Source: Staphylococcus carnosus (lineage in GTDB: Bacteria > Bacillota > Bacilli > Staphylococcales > Staphylococcaceae). Taken from it: a stretch of 64,000 nucleotides of DNA. The position numbers and the translations under genes are program-made. Location of the stretch: positions 1,674,001-1,738,000 of the forward strand of contig NZ_UHCT01000001.1 in assembly GCF_900458435.1 (NCBI RefSeq), written 5' to 3'. Of this stretch, positions 1 through 64,000 are shown in pieces. Each line of letters starts with the position of its first letter. The stretch's first letter is position 1. Below the pieces are notes generated by a model, which was not told the DNA's origin, made no database searches, and was given only the letters and a program-made list of their open reading frames with translations.

Positions 1-692
1 AATTGATTCATCATATCTTGAACTTGCTGATTTTGGTTTGTACCAAGCATTCCCAAAGCTCCTGGGTCTTGTTCAACTTTGATACGTACTTTTTCTTCTT
101 CCAATTGACCGTTCAGAAGCTGACTTCTAATTTCAGAACGTTTTGTTTTAATATCTTCAGTTGGTGGCTCTTCATCTTCTTCATCATTATTTCCGAAGTT
201 AGGCATCATACCGCCAAAAATAGATTCAAACGGGTTACCTGCATTTTGATTTGCTTTCTTTTTCATACTCGGTACAAGTAATTTAACTAATTTATCATTA
301 GCCTTTTTAACCGCTTCATCTTTCACTTTATCTTTTCTATCTTCTTTTACAAGTCTTACTGCAACGTCTACTAAATCACGAACCATACTTTCAACGTCTC
401 TTCCAACATAACCCACTTCAGTGAATTTTGTTGCTTCCACCTTAATAAAAGGTGCACCGACAATCTTAGCCATTCTACGGGCAATTTCAGTTTTACCTAC
501 ACCAGTAGGGCCGATCATTAATATATTCTTCGGAACAATTTCTTGTTTCATTTCTTCATCTAACTGACTGCGACGATATCTGTTTCTCAAAGCAATGGCT
601 ACTTTTTTCTTTGCATCATTTTGTCCGACAATATACTCATTCAACTGAGATACAATGTCTTTAGGGGTAAGCTTGATTGCGCTAGCATCCAT
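1..692 (-). CDS. hslU: HslU, ATPase subunit of the HslVU protease (3' end outside window)
   Basis: AAA+ unfoldase that feeds substrates to the HslV peptidase in the cytosol. The visible N-terminal part reads [20 protein letters not shown] and contains the Walker A motif GPTGVGKTE, followed by the charged, variable I-domain; the Walker B and C-terminal parts lie beyond position 1. An in-frame ATG also exists at 728, but the start at 692 is preceded by GGAGG at 704-708 and matches the usual family N-terminus. It lies directly downstream of hslV in the hslV-hslU order typical of staphylococci. The identification is secure; only the truncation by the window edge limits it. Confidence 0.95.
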
Positions 693-776
693 CCGTCGAT
701 CAACCTCCAATATTTCAAATTTACTCATTTCCGTTTCTCAGGAAAATTATGGTTGTTTATATTCCAAAAAGAATAC

Positions 777-1316
777 TTATAATTCTTCGACAATAATGTT
801 GTCATTTGTGAAGACACAAATTTCTGAAGCAACTTTTAAACTTGCATATGCAATATCTTTTGCTGACATTTCTGTATGACGTTTTAATGCACGGCCAGCA
901 CTTAAAGCGTAGTTGCCGCCAGAACCGATTGCAATTAAATCATCATCTGGTGAAATTACTTCACCTGTACCGCTGACAACAAGAATAGAGTTTTTATCCA
1001 TCACAATTAACATCGCTTCAAGCTGACGTAATTGTTTGTCACCTCTCCACTCTTGAGCAAGTTCTACTGCTGCACGTTCTAAATTACCGCTGAATTCTTG
1101 CAGCTTAGTTTCGAATTTTTCGAAAAGTGTAAAAGCATCTGCCACACTACCAGCAAATCCTGCTAACACTTTACCGTCATATAATCTGCGTACTTTACGT
1201 GCCGTCTGCTTCATAATTACTTGTTCGCCAAGTGTTACTTGACCATCGCCTGCCATTGCAGCATGGCCATTTTGTCTAATAGCAAATATTGTTGTCGCAT
1301 GAATAGAGTTATTCAT
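777..1316 (-). CDS. hslV: HslV, proteolytic subunit of HslVU
   Basis: Proteasome-beta-like threonine peptidase that assembles with HslU. The 179-residue protein has [25 protein letters not shown] at its N-terminal end and [14 protein letters not shown] near the C-terminus, both typical of the family. The catalytic threonine is expected to be Thr8, so seven residues (MNNSIHA) precede it and must be removed to expose the nucleophile; in E. coli only Met is removed. It lies between xerC and hslU, with an 84-bp gap to the hslU start. Confidence 0.95.
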
Positions 1317-1318
1317 TA

Positions 1319-2209
1319 TTATTTCTCCTTTTTAGCTCGAGGATGTGCATTTAAATAAACTTTACGCAATTGCTGGTTTGAAACATGCGTATATCGACCA
1401 GTGGTTGATAAATTGACGTGACCGAGAAGAGATTGGACTGTTCGCAAATCAGCGCCTTCATTCAGCATATGCGTTGCAAATGTATGACGCAGTTTATGCG
1501 GATGTATGTCTGTTACTCCTGCTGTCCGCTTCACTATGTCATTCAAAACATATCTCACACCGCGTTCAGTAATGGGACGACCATTTATATTAACTAATAA
1601 ATAATCATGCTTTACATTCTGAATTGGCGGAAACAGTTCTAGATATCGTTCAATACTCTCTCTGCACATATTTCCAAATGGTATAAATCGTTCCTTATTA
1701 CCTTTACCCAGCACTTTAACACCAGGTGAATTTAAATCTAGATCCTCTAACTTGATGTTCACTAATTCTGAAACCCGAATGCCAGTTCCGTACAACAATT
1801 CTAAAATCACACGGTCACGCAAACCTTTATGACCGTCTGCTTCTACAGTTTCAAATAAAGCGCTCATTTCTTCTTCATAGAAAAAATGAGGCAGATATTG
1901 TTCTTTCTTGGGGTGTACAAGTTGAACAAAAGGGTTAACAACCGTATCATCTTGTGTCATCCAAAACTCATAGAAAGAACGTAACGTAGAAATTTTACGG
2001 GAAACTGTAGTTCTTTTCAAGCCTTTTGAATATAAAAATGACAAATAATTTCTCGCGTCTTTATATTCAAAAGATTTTAATTTTAAATGCTCGTGTTCTA
2101 AAAATGCATTAAATTGAACTAAATCATCGTGGTAAGACTTTAAAGTATGCTTAGAAAAAAATCGTTCTACTTTTAACATGTATAAAAAAGACTCTTGGAT
2201 TTTATTCAA
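1319..2209 (-). CDS. xerC: XerC tyrosine recombinase
   Basis: Site-specific recombinase that acts with XerD at dif to resolve chromosome dimers. The N-terminal SAM-like domain is followed by the catalytic domain with the tyrosine recombinase residues in [40 protein letters not shown] (Arg, His-x-x-Arg, His, Tyr). The reading frame is open up to 2335, but a TTG at 2209 preceded by GGAGGGG (2216-2222) with a 6-nt spacer gives a 296-residue protein whose start (MNKIQESFL) fits the usual 295-298-residue family length. The longer start would add about 42 residues with no family counterpart. Confidence 0.93.
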
Positions 2210-2331
2210 TAAAAACCCCTCCATCATTTGCATTGTAGCATATGGACAGAGGGAGCTGCAGTGATTTAAGTCTCGAAATCGCAAACGTTTTCTAAACATA
2301 AATCTTATTTTATCAAAATATTCATAATTTA

Positions 2332-3642
2332 TCACAATGTTTGCTTAAAATTCTCTAAATACGTCAATGCGCGATTGGCTTGCTGCTCATAACGTTCTTT
2401 CTTATCTTTAATTCTTTTTTCTAAAGACGGTACTAAACCGAAGTTCGCATTCATAGGTTGGAAGTTTTTATTGTTATTTGCATGTGAAATATAATAAGCC
2501 ATACTGCCGATCATCGTTTCACGAGGAAAGACAACTTCAGCTTTATCTTGTAATTTATGCGCCACATTAATACCTGCAACTAACCCGCTTGCTGCACTTT
2601 CAACGTATCCTTCTACACCTGTCATTTGACCAGCAAAGTATAGGTGGTCGTTTCCTTTAAGTTGGTAAGTTTCAGATAACACATCTGGTGAATTGATAAA
2701 TGTATTACGGTGCATTACGCCATAACGTACAATATCTACATTTTCCAAACCAGGAATTAAGCGGATGACTTCTTTTTGCGCACCCCATTTTAAATGTGTC
2801 TGGAATCCGACAATATTGTAAAGTGTACCTGCGGCATCATCTTGGCGTAATTGAACAACTGCAAATGGACGTTTACCTGTTTTCGGATCTTCTAGACCGA
2901 CTGGTTTCATAGGACCAAATAATAAAGTTTTGCGTCCGCGCTCTGCCATTACTTCAAATGGCATGCAGCCTTCGAAATATTTTTCTTTTTCAAACTCATT
3001 TACAGGCGCTGCTTCAGCTTCTAAAACCGCATCATAAAAACGGTCAAATTCTTCTTCAGTCATTGGGCAGTTTAAATATGCTGCTTCACCTTTATCATAA
3101 CGAGATTTCAAATATACTTTATCCATATCAATAGATTCTTTTTCGATAATAGGTGCTGCTGCATCATAGAAATACAATTGATCTTCGCCAGTAATTTCTA
3201 CAATTTCTTTTGCCAGTCCTTCAGTTGTTAACGGACCTGTCGCAATAATTGTATAACCTTCTGGAATAGATTCGATTTCTTCATTGATAACATTCACATT
3301 CGGATGAGATTTCAATGTATCTGTAATATAGCCGGCAAAATCATGACGGTCTACTGCGAGTGCCCCGCCTGCTGGTACACGTGCAGCATCTGCTGCTTTT
3401 ATAATCAATGAATCTAAACGGCGCATTTCTTCTTTTAACACACCCACTGCATTTGTAAGTGAATTACCGCGCAATGAATTAGAACATACAAGTTCTGCAA
3501 ATTTATCGGTATGGTGTGCAGGTGTTTGTCTAACAGGACGCATTTCAATCAAATTAACTTTGATACCGCGCTGTGCGAGTTGATATGCTGCTTCAGAACC
3601 TGCTAATCCAGCACCGACTACATTAACTACTGTCTCTGCCAT
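2332..3642 (-). CDS. trmFO: TrmFO, folate-dependent tRNA m5U54 methyltransferase
   Basis: FAD- and methylenetetrahydrofolate-dependent enzyme that makes 5-methyluridine 54 in tRNA (formerly Gid). The N-terminal dinucleotide fold has [19 protein letters not shown], followed by the family signature [18 protein letters not shown]. The C-terminal FAD-binding part has [19 protein letters not shown]. The length of 436 residues is normal. It lies between topA and xerC in the usual order. A ribosome binding site (GAGGA) sits just before the ATG. Confidence 0.96.
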
Positions 3643-3666
3643 AAATAAATCCTCCTCATTCAGATG

Positions 3667-3715
3667 AAAAGAGGCAGGACGTCAGCAGTATCGACTTTTG
3701 TGTCCAACCTCTTGC
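3667..3715 (-). terminator. Possible hairpin between topA and trmFO
   Basis: An imperfect inverted repeat (3669-3680 with 3702-3713, three internal mismatches) lies between the topA stop and the trmFO start and is followed on the minus strand by TTTTC. It could attenuate transcription from topA into trmFO, but the T-tract is weak. Confidence 0.35.
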
Positions 3716-3726
3716 ATCTTAACATT

Positions 3727-5796
3727 CTATTTTTGAACTTCTTCTTTATAATCACAATTTGAACAAATAACTTGGCTTGAACGACCTTTTTTACGTTCCA
3801 CAAGATAATGATCACATTTTGGACAGCTTCTGCCGACTGGTTTATCCCATGAAATGAAATCACACTCTGGATAATTAGAACAGCCGTAGAAAACTCTGCC
3901 TTTTTTAGATTTACGTTCTACAACTTGACCATCATCACATTTTGGACATTTAACTCCGATTTCCTTCACAATTGCTTTGGTATTTCGGCAATCAGGGAAA
4001 TTAGAACAAGCCATAAATTTACCGTAACGGCCCATTTTGATAACCATCGGTGAACCGCATTCTTCACAATCTTCACCAGCTGGTTCATCTTTGATTTCAA
4101 TTTTTTCCATTTCTTGTTCTGCACGTTCAACATCTTTTTCAAAACCGCCGTAGAAGTTGCCGACAACTTCTCTCCATTTAATGTCGCCATCTGCAATTTT
4201 GTCTAGTAATGTTTCCATGTTGACTGTAAAGTCGACATCAATAATTTCTGGGAAGTATTCTTTAACTTGTTCATGTACGATTTCACCAAGTTCTGTCGGA
4301 ACAAATCTTTTACTTTCCATTTTGACATAATTACGTTTTTGAATTGTATCTAATGTCGGTGCATATGTTGAAGGTCGACCGATTTTCAATTCTTCTAAAG
4401 TTTTAACAAGTCGCGCTTCAGTGAATCTTGGTGGCGGCTGTGTGAAGTGTTGCGTAGGTTCAATATCAGTAGCGACTACTTTTTCACCCTCAGCAATAAC
4501 AGGCAACTTGCTATTTTTCTCTTCTTCTTCATCTTTAGATTCTACATATAAAGTCATAAAACCTTTGAATTTAATTGTTTGTCCATTCGCACGGAATTTA
4601 ACATCATTTTGCTCAATATCCATTGCAACAGTATCTAAAACTGCTGGTGCCATTTGGCTCGCAACAAAACGATCCCAAATTAATTTATACAAACGATATT
4701 GATCTCGAGTTAAGAATTCTTTCATTTCAGCAGGTGTACGCAAAGTTTTAGTAGGACGAATAGCTTCATGGGCATCTTGGTCCCCTTGCTTACCTGCAGC
4801 TGCTTTACGTTGAGATACATAATCTTTTCCGTATTTTTCAGTAATGAATTCTTTTGTTTCAGCTTTTGCTCCAGCTGAGATACGTGTTGAGTCAGTACGC
4901 GTATAAGTAATCAAACCAACAGTACCTTGTTTTTTCAAATCAATACCTTCATAAAGTTGTTGTGCAATCATCATTGTTTTTCTAGCTTTAAAGTTCAATT
5001 TTCTTGAAGCTTCTTGTTGCAAAGTAGATGTCGTAAATGGATTAGCTGGATAACGTTTCTTTTCTTTTTTAGTCACTTTAGTGACTTCGAATTCGTTACC
5101 ATCTAATTGATCTGTGATGAATTTGACATCATCTTTATTGTTTAATTTATACGGTTTATTTTTATAATGTAAGAACTTAGCACTGAATGTTGATTTTTTA
5201 TATCTGAAATTACCTTCTATTTTCCAGTATTCTTCTGGTTTGAAGTTTCTGATTTCATTTTCACGATCAATAATAAGTCGTAATGCAACTGATTGAACAC
5301 GACCAGCAGAAAGACCTTTTTTAACTTTCTTCCATAGTACTGGAGAAATATTATATCCCACAAGTCTGTCTACAATACGGCGTGCTTGTTGAGCATCCAC
5401 TAGATTCAGTTCAATTCCTCTAGGTGTTTTAAAACTTTCCTTTATTGCATCCTTCGTAATTTCATTAAATACTACACGGTTCTTTGCATTTTCATCTAAT
5501 TCTAATATATTCGCCAAGTGCCATGCAATCGCTTCTCCTTCACGGTCGGGGTCACTTGCTAAAAAGATTTTCTTTGCTTTTTTAGCATGTCTTTTTAATT
5601 CTTTAACGACCGGTCCTTTGCCGCGAATAGTAATATATTTGGGTTCGAAATCTTCTTCAACATCAACGCCCATTTGGCTTCTTGGCAAATCTCTGACATG
5701 CCCCATTGATGCGATAACTTTATATCGTTTCCCTAAATATTTTTCAATTGTTTTAGCTTTTGCAGGCGACTCAACTATGACTAAATTATCAGCCAA
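3727..5796 (-). CDS. topA: DNA topoisomerase I
   Basis: Type IA topoisomerase that relaxes negative supercoils. The N-terminal Toprim domain has [17 protein letters not shown] and the metal-binding [12 protein letters not shown]. The active-site tyrosine is Tyr298 in [14 protein letters not shown]. Three C-terminal Cys4 zinc ribbons follow (CEECGSPM...CSNFPDC, CPKCDDG...CSNYPEC, CPKCDHY...CSNC). At 689 residues it has the length of the staphylococcal enzyme. Upstream is a gene-free stretch of about 680 bp rather than a close neighbour, so it probably has its own promoter. Confidence 0.97.
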
Positions 5797-6404
5797 AGTG
5801 ATTCCCCCTTGCGTCGATTAATTATCATCCTTGTTACAAAGGTAAATGATAAACGGTTTATTTTACATTTGTCAATATTTTAATTTAAAGCCAATTGATT
5901 TTAATGTTACTTTTTGGACAGGAGCGAACCTTTTAAACTTAAATCTAATTGTTCAACCTCACGGTTATTTTTCGTTTTCTTTTCACTTTGATATAGAAGT
6001 AGGTTGTATCTTTTAATCACCATCCAAACAAACTGCACAAACTCCTGTAATAGAAATATTTCAATTAACTTTCGTCATTATTATTGATTTATTAAAGAAC
6101 GTTAAGTTATTCGAGCAACTTGAAAATAGAGCATACCTTACGCAGACTGGTTCTCTCAATTGTCAAAGTATTGTCGGTTTCTTAAAGTATCTAAATTATA
6201 ATTGTAATTTCAAAATGATATTTCGAGCTATACATTGAATAACCCGTATTTTCTCCCCATCTTTCTATATACAGATAAAAAAACATCCATTAATATAAGT
6301 TTTTCTTACAAAACAACAATCTAAATAAGGTGTCGAGTTTCTTCTATTATATATAAATAATCCAAAAAACATTTAAAACATATAAGAATACTCAACTTAA
6401 ATAA
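5797..6404. other. Gene-free interval between topA and sucD
   Basis: No convincing gene is visible on either strand over about 600 bases. Other staphylococci usually have dprA here (family knowledge of gene order, from memory). On the minus strand a short open stretch near 5915-6050 ends in TAA at about 5911 and encodes a lysine-rich tail (for example RYNLLLYQSEKKTKNN). It has no good start and is interrupted by a TGA upstream, so it may be a gene remnant or chance. The sequence is very AT-rich. Confidence 0.5.
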
Positions 6405-6448
6405 TAAAAAAGCACAGATTTGCACTTTTCAGTACAAACCTATGCTTT
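6405..6448 (-). terminator. Intrinsic terminator of the sucCD operon
   Basis: An imperfect inverted repeat (AAAGCA..TTTG pairing with CAAA..TGCTTT) lies 29 bases after the sucD stop and runs into a T-tract on the minus strand. Position and polarity fit termination of sucC-sucD. Confidence 0.7.
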
Positions 6449-6476
6449 ATTTGTGAACAATAATGTGATTTAAAAA

Positions 6477-7391
6477 TTAAGAATCTTTCTTAACTGTTAA
6501 TAATTCTTCATAAATACCAGCTTCTTTAGCCGCTTCAATTAAAGTAGAACCGATTTCAGAAGGAGTATCTGCAGTTTTCACACCGTTTTCATTAAGTGTT
6601 TTGATTTTTTCTTTAGCAGTACCTTTACCGCCAGAAATAATCGCACCAGCGTGACCCATACGTTTACCTGGAGGAGCTGTTTGACCTCCGATAAATCCGA
6701 TTACTGGTTTAGTCATGTTTTTGTTGATCCATTCAGCCGCTTCTTCTTCAGCAGTACCGCCGATTTCACCAATCATAACAACTGCTTTAGTTTCAGGGTC
6801 TTTATTGAATGCATCTAATACATCGATGAAGTTAGTACCATTGACAGGGTCCCCACCAATACCAACAGCTGATGATTGACCGATACCTTCTTCAGTTAAT
6901 TGATGTACTGCTTCATAAGTTAAAGTACCAGAACGAGATACTACGCCCACATGGCCTCGTTTATGGATGTAACCAGGCATAATTCCGATTTTACAATCGT
7001 CAGGAGAAATAACACCTGGGCAGTTAGGTCCGATTAAACGAGTGTTTTTATCTTCTAAATAACGAACAACTTTAACCATATCTAGAACAGGAATGTGCTC
7101 AGTAATACAGATTGCTAAATCTAAATCAGCATCTGCACATTCTAAAATTGCATCTGCAGCAAATGGTGCTGGAACATAAATTACTGAAACATTAGCACCA
7201 GTTTCTTCTTTTGCTTCTTCTACTGTATTAAATACAGGTACACCTTCTACTACTTGTCCGCCTTTACCAGGAGTTACACCTGCAACGATTTGAGTACCAT
7301 ACTCAAGCATTTGTTTTGTATGGAAAAGGGCTGTAGACCCAGTGATACCTTGCACGATTACTTTTGTATTCTTATCTACATATACGCTCAT
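6477..7391 (-). CDS. sucD: Succinyl-CoA synthetase alpha subunit (ADP-forming)
   Basis: Alpha subunit of the TCA cycle enzyme that interconverts succinyl-CoA and succinate with substrate-level phosphorylation. The N-terminal CoA-binding Rossmann domain has [19 protein letters not shown]. The ligase domain carries the phosphorylated histidine, His247, in [23 protein letters not shown] is also typical. At 304 residues it is about the usual length. It lies 20 bases downstream of sucC and is surely co-transcribed with it; a terminator follows. Confidence 0.97.
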
Positions 7392-7411
7392 CTTAGTCTC
7401 TCATCCTTTCC

Positions 7412-8578
7412 TTAGACTTCTTTGACAAGTTTCACAATTTTTTGAGCACCTTCAGCCATTGTAGCTGCTGGCTCGATTGCTAAACCTGAATCTTTTAAGA
7501 TTTGTTTACCGAGTTCAACATTAGTACCTTCAAGACGAACAACTAAAGGTAATGTTAAGTCGACTTCTTTAACTGCTGCTACGATACCTTCAGCGATAAT
7601 ATCACAACGCATGATACCACCGAAGATGTTTACAAAGATACCTTTAACATTGTCATCACCTAAGATGATTTTGAATGCTTCAGTAACTTTTTCTTTTGTA
7701 GCGCCGCCCCCTACGTCTAAGAAGTTTGCAGGATTTCCGCCAAAATGATTGATTGTATCCATAGTTGCCATAGCTAAACCAGCACCATTAACCATACAGC
7801 CAATGTCGCCATCTAAAGCAATATAAGATAAATCATATTTAGAAGCTTCGATTTCTTTTGGATCTTCTTCTTCTAAATCACGTAATTCTAGAATATCTTT
7901 GTGTCTGAATAAAGCATTATCGTCAAAGTTGATTTTAGCATCTAAAGCTAAAACATCGCCTTCACCAGTCAATACTAATGGGTTAATTTCAACGATTGAG
8001 CAATCTTTTTCAATAAACACATTGTATAAAGCTATTAAGAATTTAGCAGCTTTATTGATTGATTCTTTTGGAATATTGATATTGAAAGCAATACGACGCG
8101 CTTGGAATGGTGCTAAACCAACGACAGGGTCGATTGTTTCTTTAAAGATTTTTTCTGGTGATTTTGCTGCTACTTCTTCAATTTCAGTTCCGCCTTCTTC
8201 AGACGCCATCAAAGTAACACGATCTGTTGCACGGTCGATTACGAAGCCAACATAATATTCTTTTTTAATATCTGCGCCTTCTTCGATGTATAAACGTTTA
8301 ACTTCTTTACCTTCAGGGCCAGTTTGGTGAGTTACAAGCTGTTTCCCAAGCAATTCATTAGCATAAGCTTCCACTTCAGATAATGACTTAGCGATTTTTA
8401 CACCGCCAGCTTTACCTCTACCCCCAGCGTGGATTTGTGCTTTAACAACATAAACATCAGTGTCTAATTCTTTAGCTTTTTCTACTGCTTCTTCAGCAGT
8501 GAATGCTACACGTCCTTCTGGAACGGGAACGCCCATTGAACGAAAGATTTCTTTTCCTTGATACTCGTGGATATTCAT
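7412..8578 (-). CDS. sucC: Succinyl-CoA synthetase beta subunit
   Basis: Beta subunit of succinyl-CoA synthetase, providing nucleotide and succinate binding. The N-terminal ATP-grasp domain has [18 protein letters not shown] and [19 protein letters not shown]. The C-terminal ligase domain has [24 protein letters not shown] and [12 protein letters not shown]. The length of 388 residues is standard. It is the first gene of sucC-sucD. A candidate catabolite response element lies about 50 bases upstream, which would fit glucose repression of the TCA cycle. Confidence 0.97.
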
Positions 8579-8626
8579 TCTCCATCCTCCTGTTTCTTAG
8601 GTTAAGTACATTGTTAATTATAGAAA

Positions 8627-8642
8627 ATGTAAGCGCTATTGT
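8627..8642 (-). promoter_or_regulatory. Candidate CcpA site (CRE) upstream of sucC
   Basis: The minus-strand sequence ACAATAGCGCTTACAT matches the CRE consensus WTGNNARCGNWWWCAW except at two positions in the first half-site. It sits 49 bases before the sucC start. CcpA control of TCA genes is established in Bacillus and Staphylococcus; control here is an inference. Confidence 0.45.
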
Positions 8643-8782
8643 AAACTGAAAGAGGCTCTTTTTGTCAATTTTGTTAATATTTTAATATAAGCGCCAAAGC
8701 TAGCCTCATAAGAGTTTGTTACTATTTGAAACAGTTTTCATGATTGATTATAAATTACACAAAGTTGCACAACATTTTTATC

Positions 8783-9568
8783 CTAGATGTCTAATTTTTC
8801 AAGAACAATTGATTTAATCGGTTCAAAAGATTTTCTATGCTCAGGAATAATACCTAGACGTTTTATTCCTTCTAAATGTGCTTTCGTTCCATAACCGACA
8901 TTATGTTCAAAATCATAACCTGGATATTGTTCTGCAAGTTGTCGCATATAAGTATCTCGATGCTCTTTAGCTAAAATACTCGCCGCTGCAATCGAAACAC
9001 TCTTAGCATCACCTTTAATAATTGAAGTTTGAGCAATGTCTAATGGGAGTTCCATTGCATCAATCAATAAATGTGTAGGCGTAACATTTAGATTTTCAAT
9101 AGCACGCATCATCGCAACTTGTGTGGCTTGGTATATATTCAAATCATCAATTTCTTCTGGTGTTGCAATACCATATGCATATGCAGTTGTCTTTTCTATT
9201 AATGCTTCAGATAATTTTTGGCGGTTGGCAGCACTCACTTTTTTAGAATCATCTAATCCATAGTAAGCATGATCCGCATTTAAAATGACCGCACAAGCCA
9301 CAACAGGTCCTGCAAGCGGTCCACGGCCAACTTCATCAATACCGCATATCACCGCTTCAGGGTTGTCACTCAATATATTTTCTTCATAGCGTGTCATTTC
9401 TTCATAATGCGCAACCAATGCCGATTCTTTTTCCAACTGTTTTCGACGACTGGCAATGGCTTGCTGCACACCTTTACGTTCATCCTTATTCCATTCTGAT
9501 GCATCAAGTGCTTTTAAATTGTGTATTTCTTTTAATAACGCTTTTACTTCTTTTATAGAATGTGCCAT
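8783..9568 (-). CDS. rnhB: Ribonuclease HII
   Basis: Removes RNA from RNA-DNA hybrids and incises at single misincorporated ribonucleotides. The catalytic core begins at about residue 73 with [20 protein letters not shown] (Asp and Glu of the active site), and [11 protein letters not shown] holds another catalytic Asp. An N-terminal extension of about 70 residues is typical of Gram-positive RNase HII. The length is 261 residues. Its ATG overlaps the stop codon of rbgA by one base (TAATG), indicating translational coupling. Confidence 0.96.
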
Positions 9569-10437
9569 TATTTAACTTCGTCTGCCATTTCTTTATAAAT
9601 ATCAAAACTATGTGTTCCTAATTTTCCATTACGGATATCATTAATAATCATTTCAATAACCGCTTCATAATCTACTTCATTTCCACGTTGTAAAGCACCT
9701 CGTCTGCGACCGATTGCATCAAACCATTCCATGTTCTCTGCATCAGCATCAACATCTACATTAAAATTCTTCTGCAGTGCTTCAACATCATGTTCTTTGA
9801 AGAAGTCTAAACCATAAATAGCAACATCATCTAAGTGAACGATACTATCTTTAATTGCACCTGTTAGGCTTAATTTTTTACCCACAGTCTGATCTTCAAA
9901 CTTCGGCCAGAGAATCCCTGGTGTATCTAATAACTGTAATGACTTACCTACTTTAATCCATTGCTGCTGCTTGGTAACACCTGGTGTATTACCTGTTTTC
10001 GCAATTGCTTTATTCGCTAACTTATTAATTAAAGTTGATTTGCCGACATTAGGAATACCTACTATCATGGCACGGATTGCGCGCGGTTTTAATCCTTTCG
10101 CTTTGTCACGTTCAAACTTTTCTTTAGTCGCTTCAATTGCAGCTTGCTCCACTTGCTTAAGTCCTTTGCCGTGCTTAGCATCCACTGCAACAGGATAATA
10201 GCCTTTACTTCTGAAATAATCTTTCCATTTGGAGATTTCACTTAAATTTGCCATATCTTTTTTATTCAAAATAACCACACGTGGTTTATTTTGAATCACT
10301 TCATCTATCATTGAATTACGAGAACTATAAGGAATGCGTGCATCTACCAATTCAAATACAACATCCACTTTCTTTAATTGTTCCGACACTTCACGTTTGG
10401 CTTTTGCCATGTGTCCTGGATACCATTGTATAACCAT
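9568..10437 (-). CDS. rbgA: RbgA (YlqF), ribosome biogenesis GTPase
   Basis: Circularly permuted GTPase needed for late assembly of the 50S subunit. The permuted motif order is visible: G4 (NKKDM, about residue 59) comes before G1 ([14 protein letters not shown]) and G3 (DTPGI). The start [16 protein letters not shown] is the family hallmark; the second of two adjacent ATG codons gives it. It is co-transcribed with rnhB. It marks the conserved edge of the accessory block that runs to rplS. Confidence 0.96.
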
Positions 10438-10524
10438 CATTCATCACCTTTCAGTATTACTTTATTGATTCTTTCAGATTCTCTTAATTATACTATATTT
10501 CTTTTTTGTTGAAAAAATTAATAA

Positions 10525-10558
10525 ATCCGCATAAATACCATAAAAGATGTATGCGGAA
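10525..10558 (-). terminator. Terminator of the AEP operon
   Basis: The inverted repeat CCGCATA...TATGCGG (10527-10556) lies just after the phnX stop and is followed on the minus strand by an AT-rich, T-containing stretch. This is a moderate-strength terminator candidate separating phnX from rbgA. Confidence 0.55.
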
Positions 10559-10567
10559 AAATTTCAC

Positions 10568-11353
10568 TTAGTTATTTATTTCTTCAATTAATCCTGGCAA
10601 TTCTTCAATACTGTAAATAATATAATCTGCACCATTAGCTTCAAATTTTTCTTTCACTTTCATACCGATTTCTACCCTCTTATCTTCAGAAAGTTTTCGC
10701 CAATCCTCTTCATTATATCCAGCAATTGAACTGCCTTTTATTACGCCTACCGTAATAACACCTGCGTTAACACCTTCTTGAATATCAGACACCGTGTCAC
10801 CGACTTTTAAAACATGTTTAACACTTTGAAGTTCTAAATCTTCCATATTCTTAAATATCATATACGGATAAGGTCTGCCGAATCCTCCAACCATATCAGC
10901 AGTTACGACATTATCTGGTTGGTAACCTTGCAACGCTGTATTAGGTTTTACGACTTCCATCATTTCTTTTGTATAACCCGTCGTAGAACCTACTTTAATA
11001 CCTTTCGCTTTCAGCCAATTTGCTGTGTCCACGGCGCCTTGAATAGGAGTAGTGAAATTTTCTAATGTTTCCATCAACTGGTCTTCAAACTTCTCATAAA
11101 GTTGATCAATATCCGTTTCAGTTGCTTTCTTACCGTACTTTTCTTCCCAAAGTGATTGAATTCTCGGCATCTCTAACATGGCTTGAATATGATCTCGTTT
11201 CAACATCCCCATAAGCTCTCTCGCCTCTTGAATCGTTACATCTATGCCTGCATCTTTAAAAATATCAATGAAAACATGAACAGGCGCAAAGCAACCAAAA
11301 TCAATCATCGTACCTGCCCAATCAAAAATGACACCTTCTATTTTATTTAACAT
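10568..11353 (-). CDS. phnX: Phosphonoacetaldehyde hydrolase (phosphonatase)
   Basis: HAD-superfamily enzyme that splits phosphonoacetaldehyde into acetaldehyde and phosphate, the second step of 2-aminoethylphosphonate use. The nucleophile Asp11 is in VIFDWAGTMIDFG. The Schiff-base lysine of phosphonatases is Lys52 in MGMLKRDHI. HAD motif III/IV residues appear in LKVGDTVSDIQEGVNAG. An upstream in-frame ATG (11371) lies inside phnW; the ATG at 11353 is 4 bases after the phnW stop and has AAAGGG upstream, giving 261 residues. The frame is intact, in contrast to two transporter genes of the same operon. Confidence 0.93.
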   Translation of the reverse strand: MLNKIEGVIFDWAGTMIDFGCFAPVHVFIDIFKDAGIDVTIQEARELMGMLKRDHIQAMLEMPRIQSLWEEKYGKKATETDIDQLYEKFEDQLMETLENFTTPIQGAVDTANWLKAKGIKVGSTTGYTKEMMEVVKPNTALQGYQPDNVVTADMVGGFGRPYPYMIFKNMEDLELQSVKHVLKVGDTVSDIQEGVNAGVITVGVIKGSSIAGYNEEDWRKLSEDKRVEIGMKVKEKFEANGADYIIYSIEELPGLIEEINN

Positions 11354-11357
11354 GAAA

Positions 11358-12452
11358 TCAATCCCTTTCATTCATATATTTTTGAATATTATCTACTAAT
11401 GAAACAAAATCTTTATGATGCAAGTCACCGATATTGCCGATTCTGAACGATGGCGTATCCATTAATTTGCCTGGATATAATACAAAACCTGCTTCTTTCA
11501 TGTATTGATAAAAATCTTCAAAAACAAAATCTTTATCAGGGTATAAGAAAGTGGTAATAATAGGCGACTGATATTCATCATCGATATAAGGTTGGAAATT
11601 CAACTCTTTTAAGTGTTTTATAACGTAATTATTATTATCTTTGTATCGTTGGTATCTTGCAGGCGTACCGCCTTCTTCGTCCAATTCAATCAGTGCCTCT
11701 TGAAAAGCAGCAACGACATGTGTCGGAGAAGTAAAGCGCCACTTGCCGTCAACATCCATTACCTTCCATTGTTCAAATAAATCTAATGCTATACTACTTG
11801 CATTACCCTGTGTTTGCTTCAATATTTCTTTATTCGCTATCACAAAACCGAACCCAGGCACACCTTGAATACATTTATTCGCACTGCTTATTAAATAATC
11901 AATACCTAAATCATTAACCTTTATAGGTATACCGCCAAAACTGCTCATCGCATCAATAATCAAAGATACATTCTTACGTTTTCCAATCTCTGACAAAGGC
12001 GCTAAAGGATTCAAAATACCCGTAGTTGTTTCACAATGTACCATGGCCACATGTGTAATAGACGGATCTTGTTCGATGATTTCTTCTATTTTTTCAAAGT
12101 CCGGAACAGCATCATACGCTACACGCATTTCTGTGACTTTCTTCCCAATTGCATTGGCCATATCAATCATACGATTACCATAAGCACCGTTGCTTATAAT
12201 CAGCACATGATCATCTTTTCCTAATGCTGTTTGCAGCACACTTTCTACTACAAAACTACCGCTTCCTTGTTGTAAAACAGCGGTATAATCATCTGCTGAA
12301 ACACTTGCTACTTCTAACAATCTGTGACGGATATCTTGCGTTAATTGTTTATATTCTTCATCCCAAGTACATCTATCTTCCAACATTGTCTCTTTGACTG
12401 AATCTGTTGTTGTTAATGGTCCCGGTGTCAGCAATTTATATGTTTGTGTCAT
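11358..12452 (-). CDS. phnW: 2-Aminoethylphosphonate-pyruvate transaminase
   Basis: PLP-dependent aminotransferase converting AEP plus pyruvate to phosphonoacetaldehyde plus alanine. The start MTQTYKLLTPGPLTTTDSV, the cofactor region IIDAMSSFGGIP and the PLP lysine Lys193 in SSANKCIQGVPGFGF are typical of PhnW. GGAG precedes the ATG at 12452, giving 364 residues; the open frame continues upstream to 12509, but that part overlaps the end of the binding-protein gene. It is followed directly by phnX, the enzyme for its product. Confidence 0.93.
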   Translation of the reverse strand: MTQTYKLLTPGPLTTTDSVKETMLEDRCTWDEEYKQLTQDIRHRLLEVASVSADDYTAVLQQGSGSFVVESVLQTALGKDDHVLIISNGAYGNRMIDMANAIGKKVTEMRVAYDAVPDFEKIEEIIEQDPSITHVAMVHCETTTGILNPLAPLSEIGKRKNVSLIIDAMSSFGGIPIKVNDLGIDYLISSANKCIQGVPGFGFVIANKEILKQTQGNASSIALDLFEQWKVMDVDGKWRFTSPTHVVAAFQEALIELDEEGGTPARYQRYKDNNNYVIKHLKELNFQPYIDDEYQSPIITTFLYPDKDFVFEDFYQYMKEAGFVLYPGKLMDTPSFRIGNIGDLHHKDFVSLVDNIQKYMNERD

Positions 12453-12465
12453 TATGAAAACTCCT

Positions 12466-13478
12466 TTACTTTTTATCTTTTTCAATCTCTGCTTCTTTTT
12501 TAGCGTCATTAAAAATTGTTTGGTGTTTATCCAGTAAATTTACGGTTAAAGGTGTTTTCCATTCTTCAGGGTAGCTAGGCTCCATTTCTTTAGAAACTTT
12601 TTCCCCTTTGTACAATGGCACTGGATATTCTTTTAATAAATCTTTACGTCCGTATTTTTGAATCACTTCAACCATTTTCTCTGCTTTTTGTTGTTTCTTG
12701 CCGCCTTTTTTACAACTGCAGCAGCTTCTGTTAATGAAAAATTGCCTTCAGATGGGTCAATATACTTAATAGGTTCTCCATCTTTTTCTGCATCGATTGC
12801 TTGGTTTCTAAGTCCTGCCCCTACTGCCGCTTCTCCAGATTGTACTTTCTTAAGTGGTCCTGAGCCTGAACTTTCCAAATGAGGTCCAGCATTTACTATC
12901 AGTTTTTTGATAATTTGCTGACCTTCTTTATCTCCGTATTCACTAATAACCCCTTGCAATAGCAGCCATCCTGTTGAAGAGTCCATAATGTTCGGAAATG
13001 AAATTTCATTCTTATATTCTGGTTTGGTTAAATCTTTAATGCTTTTAGGTACAGGTAAATGTTTTTCTTTCAATACTTTAGTATTAACAAATAGTGACCC
13101 CATATTCCCTAAAATTGGAGACATATAGTCAGGATATTGTTTAAGTTCATGTTGATTCATCGTCGAATGTATCGGCACAAACATATGGTGCTCTTTTTGT
13201 GCACTTTCCAAATAATAGCTGGCTTGCGTAACAATATCAGCATCAATACTTTTTCCTTCAGCCATAATTTTCCCGCCGAGTTCAGAAGTAGATTGCGGCT
13301 GAACAATATATTGACCTTTATATCCATGGTGATCTAACGCTGTTTCCATTGCGGCAATTGCTTCTTCATCCGCATTCGTCTGGATAATAATTTTGTCAGA
13401 TGAGGCACCAAGTCCTACATATGAAAAATACAATAATACTGCACAAATAATCCCAAGTATCACAAGCTTAATTTTCAT
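12466..13478 (-). pseudogene. ABC-type phosphonate (AEP) substrate-binding protein, frame change near the C-terminus
   Basis: Extracellular binding protein of the iron/AEP (PhnS/FbpA) type. The first frame (13478-12663) gives 271 residues: an N-terminal hydrophobic segment without a lipobox cysteine, then a type II binding-protein fold (for example SFPNIMDSSTGWLLLQG). The remaining 3' part reads on in another frame (ending at 12466) and supplies the expected C-terminal helix region (KMVEVIQKYGRKDLLKEY). The junction is at 12705-12711, where the codons run GTA AAA AAG: a -1 shift on this A AAA AAG heptamer, or one extra A, joins both parts into a 337-residue protein. It is either a single-base deletion, a sequencing error in a 6-A run, or a recoding site. 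Its role in AEP uptake is inferred from phnW and phnX. Confidence 0.8.
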
Positions 13479-15100
13479 GACATTTCCCTCCTTTTTTCAT
13501 AACGCATCCATATGGTGCTGATCAGTCTGACTGCTAAATTCGTTATTAAAATTAAAATAGAGAGAATAAATATGTCTGTGAAACGATTGAAATGCTGCAG
13601 CTGGTTGATTTGAGTCGAAACAATCTGTGTTGATGTTGAAACTAAAAATATAACGCCGCTGATTGTTACCATTGCATTGATAAAATAATAATTTACTATT
13701 TCTATAATGGTTGATTTCATGTTAGGCAAAATAATTTTAAAGAGCGTTTCAAACCAGTTATCTTGCAGTAAAGCACTAGTAATATCCCACGACTTGTCTA
13801 ATTTATCCATTGCACCTTTTGCCATTAAATAAGGTGTTGTAAAGTAATGCACAATAATACTTAAAATTACAATTAAAAATGTGCCCTTTAAAGAGCTGCC
13901 TTGGAAAAACAATAAATAGGAAAGTCCAAGAATCATACCAGGAACTGTATTCGTCAGCATGGCTATTAAATTAATTGCTTTTCTGCCTTTCAACTTGGTT
14001 CTGCTATTGATGACTGCGCTGAAAAAAGCAATGATGGTACCAAATAACGCTGTACAAACTGCTACAAATACAGATTGGATATAAACATGAATTAAAATTT
14101 CATCCTTAAACAGCGCCACGATATGTTTTAATGTGAAGCCCATTTTATAAGGATAATTTTCAGTAAAAGGTACAACAATCATGACAAGAAAAATACTTAA
14201 TATACATGTACATAACACGAATAAAAGTATGCTGATTACAAAATTATGCACAGGACGTTTTTCTGGTTGATGGTGGCCAGCAGCCTGGTGACTGACATTC
14301 CATCGTTCGATTACTGCAAGAAAAACAAAACCGAATAGTGCGGGTATTAGCATTACAAAAGCAATCACGGCACCTTGCGCGAATTTAGGAATTGAACCTA
14401 GAATTGTTTGATATAACAAGATGGAGATCATAGTATCATCTGCGCCGATTGAAGCGGGTATCCCGAAATCTGTAAAACTTAAAATAAAAGATAAAACAAA
14501 TGCATTGCCAATCGGAATAAACATAGGTCTTAATATTGTGTGATAAAACCTGCGTACCCCACTATCTTGCATGAGTTGAGAAATATAATAAAATCGTTGA
14601 TCAATATACTGAAATGCATTATTGATAATAATAAAAGCAGCTGGCAAAGTGTAAATGACATAACCAATCAACATGCCATGTTCACCATAAATTGTAAATA
14701 GAGGTTGCCCTATTAACTTTGCGATAATACCTTCATTTCCAAACAAATACATCAATAAAAAAACATAGGTAATTGTAGGAACTAACATCGGCAAAACCAT
14801 CATGCCATTAGAATAACTTTTCAACCATTGTTGTATTGCAGTCGTTTGCAATGCGTATGCTGCAAAAAAGGCTAAGATACTTGTAATAATTGCCGTTAAT
14901 AATGACAGTTTCAAACTTCGCATGAGTGCAGTTGTAACATCCGGGTTTGATAACACTTCTTTAAAATATAAGTTACTAATATGACCATCTGCGATAATTG
15001 AGCGTCCCAGTAAAACAATTACAGGCAATACTAAAAACACGATAAAAAACACAAACAGTAAAATTTGAATAATACGCTGACTCCATAATTTATGCGCCAT
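13475..15100 (-). CDS. ABC transporter permease with two fused permease domains (AEP importer)
   Basis: Membrane subunit predicted to import 2-aminoethylphosphonate. Two binding-protein-dependent permease domains lie in one chain. Each has about six transmembrane segments and an ATPase-contact (EAA-like) loop: QLMQDSGVRRFYHTILRP in the first half and ALLQDNWFETLFKIILP in the second. This is the FbpB/PhnU-PhnV style of iron and phosphonate importers. The ATG at 15100 (541 residues) is preferred over one at 15112; it overlaps the ATPase gene by 11 bases, and its end overlaps the binding-protein start by 4. The frame is open throughout. Substrate is inferred from the operon only. Confidence 0.85.
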   Translation of the reverse strand: MAHKLWSQRIIQILLFVFFIVFLVLPVIVLLGRSIIADGHISNLYFKEVLSNPDVTTALMRSLKLSLLTAIITSILAFFAAYALQTTAIQQWLKSYSNGMMVLPMLVPTITYVFLLMYLFGNEGIIAKLIGQPLFTIYGEHGMLIGYVIYTLPAAFIIINNAFQYIDQRFYYISQLMQDSGVRRFYHTILRPMFIPIGNAFVLSFILSFTDFGIPASIGADDTMISILLYQTILGSIPKFAQGAVIAFVMLIPALFGFVFLAVIERWNVSHQAAGHHQPEKRPVHNFVISILLFVLCTCILSIFLVMIVVPFTENYPYKMGFTLKHIVALFKDEILIHVYIQSVFVAVCTALFGTIIAFFSAVINSRTKLKGRKAINLIAMLTNTVPGMILGLSYLLFFQGSSLKGTFLIVILSIIVHYFTTPYLMAKGAMDKLDKSWDITSALLQDNWFETLFKIILPNMKSTIIEIVNYYFINAMVTISGVIFLVSTSTQIVSTQINQLQHFNRFTDIFILSILILITNLAVRLISTIWMRYEKRREMS

Positions 15101-15858
15101 GTTGCTCACCAAATAATGTGTAAATATTATGACGTTTAATCTCGAGCTGGTTTAGGATGAACTTTTTTACAAATTGATTGGCTGGTTGTTTAATTATCAT
15201 ATTCGGAGTATCATATTGTGCAATTTCACCATCTTCAATTACAACAATTTTATCAGCCATTGTAAGTGCCTCTTCTGGATCATGTGTCACAATGATAGTT
15301 GTAAGCGATAACGATTTAGCTACCTTTACAATCATGTCTTTAATACGCTCTTTAATCATCCCATCTAATGCGCTTAAAGGTTCATCCATTAATAAAACCT
15401 CAGGTTCCATTACAATCGTTCGAGCTATAGAAACACGTTGCTTTTGGCCTCCAGAAAGTTCATGGATTTTTTTATCAAGATGTGGTCTTAAATCAAGAAG
15501 TTCGATTAAATCTGTTATTTCTTTAGAATCAGTATTCTTTTTAGTATTTTTCAAGCCATACAAAATATTTTCTCGAGCATTCAAATGCGGAAATAAACAA
15601 TAATCTTGAAAGACAATGTTAAAGCCTCGTTTGTTCATCGGAACATTATGGACTGGTTTTCCATTAAAATGAATCTCACCTTTAGAGACATCAGTTAAAC
15701 CAAGAATCATATTGAGTAATGTTGTCTTGCCATATCCACTCGGTCCTAGCAAAGCTATAATTTCACCATTTTCAATATCTAAATTTAATATCTAAATTTA
15801 TATTTTTCAATACTTCGTTATCATTAAAACTTTTACTTACATTTTTTAGTGCTAACAC
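15090..15858 (-). pseudogene. ABC transporter ATPase of the AEP importer, disrupted by a 13-bp tandem duplication
   Basis: ATPase subunit with Walker A (LLGPSGYGKTTLL), Q-loop (VFQDYCLFPHL), signature LSGGQKQRVSIARTI, Walker B (VLLMDEPLSALDG) and the H-loop (IIVTHDPEEAL). The true start is the GTG at 15858 with GGAGG at 15867-15871, but the frame ends after about 28 codons. A perfect 13-bp tandem repeat at 15774-15799 shifts the frame just before Walker A. With one copy removed, the product reads on through NINLDIENGEIIALLGPSG and is 251 residues long. As sequenced, only a fragment without the first strands could be made from an internal ATG at 15752. It is the first gene of the operon. Confidence 0.88.
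15774..15799 (-). repeat. Perfect 13-bp tandem duplication inside the ATPase gene
   Basis: AATATCTAAATTT occurs twice back to back (15774-15786 and 15787-15799, plus strand). A single copy would keep the ATPase frame, since the distance from the GTG start to the downstream open frame becomes divisible by three only after removing 13 bases. Confidence 0.97.
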
Positions 15859-15871
15859 AACCCGCACCTCC

Positions 15872-15892
15872 TACTTTGATATATTCAAAGTA
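15872..15892. promoter_or_regulatory. Inverted repeat at the 5' end of the AEP operon
   Basis: Perfect 8-bp inverted repeat TACTTTGA / TCAAAGTA with a 5-bp spacer. It abuts the ribosome binding site of the ATPase gene, so it may be an operator or an mRNA hairpin near the 5' end. No regulator is proven. Confidence 0.45.
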
Positions 15893-15939
15893 TAGGAGAG
15901 AAATATTAAGTCAGTGTTAAGTATGTGTAAGTGTTGATT

Positions 15940-15975
15940 AACTTTATACAAACTTATTACCAACTTTATACCAAC
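15940..15975. promoter_or_regulatory. Candidate DeoR operator: two direct repeats 22 bp apart
   Basis: AACTTTATACAAAC (15940-15953) and AACTTTATACCAAC (15962-15975) differ at one base and are spaced 22 bp, about two helical turns, in the region between the divergent regulator and the AEP operon. Binding by the adjacent DeoR-type protein is an inference. Confidence 0.45.
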
Positions 15976-16026
15976 ATACTAATAAATATGGTATATTTCA
16001 ATTAAAATTACAAAGGAGTGTGTCAT

Positions 16027-16779
16027 TTGTTACCTAGAGAACGTCGTACTGAAATAATAAATTTATTAGCACAAAATGAATTTTTAGAATTAAAAACCTT
16101 ACATAAAGACTTGGGAATATCCATGGAGACATTAAGAAGAGATATTCAACAATTAGTCAAAGAGGACCTCGTATTGAAAGAATATGGCGGAATACGAATT
16201 AATAAGGAAGTAAATGGTGAGTCTGCAATCGAACGTCGACTAGAAAAACATTTATCCGAAAAGATAGAGATTGCCAAAAAAGCAGTCGATGTTATTAAAA
16301 ATGGAGATTGTATATTTTTAGATAGCGGGTCTACAACATTACAAATTGCTAAAATGTTAGATACTAAAGAAAATTTGACCATCATCACAAATTCAATTCC
16401 TGTTTTAGTTCAATGCATCAATCAAAACCATACACTGGTTTCTATCGGAGGAAAAGTAAGATCTTCTGAACAATCGTTAACTCAATTCGATTTTCTTTTT
16501 AACTTCGAAAGACTAAATATTAATAAAGGATTCTTTTGTTGCAGCGGCATCTCAGTTGCCCATGGTGTCACTGATTTTAGTTTCGAAGAAGTAGAAACTA
16601 GACGTCGAATTCTTGAAATTTCTCAGGAAAAATACTTAACTGCAGATAGCAGTAAAATTGATGAAGTCGTAACAGCAAAAATAGGTAATCTCAATGACTT
16701 TGCTAAATTAATCAGTGATGGGAAAATACCGGAAATAGAGTGTAAAAACATTAAAAATCAGGGAATAGTAATATTATAA
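16027..16779 (+). CDS. DeoR-family transcriptional regulator
   Basis: Sugar-phosphate-type repressor family. The N-terminal winged helix has LPRERRTEIINLLAQ and a recognition region LGISMETLRRDIQQLVKEDLV. The C-terminal effector domain (isomerase-like) has IFLDSGSTTLQIA and LTIITNSIPV. A TTG at 16027 with AAAGGAG eight bases upstream gives 250 residues and the usual MLPRERR start; a GTG at 16018 overlaps that binding site. It is divergent from the AEP operon and 53 bases upstream of a hydrolase gene. Control of the AEP operon is the likely role, judged by position alone. Confidence 0.88.
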   Translation: MLPRERRTEIINLLAQNEFLELKTLHKDLGISMETLRRDIQQLVKEDLVLKEYGGIRINKEVNGESAIERRLEKHLSEKIEIAKKAVDVIKNGDCIFLDSGSTTLQIAKMLDTKENLTIITNSIPVLVQCINQNHTLVSIGGKVRSSEQSLTQFDFLFNFERLNINKGFFCCSGISVAHGVTDFSFEEVETRRRILEISQEKYLTADSSKIDEVVTAKIGNLNDFAKLISDGKIPEIECKNIKNQGIVIL

Positions 16780-16832
16780 ATGCATTTTACAATAAGTATA
16801 TGCAGTATTAATTCTAATAAGAGGTGTTCTTT

Positions 16833-17723
16833 ATGGCTTACGAATTCAAACGATCTGATGTCACTTTCGATTCAGACGGTACGCCATGCAGTGCGTGGTT
16901 TTATCTTCCTGATATTTCTGAAAAACCACCTATTATTGTGATGGCCCCTGGATTAGGCGGAGTAAAAGATATGCGTTTAGATGACTATGCTGCTAAGTTT
17001 GCTGAAGCAGGCTTTGCTAGTTTAGTATTTGATTATCGAAACTTTGGAAATAGCGGCGGCAACAGAAGACAATATATTAATGTTAAAGATCAACTAGAAG
17101 ATTGGAATTATGCAATCAAATTTGCTAAGTCTATTGATAGTATTGATGAAACACAATTATTGTTATTCGGTACTTCTTTCAGTGGAGGACATGTTATGAC
17201 ACTTTCATCAATGCGTAATGATATTACAGCAACGATTACACAATGCCCTTATACAGATACTTTCGCAACTTTAAAAGCAATATCTTCAAAAAGTGAATCA
17301 AAACTCACATTATTAGCACTATTTGAGAAGTTGCTTTCTATCAGTAGTTATCACAGTATCATGGTACCGCTAGCTGGCGAACCTGGTTCTATATCTTTAA
17401 TGGCTGTGCCAGATTATCAACAATATTTAGAACTTGTTCCCGAACGTTCTACTTTTGAAAATAAAGCACAAGCAGCTACGATTTTTGAATTTCTTAAATA
17501 TTCACCTGGGCGTTACGCACAAGAAATCAATAATCCAATATTTTACGCTGTATGCAGTAATGATAATTTAGCACCTGCAAAAACAACAATACGACATGCT
17601 AAACGTTCACAAAAACCTACAATTCGTGAATTCAACTGTGGTCATTTTGAGATATATTCAGATAATTATTTCGAAGAAGCCACAGATGAATATGTCAAAT
17701 TTTTCAAAGAAAATACAATTTAA
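16833..17723 (+). CDS. Alpha/beta hydrolase
   Basis: Predicted cytosolic serine hydrolase of the dienelactone hydrolase/peptidase S9-like group. The nucleophile elbow is GTSFSGG, the acid is probably the Asp in CSNDNLAP and the histidine is in NCGHFEIY. The oxyanion region is MAPGLGGVKDM. The ATG at 16833 follows AGAGGTG with an ideal spacer and gives 296 residues. It lies 53 bases after the DeoR gene and is probably co-transcribed with it. The substrate is unknown, and nothing in the sequence ties it to phosphonates. Confidence 0.8.
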   Translation: MAYEFKRSDVTFDSDGTPCSAWFYLPDISEKPPIIVMAPGLGGVKDMRLDDYAAKFAEAGFASLVFDYRNFGNSGGNRRQYINVKDQLEDWNYAIKFAKSIDSIDETQLLLFGTSFSGGHVMTLSSMRNDITATITQCPYTDTFATLKAISSKSESKLTLLALFEKLLSISSYHSIMVPLAGEPGSISLMAVPDYQQYLELVPERSTFENKAQAATIFEFLKYSPGRYAQEINNPIFYAVCSNDNLAPAKTTIRHAKRSQKPTIREFNCGHFEIYSDNYFEEATDEYVKFFKENTI

Positions 17724-17727
17724 CTTA

Positions 17728-17761
17728 AAAAGGTGTGCTCAAAATTGAAAGCACACCTTTT
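17728..17761. terminator. Bidirectional terminator after the hydrolase gene
   Basis: A perfect 12-bp stem (AAAAGGTGTGCT with AGCACACCTTTT) and 10-base loop lies between two convergent genes, with A- and T-tracts on both sides. Confidence 0.88.
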
Positions 17762-17774
17762 ATCATTCTATTTA

Positions 17775-18182
17775 TTAATTTTCAATCGGCACCCATACCT
17801 GTGCTACATAATCATCAACTTGTGTATTACCATGCGGATATAATTCTATACCTGGTGCATCACGGTGTCTATAACCTAAATCAGATAAAAAGTTAGGATT
17901 ATAAAGTTGCTCTGTTGTTTTCTGCAAAGTATAAGGTAGTGGTCCTATCGCATCTGCAACAATATAATCACCTTCAGGTAATGTGTAAGGATGCAGATCA
18001 GCGACTGACTTTTTATCTGAAGTTACAGCATTGCTTAACGCTTTTAATTCTTCTGGTTTATCTGAATTATTGAATGCTTCCCACGCTTTAGGCAAACCTT
18101 GCTGCGCATCTTGCATTGTGGCATATTTACTTAATATACCTATAACATTTGTTGAATCTATATGCTTAATTTCGTATTCCAT
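17775..18182 (-). CDS. GyrI-like / AraC effector-binding domain protein
   Basis: Single-domain protein of 135 residues resembling the effector-binding (GyrI-like, SOUL/BacM-type) fold of AraC activators and BmrR. Recognisable parts are the start MEYEIKHIDSTNVIGI, the central LPEGDYIVADAIGPLP and the acidic end LYPHGNTQVDDYVAQVWVPI. No DNA-binding domain is attached. Such stand-alone domains bind hydrophobic or cationic small molecules, but the ligand cannot be read from the sequence. It sits alone between two terminators, so it is probably a single-gene transcript. Confidence 0.65.
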   Translation of the reverse strand: MEYEIKHIDSTNVIGILSKYATMQDAQQGLPKAWEAFNNSDKPEELKALSNAVTSDKKSVADLHPYTLPEGDYIVADAIGPLPYTLQKTTEQLYNPNFLSDLGYRHRDAPGIELYPHGNTQVDDYVAQVWVPIEN

Positions 18183-18258
18183 ATTAATCGCCTCTCATTG
18201 TACTTAATTGTAATATTTTAAATTACCCTAATTGCTTAATACTTTAACTTTTTAATAG

Positions 18259-18306
18259 AAAAAAAGTAAAGCTGAAGATTTTTTCTGGAAATCCTCAGCT
18301 TTACTT
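18259..18306. terminator. Strong bidirectional terminator
   Basis: A long hairpin (GTAAAGCTGA and an AT-rich extension pairing with TCAGCTTTAC) is flanked by A- and T-tracts. It follows the FecB-like gene on the minus strand, before the GyrI-like gene. Confidence 0.85.
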
Positions 18307-18337
18307 TCAACACGTTCTTCATTTAAAAAGGTTTTGT

Positions 18338-19195
18338 TTATCCTTCTTTAAAATTAACGATTTCATCAATAATATATTCAGCAGCAATTAATCCTCGAGT
18401 TTTTGCCCATAACTCACGATTTACAATGTGGATACGATTATTTTTCTTCGCATTGATTGTATTATAAACCTCTGATTGACGTAATTTTTCTAATGCTGGT
18501 TCATCTTTTTTATCCACCATTAAAATCAAACGTTCAGGGTTTAATTCTAACAATTGCTCATCTGTTACTTTAAGATAAGGCCCATTTTTATATTCAGGAT
18601 ATTTATTAGAATCAGCTTGCGTAATTGCCGCTTTAAATCCTAAACGTTTTAAAAATTGGCCGACAAAACTATTTGAATCATGACCGACGATATAATCATC
18701 AGTAACAACAGCGGCTAAAGTAGATAAATTAGTATCAATTGTGACCTTTTCGTCAATTTGGTTTATTTTTTGTTGGAAAATTGCAACATAGCGTTTAGCT
18801 AATTGTTCTTTAGAAACAGCTTTTCCTATCGTTTCAAAGATTTTCAAACTTTCCTTATAATTCCCTTCAAAGCTTTCCAATAAAATTGTAGGGGCAATTT
18901 TTTGTAAATCTCTATAAATTTCATGATGGCGTTGACCATCAGCAATGATTAATTGCGGCTCCGCATCTTTGATTCTTTCTAAATCAGGATTGCTTCTGTG
19001 CCCAACTGAGATATAGTCCCCCACTTTATCTCGCATCGCTTCAAATAGATTTTCTTTACTGCCGTCATCGGCAATAGCAGCTGGTTTAATACCTAATGCA
19101 AGCAAATCATCTACAAATGAATATTCCAGAGCAGCTACTCTGTCTACATTGTCTGCAATTTTTGTGATACCAGCTTCATTTTTTACTTCAACCAT
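18338..19195 (-). CDS. FecB-like siderophore-binding domain without signal peptide
   Basis: The sequence matches the periplasmic-binding fold of iron-siderophore/ferric-citrate binding proteins: VDRVAALEYSFVDDLLALGIKP at the start of the fold, IKDAEPQLIIADGQ in the middle, and LKVTDEQLLELNPERLILMV near the end. The 285 residues begin directly at MVEVKNEAGITKIADN, where family members have about 30 more residues of signal peptide and lipobox. A good binding site (AAGGAGGT, 10-base spacer) confirms this start, so the protein should be cytosolic. No permease or ATPase gene is adjacent. It could be an intracellular sensor or a decayed lipoprotein. Confidence 0.75.
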   Translation of the reverse strand: MVEVKNEAGITKIADNVDRVAALEYSFVDDLLALGIKPAAIADDGSKENLFEAMRDKVGDYISVGHRSNPDLERIKDAEPQLIIADGQRHHEIYRDLQKIAPTILLESFEGNYKESLKIFETIGKAVSKEQLAKRYVAIFQQKINQIDEKVTIDTNLSTLAAVVTDDYIVGHDSNSFVGQFLKRLGFKAAITQADSNKYPEYKNGPYLKVTDEQLLELNPERLILMVDKKDEPALEKLRQSEVYNTINAKKNNRIHIVNRELWAKTRGLIAAEYIIDEIVNFKEG

Positions 19196-19451
19196 CTTAT
19201 TAATTACCTCCTTAAAATCCCTCTATGATAGTATACCCATAGAAACTTTAATCATTCCTGATTAAATATATTCAAAATACTCCGACGATTGGTCAGCTAG
19301 ACCATATATATATTAACACTTTTTTAATATTCAAATGATACTTTTGAGATGAAATTTTGTTAACACTTAATTTAAAATGGGTATATTGAATTATAAAATT
19401 TTACATATGTAAATATACATACCTATAAATTAATTTCAGGAGCGACTTTAG

Positions 19452-22067
19452 ATGAAATCATCCTTAAGTAATAAACTTATCCGTTTTCTAAAAATTGCCG
19501 GAGTAAGTGTTGTACTCATATTGATTTTCTTTCTCCCCGCATTCAATGCTGTATTTAGACATCATTTTGTATATAGCGGAGAAGGAGACGGCTTCAGACA
19601 AATGATGCCATTTCAAATGTATTTGTATAACCATATTACAAATCTTTCTAGTTTTTATGATATTTCGTTCGGGCTAGGCGGCGATTATATGAAAGATTTG
19701 GCTTATTATTATTCTACTTCGCCGCTCACATATGTTAATTTCTTTTTTGTTTGGATTGCAGAACATGCATTACATATGAATCCGCATACGATTGAATTTT
19801 GGCCAGGCAACCAGTTATTCTTTTCAATTTTCAAAGCCTGCCTTACATTTATCGCTGCTTATTATTTAATGCGCTATTATCATTTGAAAAGATATACTGC
19901 CGTAATCGCAAGTATGCTTTATGCTGCTTCAAATGTAATGTTCTATTTTAATTTTACATGGTCTTTTTATGGAGATGTTTTAATCTATTTTCCAATCACT
20001 TTGCTAGGTGTAGAAAAATTATTTAGAGAGCGAAAAGCAGGCACGCTTATTTTTGGTTTATCACTCACACTAATATCTAATTTCTACTTCAGTTATTATG
20101 AAGCAATTATCATTAGTGCGTATTTTATTTATAGAACCATCTTCACCTACAAAAATGATATTATGACCCGTTGGTCAAAAATCTATACAACAATAATTTC
20201 GTTAGTAATTAGTTTGCTCATTAGCATTTGGGGTTTTACAAATGGTGTAACCTCTTTCTTACAAAATGATCGCAAACAAAATCCAGTAGAATATCCTTTT
20301 TTTGTAAATTTATTTGATACTGAAAAACAAACATTTTTATCTGGATTTCATATTGTTTTATCATTATTAGTCATTATCGCATTGTTGCAATTTAAATTAT
20401 ATAAGCATTATTATTTCCGCTTATTTGCGATTATGACTTGGATTTTCTTGATTGGCTCTTTCACAAACGGCTTTGATAGCTTTTTCAATGGAATGTCGAT
20501 TCCGCAAAGGCGCTGGGTATATATGTTGGCATTGAGTGCTGCTATTATCACCGCCTTAATGATTCAACATTTATCCGAATTATCAATAACATCCCTACTG
20601 GCTGCTAGTCTTCCAGCTATTGGAATTTTTCTTTATTCCTATCATTTCGCTATAGGCAAATGGCATTGGTGGATGAGTACAGTACTTATTTTTATTCTAA
20701 TGATTGCACTAGTACTCTTATTAAGAGGTAAACAAAACTTTTGGATAAAAATCCTTTTAGTAAGCTTATTTATCCTTCAACAACTTTGGCTGGCTTGGGA
20801 TTATAACAATAATATACTTTTTCAATATCAAACTGATCAAAAACAAGTGACTAAGTATGATTATTTTAGTCATCCTCTAAATAAAAAAATAAAAGAGATA
20901 CAAAAGAAAAACAACAATGATTTAATGCGTATTGATTACATGAGTATATTCGGTTTAAATTCACCATTGATATACGGCTATAATGGTATTTCACTTTATT
21001 CTAGTATTTTTGATGGCAACATATTGAAATACTATGATAAAACAATGCAGATTAATATGCCTATTGATAAAAACAGCACGTATCGTTTATTCAATAATCG
21101 TGCAAATATGATGGCATTATGGAATGTTACTGACCGCTTTAAAATGGGCTCAGATATGAATATGCCGTATGGTTTTAAACTTCAAGATAAAGTTAAAGAC
21201 GGCAAAGATGGTAATTTCTTACATTCATCTAATCAAATTCATTATCCAAGCGCTCACATTACAACCAAAACATATAGTATGAAACAACTTAAATCACCTT
21301 TAGATCGAGAACAAGCAATGTTGCAAGGTGTAGTATGGGACGGCGCTAAAAAAGGTAATTCTAAATTCAAAAATAATCCTAATTTACTCAGTGATACAAC
21401 GTCTCATTTAAATCAGGCTAAACAACTCGATAAGAATCATATCAAAGTCACCAAAAATCGAGGCGGCATGACATTACAATTACCATCATCAATTGCTGAT
21501 AAATATAAAGATATGTATGTTGAAATGGATATTGAACGATTATCACCGTCAGGCGAACATTATGTTAAAGTGAATGAATACCAGCAAAAGCGTAATAGAT
21601 TAGATTATAAATACAGACGCTTCGTAAGTCCTGTCACTATGAGAGTTAAAGCCTCTCCTGATCTTAATATCCAACTTCCTAAAGGCAAATACCGACTTTC
21701 CGTAAAAGGAATATATGGTGAAAACTATCAAACACTGAAACAAGCATCACATGAAGTGACCCCAGTAAAAGTTAAAAAGGTAAACAGTGGATTAGAAATC
21801 ACAAAACCAAAATCAGCTCACGGCTATTTAGTATTGCCAACAGCTTACAGAAATGGTTTATATGCAGAAATAAACGACAAAAAGTATGATGTTAAAAAGG
21901 CAAATGGAATTATGAGTGTTATACCTGTTAAAAGTGGTCAAACACATATTTCATTGAAATACGAACAACCATTCTTCAAAACTTTTATGGTCATTACTTT
22001 TATCGGTATTATTATTGCTATAATCTGGGCTCGATGGTTAAAAAGAAAGTCATTTAAAAATAAATAA
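19452..22067 (+). CDS. yfhO: YfhO-family polytopic membrane protein
   Basis: Large membrane protein (871 residues) of the YfhO/GT-C type. In Bacillus and Listeria relatives it works with a flippase and a polyprenyl-phosphate glycosyltransferase in glycosylating teichoic acids. The N-terminal half has about a dozen hydrophobic segments, with an extracytoplasmic first loop FVYSGEGDGFRQMMPF, and SIPQRRWVYML further on. The C-terminal part is an extracellular domain followed by a last transmembrane segment and KRKSFKNK. To my knowledge a YfhO gene next to rplS-rbgA is also found in S. aureus, so this may be the original resident. A strong terminator follows. Confidence 0.85.
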   Translation: MKSSLSNKLIRFLKIAGVSVVLILIFFLPAFNAVFRHHFVYSGEGDGFRQMMPFQMYLYNHITNLSSFYDISFGLGGDYMKDLAYYYSTSPLTYVNFFFVWIAEHALHMNPHTIEFWPGNQLFFSIFKACLTFIAAYYLMRYYHLKRYTAVIASMLYAASNVMFYFNFTWSFYGDVLIYFPITLLGVEKLFRERKAGTLIFGLSLTLISNFYFSYYEAIIISAYFIYRTIFTYKNDIMTRWSKIYTTIISLVISLLISIWGFTNGVTSFLQNDRKQNPVEYPFFVNLFDTEKQTFLSGFHIVLSLLVIIALLQFKLYKHYYFRLFAIMTWIFLIGSFTNGFDSFFNGMSIPQRRWVYMLALSAAIITALMIQHLSELSITSLLAASLPAIGIFLYSYHFAIGKWHWWMSTVLIFILMIALVLLLRGKQNFWIKILLVSLFILQQLWLAWDYNNNILFQYQTDQKQVTKYDYFSHPLNKKIKEIQKKNNNDLMRIDYMSIFGLNSPLIYGYNGISLYSSIFDGNILKYYDKTMQINMPIDKNSTYRLFNNRANMMALWNVTDRFKMGSDMNMPYGFKLQDKVKDGKDGNFLHSSNQIHYPSAHITTKTYSMKQLKSPLDREQAMLQGVVWDGAKKGNSKFKNNPNLLSDTTSHLNQAKQLDKNHIKVTKNRGGMTLQLPSSIADKYKDMYVEMDIERLSPSGEHYVKVNEYQQKRNRLDYKYRRFVSPVTMRVKASPDLNIQLPKGKYRLSVKGIYGENYQTLKQASHEVTPVKVKKVNSGLEITKPKSAHGYLVLPTAYRNGLYAEINDKKYDVKKANGIMSVIPVKSGQTHISLKYEQPFFKTFMVITFIGIIIAIIWARWLKRKSFKNK

Positions 22068-22076
22068 TTAAAATTC

Positions 22077-22110
22077 AAATCGTTGGAGAAAATTTTTTCT
22101 CCAACGATTT
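22077..22110 (+). terminator. Terminator of yfhO
   Basis: A perfect 15-bp stem (AAATCGTTGGAGAAA with its complement at 22096-22110) and a 4-base loop lies 9 bases after the stop codon. The T-tract after the stem is short. Confidence 0.8.
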
Positions 22111-22458
22111 CATTGTTTCTAAATAAAAATCCCAAATTCTATCTGCTGTTCTACTCTCAACTGTCCTTTATTGGCAATATGAATTTTAAAATTGTTCGAA
22201 ACTCTATATACAAACTACTGATTTCTCATTATAATATTCTTAACAATCTAATTTCCATTTTAATTTAATGAAATCAGGTTGTATCAATAAAGCTGTTCTA
22301 CCCCGTTATTTCTATTTGATAGCAGACTTGCAAGAAACCTTTATCCTGTAACGTCATTCCCTTCTTTTTTCTGTCAGCATTACAATCACTTTTTAATTTC
22401 ATAACAATTACCTTCACACACAAACAATAACTTAGACAACTAGAAATGAGGTATTTCT
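22111..22458. other. Intergenic interval between yfhO and the 543-aa orphan
   Basis: About 350 AT-rich bases with no supported gene. The downstream gene's promoter and its binding site GAGG (at 22447-22450) must lie here; no clear operator or hairpin was seen. Confidence 0.5.
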
Positions 22459-24090
22459 TTGAACGAATCAAACCATTTTAAATCAAAATCGGATTTACAA
22501 AATTTAATAAAGCAATTAGACATCAAAAAATCATTGCATGTATCCGAAAGCTTATCCTATAAAGATTTATTCAAATTATTAATCGGATTATTAAATAAAC
22601 ACGAAATAAAGATGATTGAACAAGCACTTTTAACCAATCTTCCTTTTATCTTTATTGAGCGACCGATATTTCAAAAGCTTATTCATTTACATGATACCGA
22701 CTATTTCATTCCGCTTGGCAAAAATCGATATTTCATCTCCCCCTATTTTTTAAATGATTATAACCACTTTATCTTGAATCATAAATTCCACAAAATCCCT
22801 GACTTAAATAACAATATTTATAAAAACATTGGTTATTATGCATTAGCCGAATCACATCGCAGAAAATATGAAGCTGTTACTTTATCTGATTGTTTAAATC
22901 AGCATTTTAGTAATAAAGAGTTGTTTTTTATTACTAAAATCCTAAAAATTGAAATCACGAATCCAATAAGCAGAAAAGAAAACTGCCAACTCATCGCACA
23001 AGAAGTTTTGAAAGATTTTTATATACTTGAAAAACTTTTTGAAATGATTCCTTCTATCAAAATTTTATTTTCTCTTATGGTGCTTGAAGATAGAAACAGC
23101 TATTTAGGTGCCACAGAAGAAAACCAATCTCTCGCAACATTTATGATTTTCAAAAATACTATGTACGAAATTATGTATCTCCCAAAAGACGTCTTCCTCC
23201 ATCTCAAAAATTATTTCAATTCAAAAAACATGAATCCAGTAACTATATTAGAAAGTACACTTCACAATTATTCAGCAAAATTTATGTCTGTCGAAGAAGA
23301 AACTAAACTTCTAAAAGCATTGATTCGCAATGAATTGAATGAAAGTGATGAAGACAAATTAATAGAAGCATTAAATAATGATCATTTATATAACGATTTA
23401 TTTAATAGTGAAAATGAGAGTGAAGATCACAAATTTCAATTTTATGATGCTTTACTTCAACTATATGGGTTTGTTCCTTTAAAAATCGTAAAGTTATTGT
23501 ACGATAAATATTTCGATAATCCTAAATCTATCCTTGAAATTAAGAAAGAAATCAAACTTTTCTTTAAAGATATTGAGGATGAATCATTAGCGGAAGGATA
23601 TTTTGTTAAACCTATCTTACAAGATGCATATTCAATGTTAAGTGAGATTTACCATAATATTCCATATTATCTACCCGAAACATTAAATGAACTTATCGAT
23701 TTTAATTCGAAATCTTCATATATAAATCAATTCGAAATTCAAGACAGCATCAACTTTTTTAAAAGACACATTCAGATCCCATCCGAGTTAGAAAAAAATC
23801 CAACACCTCTCATTAAATTACTAATTATTGAAGAACTAATTATTCCATGTATAAAAACATTACCTTTTGAAAATGATATTCAAGATACCGTTAAAGATTG
23901 GAAAACTCAAGGCTTGTTTAAGAAGGCTTCACTTCAAAATCTAAACAAACATGCTTTAAATCTTTATCGAAATTTACGGTTATGGACTCTAAGAGGTCAT
24001 ACTATTTCCGAATATGAGCGCTTTAGACAAACTCATTCAAATCCTGATAAAACTACAAAAATTATAGAGATAGATTCCTTTAAAAAATAA
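22459..24090 (+). CDS. Uncharacterised 543-residue protein
   Basis: I do not recognise this family. The protein starts at a TTG after GAGG and has no signal peptide, transmembrane segment, Cys/His cluster or nucleotide-binding motif that I can see. It is rich in Asn, Lys, Ile, Leu and Phe. It is mostly helical by composition, with acidic stretches in the middle (NELNESDEDKLIEAL, SENESEDHKF) and a basic end (LNLYRNLRLWTLRGHT). It is more AT-rich than the conserved genes around it, which suggests acquisition from elsewhere. It stands alone, with a terminator behind it and the LPXTG gene convergent. Confidence 0.75.
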   Translation: MNESNHFKSKSDLQNLIKQLDIKKSLHVSESLSYKDLFKLLIGLLNKHEIKMIEQALLTNLPFIFIERPIFQKLIHLHDTDYFIPLGKNRYFISPYFLNDYNHFILNHKFHKIPDLNNNIYKNIGYYALAESHRRKYEAVTLSDCLNQHFSNKELFFITKILKIEITNPISRKENCQLIAQEVLKDFYILEKLFEMIPSIKILFSLMVLEDRNSYLGATEENQSLATFMIFKNTMYEIMYLPKDVFLHLKNYFNSKNMNPVTILESTLHNYSAKFMSVEEETKLLKALIRNELNESDEDKLIEALNNDHLYNDLFNSENESEDHKFQFYDALLQLYGFVPLKIVKLLYDKYFDNPKSILEIKKEIKLFFKDIEDESLAEGYFVKPILQDAYSMLSEIYHNIPYYLPETLNELIDFNSKSSYINQFEIQDSINFFKRHIQIPSELEKNPTPLIKLLIIEELIIPCIKTLPFENDIQDTVKDWKTQGLFKKASLQNLNKHALNLYRNLRLWTLRGHTISEYERFRQTHSNPDKTTKIIEIDSFKK

Positions 24091-24150
24091 CCCGTTACTA
24101 AATCCTATTTAAATACAAAGGAATGGGACATTATTGATCTGTAGCCCCGA

Positions 24151-24186
24151 AAAATAGAGCCTCGTCAATCGACGTGGCTCTATTTT
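24151..24186. terminator. Bidirectional terminator between the orphan gene and the LPXTG gene
   Basis: Perfect 11-bp stem AAAATAGAGCC / GGCTCTATTTT with an inner CGTC/GACG helix. Convergent genes lie on both sides. Confidence 0.9.
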
Positions 24187-24200
24187 GTGTAGATATTTAA

Positions 24201-27200
24201 TTATTTTTCAGTGCTATCTTTATCTTCATTTTTTCTTTTTCTGAAGAACATCATTAATCCACCGATAGCGAACATTAATGTAGCATATATTGGGTGTACA
24301 GGTGCTAAGTTTTCTCCTGTTTTAGGTAATACTTTTTCTTTACTATTTTCCGCTTTATGATTTACTTCTTTTGTTACTGTGTGATTTTGTTTCACAGTAG
24401 ACTTAACTGTTGAATTGCTATCAACGTTTTCAACATTTGATGTTAATTTTGATTCTGCAACTTTTTCAGCAGGCGGAATAGTTGTTGACTCTTTCACTTC
24501 TAAGTTGTGAATTGCATCTTCGATTGTTTGAAGTGCATTTTGAATCTCTTCTATCGTAAACCCATCTGAATTTTCAACAATTGACTTACCGTTTTTCACA
24601 GCTTTTTCTAATGCTTCAACAGATTGTTGTGTGTATTCAGTAGTATGAGTTTTCTCCGCAATAGTAATTACTTTTTGCAATTCTGCTAATTTATCTTTTG
24701 AAACTTCAGATGGTTTTTGTCTCTCTTCTACTGGCTTAATTGTTGGTTCATCAACAACTGTTGAGTCAACTTTTTCATCAACGATTGGATCTTCATTGTT
24801 TGGTTGGATGATTTCTTCATCGATAATTTCTTCTTGAGTTTCATCTGTATCTAACACTTCTTGTTTCACTTTTGCCGCTTCAGCTGCATCTTTTGTATCT
24901 TGTGCATTTTTAGTAGCAATTGCACTATTTAATGCTGCTACTGTTTCATTTACTTTAGTCTGAGATATATTAGGATTAGCTGCTGCTTCAATAGCATTTG
25001 ACAACGCATCTAACACCGCTGCATCTTCTTTGTCTCCCGGATCAAAGAAATTGATGCTTTCTGCTTTTGCTATTGATTTATTGAGTTCTGTTTTATCAAC
25101 TTTATTATCTTGTTCCACTTTCTCTGCAGCATCTTTGGCATCTTGCTCTGCTTTTGCACTAAGTGCTTTCTCTAAAACATCTTTTGTTTTATCAACATCT
25201 GATTGCAAAGCATTAGTATCTGCTTCAACTTCTTTAGCATTTGACAACGCATCTAACACCGCTGCATCTTCTTTGTCTCCCGGATCAAAGAAATTGATGC
25301 TTTCTGCTTTTGCTATTGATTTGCTGAGTTCTGTTTTATCAACTTTATTTTCTTGATTTACTTTCTCTGCAGCATCTTTGGTATCTTGCTCTGCTTTTGC
25401 TTTCAATGCATCTTTGGCATCATTGATTGCTTTGGCAGCTTGTTTCAACTCTTCCGGCGTCTTATTTGTATCTGCTTTGGCTGTTACTCCTGCTTTTACA
25501 GCATTATCTAAAGGTGTCACTGTATTCGGTGTGTAATCTGCTTTATTAACCGCTTTTGCTGCTTCGATCGCTTTATTCAATTCATCTAATGCAGCTTGCT
25601 TTGTTTTTTCATCAACATCTTTAGCATCTTGTTTAGCTTTTTCATCAGCATCTTTGGCATCTTGTGCTTTCTTAGCATCAAGTGCTTCGTTTAAAACATC
25701 TGCTGCTTGTTTCACTTGCTCAGGTGTTGCATTTAAATCGCCTTCTACTTCTTGTCCTGCTTTCAATGCGTCATCAACCGCTTTGTCTTCAGGATCATTC
25801 AAATCTAAATCATCGAATGCTACTGCTTTATCAAGCGCTTTTTCAAGTTCTGTTTTATCTGCTTTTGCTTTTAAAGCATCTTTGGCATCATTGATTGCTT
25901 TGGCAGCCTGTTTCAACTCTTCTGGGGTCTTATTTGTATCTGCTTTGGCTGTTTCTCCTGCTTTTACAGCTTTTTCTAAAGGAGTTACTGTATTTGGTGT
26001 ATAATCTGATTTAGTGACTGCTTTTGCTGCTTCGATCGCTTTATTCAATTCATCTAATGCAGCTTGCTTTGTTTTTGCATCAGTATCTTTGGCATCTTGT
26101 GCTTTTTTAGCATCAAGTGCTTCGTTTAAAACATCAGCTGCTTTTTTCACTTGCTCAGGTGTTGCATTTAAATCGCCTTCTACATTTTGTCCAGCTTTCA
26201 ATGCGTCATCAACCGCTTTGTCTTCAGGATCATTCATGTCTAAATTATCGAATGCGACTGCAGCATCAAGCGCTTTTTCAAGTTCTGTTTTATCTGCCTT
26301 TTCTTTTAATCCATCAATAAATTGATTAATTTCTTTTGCTTTGGCAATTGTCTCTGGCAAACTTGCAGACGATGGATCATCTAAAATACTTTGCCCTTCA
26401 ACAGCAGCTACTTTTAAAGGTGCAAAACTATTAGGAGTATATGCTGGCTCATCTGCAGCATTTACTTTATTTACAGCCGTTCTCAATGCCTCAATCGCAT
26501 CAGCTGCAATCTTATTATTGATTTCATCTTCAAGATTCCAAGTTGCTTCTTTAATTGCTTGTGGATTTGCATTAGGGTCATTTTTAACTGCAATTGCAGC
26601 ATCTAGTGTGTTTTTCAGTATTTGATCTGTAGCTGAATTATTTAATGGTTCTAAAGCTTGTGCCGCTTCAATTTGCTTCGTTAATTCTGATTTATCCGTT
26701 ACAAGTTGATTAATCGCATCTTGAATAAGTTTTGTAGCACCTTTTAATTGTTCTGGAGTAGCTGCATTATCTGCTGCTAGTTGTTTCCCCGCTTCTTTTG
26801 CTGTTTCTAATGGTTTAACAGATTCTGGTGTAAATTCTGCTTGTTCAATTTTTTGTGCTGCATCAACCGCTTTATTTAACTCATCAAATGCTGCTTGTTT
26901 ATCCTTAGCGGCAGCATCTAGAGCATCTTGTTTGGCTTTTGCATCTAATGCATCGTTTAAATCTTTAGATACCTTTTCGACTTGTGCAGTTGTAGCATTT
27001 AAATCGCCCTCTACATCTTGTCCTGCTTTTAATGCATCATCAACCGCTTTATCTTCAGGATCATTCATATCTAAGTTATCAAAAGCAACTGCTTTATCAA
27101 GTGCTGCTTCAAGTTCTGTTTTATCAGGTTTACGTTCTAATTGATCGATTCCATCATTGATTTCTTTAACTGCTTCTTCAATTTCTTGAATACTATGTCT

Positions 27201-28355
27201 CACACGTTCTACTGGATCATTAGATGTAGAAGCTACAACTAATGCATTATATTTATCCACTAAATCTTTAAGGTTTTGTGCAGTTTTTGGTGTATAGTAC
27301 TCTGCTTCTTCTAACTTTGATCCTCTTTCTGCAACTGCAATTAATTTTTCCACAGCATCTTGTCTTAATTTTTCTTGAATAGCCGTGTTCAATTTATTCT
27401 TGCTATCATCAGTTGCTTGTTGATCCGCATTCAAATCATTATCTACATTTTTTGCTTCTGCTAATGCATCAATTAAATTTTGATCGATTTGCTTATTCGG
27501 ATCTAAGTTTGTAATGTTTTGACCATCAGTTATTGCTTTTTCTAATTCACTTTTATCCTTTGGTACTGCACGAACTGCAAATTTAGGACTTTCGTCTTCT
27601 TTTCTAGGTAAGGTTGCTTGAGGTTTATATAAGTCTTTTTCAGCAGTTTCACGATTAAATAATAATTTAACCACTTCAGCCTTAATTTCTTCACTCGTTA
27701 ATCCATCTGTATCAATGACAGCTAATGATTGATCGATTTCTGAATTATCGTGTTGAGTAATGAGTTCTGCTTTAACTTTTTCTACCTTTTGTTCAGTAGT
27801 TAAACTTTCTGCAGAATTATCTGTATCTTCATTATGCTTCGAGTTACTTTCTGTTGCTAATACAGGTGGATTGTTGGCTTCAGATTCAACTGCCTCTGCT
27901 GTGGGCTGTTGGTTTGTATCGATCCCATTTTGTTGTTCACTAGTTGGCTTTACATTTGATTCTTTTTGTTCTTCATTTAGTGCAGGTACATTTTCAATTC
28001 CTTGTTTAGTTTCAGTTGTAGACGTTGACGTTTCTGGAACTTCTTTGTTTAATTTCAAATCATTTTCTGATTTGACATCATTTATATTATTTTCGAGTGT
28101 GCTATTTTCATTTTCTTTTGTTAATTGAGGCGGCGTTTCTTGTGTTATTTCATTTTCGGGTTGCGGGAAAGTTTGTCCTTCTGTTGAATCATTTGCAACT
28201 TCAGCAACTGCTTTCTCACTTGTTTCTTCTGCTGCTTGAGCATCATTCTGACCTAAGAACAAAAGTGATCCTAATAAAATCGAAGCTGTTCCGACAGTAA
28301 ATTTTCTAATAGAATATTTGTTCTTTAAATTAGGTAAAAAATCCAGCTTTTTCAT
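24201..28355 (-). CDS. Large cell-wall-anchored LPXTG protein with FIVAR-like repeats
   Basis: Sortase A-anchored surface protein of 1384 residues. A YSIRK/GxxS signal peptide (Tyr14-Ser25) ends at AQA-AEE (about residue 41). A Glu/Thr/Asn-rich region runs to about residue 260. It is followed by a long array of alternating helical modules resembling FIVAR/albumin-binding-type repeats. The modules beginning DK(T/S)EL recur near residues 267, 412, 553, 688, 832, 1006 and 1087, so the composite unit is about 140-145 residues. The LPKTG motif is at residue 1343, followed by a membrane helix and [12 protein letters not shown]. The open frame extends upstream to 28445, but the ATG at 28355 gives the signal peptide. 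A role in adhesion or host-protein binding is an inference. Confidence 0.9.
24992..25322 (-). repeat. Long direct repeat inside the LPXTG gene (C-terminal pair)
   Basis: An 88-base stretch at 24992-25079 recurs without a mismatch at 25235-25322, and near-identity continues for about 35 more bases. It encodes the [15 protein letters not shown] module. Such identity indicates recent duplication or gene conversion. Confidence 0.9.
25390..26300 (-). repeat. Two near-identical composite repeat units in the LPXTG gene
   Basis: The blocks at about 25390-25860 and 25865-26300 are close copies. Both encode the order [39 protein letters not shown] and DALKAGQ, with scattered single-base differences, and one copy carries a short extra [15 protein letters not shown] insertion. 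Confidence 0.85.
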
Positions 28356-28759
28356 TCGATATCCCCCAATATAGGTAAATTTGATATCTATTAATATTAT
28401 AATATTACCTAGCGGAATTGTATATGATACATCTCTTATATACATTTAATCATTTTATATAAATTACTGAAAATCGTTACCTGCTTTTATATGTAATATG
28501 CAATTAAAATAAATTTGATATATAAAATTGTATCTTCTACAACTATTCATACAAATGTATCTATTATGGTTACTTAAAGTTCGTCTGAGCAGTTTTATGG
28601 CCCATTTAGAATTTAAAATTAGATATTTGTATTTAGAACGCTATTTATAGAAGGATTGAAGTATTGCTGTAATAGACTAAACTTTTAAATCGCTATTTTG
28701 TTTTCGATAGTCGTCTTTGCTTAATCTTTCTTTTTTAGATATTTTACCGATTTTTGAAA
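28356..28759. other. Intergenic interval upstream of the LPXTG gene
   Basis: About 400 AT-rich bases that must hold the LPXTG gene promoter and its binding site (GGGGGAT just before the ATG). I see no further gene. Confidence 0.5.
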
Positions 28760-28762
28760 TAA

Positions 28763-28792
28763 AAAAAGACTGCCCCATCATTGGGACAGCCC
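28763..28792 (-). terminator. Terminator of rplS
   Basis: The hairpin GCTGTCCC...GGGGCAGT (one internal and one terminal G-U pair) is followed by seven Ts on the minus strand and lies shortly after the rplS stop. It closes the rpsP-rimM-trmD-rplS operon. Confidence 0.9.
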
Positions 28793-28821
28793 GATCTTCT
28801 CGCATGTCTATTTGTCTAAAA

Positions 28822-29172
28822 TTAACGAATTTCTTTAATTCTAGCAGCTTTACCACGTAAGTTACGTAAGTAGTAAAGTTTAGCACGTCTAACTTTACCG
28901 CGACGTTTAACTTCGATTTTTTCAATTTTAGGAGTGTGTAATGGGAATGTACGTTCCACACCAACACCTGAAGAAATCTTACGTACAGTGAAAGTTTCTG
29001 AAATTCCGCCACCGTGGCGTTTAATTACAACACCTTCAAATACTTGGATACGTTCACGTGTACCTTCAACGATACGTACGTGTACACGTACAGTGTCACC
29101 TGGACGGAATGTAGGTAAGTCTGTGCGTAATTGTGATTTAGTTACTGCTTCGATTAATTTGTGATTACTCAT
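28822..29172 (-). CDS. rplS: 50S ribosomal protein L19
   Basis: L19 sits at the 30S-50S interface. The 116-residue protein has the typical start [20 protein letters not shown], the core [20 protein letters not shown] and the end [18 protein letters not shown]. It is the last gene of rpsP-rimM-trmD-rplS. A structured leader that looks like the L19 autoregulatory element lies between it and trmD. Confidence 0.98.
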
Positions 29173-29189
29173 TATTTATTCTCTCCTCT

Positions 29190-29287
29190 AACCTATGTTC
29201 TTGCCTTGACAACAAAATAGCAGCGGATCATAGTGATTTTCGTGCTTAGCACACTTCAACTATATTAGCACACTGCTATTTTGTTTT
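29190..29287 (-). ncRNA. Candidate L19 (rplS) leader RNA
   Basis: Between trmD and rplS the minus strand forms a long-range helix of AACAAAATAGCAG (starting inside the trmD end, 29273-29285) with CTGCTATTTTGTT (29211-29223). The enclosed region can form further hairpins. Position and architecture fit the Bacillales L19 leader family, through which L19 represses its own gene. Family membership is inferred by eye. Confidence 0.6.
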
Positions 29288-30013
29288 CAATTGCTTTTTG
29301 TAGTTTTCTAGTATTTTTTCATCTTCTGTAGTTAACGGATATTTCGCTAACAAGTCTGGTCTTTTTACAAAAGTACGAATCAATTTCTGCTCATGGCGCC
29401 ATGCATCAATCTTTGCATGATTTCCTGATAATAATACATCAGGAACATTCATACCTTCAAATTCTCGTGGTCTCGTATATTGCGGGAACTCTAACAAGCC
29501 ATCAGAAAAAGAATCATCTTGGTGAGATTGTTCGTTGCCAAGTACCCCTGGAATCAAACGGACAATCGCATCTGTCATTGTCATCGCTGGTAATTCTCCG
29601 CCTGTTAAAACATAATCGCCAATCGATATTTCATCTGTTACCAAATGTTCTCTGATACGCTCATCATAACCTTCATAATGTCCGCAAATAAATACAATAT
29701 GTTCTGCAGAACTTAAATCCTGTGCAATCTCTTGTGAAAACGGCTTTCCTTGAGGACACATCAAAATAACACGAGTTGCTTCGCTAGTTTCAAGATCTTT
29801 CATTGCATTAAAGACAGGTTCTGGTTTCAACACCATACCTTGACCTCCGCCAAATGGGTAATCATCTACTTGATTATGCTTGTTAATAGAATAATCGCGG
29901 AAGTTGACCGTGTTGACTTGAATAATCTCTTTATCTTGAGCTCGCTTTAAAATAGAATGATTCAACACACCATCAAACATTTCTGGAAATAGTGTTAAAT
30001 AATCAATTTTCAT
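29276..30013 (-). CDS. trmD: tRNA (guanine-N1)-methyltransferase TrmD
   Basis: SPOUT methyltransferase making m1G37 in tRNA, which prevents +1 frameshifting. It begins [15 protein letters not shown] and has the family motifs [14 protein letters not shown] and, in the knot, [15 protein letters not shown]. The length of 245 residues is normal. It starts one base after the rimM stop and is translationally coupled to it. Confidence 0.97.
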
Positions 30014-30014
30014 T

Positions 30015-30515
30015 TTAATCTAACATTCCTTCCAATGGCGTAATTTGAATGCGTCGTCCTTCAACATCTACCTCTTTAACAACATCAGCAATATATGGAA
30101 TCATATATTCTTTGTCGCCTTTGACAACCCATACATCATTCGCACCAGTTTCAAATATTTCCTTTACACGGCCGATAGGTGTATCACCTTCGAAGACAGT
30201 ACAGCCGATAATATCTGAATAATAAAATTCATGTTCATCCAACTCGATGTCCGCATGATCACGTTCTTGTGTCAACACATCACCTTTAAAGTGTTCGATA
30301 TCATTGATATTATGGATACCTTCAAATGTCAGCATATGAAATCCTTTGTGCATACGATAAGATGCAACTGTTAATTCAGTTTCTTTACCATCATGCTTTA
30401 CTGTTAAGATCTCACCAGGTTGAAAACGTACATCTGTAAAATCAGAATTAGATTTTACGCGCACTTCACCTTTAATTCCATGCGTATTCACAATTTTACC
30501 GACTTCAACTTTCAT
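30015..30515 (-). CDS. rimM: Ribosome maturation factor RimM
   Basis: 16S rRNA maturation factor binding S19 in the 30S head. The N-terminal RimM domain starts [19 protein letters not shown], and the C-terminal PRC-barrel ends [19 protein letters not shown]. The open frame reaches 30587, but ATG 30515 with GGAGG upstream gives the normal 166-167 residues. It lies between rpsP and trmD. Confidence 0.95.
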
Positions 30516-30574
30516 ATATTTTCTGCCTCCATTACGGTCTCTGATTGTATATAATACTTTAATGCCTAATAACA

Positions 30575-30605
30575 AACCCTGAAACAACTATATTGTCTCA
30601 GGGTT
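30575..30605 (-). terminator. Hairpin between rpsP and rimM (possible attenuator)
   Basis: A stem of AACCCTGA and ACAA with their complements (30575-30587 with 30593-30605, one mismatch) and a 5-base loop is followed by a weak T-rich stretch. Partial termination here would give more S16 than RimM/TrmD mRNA. Confidence 0.6.
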
Positions 30606-30624
30606 ATATATCTTAAGCAACTTA

Positions 30625-30903
30625 TTACTTAGAATGACGTTGTTCGTCGAAAGTTTTCAAAATACCTTCTCTTGATAAGATATTGTGAACTGTATCAGTT
30701 GGTTTCGCACCGTCTTTCAACCATTTAAGTGCTAATTCTTCGTCGATTGTTACTTTGTTTTCACCAGAGTTGTCTACTGGATTGTAAGTACCGATTTGTT
30801 CGATAATACGACCATCACGTGGTGAACGTGCGTCTGCTACTACGATACGGTAGAATGGATTTCTTTTTGAACCTAAACGTGTTAAACGAATTTTAACTGC
30901 CAT
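30625..30903 (-). CDS. rpsP: 30S ribosomal protein S16
   Basis: The 92-residue protein starts [22 protein letters not shown], the S16 signature, and continues [19 protein letters not shown]. It is the first gene of rpsP-rimM-trmD-rplS and has a strong binding site (GGAGAG) before the ATG. Confidence 0.98.
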
Positions 30904-31157
30904 GTTTAATTCTCTCCTTTAAATATTTGTTTTCTTTTCTACAAGGAATAATAATAACAGTTAGTTCGAATTTTGTAAAGAGTTTTTTCTTTACCATTTA
31001 AAATTCGTTCTATTCTGAAGTATCTACCTTAATTCCACCGCTATACATATATTTTTTAGGGTATTTTGTTAAATTGAGATTACCATCAAAATTTTATCAA
31101 TTCCTCAATACTTACATGTTTACACATTGAAACTCTATATTTGTTCTTAATGTGAAA

Positions 31158-31466
31158 TTAATTTATATCTTTTGGCAGTGATTTTATATAATGAATTTCA
31201 CTCACATACTTACCTTTGTGTATGATATCTACATATTCTTGTTCTGGATCAAAGCCATTAAAAGATAATTTATAAGATAGCTTTTTACCAGATTTATCGT
31301 AAGCTGTTACTTTTTCATAATATTGCGTCCCTTTTTCAACCTTTGCATATGAATGTTCTGTTTCTAAAAAAGGATTAAATCTATCAACAAATTCATTTCT
31401 AACAAAGGCAAAGATGATGACTACACATACGACCGTCATTATAACTGCAAGTAGTGTTTTTTTCAT
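31158..31466 (-). CDS. YxeA-family small exported protein
   Basis: Short protein (102 residues from ATG 31466) with one N-terminal hydrophobic segment (MKKTLLAVIMTVVCVVIIFAF) acting as signal or anchor. An extracytoplasmic domain of the YxeA/DUF1093 type follows (YYEKVTAYDKSGKKLSYKLSF, then HKGKYVSEI). Function is unknown in the family. An upstream in-frame ATG (31484) overlaps its AAGGGG binding site. It is inserted between ffh and rpsP, which are often adjacent. Confidence 0.75.
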   Translation of the reverse strand: MKKTLLAVIMTVVCVVIIFAFVRNEFVDRFNPFLETEHSYAKVEKGTQYYEKVTAYDKSGKKLSYKLSFNGFDPEQEYVDIIHKGKYVSEIHYIKSLPKDIN

Positions 31467-31724
31467 TTGGCACAACCCCTTCATGATGTTTAAACTTAGT
31501 TGTTTTAATAATTGTTACGCAAAATGGAAATAGTTTGTAGATGACTGCTGTATCACAATATTGAAAATGTTATGACACGCTTATTTAAAATGTATTCTTA
31601 TGAATTTGTCTGCTCAAAATCACTGGTTTCTGATACAAATTAAACAAACGCTTATTTACCTTTTCTTAATTATGCCATAACCCCTTTTAAAAATACAGAA
31701 TTTTCTGATATTAATCCGATAAAT

Positions 31725-31755
31725 AAAAAAGCCAGAGCTTCATACTCTGACTTTC
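31725..31755 (-). terminator. Terminator of ffh
   Basis: The hairpin AGTCAGAG / CTCTGGCT with a 7-base loop and six Ts on the minus strand lies directly after the ffh stop. Confidence 0.9.
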
Positions 31756-31760
31756 CAATA

Positions 31761-33128
31761 TTAAAACGGTAAATTCATACCTTTTAACATATTTTCCATC
31801 TGACTGCGTTTGCCTTTTTTGCCTTTACCGCCACCAGAGAATTGTTTCATCATTTTCTTCATATCATTAAATTGTTTCATTAAACGGTTCACTTCTTGTA
31901 ATGAACGTCCTGAACCTTTAGCGATACGCTTTTTACGAGATACATTTAGAATATCCGGATTATTACGTTCAGCTAAAGTCATTGATTGGATAATCGCTTT
32001 GATATGATCGATTTGTTTATCGCTCATATTCAGCTTATCCATTCCTTTCATTTTGTTCATACCAGGAATCATTTTCATGATTTCATCCAATGGTCCTAAA
32101 TTTTTCACTTGATCCAATTGTTCTAAGAAATCATCTAATGTAAGCGAAGATGTACGCATTTTTTTCTCTAAATCTTTAGCTTTAGATTCATCAACATCTT
32201 GTTGCGCTTTTTCAATTAAGCTGAGTACATCGCCCATACCTAAAATACGAGAAGCCATACGTTCTGGATGGAACAATTCTAATCCATCCATTTTTTCACT
32301 CATACCAACAAATTTAATAGGCTTGTCAGTTACAGAACGGATAGATAACGCAGCACCACCACGTGTATCACCATCAAGTTTAGTTAATGTTACACCTGTT
32401 ACATCTAATTGATCATCAAATGATTGTGCTACATTCACTGCATCTTGACCTGTCATTGCATCGACAACCAACATAATTTCATCTGGTTTTGAAATTTCTT
32501 TGACCTCAGTTAATTCACTCATCAATGCTTCATCAATATGCAGACGACCAGCGGTATCAATGATAACGAAGTCTAAATGTTCTTCTTTAGCATATTTCAA
32601 TGCATTTTCTACAATTTGTTGCGGCTTAACTTGGTCACCTTCACTATATACAGGAAGATTTAATTGTTTACCAACAGTTTCCAATTGGTCGATTGCAGCT
32701 GGACGATAAATATCGGCTGCTACAAGCAATGGTTTTTTATTGTATTTTTTTCTCATTAAAAGTGCAAGCTTACCTGCAGTAGTTGTTTTACCTGCACCTT
32801 GTAAACCAACCATCATGACAACTGTAGGTGGTTTATTTGCCATATTAATAGTGGAATTCTCGCCACCCATTAATTGTGTTAATTCATCTTGGACAATTTT
32901 GATAACCTGTTGGCCAGGTGTCAAAGATTGCATTACATCTGAACCTAAAGCACGTTCAGAAACCGTTTTGATAAAAGATTTTACAACTTTAAAGTTAACG
33001 TCGGCTTCTAACAATGCAAGACGCACTTCACGCATCATTGCTTTAATATCCGCTTCAGTCACTTTACCTTTACCTCGGATTTTTTGCATGGTCGCTTGTA
33101 AACGATCGGACAATCCTTCAAATGCCAT
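31761..33128 (-). CDS. ffh: Signal recognition particle protein Ffh
   Basis: GTPase that binds signal sequences and 4.5S/scRNA and delivers ribosomes to FtsY. The N domain is followed by the G domain (GLQGAGKTTTAGKLA, DTAGRLHID, TKLDGDTRGGAALS) and a methionine-rich M domain ending RSQMENMLKGMNLPF. ATG 33128 with GGAGG ten bases upstream gives 455 residues; a TTG two codons earlier is too close to the binding site. It is downstream of ylxM and ftsY. Confidence 0.97.
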   Translation of the reverse strand: MAFEGLSDRLQATMQKIRGKGKVTEADIKAMMREVRLALLEADVNFKVVKSFIKTVSERALGSDVMQSLTPGQQVIKIVQDELTQLMGGENSTINMANKPPTVVMMVGLQGAGKTTTAGKLALLMRKKYNKKPLLVAADIYRPAAIDQLETVGKQLNLPVYSEGDQVKPQQIVENALKYAKEEHLDFVIIDTAGRLHIDEALMSELTEVKEISKPDEIMLVVDAMTGQDAVNVAQSFDDQLDVTGVTLTKLDGDTRGGAALSIRSVTDKPIKFVGMSEKMDGLELFHPERMASRILGMGDVLSLIEKAQQDVDESKAKDLEKKMRTSSLTLDDFLEQLDQVKNLGPLDEIMKMIPGMNKMKGMDKLNMSDKQIDHIKAIIQSMTLAERNNPDILNVSRKKRIAKGSGRSLQEVNRLMKQFNDMKKMMKQFSGGGKGKKGKRSQMENMLKGMNLPF

Positions 33129-33146
33129 ACCCAAGTGACCTCCTTC

Positions 33147-33479
33147 TTATTCTAATTCTTCTAGTTCTTCAATATATCGTTTCAATGCATCCGGGTCTTC
33201 AATAGATGCTTTCATTTGATTATAAATTTCACGGCGCTGTTCAAATTTTGAATACAGCTCTAATTTAGTTTCATAATCTTCTACTAAATCACCAGTTCTT
33301 CTTATGTTATCATATACTGCTTGTCGACTCACATCAAATGTATCAGCGATTTCACTCAATGAGTAATCTTGCAGATAGAAGAGTTCTAAATAGTTACGCT
33401 GCTTTTTCGTTAACAACGCTTGATAAAAATCAAATAAATAATTCATACGCAAAGTTTTAACTAAATCATTTTTGCTCAT
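33147..33479 (-). CDS. ylxM: YlxM, SRP-associated helix-turn-helix protein
   Basis: Small protein (110 residues) of the YlxM/P13 family, which in streptococci modulates the signal recognition particle. It has an HTH of the sigma-70 region 4 type ([23 protein letters not shown]) and a helical acidic end. The longer open frame back to 33563 only overlaps fts[20 protein letters not shown] is the family start. The start overlaps ftsY by 14 bases and ffh follows 18 bases later. Confidence 0.93.
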
Positions 33480-34734
33480 GAGATGATGCCTCGCCGTCTT
33501 CTGCACGTTCAACTGGTTCGCCATGTTCTTCTTTATATTCATATTCATCGACAGTTTCTTCAATCATGTCAGCAAACAAGCCGTAAACATAGCTTTCTGG
33601 GTTGAATGGTTGCAAGTCGTCGAGTTTTTCACCAAGACCAACGTATTTCACAGGAATACGCAATTCATTTCTAATCGCTAAGACGATACCACCTTTAGCA
33701 GTTCCATCTAATTTCGTTAAGACAATACCAGTCACATTTGTGACCTCTTTAAAACTGCGTGCTTGAGATAAAGCATTTTGACCAGTAGTGGCATCTAAGC
33801 ATAGCAATACTTCATGTGGTGCATCAGGTACTGCTTTACCGATGACATGTTTCATTTTTTCTAACTCATTCATTAAGTTTGCTTTATTTTGCAAACGTCC
33901 AGCAGTATCACAAATTAGAATATCCACATCTTTATGTTTAGCCGCATTAATCGCATCATACATAACAGCTGCAGGGTCTGAACCTTCGCTTTGGCTGACC
34001 ACATCAACACCCACGCGTTCGCCCCAAACTTTTAATTGATTGATAGCACCTGCACGGAAAGTATCTCCTGCTGCAAGCATTACTTTTTTGCCTTCTGCTT
34101 TATAACGGTGTGCTAATTTACCGATTGTTGTTGTTTTACCGACACCATTCACACCCACCATTAAAATGACATTCAAACGTCCATCTTCAAGGTTCATCAC
34201 TTCAGAATGATCATCATCTTGTTCATAGATTTCAACGATTTTTTCAACAATGACTTCTTTCAAATCAGAAGTTTCTTTAATATTGCGGCGTTGTGCTTCT
34301 GTACGTAATTCATCTACTAATTCCATTACTGTATTGAAGCCTACGTCTGCTGTAATCAGCATTTCTTCTAAAGCTTCAAAGAAATCCTCATCTACTGTAC
34401 GATAACGTGCAATCAGGTTATTCAATTGTTCTTGGAAATTTTCACGAGATTTTTCTAAACCTTGTTTAAATTTCGCACCTAGTTTTTGGGATTCAATTTC
34501 TTCAAATTCTTCGATTGAAATTAAACCGTCATCAAACTCAAAGTCATCTTTCGTTTCTTCTTTTTTCTCTTCTTTAGGTTGGGCTTCTGGCAATGTAGAC
34601 TTAGGTTCAGGTTTTGAATCTTCTTTCGAGGATTCAGAATCTTGTTTTTCATCTTGGTCTAAATCTTTAAGTTCTTTTTCTTCATCGGATGATTTTCCAG
34701 AGAATTTGTCCTTTAATCGTTTAAAAAAGCTCAT
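33466..34734 (-). CDS. ftsY: SRP receptor FtsY
   Basis: Receptor for the Ffh-ribosome complex at the membrane. The N-terminal acidic A domain (rich in Glu/Asp/Lys, about residues 15-85) is followed by the NG GTPase domain with [31 protein letters not shown] and [15 protein letters not shown]. The length is 422 residues. The ATG overlaps the smc stop by 4 bases. It forms one unit with rnc-smc upstream and ylxM-ffh downstream. Confidence 0.97.
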
Positions 34735-37700
34735 TCTTGTTCCTCCTTCAATACTTCATCTATCGTATTTAAGTTCACACTCACAAGTTTTGAAACACCT
34801 GATTCTTGCATGGTAATACCATATAATCTGTCAGCTGCTTCCATTGTCCCTTTTCTGTGAGTAATCACAATAAATTGTGTCTTCTCAGATAATTGCTTCA
34901 AATAATTCGCATAACGAATCACATTAGCTTCGTCTAATGCTGCTTCTACTTCATCTAGTATAACAAATGGTGCTGAACGCACTTTTAATAATGCAAATAA
35001 TAATGCTATCGCACTTAACGCACGCTCACCGCCGCTTAATAATGAAAGGTGCTGCAGCTTCTTACCTGGCGGCTGTACAATAATATCTACACCAGCAGTC
35101 AAATAATCATCATCAGTTAAGCGCAATTCTGCTTGTCCACCGCCAAAAAGTGATTTAAATACTTCTGTAAAATAACCTTGTACAGCATGGAAAGTTGTCT
35201 TAAAGCGATCGATTACCGCTTCATCCATTTCTTTAATGATTTGCTCTAAAGTTGCTTTTGCATCGCGCAAATCAGTACGTTGTTCATCTAAGAATGTATA
35301 ACGTTCATTAACTTCTTCAAATTGCTGAATCGCATTCAAGTTGACAGGACCTAATTCTTCGATCGACATTTTTGTTAATTTCACTTTTTTACGCAATGCA
35401 TCAATCGACTCATCTTGATCATATAATTCACGTGCTGCTTCAAATGTTAAGTGATAATCTTCATTTAAATGATCCATAGCATGATCAATCAAGACATCTA
35501 ATTTAGATTGTTCTGCTTTTATATCTTGATAACTATTTTCGATAGAAAGGATATCGCGATGTGCTTCTTGCAGTAATGCATCGTATTTCTCAATCTCTTC
35601 GTTAATTTCTTGACGTTGTTTTTTCAACGATGACAAGCGTTGACTGAGTGCTTCTTTTTCTTCTTTTTTCACTTCAATATCAGCTTGAATTGTTTCAAAT
35701 GCTTTTTGACCTGTCACTTCATCTGAATTGAATAATTTAATATCTTCTGCTAACTTTTCTTGCTGCATTTGATTTTGCTCTAGTTGCTTATCCAAACGTT
35801 CGAGTTGTTCACGTCCTGTTTTAGTACGTTCTTTTAACACTGCCAAGTCAGATTTTTTTTGATGCAATTGCTGTTGTAGTTGTGCAGAACTTTCTTTACC
35901 TTCTTTAGAAAGTTGTGTCAGTGTTTCAATCTGCTTTTCTAATTCAGCTAATTTATCTGCTAATGCTTGCTTTTGGACTTCTTTATCTTTTAAAGTTTGA
36001 CGACTTTTTTCACTTTGGTAACCATCATTTTTTTCGAATTCAAACTCTTCATGTTCACTCTTAATATGAGATTCGCTTGTTTTTAATCGATCCAATTCTA
36101 AAGATAAATCATGTACACTCTGTTTTTCAACATTATAACGCTGACTGATTTCTAAATATTCTTCACTATATTGATTGGCTGCTTCTTTCACTTGTTGCAC
36201 ATTTTGTTCAAACTGTGCGGTTTGTTGTTGAAATTGCTTTAATTGCTTGCGTAACTGTGCAAGTTCATCTCGCTGAGCGAGAATACTTTTAGTTTGACGC
36301 TGCCCTCCACCAGTCATGGAACCGCCTGGATTTACGATGTCGCCTTCAAGTGTCACAATGCGTGTACGATAACGTATCGCACGTGCCAGTTCATTCGCAT
36401 GCTTTAAATCATCAACAATAATTGTATTACCTAATAAATTAGCTACAACATTACTGTATTGCGGTTTTGTTTGCACTAGTTCTGCGCCGATTCCGATATA
36501 GCCTTCTGCCTGTTCAGCAGTAGTTTGAATGTCATGATTCAGATGTCTCGCTTGAATCACATTCAAAGGTAAGAACGTCGCTCTTCCTAAATGGTTTTGT
36601 TTTAAATATTGAATCGCTTGTCTTCCATCTTTTTCACTATCCACAATAACATGTTGCAACGAAGCACCAAGTGCTGTCTCTATTGCAGTCGTCAAATCAG
36701 ATGGCACATCAATGACTTCAGCAACCGCTCCATGAATGCCAGGCAATTCTTTATCTTTGGCTTTCAAGACATGTTTGACGCCATTAAAGAAGTAAGTATA
36801 GTCTTCTTCTCTACTGGATAAACTTTCAATTTTAGCTTTTAACTGGTCATTATAACGATACGCTTGATAAAGTTTTTCTTCATCTTCACTTTGCTTATTT
36901 TTAGCTTCTGTCAATTTTGATTCACATGTTTGAAGTTCTGCTTCTAAACTTTTCAAGTTTTGCTGACGTACTTGCTGTTTCTTTTCAATGTCCGTTACTT
37001 CAGATTGAATCGTTTTGAGTTGATTAAAAGCTTCCAGCAATCGACTATCTAATCTGGATTGTTTAGCTTCATTTTCTTCAATCGTTCGCTCTAAGAATCG
37101 AATATCATTATTTACCTCAGATTGTTCAGACATGATGTCATAATATTGGTTTTTAATTTCTTCAAGTTCTTCATCATGATCTGCATCACTGATGTATAAC
37201 TTGTCTTCTAATGCTTTAATTTCTCCTGTTAATGCTTTTTGCTTATGCATTAAGTCATTTTGGGCAGTTTCCATTTTTTGACGTTCTGCTTTAATTTCTT
37301 CAAGTTGCGCTTCTAAAGCAGATTGCTCTTCTTCATAACGGGCATTCGTTTGAGATTGGTTTTTCTTGCGTTCTTCTAATACATTTAATTGACCTGCTAA
37401 TTTTTCAGCCGCTTCTGTTGTCTGTACCAATTCATAATTCAATCGTTCGATGTCGTCATTTTTCTGATTCAGCTCAGCTTTATATTTACTCAGTGTTTTA
37501 GAATAAGAAGTCTTGTCTGCTTCTTTTTGTGCTTGTTTGCTTTTTAATATATTCAACTGTTCATCTGCATTACGAATTGCTTCTTGATAATCATTAATAT
37601 CATGCACTGTAACAAGTACATCACTCTTTTTCATTTCTTGAGAAAGATGCTGATATTCTTTTGCGATAGCCGCTTCTTCTCTCAACGGTTCTACTCGACC

Positions 37701-38300
37701 TTCTAAATCATAAAGAATATCTTCAACACGTGTGAGATTTTCTTCAGTCTGATCTAATTTTTGAACAGAAGCTGCTTTTCGTTTTTTATATTTTAAAACG
37801 CCTGCTGATTCTTCAATAATTTGACGTCTGTCAGCGGGTTTGGCATTTAAGATTTCATCCACACGTCCTTGTGAAATAATACTGAATGCTTCTTTCCCTA
37901 ATCCAGAATCCAAAAAGAGTTCAATAATATCTTTCAAACGTGCTCGATCATTATTCAAATAGTACGCACTATCACCGCTTCGATATAATCTGCGCGTGAC
38001 GATAATTTCATCTTCATCAATATTCAATTGATGTGCATGATTATCTAATTTCAAACGTACTTCAGCATAATTTTGTGCCTTACGATGTTCTGCACCAGAA
38101 AAAATAATATCTTCCATTTTAGAACCGCGTAAAGATTTGGCTGATTGTTCACCCAGCACCCATTTTATCGCATCGGTAACATTACTCTTTCCACTGCCGT
38201 TCGGACCAACGATTGCAGTGACACCTTGGTCGAAGTTCACCTCAGTTTGTTCTGCAAATGATTTAAAACCGAACGCATTGATTGATTTTAAATAAACCAT
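34731..38300 (-). CDS. smc: Chromosome partition protein Smc
   Basis: Condensin ATPase. Walker A (GPNGSGKSNVTDAI, about residue 32) is followed by a long coiled coil, a hinge (about residues 500-680, with GGSMTGGG at its end) and a second coiled coil. The C-terminal head has the signature LLSGGERALSAIALLFAL and Walker B VILDEVEAALDEANV. The length of 1189 residues is standard. It lies between rnc and ftsY as in other Firmicutes. Confidence 0.97.
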   Translation of the reverse strand: MVYLKSINAFGFKSFAEQTEVNFDQGVTAIVGPNGSGKSNVTDAIKWVLGEQSAKSLRGSKMEDIIFSGAEHRKAQNYAEVRLKLDNHAHQLNIDEDEIIVTRRLYRSGDSAYYLNNDRARLKDIIELFLDSGLGKEAFSIISQGRVDEILNAKPADRRQIIEESAGVLKYKKRKAASVQKLDQTEENLTRVEDILYDLEGRVEPLREEAAIAKEYQHLSQEMKKSDVLVTVHDINDYQEAIRNADEQLNILKSKQAQKEADKTSYSKTLSKYKAELNQKNDDIERLNYELVQTTEAAEKLAGQLNVLEERKKNQSQTNARYEEEQSALEAQLEEIKAERQKMETAQNDLMHKQKALTGEIKALEDKLYISDADHDEELEEIKNQYYDIMSEQSEVNNDIRFLERTIEENEAKQSRLDSRLLEAFNQLKTIQSEVTDIEKKQQVRQQNLKSLEAELQTCESKLTEAKNKQSEDEEKLYQAYRYNDQLKAKIESLSSREEDYTYFFNGVKHVLKAKDKELPGIHGAVAEVIDVPSDLTTAIETALGASLQHVIVDSEKDGRQAIQYLKQNHLGRATFLPLNVIQARHLNHDIQTTAEQAEGYIGIGAELVQTKPQYSNVVANLLGNTIIVDDLKHANELARAIRYRTRIVTLEGDIVNPGGSMTGGGQRQTKSILAQRDELAQLRKQLKQFQQQTAQFEQNVQQVKEAANQYSEEYLEISQRYNVEKQSVHDLSLELDRLKTSESHIKSEHEEFEFEKNDGYQSEKSRQTLKDKEVQKQALADKLAELEKQIETLTQLSKEGKESSAQLQQQLHQKKSDLAVLKERTKTGREQLERLDKQLEQNQMQQEKLAEDIKLFNSDEVTGQKAFETIQADIEVKKEEKEALSQRLSSLKKQRQEINEEIEKYDALLQEAHRDILSIENSYQDIKAEQSKLDVLIDHAMDHLNEDYHLTFEAARELYDQDESIDALRKKVKLTKMSIEELGPVNLNAIQQFEEVNERYTFLDEQRTDLRDAKATLEQIIKEMDEAVIDRFKTTFHAVQGYFTEVFKSLFGGGQAELRLTDDDYLTAGVDIIVQPPGKKLQHLSLLSGGERALSAIALLFALLKVRSAPFVILDEVEAALDEANVIRYANYLKQLSEKTQFIVITHRKGTMEAADRLYGITMQESGVSKLVSVNLNTIDEVLKEEQE

Positions 38301-38342
38301 GCTATACTCTTTCTCCTTATTACTGTTATAACAGTATATTAC

Positions 38343-39071
38343 TTATTTCTTTTTCATATCGTTATAAGCTTTTTCAGCCGCTTTTTGTTCAGATTCTTTT
38401 TTCGTTCTGCCTTGACCTTTTGCGACAGGTTCGCCTTCCAATAATACCTCTGAAGTAAATAAACGATGGTGTGCAGGACCTTGTTCATCAATTAAACGAT
38501 ACGTAACATTACCTTTGCTGAGTCGGTGAATCAATTCTTGGAATTGTGTTTTAAAATCTACTACGCCCATCAATTCATCATCTTCTACATGCGGGAATAT
38601 CACTTCTTCTGAGAACTGCCATACTGCATCTAGACCTTGATCTAAATATAAAGCACCTACAAATGCTTCAAATGCATCAGATACAAGTGAAGGTCTTGTA
38701 CGGCCTCCTGTTTTTTCTTCGCCTTTTCCTAGCAAAATCAGTTCATTCAACTGGATTTTATTCGCAAATATTACAAGTGAGGGTTCACATACAATTGTCG
38801 CGCGCATCTTTGTTAAGTTGCCTTCTGGTAATTCCGGATACTTATCGAATAAATAGCGTGAAACCGTCAATTCTAATACTGCATCTCCGAGAAATTCCAA
38901 ACGCTCATTGTGGGCTAGACGATCCATATTGAAATCATTTATAAAACTAGAATGGGAAAATGCTTGTTGATAAAGCGGCAAGTGATCATAATTCAGTTTC
39001 AACATATGCATTTTATCTGCAAATTTTTTATTGAAATTCTGTAATAATGCTTCTTTCTTGTGATTGGTCAA
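38343..39071 (-). CDS. rnc: Ribonuclease III
   Basis: Double-strand-specific RNase that processes rRNA and regulatory RNAs. The catalytic domain has the signature [18 protein letters not shown] and the second acidic site [16 protein letters not shown]; a dsRNA-binding domain follows ([15 protein letters not shown]). A TTG at 39071 with GGAGG seven bases upstream gives 242 residues, matching family length; the ATG at 39110 would add 13 residues not typical of RNase III. It lies upstream of smc. Confidence 0.95.
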
Positions 39072-39162
39072 AAAAAGACCTCCTTTATTTCTAACAAAAT
39101 ACGTATTCATACGCTGTCTATGTTACTCATTTTACGTGAATTTTCCGTAAAACAAAAGAAAA

Positions 39163-39192
39163 ATCTGAGTCGCTAAGATAGACGACTCAGAT
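39163..39192 (-). terminator. Terminator of acpP
   Basis: A perfect 10-bp stem ATCTGAGTCG / CGACTCAGAT with a 10-base loop is followed by TTTTCTTTT on the minus strand, just after the acpP stop. Confidence 0.9.
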
Positions 39193-39202
39193 AATATTTT
39201 CA

Positions 39203-39436
39203 TTATTTTTCAAGGTTGTTGATGAAATTAACTGCGTCACCAACTGTATTGATTTTTTCAGCTTCTTCATCAGGAATTTCAGTACCAAATTCGTCTTCTA
39301 ATTCCATTACTAATTCAGCGATATCAAGTGAGTCAGCGCCTAAATCATCTTTGAAAGATGCGTCTTCAGTTACTTTGTCAGCATCTACACCTAAACGGTC
39401 AACGATGATATCTTTAACTTTATCGAAGTTTTCCAC
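39203..39436 (-). CDS. acpP: Acyl carrier protein
   Basis: Carrier of growing acyl chains. The 77-residue acidic protein has the phosphopantetheine serine in [23 protein letters not shown] lies before the ATG. It is the last gene of the fapR-plsX-fabD-fabG-acpP cluster and is followed by a terminator, so high expression independent of rnc is expected. Confidence 0.98.
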
Positions 39437-39570
39437 GTCGATTCACCTCCTTTAACAAGCCTTTACGACTCTATTATTTTCCCATTTTATTATCAAGAAT
39501 ACAAGTAGGTTTGACTATAAATTAGTGTAATCGCACTACTTATATCGATTTGTACAGATTTAAATGGGGA

Positions 39571-40314
39571 TTATTCCATGAACATTCCGCCGTTTACATG
39601 GATAGTTTGTCCAGTGATATATTTTGCTTTATCAGAAGCTAAGAAAGCAACTGTATTCGCAATATCTGTATCTTCACCGAAACGGCCTAACGGAATTTGT
39701 GATTTCATTTGGTCTTTAAGCTCATCGCTTAAAGCATCTGTCATATCTGAAACGATAAATCCAGGTGCTACTGCATTGACAGTGATGCCGCGTGAAGCAA
39801 GTTCACGAGCAGCAGTTTTTGTTAAACCGATAACGCCAGCTTTTGTTGCAACATAGTTGGCTTGTCCTGGGTTACCCACTGCACCTACAACACTTGTTAA
39901 ATTGATGATTGCGCCGCTGCGTTGTTTCATCATTTGACGTGTTGCTTTTTGAATACAGTTGAAGACACCTTTTAGGTTTGTATCAATAACGTCATCCCAT
40001 TCTTGTTCTTTCATACGCATTAATAAATTATCGCGTGTGATACCTGCATTATTGACAAGTACATCCAATGAACCGAATTGAGAAACAACCTCTTGAATCA
40101 TATCTTTGACTTCATCTGGATTTGCAACGTTAGCTTGAATAGCAAAAGCTTCGACACCTTTGCCTTTGATTTCTTCTACAACCGCTTCAGCTTTTTCTTT
40201 GTTGCCTGCATAGTTAACAGCTACGTTGTAACCTTCATCTGCCAATTGCAAGGCAATGCTGCGTCCAATTCCTCTAGAAGCTCCTGTTACTAATGCACTT
40301 TTACTCATTTTCAT
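39571..40314 (-). CDS. fabG: 3-Oxoacyl-ACP reductase FabG
   Basis: NADPH-dependent short-chain dehydrogenase for the first reduction of fatty acid elongation. The N-terminal [16 protein letters not shown], the NNAG motif and the catalytic Ser-Tyr-Lys ([23 protein letters not shown]) are present. Two ATG codons, 6 bases apart, are possible starts (40314 or 40308). It overlaps the end of fabD by 8-14 bases, so translation is coupled. Confidence 0.96.
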
Positions 40315-41227
40315 TCCATCCTTTAACGTCTTCGAGTGTTTGAATCGAAGTTAATTTAATATCTCTGTTGATTTTCTTGATTAAACCAGATAAAACTTTT
40401 CCTGGTCCGATTTCGATAAAGTGGTCAACACCTTGATCGATTAACCATTCTGTTGATTTGATAAATTGAACTGGTGAGTAAAGTTGTTTCACCATATTTT
40501 GTTTAATAACCTCAGCATCTGTTTCCGCTTCAGCGTGGTAATTTTGTACTACTGGAATTTTTGCGTCATGCCATTCAAATTGATTAATATAATCTTCAAA
40601 ATCTTTTTCAATCACTTGCATCATAGATGAGTGGAAAGGTCCAGATACATTTAACGGCAAGACACGTTTTGCACCTAATGATTTTCCTTGTTCGACAATA
40701 CGATCAATCGCTGTCTTATGTCCTGAAACAACAATTTGTCCTGGAGAATTAATATTTGCAGGTTCAATGATAGAGCCTTCTTCAGAAAGTTTTTCACAAA
40801 TTTCTGCGACTTCATCATAATCTAAACCTAATACTGCTGCCATACTTCCAACACCGCTTGGGAATGCTTGTGCCATCAATTCGCCTCTTTTGCGAACGAT
40901 TTTAACCGCATCTTCAAAAGAAAGTACTTCTGCAGCAACTAAACTTGAATATTCACCTAAGCTGTGACCCATTGTATAATCAGCTTCCACATTGTTCAAA
41001 GCATTCAATAAAGCGATACTATGTGTCAGCAATGCCGGTTGTGTATTTTCTGTTTCGCCTAATTTACCTTCTTCGTCTGTAAACATTGTTTCAAGCAAAT
41101 CAAAATCTACCGCATTCTGTGCTTGATTTAAAATTTCAGTTGCTTGTGTATCAACTTCATATAAATCTTTTGCCATGCCGACTTTTTGTGCACCTTGTCC
41201 TGGAAAAATAATGGCTGTCTTACCCAT
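40301..41227 (-). CDS. fabD: Malonyl-CoA:ACP transacylase FabD
   Basis: Transfers malonyl groups to ACP. The start [18 protein letters not shown], the nucleophile in [15 protein letters not shown] and the histidine in [10 protein letters not shown] are visible. ATG 41227 is preferred (308 residues) because AGGTGA lies just upstream; the frame extends three codons further. It overlaps plsX by 8 bases and fabG by 14. Confidence 0.96.
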
Positions 41228-42206
41228 TATGTTCACCTACCGTTTCTCTCATGATTTCAACTATATGTTCTTCACCAGCCATTTTAGCTTGGCGAATTGC
41301 TGAATAAAAGGCTCTGGCATTTGAACCGCCGTGCGCTTTTACTACATTACCGTCTAATCCAAGTAAAACAGAACCGCCGTACTCAGCATAATCCATTTTC
41401 TTCATGACTTCATTCAAATCTTTTTTCAAGATAAGTGCAGCTAATTTATTTTTAACACTGCTTAACAATGTAGATTTGAACATTTTACCGATTGATTTTG
41501 CAGTACCTTCTAAGTTTTTCAGTACCATATTACCAGTAAATCCATCAGTTACGACTACATCTGCTGCATCATCCATCAATGTTTTAGCTTCAACATTTCC
41601 TGAGAAATGGAATGAAGTATCTTCGCTCATTAACTGATATGCTTCTTTAGTCAAACTGTTACCTTTTTTCGGTTCAGTTCCGATGTTCAATAATGCAACT
41701 TTAGGCGCACCGATACCTCGGATTTTTTCAGCATAAATATTTCCTAATTGTGCATATTGCAATAAATGTTCCGGTTTAGCATCCGCATTTGCTCCAACAT
41801 CCAAGAATGTAAATCCTTTTCCTGAAACGGTCGGTAAAGTAACTACTAATGCAGGGCGTGCTACACCTTTGATACGACCTACGATAAATAGACCTGCAGA
41901 CATTAAAGCACCCGTATTTCCTGCAGAAACACACCCTGATGCTTCTCCATCTTTAACAGCTTGTGCTGCTCTTACCATAGAACTGTCTTTTTTACGTTTG
42001 ATAGCACGAACAGGTTCGTCAGTCATTTCAATTTCTTCTGTACAATGACGGAATTCTAAGCGTGAATGTTTAATATTGCACTGCTTTTCATCTCCGAATA
42101 ATATAATATGTAAATCAGGGAAGTCATTCAACGCTTTCTCTACCGCTTCTAATACGATACCAGGTGCGTCATCTCCACCCATCATGTCAATGGCTAATGT
42201 CACCAT
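41220..42206 (-). CDS. plsX: Phosphate acyltransferase PlsX
   Basis: Makes acyl-phosphate from acyl-ACP for phospholipid synthesis (PlsX/PlsY pathway). It starts [19 protein letters not shown] and contains [15 protein letters not shown] and [17 protein letters not shown], all typical. The length is 328 residues. It starts one base after the fapR stop, so it is under the same control. Confidence 0.97.
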
Positions 42207-42207
42207 A

Positions 42208-42771
42208 TCATGATTCCTCCTCGCTATAATAATACATTTTGAATGTACCTTTAAATACGCATTTATCTTTCACATAGGACGATACCGCCACAGTAATATA
42301 CTTTTTGCCGAAATCTGTCACTTGTGCAAAAGCATGCACAGTATCATGCAATTTGACTTGTCTCAAAAAGCTCACTTGGCTATCGCGTGTCAGCACCATA
42401 TTCTTTTGAATCAAAGCTACACACAAAGAGTTAGCTTGTGCAAACAAAATATGGCCGCGGGCAATATCATTTCGTGTAAATACTGAGTCTTCTGTGATAT
42501 AAATCAATGATTCAGCAGTTACATTCGGTTCTACCCGAATCAAGTCACTGATAATTTCATTACCTTCAATTGCACGGATATGTTTGTAATTATGTTCTGC
42601 TACAGATTTAATACGTTTTCTTAATTCTGGGATTTTCAAGTAAGTTCGATCTAATCGAATTGTTTGGATACTTACTGAAAACATGTCACTCAATTCATTG
42701 TCAGTCATAAAGGGGTTTTGTTGTAATTGTTCCTTGATAGCATCACGTCTTGCTTGTTTTTTTAATTTCAT
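42208..42771 (-). CDS. fapR: FapR, malonyl-CoA-responsive repressor of lipid synthesis
   Basis: Transcriptional repressor of fatty acid and phospholipid genes, released by malonyl-CoA. The N-terminal DeoR-like HTH ([21 protein letters not shown]) is joined to a C-terminal hot-dog fold effector domain ([18 protein letters not shown]). The length is 187 residues. It is the first gene of fapR-plsX-fabD-fabG-acpP. A candidate operator lies about 20-40 bases upstream, fitting autoregulation. Confidence 0.96.
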
Positions 42772-42789
42772 TTCTCTGCCCCTTTCTTT

Positions 42790-42812
42790 TTAGTACCAAG
42801 TCTTAAGACTAC
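42790..42812. promoter_or_regulatory. Candidate FapR operator
   Basis: TTAGTACC is followed by the 12-bp palindrome AGTCTTAAGACT, upstream of fapR. This resembles the FapR box with its TTAGTACC half-site and TCTTAA core (recalled from the family). Autorepression of fapR-plsX is known in Bacillus and Staphylococcus. Confidence 0.6.
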
Positions 42813-42854
42813 CTTCATATCATATCATTTTCTTTTTAAAATGCTCAACAAAAA

Positions 42855-42904
42855 ACACATCATACATGTGTTAAAAATAGTTTAACTAAAAATGTACGAT
42901 GTGT
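42855..42904 (-). terminator. Terminator of the sdaAB-sdaAA-recG unit
   Basis: A stem of ACACATCATACAT (42855-42867) with its near-complement at 42892-42904 (one G-U or mismatch) is followed by six Ts on the minus strand. The loop is long and AT-rich. Confidence 0.75.
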
Positions 42905-42914
42905 CATTTAAACA

Positions 42915-44972
42915 TTAATCAAAACTTGTATGCAATAAGTTTTCTTCAACGAAGTTGCGCAATACTTCATACTCATCTGTAAAAAATTTACCGGATTGAA
43001 TAAGTTCACCCGCTTCATCTCTCGCCACTTCTAACATACGATAATCTTCAACAATATTCGCTACTAAGAAATCAGGAAGACCGCTTTGTTTTACACCGAA
43101 GAAATCGCCTGGACCGCGCATTTCTAAGTCTCGCTCACTCAATTCAAACCCGTCTGTTGTCTGTGTCATAATGTTCATACGCTCTATGCCAGTTTCTGTT
43201 TTAGGTGAAGCAATAAGCACACAATAACTTTGATGATCACTACGACCGACACGACCACGCAGTTGGTGCAGTGTAGACAAGCCGAAACGATCGGCATCAT
43301 AAATAATCATGAATGTTGCATTCGGAACATTCACACCTACTTCAACGACTGTCGTAGACACTAAAATATCAATCTCATGTCGATTGAAACGCTGCATGAC
43401 GTCATCTTTTTCATCTGCAGGCATTTTACCATGCAATAAACCGACACGTCCTGCTCCGTAGTGTTCTTCTAGCGATTCATATAGTGCAACAACATTTTGA
43501 ACGTCTTCCAGATGTTCAGAGCTCTCAATTAAAGGACAAATAACATATGCTTGGCGGCCTTTTTCTAACTCTGAAGTCATTTGATTCAATACAGTATCAT
43601 ATTGTTCATGTTTCGCCCACATCGTTTTAATCGGTTTCCGTCCTTTTGGCAGTTGTTTAATAGAAGAAACATCCATTTCTCCAAATACCGAAATTGCTAA
43701 TGTTCTTGGAATCGGGGTTGCTGTCATAAACAACACATTTGTCATCGCACCTTTTTCACGCAAGGCTTGTCTTTGGTTAACACCGAAGCGGTGCTGCTCA
43801 TCTGTAATAACCAGGCCAACATTTTGGAATGAAACATCATCTTGAATTAAAGCATGTGTACCAATCAGACAATCAATCGTACCATTTTCCAGTTGTTCTA
43901 ATAACAACTTGCGTTTTTTACCTTTAACTGAGCCTGTCAGTAACGCTACATTCATTCTATCTCCGAAAAGTTCTGTTAAACTTTCTGCATGTTGTTCGGC
44001 TAATATTTCTGTCGGTACCATCAATGCAGATTGATAGCCTGCTGTTTTCAATGCAAACATACAAAGAGCTGCGACAACTGTTTTTCCTGAGCCTACATCA
44101 CCTTGTAATAGTCGATGCATACGAAGAGGTGCTTTTAAGTCCCTGAAGATTTCGTTTACACTATGCTTTTGGGCATCAGTCAGTTCAAAAGGAAGGTCAT
44201 CAATAAACTTTTTAACTTCTGCCAGGTCATAGTTAATCTCTATAGCTTCATCACTAGCTTTTTCTAATCTATTCAACCATTGCATTCGCAATTCAAATAA
44301 GAAAAGTTCTGTAAATGCATAAGTTCTGCGTGCTTTTAGTAATTCTTTTTTGTTATCTGCATAATGCAATGCACGAATTGTAGTAGCCAGTGATTCTAGT
44401 TTATATTTTTCACGTAAATCATCAGATAGCCATTCTCGAATTTCAATATCATCCAATACTTTACGGATAATATCTCGCATCGTCTTTTGTTTAATGCCTT
44501 CTTTGATACGGTATACCGGGTCTAATTGTTCTCCATCAGCATTTTGTAGATCTTCTGAACCCGTTGTAAACATACGCATGCCGTTTATTTCTTGCTTTGC
44601 ACGGTTCCATTTACCTTTTACTGTTACATGATCATGTAAATTAATTTTCTTTTTAAGATAAGGTTGATTGAAAAAGACGGCTTTAACCGCAATATTGTTA
44701 ATCATAAGATGCACTGTTACTTTAGAACGGTTTCTACCAAAAAAAGCGACAGTGGGCGTAGAATAAACTTCGCCGGTCACTGTCACGGTGGATTGATCTT
44801 CTGCTTCATTCAAGTCTACGATACTATTATCCTCATAGCGAACTGGCAGATAGAGTACTAAATCTTCTACATTATATATATTTAATTCATTTAACACTGC
44901 AATGCGTTTAGGTCCTAGCCCTTTAATCTGTTCTAACGCATAGGGTTGATCAATGAGATTTACTTTAGACAT
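42915..44972 (-). CDS. recG: ATP-dependent DNA helicase RecG
   Basis: Fork-reversing helicase. The N-terminal wedge/OB domain ([20 protein letters not shown]) is followed by the two helicase domains with Walker A ([16 protein letters not shown]), [11 protein letters not shown], and motif [19 protein letters not shown] 44972 gives 685 residues and lies one base after the sdaAA stop; the frame extends four codons upstream. It ends before a terminator. Confidence 0.96.
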
Positions 44973-44973
44973 G

Positions 44974-45843
44974 TTAATCACCAAATATTTTTTGTTTTAA
45001 GCGTTGGCCGGTTGGTGTGCCAGCTAAGCCTCCGCGTCCCGTTTCTCGAAGTGCTGAAGGCATCGTTTTTCCGATTCGATACATCGCATCTATTACTTCG
45101 TCTGTAGGAATACGCGAAGCTACACCTGCAAGTGCCATATCTGCTGACACAATTGCATTTGAAGCACCTGCTGCATTACGCTTTACGCAAGGCACTTCTA
45201 CCAGTCCCGCTACTGGGTCACATACTAAACCTAGCATATTTTTCATACAAATTGCAAAAGCTTCAGCTGACTGCTGCGGTGTACCGCCAGCCATTTCGAC
45301 TGTTGCAGCTGCTGCCATAGCTGCAGCTGACCCTACTTCTGCTTGACATCCCCCTGCTGCACCTGAAATAGATGCATTATTTGCTATCACAAATCCGAAG
45401 GCTCCGGCTGTCAAAAGAAAGTTCAGCATTTCTATTTTTGTCGGATTGAAACGTTGTCTAATTGCAAAAAGGACTCCCGGTACAACCCCTGCTGAACCTG
45501 CAGTAGGAGTTGCACAAATTTTCCCCATCGCTGCATTGACTTCATTGGTCGCCACTGCTTTACTTACTGCATCTAATAGTATTGGTCCTGACAAGGCTTG
45601 TCCGCTTTCTAGATATTTACGGATTAATACAGCATCTCCTCCTGTCAAACCTGTAGCTGAAGTCACGCCGTTCAATCCTTTATCTAATGCATCTTCCATA
45701 GTTTGAAAATGGTGGCTCATTCCAGCATAAACATCTTCTGCTGACATGCCTGTTACTTCCATTTCTTGTTCTAACATAATTTCATGTATCGCTTTATGTT
45801 CAAGTTCGCATTTTCGTACAAGTTCTTCTACTGATTTAAACAT
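44974..45843 (-). CDS. sdaAA: L-serine dehydratase alpha subunit (iron-sulfur)
   Basis: Catalytic subunit converting L-serine to pyruvate and ammonia with a 4Fe-4S cluster. Candidate cluster cysteines are in [36 protein letters not shown]. The motif [16 protein letters not shown] is typical. The length is 289 residues, close to the bacterial two-subunit form. It follows sdaAB by 15 bases and precedes recG. Confidence 0.95.
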
Positions 45844-45858
45844 TTTATTCCTCCCGCT

Positions 45859-46524
45859 TTATGCATCTTCCATCAAGTAAACGTCTGTCACACCATCAAT
45901 TTGTCGCATTTCTTCTAAAATTGTAATCGGAGGCTTTTCATCCAATTCACACATCATCAGTGCCGAATCCCCTTTTTCCTTACGATTTACCTGCATTGCA
46001 CCTACATTAATACTTTCATTCAAAAGAATATTTGTAACTCTTGCGATAGTTCCAAAGGTATCTTGATGGAAGACAAGTAAAGCAGGATAGTCTCCGCTTA
46101 CACTAATCGGAAAATCATTAATTGCAGTAATCTCAATCTTACCGCCACCAATTGAAACACCTTCTATCGAAAGTGATTTTTGTTTTGTTTGTAAATATAA
46201 AACAGCAGTATTTGGATTAGGTTTTTCCTCAGACATTTCTATAAAATCTATCTTCATCCCTTTATTTTCAGCAGTTTTTAAGCTCGTTATAATACGATTA
46301 TCGTCTGCATCATAACCCAGTAATCCACCAACTAACGCTACATCAGTACCATGTCCACGATACGTTTCCATAAAAGAACCGTATAAATAAATATCAACTT
46401 GTTCTGGAAGTTCTCCAAACAATGCTCTCGCTACAAGACCAATTCTCACAGCACCTGCTGTATGCGAAGAAGAAGGACCGACCATTGTAGGACCAATAAT
46501 TTCGAACACACTTTTAAATTTCAT
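45859..46524 (-). CDS. sdaAB: L-serine dehydratase beta subunit
   Basis: Regulatory/second subunit of the iron-sulfur L-serine dehydratase. The N-terminal part has IIGPTMVGPSSSHTAGAVRIG, the family hallmark, and the C-terminal part (from about residue 147) is an ACT domain (PALLVFHQDTFGTIARVTNIL). The length is 221 residues. It is the first gene of the sdaAB-sdaAA-recG unit. Confidence 0.95.
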   Translation of the reverse strand: MKFKSVFEIIGPTMVGPSSSHTAGAVRIGLVARALFGELPEQVDIYLYGSFMETYRGHGTDVALVGGLLGYDADDNRIITSLKTAENKGMKIDFIEMSEEKPNPNTAVLYLQTKQKSLSIEGVSIGGGKIEITAINDFPISVSGDYPALLVFHQDTFGTIARVTNILLNESINVGAMQVNRKEKGDSALMMCELDEKPPITILEEMRQIDGVTDVYLMEDA

Positions 46525-46656
46525 ATTAACTCCTCTTTAATTATTTGATTATTGCAAAAATTCAAAACATTATAATGCTTGTATCTTTAAACCAATTATT
46601 TTATTATTTGTACTTTTCAAGATTATAAAAATTAAAATAAAACCATTACACACAGA

Positions 46657-46694
46657 AAAATCCACTTAGGGTGTTTTTTGCCCCAAGTGAATTT
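46657..46694 (-). terminator. Terminator of the yloU-fakA unit
   Basis: The hairpin TTCACTTGGGG / CCCTAAGTGGA with a loop of about 9 bases and a run of Ts on the minus strand lies 30 bases after the fakA stop. Confidence 0.85.
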
Positions 46695-46724
46695 TACTTC
46701 TCATATTATTAACCTGATCCACTA

Positions 46725-48368
46725 TTACTCAACTGAGAATAAATACGGATAAATAGGTTGAGAACCTACTTGTTCATCTATTTCAACATCAGGATATTCA
46801 GCTTCCAACCATTCTGTCAATGCTTCAGTAGTTTCAGATTCTGCATCCTCACCTGTTAAAATTGTAACAATTTCACTATCGTCTTGAACCATTTTTGAAA
46901 GCAATACTTTAGAAGCTTCTAATTGAGTCGGATTGCTTACTACAATCTTGCCTTCTTTAAGCCCCATAAATTCGCCTTCTTTTATATCAATGCCATCAAT
47001 TGTTGTATTACGTACTGCATTTGTAATTGCACCTGATTGTACATCCTCAATTGCTTCTGTCATTGTGTTTTTATTATCTTCTAATGAAGCATCAGGAAGA
47101 TATTGGAACAATGCACCGATACCTTGAGGAATCCATTTTGTTGGAATTACTACAGTTTCAGCCTCAACAATTTCAGCTGCTTGATCACTCGCCATTTGAA
47201 TATTTTTGTTATTCGGCAAGATAATTGCTTTTTTAACTCCAGATTCTTCAATTGCTTTCACAATATCATTCGTAGATGGATTCATTGTTTGGCCGCCGTT
47301 AATAATAGAAGTGGCACCCATTGATTTGAAGATTTCAGAAATACCGTCACCCATTGAAATTGCAATAATTGCTGTTTCAACTGGTTCAGCTTTTCCTTCG
47401 TTTGCTTTCTCTTTATTAACAACATTACGATGCTGTTCTCGCATATTTTCAACTTTAAGTTTGATTAATTCACCATACTGTTGACCATAATTGAATACAT
47501 CGCCAGGATGTTCAGAGTGTACATGCACTTTTACAATCTCATCGTCATTAATAACTAATAGAGAATCACCGAATTGCGCCATATCTTCGCGGAATTCTTT
47601 TTCATCGAAAGGTTTCTTATCTTTACCAAAGCGCACCATCATTTCTGTGCAATAGCCGTAAACGATATCTTCAGTGTTAATGACACCATGAAAATCATGA
47701 TCGTCATTTACAAATGATTCTGTATCTAATTTAGGTGCTGTTGTTTCAACTTTTTCACCTTTCATAGCTTTCAAGAAGCCTTCATAGACACATAATAAAC
47801 CTTTACCGCCGCTATCAACCACGCCTACTTCTTTCAATACTGGAAGTTGATTAGGTGTATTTTCAAGTGCGATTTCACCTTTTTCAATAATTGCTGATAA
47901 TACTTCTAAGCAATCTTCAGTATTTTTTGCGCTTTCGATACCAGCAGCAGCTGATTCACGTGCAACAGTCAGAATTGTCCCTTCTACTGGTTTCATGACT
48001 GCTTTATACGCTGTATCTACACCCGCTTCAAAACTTTCTGCAAAAGTTTTAGCATCGATTGTTTCAGCGTCTTCGATATTTTTACAAAATCCTCTGAAGA
48101 TTTGTGATAAGATAACGCCTGAATTACCGCGTGCACCCATTAATAGGCCTTTAGAAAAAGTTTTCCCTAAAGCGCCGATATTTTTAGATGCATTTTGTTC
48201 GACCTCTTCTCTCCCTGAAGTCATTGTTAAATTCATGTTCGTCCCTGTGTCGCCATCTGGAACAGGATAGACATTTAATGAATTCACGATTTCTGCATTA
48301 TTAGATAAATTTTGTGCCCCTTGTACTACCATGTCGGCAAATAATTTACCATCTATTCTGCTGATCAT
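46725..48368 (-). CDS. fakA: FakA, fatty acid kinase ATP-binding subunit (DAK/DhaL family)
   Basis: Kinase subunit that phosphorylates FakB-bound exogenous fatty acids for phospholipid synthesis. The N-terminal DhaL nucleotide-binding domain has [18 protein letters not shown] and [18 protein letters not shown] middle and a C-terminal domain resembling DegV-type folds follow ([16 protein letters not shown]). The length of 547 residues matches the staphylococcal protein. It lies 12 bases after the Asp23-like gene yloU. Confidence 0.95.
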
Positions 48369-48380
48369 TGTGTGTTCCTC

Positions 48381-48755
48381 CTAATGTTTCTTGCCATGAT
48401 TATTAATTCGTACACCTTGTACATAGATATTTATAGAATTCACTTTTAAATTCAAAGTTTTTTCCAAAGTATATTTAACTGTTGATTGCACATTATTAGC
48501 AACTTCAGAAATTTTAGTTCCATAACTTACAATAATATACATATCAACATCGATTGCTGATTCATTAGAACGCACAACGATTCCGCGTGCATAATTCTCT
48601 TGGCCTAAAATTTCAGCAATGCCGTCTCTGACTTGATGTCTAGATGCCATTCCGACAATACCATAACATTCTACGGCTTTACCGCCTACTACTGAAGCAA
48701 TCACTTCATTCGAAACATCAATATTGCCGTATTCATTGTTAATTTCTAATGTCAT
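48381..48755 (-). CDS. yloU: Asp23/Gls24-family protein YloU
   Basis: Member of the Asp23/DUF322 envelope-stress family (124 residues): SNEVIASVVGGKAVECYGIVGM and SAIDVDMYIIVSYGTKISEVA are typical. It almost always precedes the DAK-family gene in Firmicutes, as here, which suggests a link to lipid metabolism. The exact function is not known. It is divergent from rpmB. Confidence 0.92.
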   Translation of the reverse strand: MTLEINNEYGNIDVSNEVIASVVGGKAVECYGIVGMASRHQVRDGIAEILGQENYARGIVVRSNESAIDVDMYIIVSYGTKISEVANNVQSTVKYTLEKTLNLKVNSINIYVQGVRINNHGKKH

Positions 48756-49059
48756 TTTTTTGTTCCTCCTTAAAATAGGTATGGTAAGCTGTTGGATAAA
48801 GGCTTACAATCATTACTATTATTATATAATGAATTAAGTTTCTATGCCTTTATTTAATATGTCGGAGAGTTTGGCAAACCCTATATTTCTTTATCTTTTC
48901 ATAGATGCAGCGTATATAAAACGCATACATACACATTTAAGAATTATATCATACTTTCTACTTTGTATAGAATAACCGAAAACATTTTCGAATGCTACAT
49001 TTTTTTATTGCTATTCCGCTTAAAATGTGTTAAATTTACAAAGTATATCATAAGTCAGT
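48756..49059. other. Divergent promoter region between yloU and rpmB
   Basis: About 300 AT-rich bases hold the promoters of both genes. A short inverted repeat CGAAAACATTTTCG is seen near 48977. No known leader RNA was recognised. Confidence 0.45.
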
Positions 49060-49089
49060 GTGTTTATATTTATTAAAGGAGGTACTTTC

Positions 49090-49278
49090 ATGGGTAAACA
49101 ATGTTACGTAACTGGTCGTAAAGCATCGACTGGTAATCGTCGTTCACACGCTTTAAACTCTACGAAACGTAGATGGAATGCTAACCTTCAAAAAGTTAGA
49201 ATCCTAGTAGACGGAAAACCTAAAAAAGTTTGGGTTTCTGCACGTGCTTTAAAATCTGGTAAAGTTACTAGAGTTTAA
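49090..49278 (+). CDS. rpmB: 50S ribosomal protein L28
   Basis: The 62-residue basic protein starts [21 protein letters not shown] and ends [16 protein letters not shown], as in other Firmicute L28. AAAGGAGGT lies upstream; the frame is open 10 codons further up but without a binding site. It is transcribed alone and followed by a strong terminator. Confidence 0.98.
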
Positions 49279-49293
49279 TAAATATATGCACAG

Positions 49294-49327
49294 AAAAAAC
49301 GACTCGTATGTGGCGGGTCGTTTTTTT
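49294..49327 (+). terminator. Terminator of rpmB
   Basis: The stem AAAAAACGAC / GTCGTTTTTT with an inner CG pair is followed by Ts and lies 15 bases after the stop codon. Confidence 0.92.
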
Positions 49328-49460
49328 ATGTGCATATTCTTATAAATTAAATTCATTTAAAATAAACATTCAATTTTCAGATTATTCAAATCATTTTAAC
49401 CGACTTTTTTCTATTAACATGCTATCATGAAAGTAGCTCATTTAGAAAAGAGGTGCTGAA

Positions 49461-49823
49461 ATGTCGCGTACAGAACTTAAACCGCTTCTCAATAAAAAAG
49501 CTACAGTGACTGGTGTCATCAAAGAAGTTGTTCTCATTAATCAACTTGATCGTTATAGTACTACTAAGTCTAATGTCAAAATTCTGTTAAAAGATGTGAC
49601 GATTAACGGCATCGAGACAGATCATTTGTGGCTTCATGAGAAAAATAAGTATTATGAATTAGCCGAAGATTATTTACATCAACGTGTTAAATTCAAAGCA
49701 AAAGTAAAAAAATACGTTAAAACCAGAAACGGTATCATCAAAGAAGATATTGGCATAAAACGTAAAAGTGCGATTATACCAGAGGAAACGTATAATGAAG
49801 AAATGGCTGCACTATATTGCTGA
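49461..49823 (+). CDS. Uncharacterised small protein
   Basis: Basic protein of 120 residues with a good binding site (AAAGAGGTG) and an ATG start. It has alternating beta-type stretches (ATVTGVIKEVVLIN, VKILLKDVTINGIETDHLWL, RVKFKAKVKKYVKTRNG) that suggest an OB- or SH3-like barrel, perhaps nucleic acid binding. I do not recognise a named family. It sits alone between rpmB and thiN, with terminators on both sides. Confidence 0.75.
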   Translation: MSRTELKPLLNKKATVTGVIKEVVLINQLDRYSTTKSNVKILLKDVTINGIETDHLWLHEKNKYYELAEDYLHQRVKFKAKVKKYVKTRNGIIKEDIGIKRKSAIIPEETYNEEMAALYC

Positions 49824-49859
49824 ACGTGAGGTATTTATTAATGTTATTTGAATCAAATT

Positions 49860-49901
49860 AAAAGGATGAAACAATTCAACTAAAAATTGTTTCATCCTTT
49901 T
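49860..49901. terminator. Bidirectional terminator between the small gene and thiN
   Basis: A perfect 17-bp stem AAAAGGATGAAACAATT / complement with an 8-base loop and T-tracts on both strands lies between convergent genes. Confidence 0.93.
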
Positions 49902-49905
49902 TTAT

Positions 49906-50556
49906 TTATCGATTATCATGGCTTCGAATACAAATCAACGCACCGGCCTCTATTTCAATCTCTGCTACAGGTTCTTCAACCTCATTAGAGATAGTCAATG
50001 TAGATCCTTGCTGCAAAGATTCTTGATCTAGCGGATATTTAAAACCACGAAGTGAAATAATTGTTTTTTCTCTTGCAGGTATAAAAGAAATATATGGAAA
50101 GGCCTCCCATTTTTCAACACGATAGATGCCTTGTTCTAAATAAGTAATTTCATTTTGGTCATCTATAAGTGAAACCTTAATGCCTCTTTTCAAATAATCA
50201 GGTATTTGCAAAAGCTGCAGTGCACCTAAAAAGTGATCCAATCTGCCGCCCGTAGCGCCATAAATATTGATTTCATCAAACCCGCGAGACACTGCTTCAG
50301 CAACACCTAATCCAAGGTCTGTATCTGCTTTTTCAGCTTTGACCGGATGAATATCCAACTTTGTTTTTAATTCTGCACGTTCTTGTTCATTAACAGAATC
50401 AAAATCTCCCAGTGAAAAAACAGGTTGAATCTCTTGCTGCACTAATATTAAGGCTCCGCGATCAATACCGCCCCATGTTTCGTCGGCTTTATTTTTAAAT
50501 AAATCTGAAGGAAGATTGCGGTTGCCGCATAATAAATTGATTTTCATTTTCTTCAC
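49906..50556 (-). CDS. thiN: Thiamine pyrophosphokinase
   Basis: Makes thiamine diphosphate from thiamine and ATP. GGIDRGALIL, SLGDFDSV and EKADTDLGLG are the catalytic-domain motifs, and YGATGGRLDHFLGAL is typical. The length is 216 residues (or 213 from the next ATG). It is the last gene of the rsgA-rpe-thiN set and ends at a shared terminator. Confidence 0.95.
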   Translation of the reverse strand: MKKMKINLLCGNRNLPSDLFKNKADETWGGIDRGALILVQQEIQPVFSLGDFDSVNEQERAELKTKLDIHPVKAEKADTDLGLGVAEAVSRGFDEINIYGATGGRLDHFLGALQLLQIPDYLKRGIKVSLIDDQNEITYLEQGIYRVEKWEAFPYISFIPAREKTIISLRGFKYPLDQESLQQGSTLTISNEVEEPVAEIEIEAGALICIRSHDNR

Positions 50557-50571
50557 CTGCCATCAAATTAT

Positions 50572-51225
50572 TTAATTATCTTGTGCTTTTAATGCGCTTA
50601 CGACTTTGCCGTAATCAGTTTGTTTAAAGAAGTAAGAACCCGTAACAAGCATCGTTGCTCCTGCATTCACACATTGCTCAGCTGTTACTTCATTAATTCC
50701 GCCATCTACTTCAATATCAAAATCTAAATCATGTTTTTCTTTATAAGCATGCAGTGCACTGACTTTATCAATATTTTGCGAAATAAATGCTTGTCCTCCG
50801 AATCCAGGATTAACCGTCATAATCAATACATAATCAACATCATGTAAAATCGGTTCAATCATAGCAACAGGCGTTCCCGGATTAATAACTACACCTGCTT
50901 TAGCACCATGAGCATGAATGAGTTGAATTGCACGATGAATGTGCGGTGTCGCTTCTGCATGCACTGAAATCATATCTGCACCTTTAGCCGCAAATTCCGG
51001 AATGAAATTTTCAGGGTCCTCAATCATTAAGTGTACATCTATTGTTAAATCAGTACCCGCATTAACTGCTTCCAATATCGGCAATCCGATTGAAATATTT
51101 GGCACAAATTGACCATCCATTACATCAAAATGAACACCGTCTACTCCGGCTTGCTCTAATGCTTCTAATTCTGCTTTCAAGTTTAAAAAGTCAGCTGATA
51201 ACAGCGATGGGTATATTTTAACCAT
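50572..51225 (-). CDS. rpe: Ribulose-phosphate 3-epimerase
   Basis: Pentose phosphate pathway enzyme with a TIM barrel. Metal and catalytic motifs are HFDVMDGQFVPNIS, DVHLMIEDP, MTVNPGFGGQAF and DIEVDGGIN. The length is 217 residues. Its ATG overlaps the rsgA stop by one base (TAATG). Confidence 0.97.
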   Translation of the reverse strand: MVKIYPSLLSADFLNLKAELEALEQAGVDGVHFDVMDGQFVPNISIGLPILEAVNAGTDLTIDVHLMIEDPENFIPEFAAKGADMISVHAEATPHIHRAIQLIHAHGAKAGVVINPGTPVAMIEPILHDVDYVLIMTVNPGFGGQAFISQNIDKVSALHAYKEKHDLDFDIEVDGGINEVTAEQCVNAGATMLVTGSYFFKQTDYGKVVSALKAQDN

Positions 51226-52100
51226 TAATATCTTTCCTTTCGATTTGCAATTTCTTCAAAAAGCTGCACATAGTGATCATAACGAAATTGCGCAATGTTA
51301 CCTGCCTCAACTTGTGCTTTTACATTACATTGCGGTTCTTTGATATGATTGCAGTTACGAAATTTGCATCCTTGTCCGTATTCTTGAATTTCTAAAAAAT
51401 AATCTTTTACTTCATCTTTATGGATATGATCAAAATCAAGGGCACTAAAACCAGGTGTATCCGCAACAAATCCACCTTTACGTTCAAATAACTCTACATG
51501 ACGTGTTGTATGCTTCCCGCGATTAAGTGATTTTGAAATTTGATTCGTTTCTATTGCTAAATCAGGACGATATGCATTAAGCAACGTAGATTTACCCACT
51601 CCGGATTGTCCGCTTAAAACTGCCAATCCGCTTCCCCATTCATCAAAGATGGTTTCAATATTATCATTTTTCCCAACAAATTGTACTGGATATCCAATCG
51701 CACGATAGACATCCAAATCTTTTTCTATACGTTCAATTTGAGAATCAGAAGCCATATCCTTTTTAGTCACAACAATACGCGGATTTAAACCATATGAATG
51801 TGCAATGACTAAAAAGCGATCTACCAATTGTGTAGAAAAATCTGGTTCAACAGCACTCATGACGATCACTAAATGATCTATATTACTGACTGGCGGGCGC
51901 TTTAATTCATTTTGTCTTTCATGCACGTGTTGAATATAACCTTCTGTAACATTTTCAATTTCAAAATCAACAATATCTCCTACAATTGGAGAAAATTTCT
52001 TCTTGCGGAATAAGCCGCGCGGTTTCGTATCAAACATCTCTCCATCTGAATCAACACGATAAACACCGCTTAACGACTTGATTATACGTCCTGTTCTCAC
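51225..52100 (-). CDS. rsgA: Ribosome small subunit GTPase RsgA
   Basis: Circularly permuted GTPase acting in 30S maturation. An N-terminal OB domain ([18 protein letters not shown]) is followed by G4 (TKKDM), G1 ([16 protein letters not shown]) and G3 (DTPGF). A C-terminal zinc site is formed by [16 protein letters not shown]. The length is 291 residues. It lies 137 bases after prkC, with a terminator between. Confidence 0.97.
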
Positions 52101-52199
52101 CGAGACACCTCTCTTATTACGTTCTTATTCTTCACACCATTATATCAAAGGTTGGCCCTTTTAACGAAAATATTAGCGTTAAATTGTATGTTATAAAAA

Positions 52200-52233
52200 A
52201 AGAACTCCATTTAAATTAATAAATGAAGTTCTT
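52200..52233 (-). terminator. Terminator of prkC
   Basis: A 14-bp stem AAGAACTTCATTTA / complement with one mismatch and a small loop is followed by seven Ts on the minus strand, directly after the prkC stop. Confidence 0.9.
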
Positions 52234-52237
52234 ACTT

Positions 52238-54280
52238 TTAATATCCGACATCTTTGTCTGCGACAATTTTATCATCAACACGAACAGTATAACCTGCCGT
52301 TTTACCTTTTTCTATTTTTAATGGAATAGACACAGAACGACTGCTTGTAATGTTATACGTTTGCGATGAAGATGTACCAGGATGATCTTTATCTCTTACA
52401 AAAACTTCTACTTTTTGACTGTCGCCATCTTTTCCGGAATAAGGCACCTTAACCGTTTCAGTCACTTGTTTAACATCATCAGAACTTGCTGAAGTGCCTT
52501 CTTTTTCTTCACTATCTGAGCTGTCCTCTTTTCCAGACGACACAACAAATGTGACCGTAGAATTTTCATCTACTGATTTGCTAGTCGGTGATTGAGAGAT
52601 AATTTTACCTTTTTCAATCTTATCGCTTTTCTCTTCTTTTTCTTTCACTGGTTTTAATCCTTTTTCTTCTAGTTCCTTAGAAGCTTTTTCATAAGATTCA
52701 CCTGTGTAATCTTTAACATAAACTTGTTTTATACCTAACGACTCCGTTAATACAATCGCCGTATCTTTGATAGGTACATAGGCATCAGCGGCAATATTTT
52801 GATTTTCAATCAAGCCGCGCTCAAGTTTCATTTTAGAATACTCTTGGTTCATAGATATTTTTTCAAAACCAAGTTTTTTTAATGCCTCTAATGCATCTGC
52901 TTTTGTCATACCATACAAGTTAGGCATATGCGCTTTTTTCGGTCCTTTTGAAAGAACAATATTTACCTTATCATGTTCAGCAACACGATCTCCAGGTGAA
53001 GGATCCGTACTCACGATTTGATTTTCCTGATATTTATCACTGTAGGTTCTTGTAGTTTTACCTACTTTTATATTATGCTCTTTTAAAATCTGCTGCGCTT
53101 GTGCTTCTGTTTTACCTCTTAAATCAGGTGTTTCAGTATATTTGTCGCCAAACATACCGAACGCTAAAAATGTAATTAAACCTGCTAGTAAGATCAAAAA
53201 AATCAACGCAAAGAAAAACTTTTTCTTTTTAGAACGCTTTTTCTTTGGAATTTCATAAATATGACCTTCACCGCTTTGTAAATTCTGCTGCTGCATAATT
53301 GGAATCTGCATTGTTTCATTCAAATGCTCAGATTCTTTTTTTGTTTCTTTTCTTTCTGCCTCTGGTCCAGGACTCGCTTGTTTAGCAATTGCATTTTTAT
53401 CAATCGCAATCGTTTGTGCGGCAGCTTCATCAGAAATATATTTCGATTCATTCGCGCGTGATGTTTTCAACACACTGCTTAAATCTTTTTTCATACTTTC
53501 AGTGTCTTGATAACGATCACTCCTATTTTTCTCAGTTGCTTTTAAAATTACATTACTAAGAGCTTGCGGAATTTCAGAACGTTTATCTGATGCATTCGGC
53601 ATTGGATCTTGAATATGTTTAATCGCAATACTCACTGCCGTTTCACCAGTAAACGGTGGTTCTCCAACCAACATTTCATACAGCACAATACCGATAGAAT
53701 ATATATCTGTGCACATATCTGTCGATTCGCCTTTAGCTTGTTCTGGAGACAAATATTGCACAGTTCCCAAAACATGGCTTGTTTGTGTCATAGCAGTTTC
53801 ACTTAACGCTTTTGCGATACCGAAATCTAAAATCCTTAACGTTTTATGACGATCAACTAAAATATTTTGAGGCTTTATATCTCTATGTACAATCCCCGCT
53901 TCATGTGCGTGTTGAATCCCATTCAATATTTGCTCAGCAAAATTGACCGCAGTTTCAATACTCAGCGGGCCATGTGTTTTGATATATTCTGATAAAGTCG
54001 GACCTTCTATATATTCCATTACTAAGAAAAAGTATTCATCATTCTCTCCGACATCAATCACATTCACAATGTTTTCATGCGATAAGCGTGAAGTATTATG
54101 TACTTCACGTTCAAATCGACGAATCATTTCTTCTTTTTCATGCGGTGCGATATGAATCATTTTCACAGCGACTTTGCGGTCTAAAATCGAATCTTCAGCC
54201 AGATAGACATTACTCATGCCCCCTCCGCCGAGAAATTCTATTATTTTATACCGATCACTGATTATTGCGCCAATCATCAT
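52238..54280 (-). CDS. prkC: PASTA-domain serine/threonine kinase (PrkC/Stk1)
   Basis: Membrane kinase sensing muropeptides and lipid II, controlling cell wall metabolism and beta-lactam tolerance. The kinase domain (about residues 1-265) has FLGGGGMSNVYLAED, the catalytic loop IVHRDIKPQNILV and DFGIAKAL. After a basic stretch (PKKKRSKKKKFFF) there is one transmembrane helix, then three PASTA repeats and a C-terminal Ig-like part. The length is 680 residues, slightly longer than the S. aureus protein because of acidic Ser/Glu linkers. It overlaps the stp stop. Confidence 0.97.
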   Translation of the reverse strand: MMIGAIISDRYKIIEFLGGGGMSNVYLAEDSILDRKVAVKMIHIAPHEKEEMIRRFEREVHNTSRLSHENIVNVIDVGENDEYFFLVMEYIEGPTLSEYIKTHGPLSIETAVNFAEQILNGIQHAHEAGIVHRDIKPQNILVDRHKTLRILDFGIAKALSETAMTQTSHVLGTVQYLSPEQAKGESTDMCTDIYSIGIVLYEMLVGEPPFTGETAVSIAIKHIQDPMPNASDKRSEIPQALSNVILKATEKNRSDRYQDTESMKKDLSSVLKTSRANESKYISDEAAAQTIAIDKNAIAKQASPGPEAERKETKKESEHLNETMQIPIMQQQNLQSGEGHIYEIPKKKRSKKKKFFFALIFLILLAGLITFLAFGMFGDKYTETPDLRGKTEAQAQQILKEHNIKVGKTTRTYSDKYQENQIVSTDPSPGDRVAEHDKVNIVLSKGPKKAHMPNLYGMTKADALEALKKLGFEKISMNQEYSKMKLERGLIENQNIAADAYVPIKDTAIVLTESLGIKQVYVKDYTGESYEKASKELEEKGLKPVKEKEEKSDKIEKGKIISQSPTSKSVDENSTVTFVVSSGKEDSSDSEEKEGTSASSDDVKQVTETVKVPYSGKDGDSQKVEVFVRDKDHPGTSSSQTYNITSSRSVSIPLKIEKGKTAGYTVRVDDKIVADKDVGY

Positions 54281-55020
54281 ACCCGGTCACCTTCTATTTC
54301 AGCTAAAACAAAGCTGACATTATCAGTAGAATGGTATTCTTGAGCTAAATCTAAAAGGGCTTGACCTTGTTCTTCAAGAGAAACGGGTTGTGATAATTGC
54401 TGTTGGATTATTTTAGGACGTACAAAATCAGACAATCCATCAGAATTGAGTAAGAGATAATCATAAAATTTCATTCGCTTAACATAAATATCCGGAATGA
54501 CCAATTTATCCGTTCCCATCACTTTCGTAATAATATTACGTTGAGGGTGTGTAAATGCCTCTTCTTCAGTAATTTGTCCTGTCATAACCAAATGGTTCAC
54601 AAAAGAGTGGTCATTTGTGATTTGTTCAATATTGCGTGAGTTCACTAAATAAGCACGAGAATCTCCAATATTAGCGACCACCACACGGTTATCGAAGACA
54701 AGTGCTGCCACAGCAGTTGTCCCCATACCGCGATAAGCATCATTTGTCGAAGCATAATGATACAATTCCCTATTTATTTGCTGCAGCGTTTTACGCAGCC
54801 AATCTTCAGCTTGTTTTTCTTCGACAAGGTTTTCTTCTTCAAATATTTCTTGAATTCTGTTGACTACAAATTGACTCGCAACCTCGCCAGCTTTATGTCC
54901 GCCCATTCCGTCGCATAAAATAAGCAGCTGTTGTTTTGTTTGGTTGTAAAATACGCCGCCTGCATCTTCATTTTTCTCCCTATGATGCCCTGTGTCTGTA
55001 AAAAATTGTGCGTTTAGCAT
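54277..55020 (-). CDS. stp: PP2C-type phosphatase Stp
   Basis: Ser/Thr phosphatase that reverses PrkC signalling. Metal-binding aspartates are in LILCDGMGGHKAGEVAS, VVANIGDSRAYLVN, LLNSDGLSD and STDNVSFVLAE. The start contains TDTGHHREKNEDAGG. The length is 247 residues. It overlaps prkC by 4 bases and follows rlmN by 6, an arrangement conserved across Firmicutes. Confidence 0.97.
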   Translation of the reverse strand: MLNAQFFTDTGHHREKNEDAGGVFYNQTKQQLLILCDGMGGHKAGEVASQFVVNRIQEIFEEENLVEEKQAEDWLRKTLQQINRELYHYASTNDAYRGMGTTAVAALVFDNRVVVANIGDSRAYLVNSRNIEQITNDHSFVNHLVMTGQITEEEAFTHPQRNIITKVMGTDKLVIPDIYVKRMKFYDYLLLNSDGLSDFVRPKIIQQQLSQPVSLEEQGQALLDLAQEYHSTDNVSFVLAEIEGDRV

Positions 55021-55026
55021 AGGTTT

Positions 55027-56121
55027 CTACCTCGTTTCTACTTGACGTTCCTTCGCTCTCAATTGTCCACAAGCTGCATCTATATCTGAGCCTTGCTCAC
55101 GTCTGATTGTAGCATTGATACCAAGTCGTTTTAATTCCTTTTCAAATTTGAAAATATCTTCTTTAGGTGTTTTAACATAATTACGCTCAGGTACATGGTT
55201 GACTGGAATTAAATTGACATGGCAATTCAAGTTTTGAATTAAATGCGCAAGCTCGCGTGCATGTGTCAATTGATCATTCACACCGCCGAATAAACCATAT
55301 TCAAAAGTAATACGGCGATTTGTTTTTTCTTGATAATATTGAATCGCTTCCATCAATTTATCAATAGAATAAGCACGGTTGATCGGCATTAATTTAGAAC
55401 GGATTTCATCATTTGCCGCATGTAAGCTGACCGCAAAATTAATTTGAATATCTTCTTCCGCAAAATCATAAATACGCGGAATAATACCAGAAGTTGAAAC
55501 CGTGATGTGACGTGCGCCGATATTCAAACCATTATCATAATTGACGATTTTCAAGAAATCCATCATTTCATCATAGTTTTCAAAAGGTTCGCCGATACCC
55601 ATAATAACAATTTGAGAAACACGTTCATCTGTCGCATCAAGCACTTTTTGAACCGTCAACACTTGAGATACAATTTCTCCAGCTTCTAAGTTTCTTTTCA
55701 AACCGCCAAGAGTAGATGCACAGAAAGTACAACCGATACGGCAGCCCACTTGTGTCGTTACACAAACAGAATTTCCATATTCATGACGCATCAAAACAGT
55801 TTCAATTGTATAACCATCTTGTAATTCAAATAAGAATTTGATTGTACCATCACGACTTTCTTGTTTTACAACCGTTTCTAAAGTCGTCATCGTAAAGTTG
55901 TCTTTTAATACTTCTCGCAAGTCTTTAGATAAGTTCGTCATTTCATCGATACTATCGACACGTTTTTCATAGAGCCATTGAAAAATCTGCTTTGCTCTAA
56001 ATTTCTGTTGGCCATGTTCAACCAACCAATCCTGCATTTCTTCATATCGCAATGAATAGATTGATTGTTTATCAAAATCAGGAAGAAAACGATTCTTTTT
56101 CTTCTTTTGGGTAGTAATCAT
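55027..56121 (-). CDS. rlmN: RlmN, dual 23S rRNA/tRNA adenine-C2 methyltransferase
   Basis: Radical SAM enzyme methylating A2503 of 23S rRNA and A37 of tRNAs. The cluster motif [14 protein letters not shown] (CxxxCxxC) and the second catalytic cysteine in DIDAACGQL are present. [17 protein letters not shown] is typical. The length is 364 residues. It overlaps rsmB by one base. Confidence 0.97.
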
Positions 56122-57428
56122 TACTTATTTTCCTTTCTTCTTATCTTTGTAATAAAGAAACCATCTGAATCAAAGTCTTGCGGTAAGATTTGTAGGGTCT
56201 TTACTTCCTCTTTCGTTCTCGGATGTGAAAATGGTTCAAATTCAAAGTCCTTGTTTTGTTTTAAAAATGTGTAAATCACATTTTCGTTTTCCATCTGTTC
56301 TATTGTACATGTTGAATAGACAATTACGCCACCCGGCTTTACAGAATCTTTAATATTATTCATAATTTCGAGCTGCAATTCAACTAAATTATTAATTGTT
56401 TCAGGCGTTTGCATATATTTAATTTCAGGTTTATGGCGCAATACACCTAACCCGCTGCATGGCGCATCTACTAAAATTTTATCATACATTTTTTCATAAG
56501 GTTTTGTGTCATCATGCTGAAAAGCAGTCACATTTTTCAAACGCAGCTTGCGCACATTATGTTCAATCAAATCAATTTTATGTTCATGAATATCAGTCGC
56601 ATCAACATGTCCTGTGCCATCTAATAATTCCGCAGTTTGACACGCTTTACCGCCCGGTGCACTGCAAGCATCTAAAATATCATCCCCTTCAGCAGGCGCT
56701 AATATTTGAGCCACAAACATCGAACTTTTATCTTGAATAGATACAATGCCATCTTTAAAAGCACGGCTTTCAGCTACCGGTTTGCCTGAAGCATGCAGAC
56801 AATACTCAATATCTGAATCTTGAACGACCGTATAGCCTTCATCTTGTAATTGTTGAATAGCTTGTGCCACTGTTTTTCTTGTAAGATTGACACGCACCGT
56901 TTGTCCAGGTCGTTCAAGCATTGATTGCGCAATACGTTCTGTTGTGTCAACGCCATAATGCGTCACCCAGTGTTTCACAATCCATTTTGGCATACTGTAC
57001 ATAATAGAAATACGTTGTTTATCATCTTTGATATCCGCAGGATTCGGCAAATTTGAACGCATCATATTACGCAAAATACCATTCACCACTTTACTATTAT
57101 GCAAACCGCCGCGTACTTTCGCAATTTCAACCGCTTCATTAATAATCGCATGATCCGGTACTTTATCTAAATACTGATATTGATAAATACTCATCCATAA
57201 TAAATGGCGCATCCAACCTTTAATTCTTGTCTGCACAAAAGGTTTCAAATAATACTCTAGCGTGATTTTTCTTTTAATCGTGCCATAAACCAATTCAGTC
57301 AGCAGATTTTTATCCGCTCTGCTTAATTCATTTGCTTTCAGTACTTCATTCAGCTTTAAATTACTGTAAGCTTTATCTTGAAAAATCGCTTCTAAAGTTT
57401 CAAAAGCCAGCGCTCTCACATTTTCCAT
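56121..57428 (-). CDS. rsmB: 16S rRNA m5C967 methyltransferase RsmB
   Basis: Methylates 16S rRNA. The N-terminal NusB-like domain (about residues 1-140) is followed by a Rossmann methyltransferase domain with [18 protein letters not shown] and the catalytic motifs [18 protein letters not shown] and [13 protein letters not shown]. The length is 435 residues. Its ATG overlaps the fmt stop by one base, indicating coupling. Confidence 0.96.
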
Positions 57429-58360
57429 TATTTCAATTCCTTCCCGACTAAATCTTCTTGATAACCGCTTAAGAAGTTAGCAGTCGGCATACGTTTTTTA
57501 CCTGAAAGCTGAATTTCAGTTAACGCAATCGCATCATCAGAACCCGTTCCCACAATAATGGCTTTTTTAGTCGTTTCAAGAATCTCGCCAGGATTTCCTT
57601 TTTTGCCTTCTTCAATACGCGCTGCATAAAGTTTCATATTTGTATCATCTAATTTTGTATAAGCCACAGGCCAAGGAGATAAACCACGAATATGGTTATA
57701 AACCTGCTCTGCTGATTGCGTCCAATCAATACGTTCATCTTCACGGCTGATATTAGAAGCAAAAGTGGCTTTGTCATCATCTTGTGCAATGCGATCATTT
57801 GTGCCGTTAATAATTTCCGGTAATGTTTTCTTCAATAAATCTGCACCTAAAAAGCTTAATTTATCATGCATAGATTCCACATTATCATTCGCTTCGATTT
57901 CAATAGCTTGTTGTGAAATAATATCGCCGGCATCTAATTTCGGTGCCATATACATAATCGTGACACCTGTTTCTTTTTCACCATCGATAATTGCTTGATG
58001 AATCGGTGCACCGCCGCGATATTTCGGTAATAATGAGGCATGCACATTGATTGCCCCTAATTTCGGAGCATCTAATAATGATTTCGGTAAAATCTGACCG
58101 AACGCTGCTGTCACAATTAAATCAGGTTCCATATCAATCAAAGTTTGAAGGTCGTCTGATTGAGAGATTTTTTCTGGTTGATATACTTCTATTCCATTTT
58201 CTAATGCTACTTCTTTAACAGGCGGCGGTGTCATCACACGTTTACGTCCGACTGGGCGGTCTGGTTGTGTGACAACTGCAATCACATCTTCTTCAGCAAT
58301 CAACATTTCTAATACTTTTGTTGAGAAATCAGGTGTTCCCATAAATATTACTCTACTCAT
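57428..58360 (-). CDS. fmt: Methionyl-tRNA formyltransferase
   Basis: Formylates initiator Met-tRNA. The catalytic domain has [36 protein letters not shown] (catalytic Asn, His) and [16 protein letters not shown], with a C-terminal OB-like tRNA-binding domain. The length is 310 residues. It overlaps the deformylase-like gene by 8 bases. Confidence 0.97.
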
Positions 58361-58841
58361 CTTCTAAATACGCCTCCAATTCTTCTTCTGTTAATTGTTT
58401 TTCCATTTTTTCGGTAAACGGAATACCTTTTAATTGATCTACAATATGCAGAATCATACGCGCAACATCATCATATGCTGTTAATTCTACCTTATTTCCG
58501 TGTAAATCGTAACTTTGAACGACTATCATCTGACTGCGTGTCACTGTTCCGAACACATCAGGAAAAGATATACTGCCCTCTAAATCTGTCACTGTTTCAT
58601 CAGACTGACGGATAATCGTCGGATTTATCAACTGCAGTAAACCTTCTGCTTCCATATCTATGATAGCCGCTTGCAGTGAAACACCGATTTGCGGTGCGCT
58701 TAATGCAGAAGCTTCTGTATCGTACAAAGTATCCTCTATATCTAATAATAACTTTTTTAAGCTATCATCAAACTTTTTTACTTCAGCTGCTGGTTTACGC
58801 AACTTCGAACTGTTCGCTGGAACTAATTGTTTCACTGCCAT
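58353..58841 (-). CDS. Peptide-deformylase-like protein lacking the metal site
   Basis: Deformylase fold (162 residues) with motif 1 degenerate ([10 protein letters not shown]). In motif 2 the metal-binding Cys is Ser90 (LEGSISFPD instead of EGCLS). In motif 3 HExxH is HIVDQ (His132, with Ile133 and Gln136). Two of three metal ligands and the catalytic Glu are gone, so deformylase activity is not expected. Similar proteins precede fmt in other staphylococci, so this looks like a conserved pseudoenzyme rather than a decaying gene. It is the first gene of the fmt-rsmB-rlmN-stp-prkC unit. Confidence 0.85.
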
Positions 58842-59047
58842 CTATATCGTCTCCTTAAAAAATTCATCCTTACATTATAGCGTAAATCATACTGAAAAGC
58901 GATAGTACAACATGAATCTTCCATCCTCGCATTTTTGTATACTGACATTGTTGTGACAAAGGTTCAAAATTGATTCAAATGGGTATACTATTAATATTGT
59001 ATAAAGTTTACGTTTATACGGGTATCGATTTAAGGTGGTGAATGTTC

Positions 59048-59338
59048 TTGGATGATATTAATCGCGATCAAGCTTTCGTAGTCGCTGTGCTTTATAAATA
59101 TTATACTGAAAAAGTTAATGACGGCTCAACGCCTGAAGAAGCTAATGATTTTAAAAACCAATACTCACTCCAAGAAAATTATTTCTGTGATAAAGATTTA
59201 GATGAATTCTTGGAAAATAGTAAAGTATTATGGGACAAAGGTTATATTGACGGCGATTGGGATGGCGAAAAAGTAGATAATATTCGTATTTCAGAAAAAG
59301 GATTTGAAGCGGTCAATACGAACTTACTAAGTAATTAA
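59048..59338 (+). CDS. Small acidic protein, possibly winged helix
   Basis: Acidic protein of 96 residues from a TTG at 59048. AAGGTGGTGA (59032-59041) is spaced correctly for that TTG and too close to the ATG at 59042. It begins LDDINRDQAFVVAVLYKYYTE and ends RISEKGFEAVN, which is reminiscent of small winged-helix proteins. I do not recognise a named family. It is followed by a strong hairpin and is divergent from the deformylase-like gene. Confidence 0.7.
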   Translation: MDDINRDQAFVVAVLYKYYTEKVNDGSTPEEANDFKNQYSLQENYFCDKDLDEFLENSKVLWDKGYIDGDWDGEKVDNIRISEKGFEAVNTNLLSN

Positions 59339-59356
59339 ATAAGAAATAAAGCAAAA

Positions 59357-59406
59357 ACGCACTTGTATAGAGTAACTGGGCAGTTACTTTAGCAAGTGCG
59401 TTTTAA
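59357..59406 (+). terminator. Terminator after the small acidic protein gene
   Basis: A nested hairpin has an outer stem AAAACGCACTTG / CAAGTGCGTTTT and an inner stem AGTAACT / AGTTACT. Symmetry makes it likely to work for the convergent membrane protein gene too. Confidence 0.88.
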
Positions 59407-59438
59407 AATTATGTTTCTTTTTAAACTCATTACAGAAA

Positions 59439-59756
59439 CTATCTTAAAACAATATATGCGACGATAATCAAAATATTAATGACCAATCTGACACTTTGTT
59501 CTAAATAATTGATTTTATGTCTGAATAATTTCTGATAAAGAATCACACCAATTTGAATTGCTGCTAAACCAATTACTAACAAAGTCACAGCAGCCGCAAA
59601 TGGATAGATGATGGCACCGATATCTAATAAGATACTCCCGCCAATTAATAAGATTAATGTACTCTTCGGCATCATTTCATTTTTAGTTAATAATAATATA
59701 GCATGTAAGAAATTAAAGACAGAAAACACAATAATCAGCGTTTTAAGAACGATCAT
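59439..59756 (-). CDS. Small integral membrane protein
   Basis: Hydrophobic protein of 105 residues with three or four predicted transmembrane segments (LKTLIIVFSVFNFLHAILLL, STLILLIGGSILLDIGAII, AVTLLVIGLAAIQIGVIL, LVINILIIVAYIVL). No family motif is recognised. A GAGGTG binding site lies before the ATG. It stands between the CpsB-like gene and the small acidic protein gene. Confidence 0.75.
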   Translation of the reverse strand: MIVLKTLIIVFSVFNFLHAILLLTKNEMMPKSTLILLIGGSILLDIGAIIYPFAAAVTLLVIGLAAIQIGVILYQKLFRHKINYLEQSVRLVINILIIVAYIVLR

Positions 59757-59871
59757 TTTATCACCTCTTAGTTAACCATTATACATGAAATCTATCACAA
59801 AGTATGTGAAACTTACCGACACTTATTTTGAATATTTCACTTATCAAAACATTTTTTCTCCATAGATTTTC

Positions 59872-60597
59872 CTAGAAGTATTTTGTGCTATCTATTTCTT
59901 TTCCATTCCATACTTTTTGATTGTTATTAATAAGATAGTCTTTAAATGATACATCTTCAATCTGGTTTAAGCATTGATTCATACAAAACACGCGATAATC
60001 CACATGGTGCGCATCACTGCCGACTAAATGGCATTTTTTATTTTCGATGATATACTTTGCTGTTTCTTGAATGTCAGAACCATATTCTCCTAATATAGAT
60101 GCCGCATTCATCTGTAATAAACAGCCTTTTTCGACTAATTCATCTAACACTTCCAAATGTTCTCGAATATAATCATTGCGTTCAGGATGCGCAATAATAG
60201 GCTGCAGTCCTTTTTGAATAAAACCATCTACCGTTGTTTCAATAAAATCTGGAAAACCTCTAAACGGCGGTTCGATTAAATAATATTTCCCACTATCAGC
60301 AAGTGATAATAACTGCCCTTTTTCTAAATAATCTAATGTATATGGTTCAATATGAATTTCTTGTCCGCCTTTGATTTCAACATCTATATTTAAAGCTTGC
60401 AGCTGCTGATTTAGCTCATTCATTTTATGTATGATTTCATCTTTATCTGACATAAAGGAATCCGTTTTATAATGCGGTGTCGTAATAATTTTATCCACAC
60501 CTGTTTTTTGAGCTGCTTTTGCCATTTCTATAGATTCTTCAATATCTTGTGCCCCATCGTCAATGTCATAAATAATGTGGTTATGCAAATCAATCAT
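59872..60597 (-). CDS. CpsB/CapC-type PHP-domain protein-tyrosine phosphatase
   Basis: Metal-dependent phosphatase of the PHP fold that in capsule loci dephosphorylates BY-kinases (CpsB, CapC, YwqE). The metal ligands are in MIDLHNHIIYDIDDGA, ITTPHY, GGQEIHIEP, PIIAHPERN and LVGSDAHHV. The length is 241 residues. No BY-kinase, capsule or polysaccharide gene is nearby, so its partner must be elsewhere, if there is one. GGGAGGA precedes the ATG. Confidence 0.88.
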   Translation of the reverse strand: MIDLHNHIIYDIDDGAQDIEESIEMAKAAQKTGVDKIITTPHYKTDSFMSDKDEIIHKMNELNQQLQALNIDVEIKGGQEIHIEPYTLDYLEKGQLLSLADSGKYYLIEPPFRGFPDFIETTVDGFIQKGLQPIIAHPERNDYIREHLEVLDELVEKGCLLQMNAASILGEYGSDIQETAKYIIENKKCHLVGSDAHHVDYRVFCMNQCLNQIEDVSFKDYLINNNQKVWNGKEIDSTKYF

Positions 60598-60692
60598 TTT
60601 ATCCTTCCTCCCTTAAGTCTCATAGTTCTGTTTACCCGTATTACATGGTTGTTTAATGTATGAGCTGACTTGTTTTGATGAAAATATGAAAA

Positions 60693-60740
60693 CCACCTCC
60701 TTAAATTTGCTGGATCATGATACTTACTTAAAGGAGGTGG
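60693..60740. repeat. Inverted repeat presenting an AAGGAGGTGG motif on both strands
   Basis: CCACCTCCTT (60693-60702) pairs perfectly with AAGGAGGTGG (60731-60740) across a 28-base loop. Each strand thus carries a perfect ribosome binding sequence that the hairpin could mask. No T-tract follows, so it is not an obvious terminator. No convincing ORF follows on either strand. Confidence 0.6.
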
Positions 60741-60793
60741 CTGGCATTGATTTGAATTTTTTTACTGTATTCAGGATTCAATTTTGTATGCTG

Positions 60794-61426
60794 TTAGCCT
60801 GAAACTACTGTGATGCCTTGGTTTGGATAGGCGTCTTGTTCTGCTACATCTAGAAATGCATTTGCGAAATCGCTATAAGTAACGTATGAACGACCTTCAG
60901 AATTTAAAATAATAGTATCTGTTCCGATTTGATAGTCGCCTGTTTCAGGGCCATTAAAATCAAACATACTTGCTGGACTTACTGCTGTCCAATCTTTCAA
61001 TTGATTTTGTTCAGTAAGCATATCATAGGCTTCTGCCATTTTATGAGCGGTTGCTTTGATTGATTCCGGCATACTCGGATTGTCTGCTACACGTAATGTT
61101 CTATTATTATTAACGTACAGTCTGCCAGTGCCGCTGACCAGCATCAATTTTACGTCGACATCTGCAAGAATTTCGATGAAATGTTTGGTTGTATCGACAT
61201 ATAATTCTTCTTTGCCTTTGGGTGCTCCGAATGCGACAAATACTGCGTCAAATCCTTGTAAATCTTCACGTGTAATATCTAAAATATCTTTTTCTACATA
61301 TGGAACATCGAATTGCAGTTTGTTGTGGTTACGGACAAAGACTGTCACATCATGATTTCGATCCAATGCTTTTTCTGTTAGTATTGTGCCTTGTTTACCT
61401 GTAGCGCTAATGATTGCGATTTTCAA
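60794..61426 (-). CDS. NAD(P)-binding, atypical short-chain dehydrogenase-like protein
   Basis: Rossmann-fold protein of the NmrA/NAD(P)H-binding (YwnB-like) type. The glycine motif is IISATGKQGTILTEKAL, VFVAFGAPKGKEELYV follows, and the active-site region is KLMLVSGTGRLYV. There is no clear Tyr-x-x-x-Lys. A TTG at 61426 nine bases after GAGGAG gives 210 residues; the two ATG codons further up abut the binding site. It is likely a quinone- or stress-related oxidoreductase. It lies between priA and the CpsB-like gene. Confidence 0.75.
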   Translation of the reverse strand: MKIAIISATGKQGTILTEKALDRNHDVTVFVRNHNKLQFDVPYVEKDILDITREDLQGFDAVFVAFGAPKGKEELYVDTTKHFIEILADVDVKLMLVSGTGRLYVNNNRTLRVADNPSMPESIKATAHKMAEAYDMLTEQNQLKDWTAVSPASMFDFNGPETGDYQIGTDTIILNSEGRSYVTYSDFANAFLDVAEQDAYPNQGITVVSG

Positions 61427-61435
61427 ATCCATCAT

Positions 61436-61690
61436 CTCCTCGTTAGAATACGTACGTTGTGCTTTTTTGATAGCTTTTTATGTGCTTATTGAAAAGACCT
61501 ATCTAATGTTATATAAAAAGTATTGTAATTGGTTTAAATCCAACTATTTGTATAAGTGTCTCAATGCATTTTTACGAGGGTGCTTGTATGTGTTTATACT
61601 TTAAGTTATTATACCCCTGTTTTTTATATTTCACACAATAAAAATGCTTCATTTCTCTGGTTTATAGGCTTGTTTTGGTGATTTTATAAG
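61436..61690. other. Intergenic interval downstream of priA
   Basis: About 250 AT-rich bases before the priA terminator. They hold the promoter of the NAD(P)-binding protein gene; no gene or operator was seen. Confidence 0.45.
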
Positions 61691-61757
61691 GCAAATAAAA
61701 ATGGATAAGCACCTAATAGAAAAGCTTGAAATGCTTTCTAAATAGCCACTTATCCAT
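61691..61757 (-). terminator. Terminator of priA
   Basis: An outer stem ATGGATAAG / CTTATCCAT with an inner AGAAAGC / GCTTTTCT helix is followed by TTTTTATTT on the minus strand. It lies 49 bases after the priA stop. Confidence 0.85.
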
Positions 61758-61805
61758 GATGTTTGTTCTTTTTAATGGAGTCTCTTATGGTGTTTTATGA
61801 TGCGG

Positions 61806-64000
61806 TTACATCATCATGTAAGGGTTGATATCTATCTTCAATGACAACTTGTCTTTAAGGTATTTCTCATGATAATAATCATCTAAATACTGCAATGCTT
61901 TATGAAGTTCTGGTTCGCTTTTATATTTTACAAGAATTTGGAAGCGGTACTCTCTGTTTATACGGGCTAAAGCTGCCGGAGATGGTCCGAGTACTAAGGC
62001 TTTATCTGTTAAATGCTGCAATAATATTTGGTGCACATGGTTTGCTGCTTGCATGACTTCCTTCATATTCACATGCGAAATAGTGAAGTTGATTAAGAAG
62101 TAATACGGCGGATATTTGCCGATTTGACGATATTTCATTTCTTTATGATAAAAGGACAGATAATCATTGAGTTGTACGTCTTGGATCGCATAGTGATCTG
62201 GATTGTATGTCTGTATGATGACTTCCCCTTCTTTTTCATGGCGTCCTGCACGTCCAGATACTTGTGTCAGTAATTGGAAGGTACGTTCACTTGCTCTGAA
62301 GTCAGGCAAGTTCAACATTGTATCGGCATTTAATACGCCGACTAAAGTAATATTTGGGAAGTCTAATCCTTTTGCTATCATCTGTGTGCCAAGTAGAATG
62401 TCACCTTTTCCTTCGCCGAAGTCGTTCAATAATTTTTCATGCGCGCCTTTTCGCGATGTGGTATCAGCATCCATTCGAATGATTTTGGCCTCTTCAAATT
62501 CGCGGTTTAGGAGCTCTTCTACTTTTTGGGTACCTGTGCCCATTTGGCGAATGTGCACACTTTCGCAGTTCGGACATTTGTTTGGCGGTGTTTCTTGGTA
62601 TCCGCAATAGTGACATTTTAATTGATCGCTGGACTTGTGGTAGGTCAGTGATATGTCGCAGTTCGGACATTGCGGTACGTGGCCGCAGTCACGGCATAGT
62701 ACAAATGATGAGTAGCCGCGCTGGTTTAAGAATAAGACAATTTGTTCATTGCGGGCGAGACGTTCTTCTATCGCTTCGCGCAATGAAGTGGAAAACATCG
62801 AGCGGTTCCCGTTTGCTAATTCTTCACGCATGTCGACAATGTTGATTGCGGGAAGCGGTTGATTGTTCACACGCTCTGGCAAACTCAATAAATGATAAAC
62901 ACCTTTTTCAGCACGTGCATACGTTTCTAAACTTGGCGTCGCACTTCCTAAAATCAAAGGACAATTGTGATATTCAGAACGCCATAAAGCAAAATCTTTT
63001 GCATGATAACGAGGATAATCCTCTTGTTTATACGTTGCTTCATGCTCCTCATCAATAATAATCATGCCTAAATTAGTGAACGGTGCAAAGACACTCGAAC
63101 GCGCACCTACACTTACTCGCGCACGTCCATCACGAATTTTTTGCCATTCATCATAACGTTCACCTTTTGACAAAGCAGAATGCAACACAGCTACTTCATC
63201 TCCAAAGCGTTTTTTAAATCGTAAGACCATTTGCGGTGTTAACGCGATTTCAGGCACTAACATCATCGCTTGCTTGTCTTGTTGGAGTACTGCTTCAATT
63301 GTTTGAAGATAAACCTCTGTCTTACCAGAACCAGTAACGCCGTGAAGTAGAAAAGTTTCTTGTTTTTCTTCGTCTATAACTTTTTTTATCGCATCATAGG
63401 CTTCTTGTTGGCCAGGCGTCAATTGACGTTTTTCTTCTTGTTCAAAAACACGGGATGCATATGGATCTCGTTCTACAATCGCATCATATTTTTCAACAAA
63501 TCCATTTTTTTCTAATGTTTTGACACTGGACGGTGATAAACCCACTTCATCAATTTCTTTTAATGGCACATCACGTTGTTGTTCATCCAACAAATAAGCA
63601 TATACATCATATTGTTTCGGATGTTTTTCTAACATGGCTAACACATCATCTGGATTGTGTTCAGATGAAATTCGAATTGCACGTTGCGTTTTCTTTCTCG
63701 TATTTTGAGAAAGTAACGTAATTTCACGAATTGCTTCATCTTTCATTAAAGGCACTAATCGATCTAAATCACCATTTTGTTGTGCTGCCTTATAAGCATA
63801 ATGACCTTCTCTATCAAATTTTTCCAGCAAATCATCTGGAATCAATTCATCTTCTGCAATTTCAAATGCTTTCGTATATTTTGCCTTGATTGCACTCGGC
63901 AACATTGCTTCTAATATAGAAATGCGTTTTGTCACATGATATTTTCCATACCATTCACTTAATTTCACCAATTCCGGTGTAAGTTCAGGTTTAATATCCT
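61806..64000 (-). CDS. priA: Primosomal protein N' PriA (5' end outside window)
   Basis: Helicase that restarts stalled replication forks. The helicase core has Walker A (LLHGVTGSGKTEVYLQ) and IIDEEHEATYKQEDYP (DEEH box). The zinc-binding insert is formed by CRDCGHVPQCPNCD and CHYCGYQETPPNKCPNCE, with GTQKVEE and QVSGRAGRHEKEGEV after it. The frame is open to the window end, where DIKPELTPELVKLSEW matches the N-terminal domain of longer homologues, so the first 70-80 residues are missing. An internal ATG at 63971 is not the start. Confidence 0.96.
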   Translation of the reverse strand, partial: DIKPELTPELVKLSEWYGKYHVTKRISILEAMLPSAIKAKYTKAFEIAEDELIPDDLLEKFDREGHYAYKAAQQNGDLDRLVPLMKDEAIREITLLSQNTRKKTQRAIRISSEHNPDDVLAMLEKHPKQYDVYAYLLDEQQRDVPLKEIDEVGLSPSSVKTLEKNGFVEKYDAIVERDPYASRVFEQEEKRQLTPGQQEAYDAIKKVIDEEKQETFLLHGVTGSGKTEVYLQTIEAVLQQDKQAMMLVPEIALTPQMVLRFKKRFGDEVAVLHSALSKGERYDEWQKIRDGRARVSVGARSSVFAPFTNLGMIIIDEEHEATYKQEDYPRYHAKDFALWRSEYHNCPLILGSATPSLETYARAEKGVYHLLSLPERVNNQPLPAINIVDMREELANGNRSMFSTSLREAIEERLARNEQIVLFLNQRGYSSFVLCRDCGHVPQCPNCDISLTYHKSSDQLKCHYCGYQETPPNKCPNCESVHIRQMGTGTQKVEELLNREFEEAKIIRMDADTTSRKGAHEKLLNDFGEGKGDILLGTQMIAKGLDFPNITLVGVLNADTMLNLPDFRASERTFQLLTQVSGRAGRHEKEGEVIIQTYNPDHYAIQDVQLNDYLSFYHKEMKYRQIGKYPPYYFLINFTISHVNMKEVMQAANHVHQILLQHLTDKALVLGPSPAALARINREYRFQILVKYKSEPELHKALQYLDDYYHEKYLKDKLSLKIDINPYMMM

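Follow-up and report, generated by a model that had tools for sequence, protein, structure and literature searches.

Organization of the locus

The window, which is the whole 64-kb stretch of Staphylococcus carnosus DNA that was analyzed, contains an operon on the minus strand in the order ATPase, permease, substrate-binding protein, phnW and phnX. The ATPase gene lies in two pieces: an N-terminal remnant of 28 codons with a GTG start and a TGA stop (15772..15858, minus strand), whose first 24 residues match the sister protein P0001, and a C-terminal part of 231 codons in another frame (15090..15785, minus strand), which holds the Walker A motif. The permease gene (13475..15112, minus strand) is PhnU2-like by its NCBIfam match and is open, with 545 aa as a mechanical ORF. 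The gene for the substrate-binding protein (12663..13478, minus strand) is cut to 271 aa by the loss of one base, as seen in the alignment with relatives, and a 3' remnant follows in another frame (12466..12699, minus strand), with 77 codons that match the end of the sister protein P0037 and a stop. The two remaining genes are open frames: phnW (11358..12452, minus strand) encodes 2-aminoethylphosphonate--pyruvate transaminase and phnX (10568..11371, minus strand) encodes phosphonoacetaldehyde hydrolase. The mechanical ORF of phnW reaches upstream to 12509, and its likely start is the ATG at 12452. Divergent from the operon and upstream of it is an open frame for a DeoR/GlpR-type regulator (16018..16779, plus strand), whose NCBIfam matches all fall below their cut-offs. 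Three imperfect 11-bp direct repeats at 15940-15975, between this gene and the operon, are a possible candidate site for the regulator. Parts of the intergenic stretch are, by eye, common to S. debuckii and S. simulans.

The best NCBIfam matches of the three importer proteins are to the PhnT2, PhnU2 and PhnS2 models (TIGR03265, TIGR03262 and TIGR03261, respectively). The operon resembles the putative 2-aminoethylphosphonate (AEP) ABC importers of this type in that respect and in having phnW and phnX directly downstream with open frames, both scoring above cut-off (506.9 bits against 400.8 for TIGR02326 and 355.9 bits against 220 for TIGR01422, respectively). It differs from them in that two of the three importer genes are broken here and in that the importer scores lie below the cut-offs: 257.7 for the window piece of the ATPase and 282.4 for the sister ATPase (cut-off 457.7), 348 for the permease (593.25), and 109.6 and 113 for the binding protein of the window and of the sister, respectively (392.75). 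The sister ATPase scored barely higher with PhnT2 than with the spermidine/putrescine ATPase model (280.4). Because this lead over the polyamine model is slight, the assignment of AEP as substrate is drawn from the permease, the binding protein and the neighboring genes. We regard the operon as probably encoding an AEP importer, a substrate that is not certain since all three importer proteins fall below the AEP-model cut-offs. The other ATPases of this genome are at most 49% identical to the sister ATPase. A phosphonate-type binding protein is present elsewhere in the genome, with one match above its cut-off and one below.

The 13-bp tandem duplication

The unit AATATCTAAATTT, with a period of 13, is present in 2.1 perfect copies at 15774-15800 (minus strand) inside the ATPase gene, where it shifts the reading frame. 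The perfect tandem duplication named in the original prediction is thus present, as is the proper start that had been described for the gene (AGGAGG, then GTG at 15858, minus strand). The first codons are normal as well, although they number 24 and not the 25 that had been claimed. After these 24 codons, which are as in P0001, the N-terminal frame runs through four foreign codons into the TGA at 15772-15774, and translation ends at codon 29. The gene is open again in another frame from about residue 20 through Walker A to its end, until 15090; the 231 codons of this frame agree with the prediction that the gene from Walker A onward is out of frame.

At periods of 10 to 60, the 64-kb window contains no other perfect tandem repeat. 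When 30 dinucleotide-preserving shuffles of the window were scanned for periods of 8 to 40, repeats with a period of at least 12 were absent and those with a period of at least 10 had a mean of 0.33. A chance origin of the 13-bp repeat was ruled out by the shuffles (0 of 30 with a period of at least 12). A scan of 264 kb of this genome for periods of 10 to 60 gave three perfect tandem repeats, namely the 13-bp duplication and two others whose periods are multiples of three. S. debuckii (G020, locus L085) has one copy of the unit, and the window aligned to it has 13 extra bases. Since the duplication disrupts the ATPase frame and none of the relatives examined has it, it is a derived lesion, in an operon that probably encodes an AEP importer.

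Even with its frame broken, the two-piece ATPase gene could still function if ribosomes reinitiated at the TTG at 15752 or shifted frame; a 220-codon frame with this possible start lies close behind the stop and holds the protein from Walker A to the end. We consider the chance of this close to negligible, since a reinitiated ATPase would be without the first 31 residues, which are kept in nine of nine related loci, and the binding-protein gene is broken as well.

Further lesions in the importer genes

The alignment places the one-base loss in the substrate-binding protein gene close to residue 259 of 337, within the A/G homopolymer run at about 12700-12712. The Walker A motif of the ATPase has a tyrosine (GPSGYGKT) where the sister and S. 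debuckii have a cysteine (GPSGCGKT). A motif search of the fetched loci gave 107 distinct ABC ATPase segments, with serine at this position in 52, cysteine in 48, glycine in three, alanine in two and tyrosine in two, the window's own gene being one of the last two. The other tyrosine is in a related MAG (L068) whose ATPase gene is whole. The cysteine-to-tyrosine change is therefore rare but need not be fatal, and we do not take it as proof that the gene is dead. Besides the duplication and the Walker A change, the ATPase has one other window-lineage change relative to the sister, which itself has two.

Three residues of the window permease are derived, V113, M224 and N286 (541-aa numbering), in a comparison of eleven 541-aa alleles (11 of the 13 close ones, the two of 539 aa being left out); V113 and M224 are also found in two other alleles.

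The operon in related staphylococci

A search of 84 genomes of the genus, including that of the window, found the permease in 10 and phnX in 11. In nine related operon loci (L085-L093) the ATPase is unbroken: in all nine it aligns over its whole length in a single stop-free frame, and S. debuckii, as noted, has a single copy of the unit. Likewise, residues 2-328 of 340 of the binding protein, at least, share one stop-free frame in nine of nine, and the permease is in a single frame in eight of nine. Closer still are full-length sister proteins with 98% identity for the ATPase (P0001, 251 aa) and the binding protein (P0037, 337 aa), and a permease (P0164) that is 99% identical to that of the window. 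The records of all three have in common a longest contig of 40,971 bases; the equal lengths suggest, most simply, that the three lie together on a contig from a sister strain whose operon is unbroken.

In the flank of the operon (8800-10440), identity to the window is 92% in S. condimenti (G017), 82% in S. debuckii and 78% in the relative G065. In G065 the permease is split into two frames near residue 77 (L119 1-488). In S. condimenti, a comparison of 80 kb gave no match over 150 bases to window positions 11370-17709, and neither the permease nor the binding protein was found in the whole genome. The search of this genome for phnW returned only a 22%-identical protein, which resembles one that the window's genome has as well; phnX has been retained, with 97% identity. 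At 609680-609849 of S. condimenti, phnX stands by itself, the importer, phnW and the corresponding region with regulator and hydrolase being missing. Beyond the operon, the gene at 17775-18182, which we take to be GyrI-like, has about 21 codons fewer, in frame, than in S. condimenti. Within this small group the operon ranges from unbroken in S. debuckii, through frame-broken in two genes in the window and in the permease in G065, to absent, except for phnX, in S. condimenti.

Assembly quality and background decay

Either or both of the duplication and the one-base loss might be sequencing or assembly artefacts that do not exist in the living strain. The loss in the binding-protein gene could be a sequencing error, as it affects a single base in a short A/G homopolymer run, a usual site of read errors. 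The permease allele of the window is also carried by a contig of 2,571,392 bases, which exceeds this chromosome by nine. A perfect 13-bp duplication, however, is not a typical read error, the assembly is in two contigs with 99.99% completeness, and the genes that are clearly split window-wide are the ATPase and the binding protein, both of one operon, which random error would not favor. We regard an artefact as improbable. The second contig (G000:C2, 5,450 bases) matches mostly Staphylococcus plasmids, and the records that rank best carry rep and cadD annotations in the matched part.

The window-wide comparison flagged 33 of 97 mechanical ORFs against S. debuckii and 43 of 106 against G065. 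By reading, nearly all of these come down to antisense ORFs, differing starts or a gene rich in repeats, and two flagged loci that were inspected are start differences. Against S. debuckii, ORFs in two frames were the ATPase, the binding protein and a 105-aa S. debuckii ORF matching 48760-49073 (plus strand), the last of which is probably antisense. Against G065 the binding protein alone was in two frames, in a comparison that scored the ATPase as intact-like since its short N-terminal piece fell below the cut-off and that is blind to breaks near gene ends, so other breaks may have been missed. General assembly noise was judged unlikely from the comparisons with these two genomes.

To gauge decay more widely, frames of S. 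condimenti were compared with 264 kb of the window's genome. Seven of 171 comparable frames were flagged as broken, a count that leaves out 70 further S. condimenti ORFs without a match at 70% identity. On inspection three of the seven, genes of 492, 270 and 169 aa, were judged truly broken and four were start or antisense artefacts. The reverse comparison flagged three of 168, with 59 left out, and one of the three overlaps the broken 270-aa gene. At G000:C1:1594930-1595040, a presumably cardiolipin-synthase-like gene is frame-broken by a piece that, by eye, looks like a copy of sequence further along in that gene.

Proposed reversibility of the duplication

The original prediction held that the ATPase gene may be in a reversible on/off state. 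Under such phase variation the duplication would come and go by slippage, and part of the population would import AEP. The repeat is perfect and adjacent, which is the revertible type, a change in its length alters the frame because the unit of 13 bp is not a multiple of three, and a sister has an unbroken ATPase gene. Reversible sequence duplications are described in the available part of a report on pneumococcal capsule operons (PMC4243769), and the part of PMC4022640 at hand cites reversion as expected at a frequency no higher than about 1e-5, with insertions of nine bases at longest. Against this, there are only two copies and no long repeat tract, and the same frame break is present in none of the nine related operons. 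As to copy-number variation among sisters, the evidence is one sister ATPase protein of full length. The rest of the system is also not intact: in this assembly the binding-protein gene is frame-broken, and substitutions are present in Walker A and in the permease. A working importer is not expected from a change in the 13-bp repeat alone because the binding-protein gene is broken too. This second frame lesion keeps the odds of a switch low and is the reason it was rejected as the best reading; phase variation seems very improbable to us. With the second frameshift at about 12700-12712, the Walker A cysteine-to-tyrosine change and the permease changes, the claim of a reversible state is left unsupported. 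What had been named as evidence against that claim, relatives with two copies together with wide decay, was found by half at most, as the relatives have one copy and the decay lies mostly elsewhere in the operon.

A broader form of the idea is that AEP import is a standing polymorphism, kept by slippage-prone lesions, from which the importer could be regained when phosphate runs out. The lesions concerned would be the ATPase 13-bp repeat, the homopolymer run of the binding-protein gene and the permease frame shift of G065. We find this highly doubtful.

Probable loss of the importer

The data are very probably explained by a recent and ordinary pseudogenisation, affecting an importer that the cell can dispense with. 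In one S. carnosus lineage, what was probably a replication error duplicated 13 bp in tandem and put most of the ATPase gene out of frame; the binding-protein gene of this operon was broken too, by a one-base loss, and further lineage-specific substitutions are found in the ATPase and the permease. The duplication was presumably kept as AEP import was not needed. AEP uptake by this system would then be lost and selection on it relaxed. Most likely the importer no longer functions, while the frames of phnW, phnX and the regulator are still open.

As would be seen in a recent pseudogene, the frames of the ATPase and the binding protein are broken relative to relatives that are unbroken in nine of nine loci, and further lesions are present in the same gene and pathway. 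Loss also fits the surroundings, given that S. condimenti is without the importer and phnW, that the permease of G065 is split and that three further genes look broken in 264 kb of the window's genome. Since the ATPase shows little wide decay, the loss is recent, and a temporary state can be argued. The locus offers a clear-cut case of an importer lost recently in staphylococci, and it shows why a whole pathway should be checked before a short tandem duplication is taken for a switch.

Comparison with known systems

Among the matches listed, titles and abstract openings gave no report of a break in this importer in the S. carnosus/condimenti group. Forty-six pseudogenes are given for S. condimenti in the portion of PMC5635325 available to us. 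The published passages at hand on these pseudogenes and on the truncated genes of S. carnosus TM300 do not name this operon.

In Xenorhabdus, three of 25 lrp mutants are tandem duplications, which the authors call plain mutants in the part of the report available (PMC6786866). We dropped this as a precedent against reversion, as the eight isolates tested for reversal, as described there, hold no duplication; the odds of a switch, set by the second frame lesion, stay the same without it. Closer to the present case are the tandem-duplication phase variants of the pneumococcal type 3 locus, cap8E and tts (Waite et al. 2001, 2003, as cited in the available parts of PMC4022640 and PMC4243769). As described in those parts, a short duplication in a coding sequence turns a gene off, as it does here. 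Reversion is described there, whereas here further lesions stand in the way, and the pneumococcal capsule is a surface structure whereas the present operon encodes a nutrient importer.
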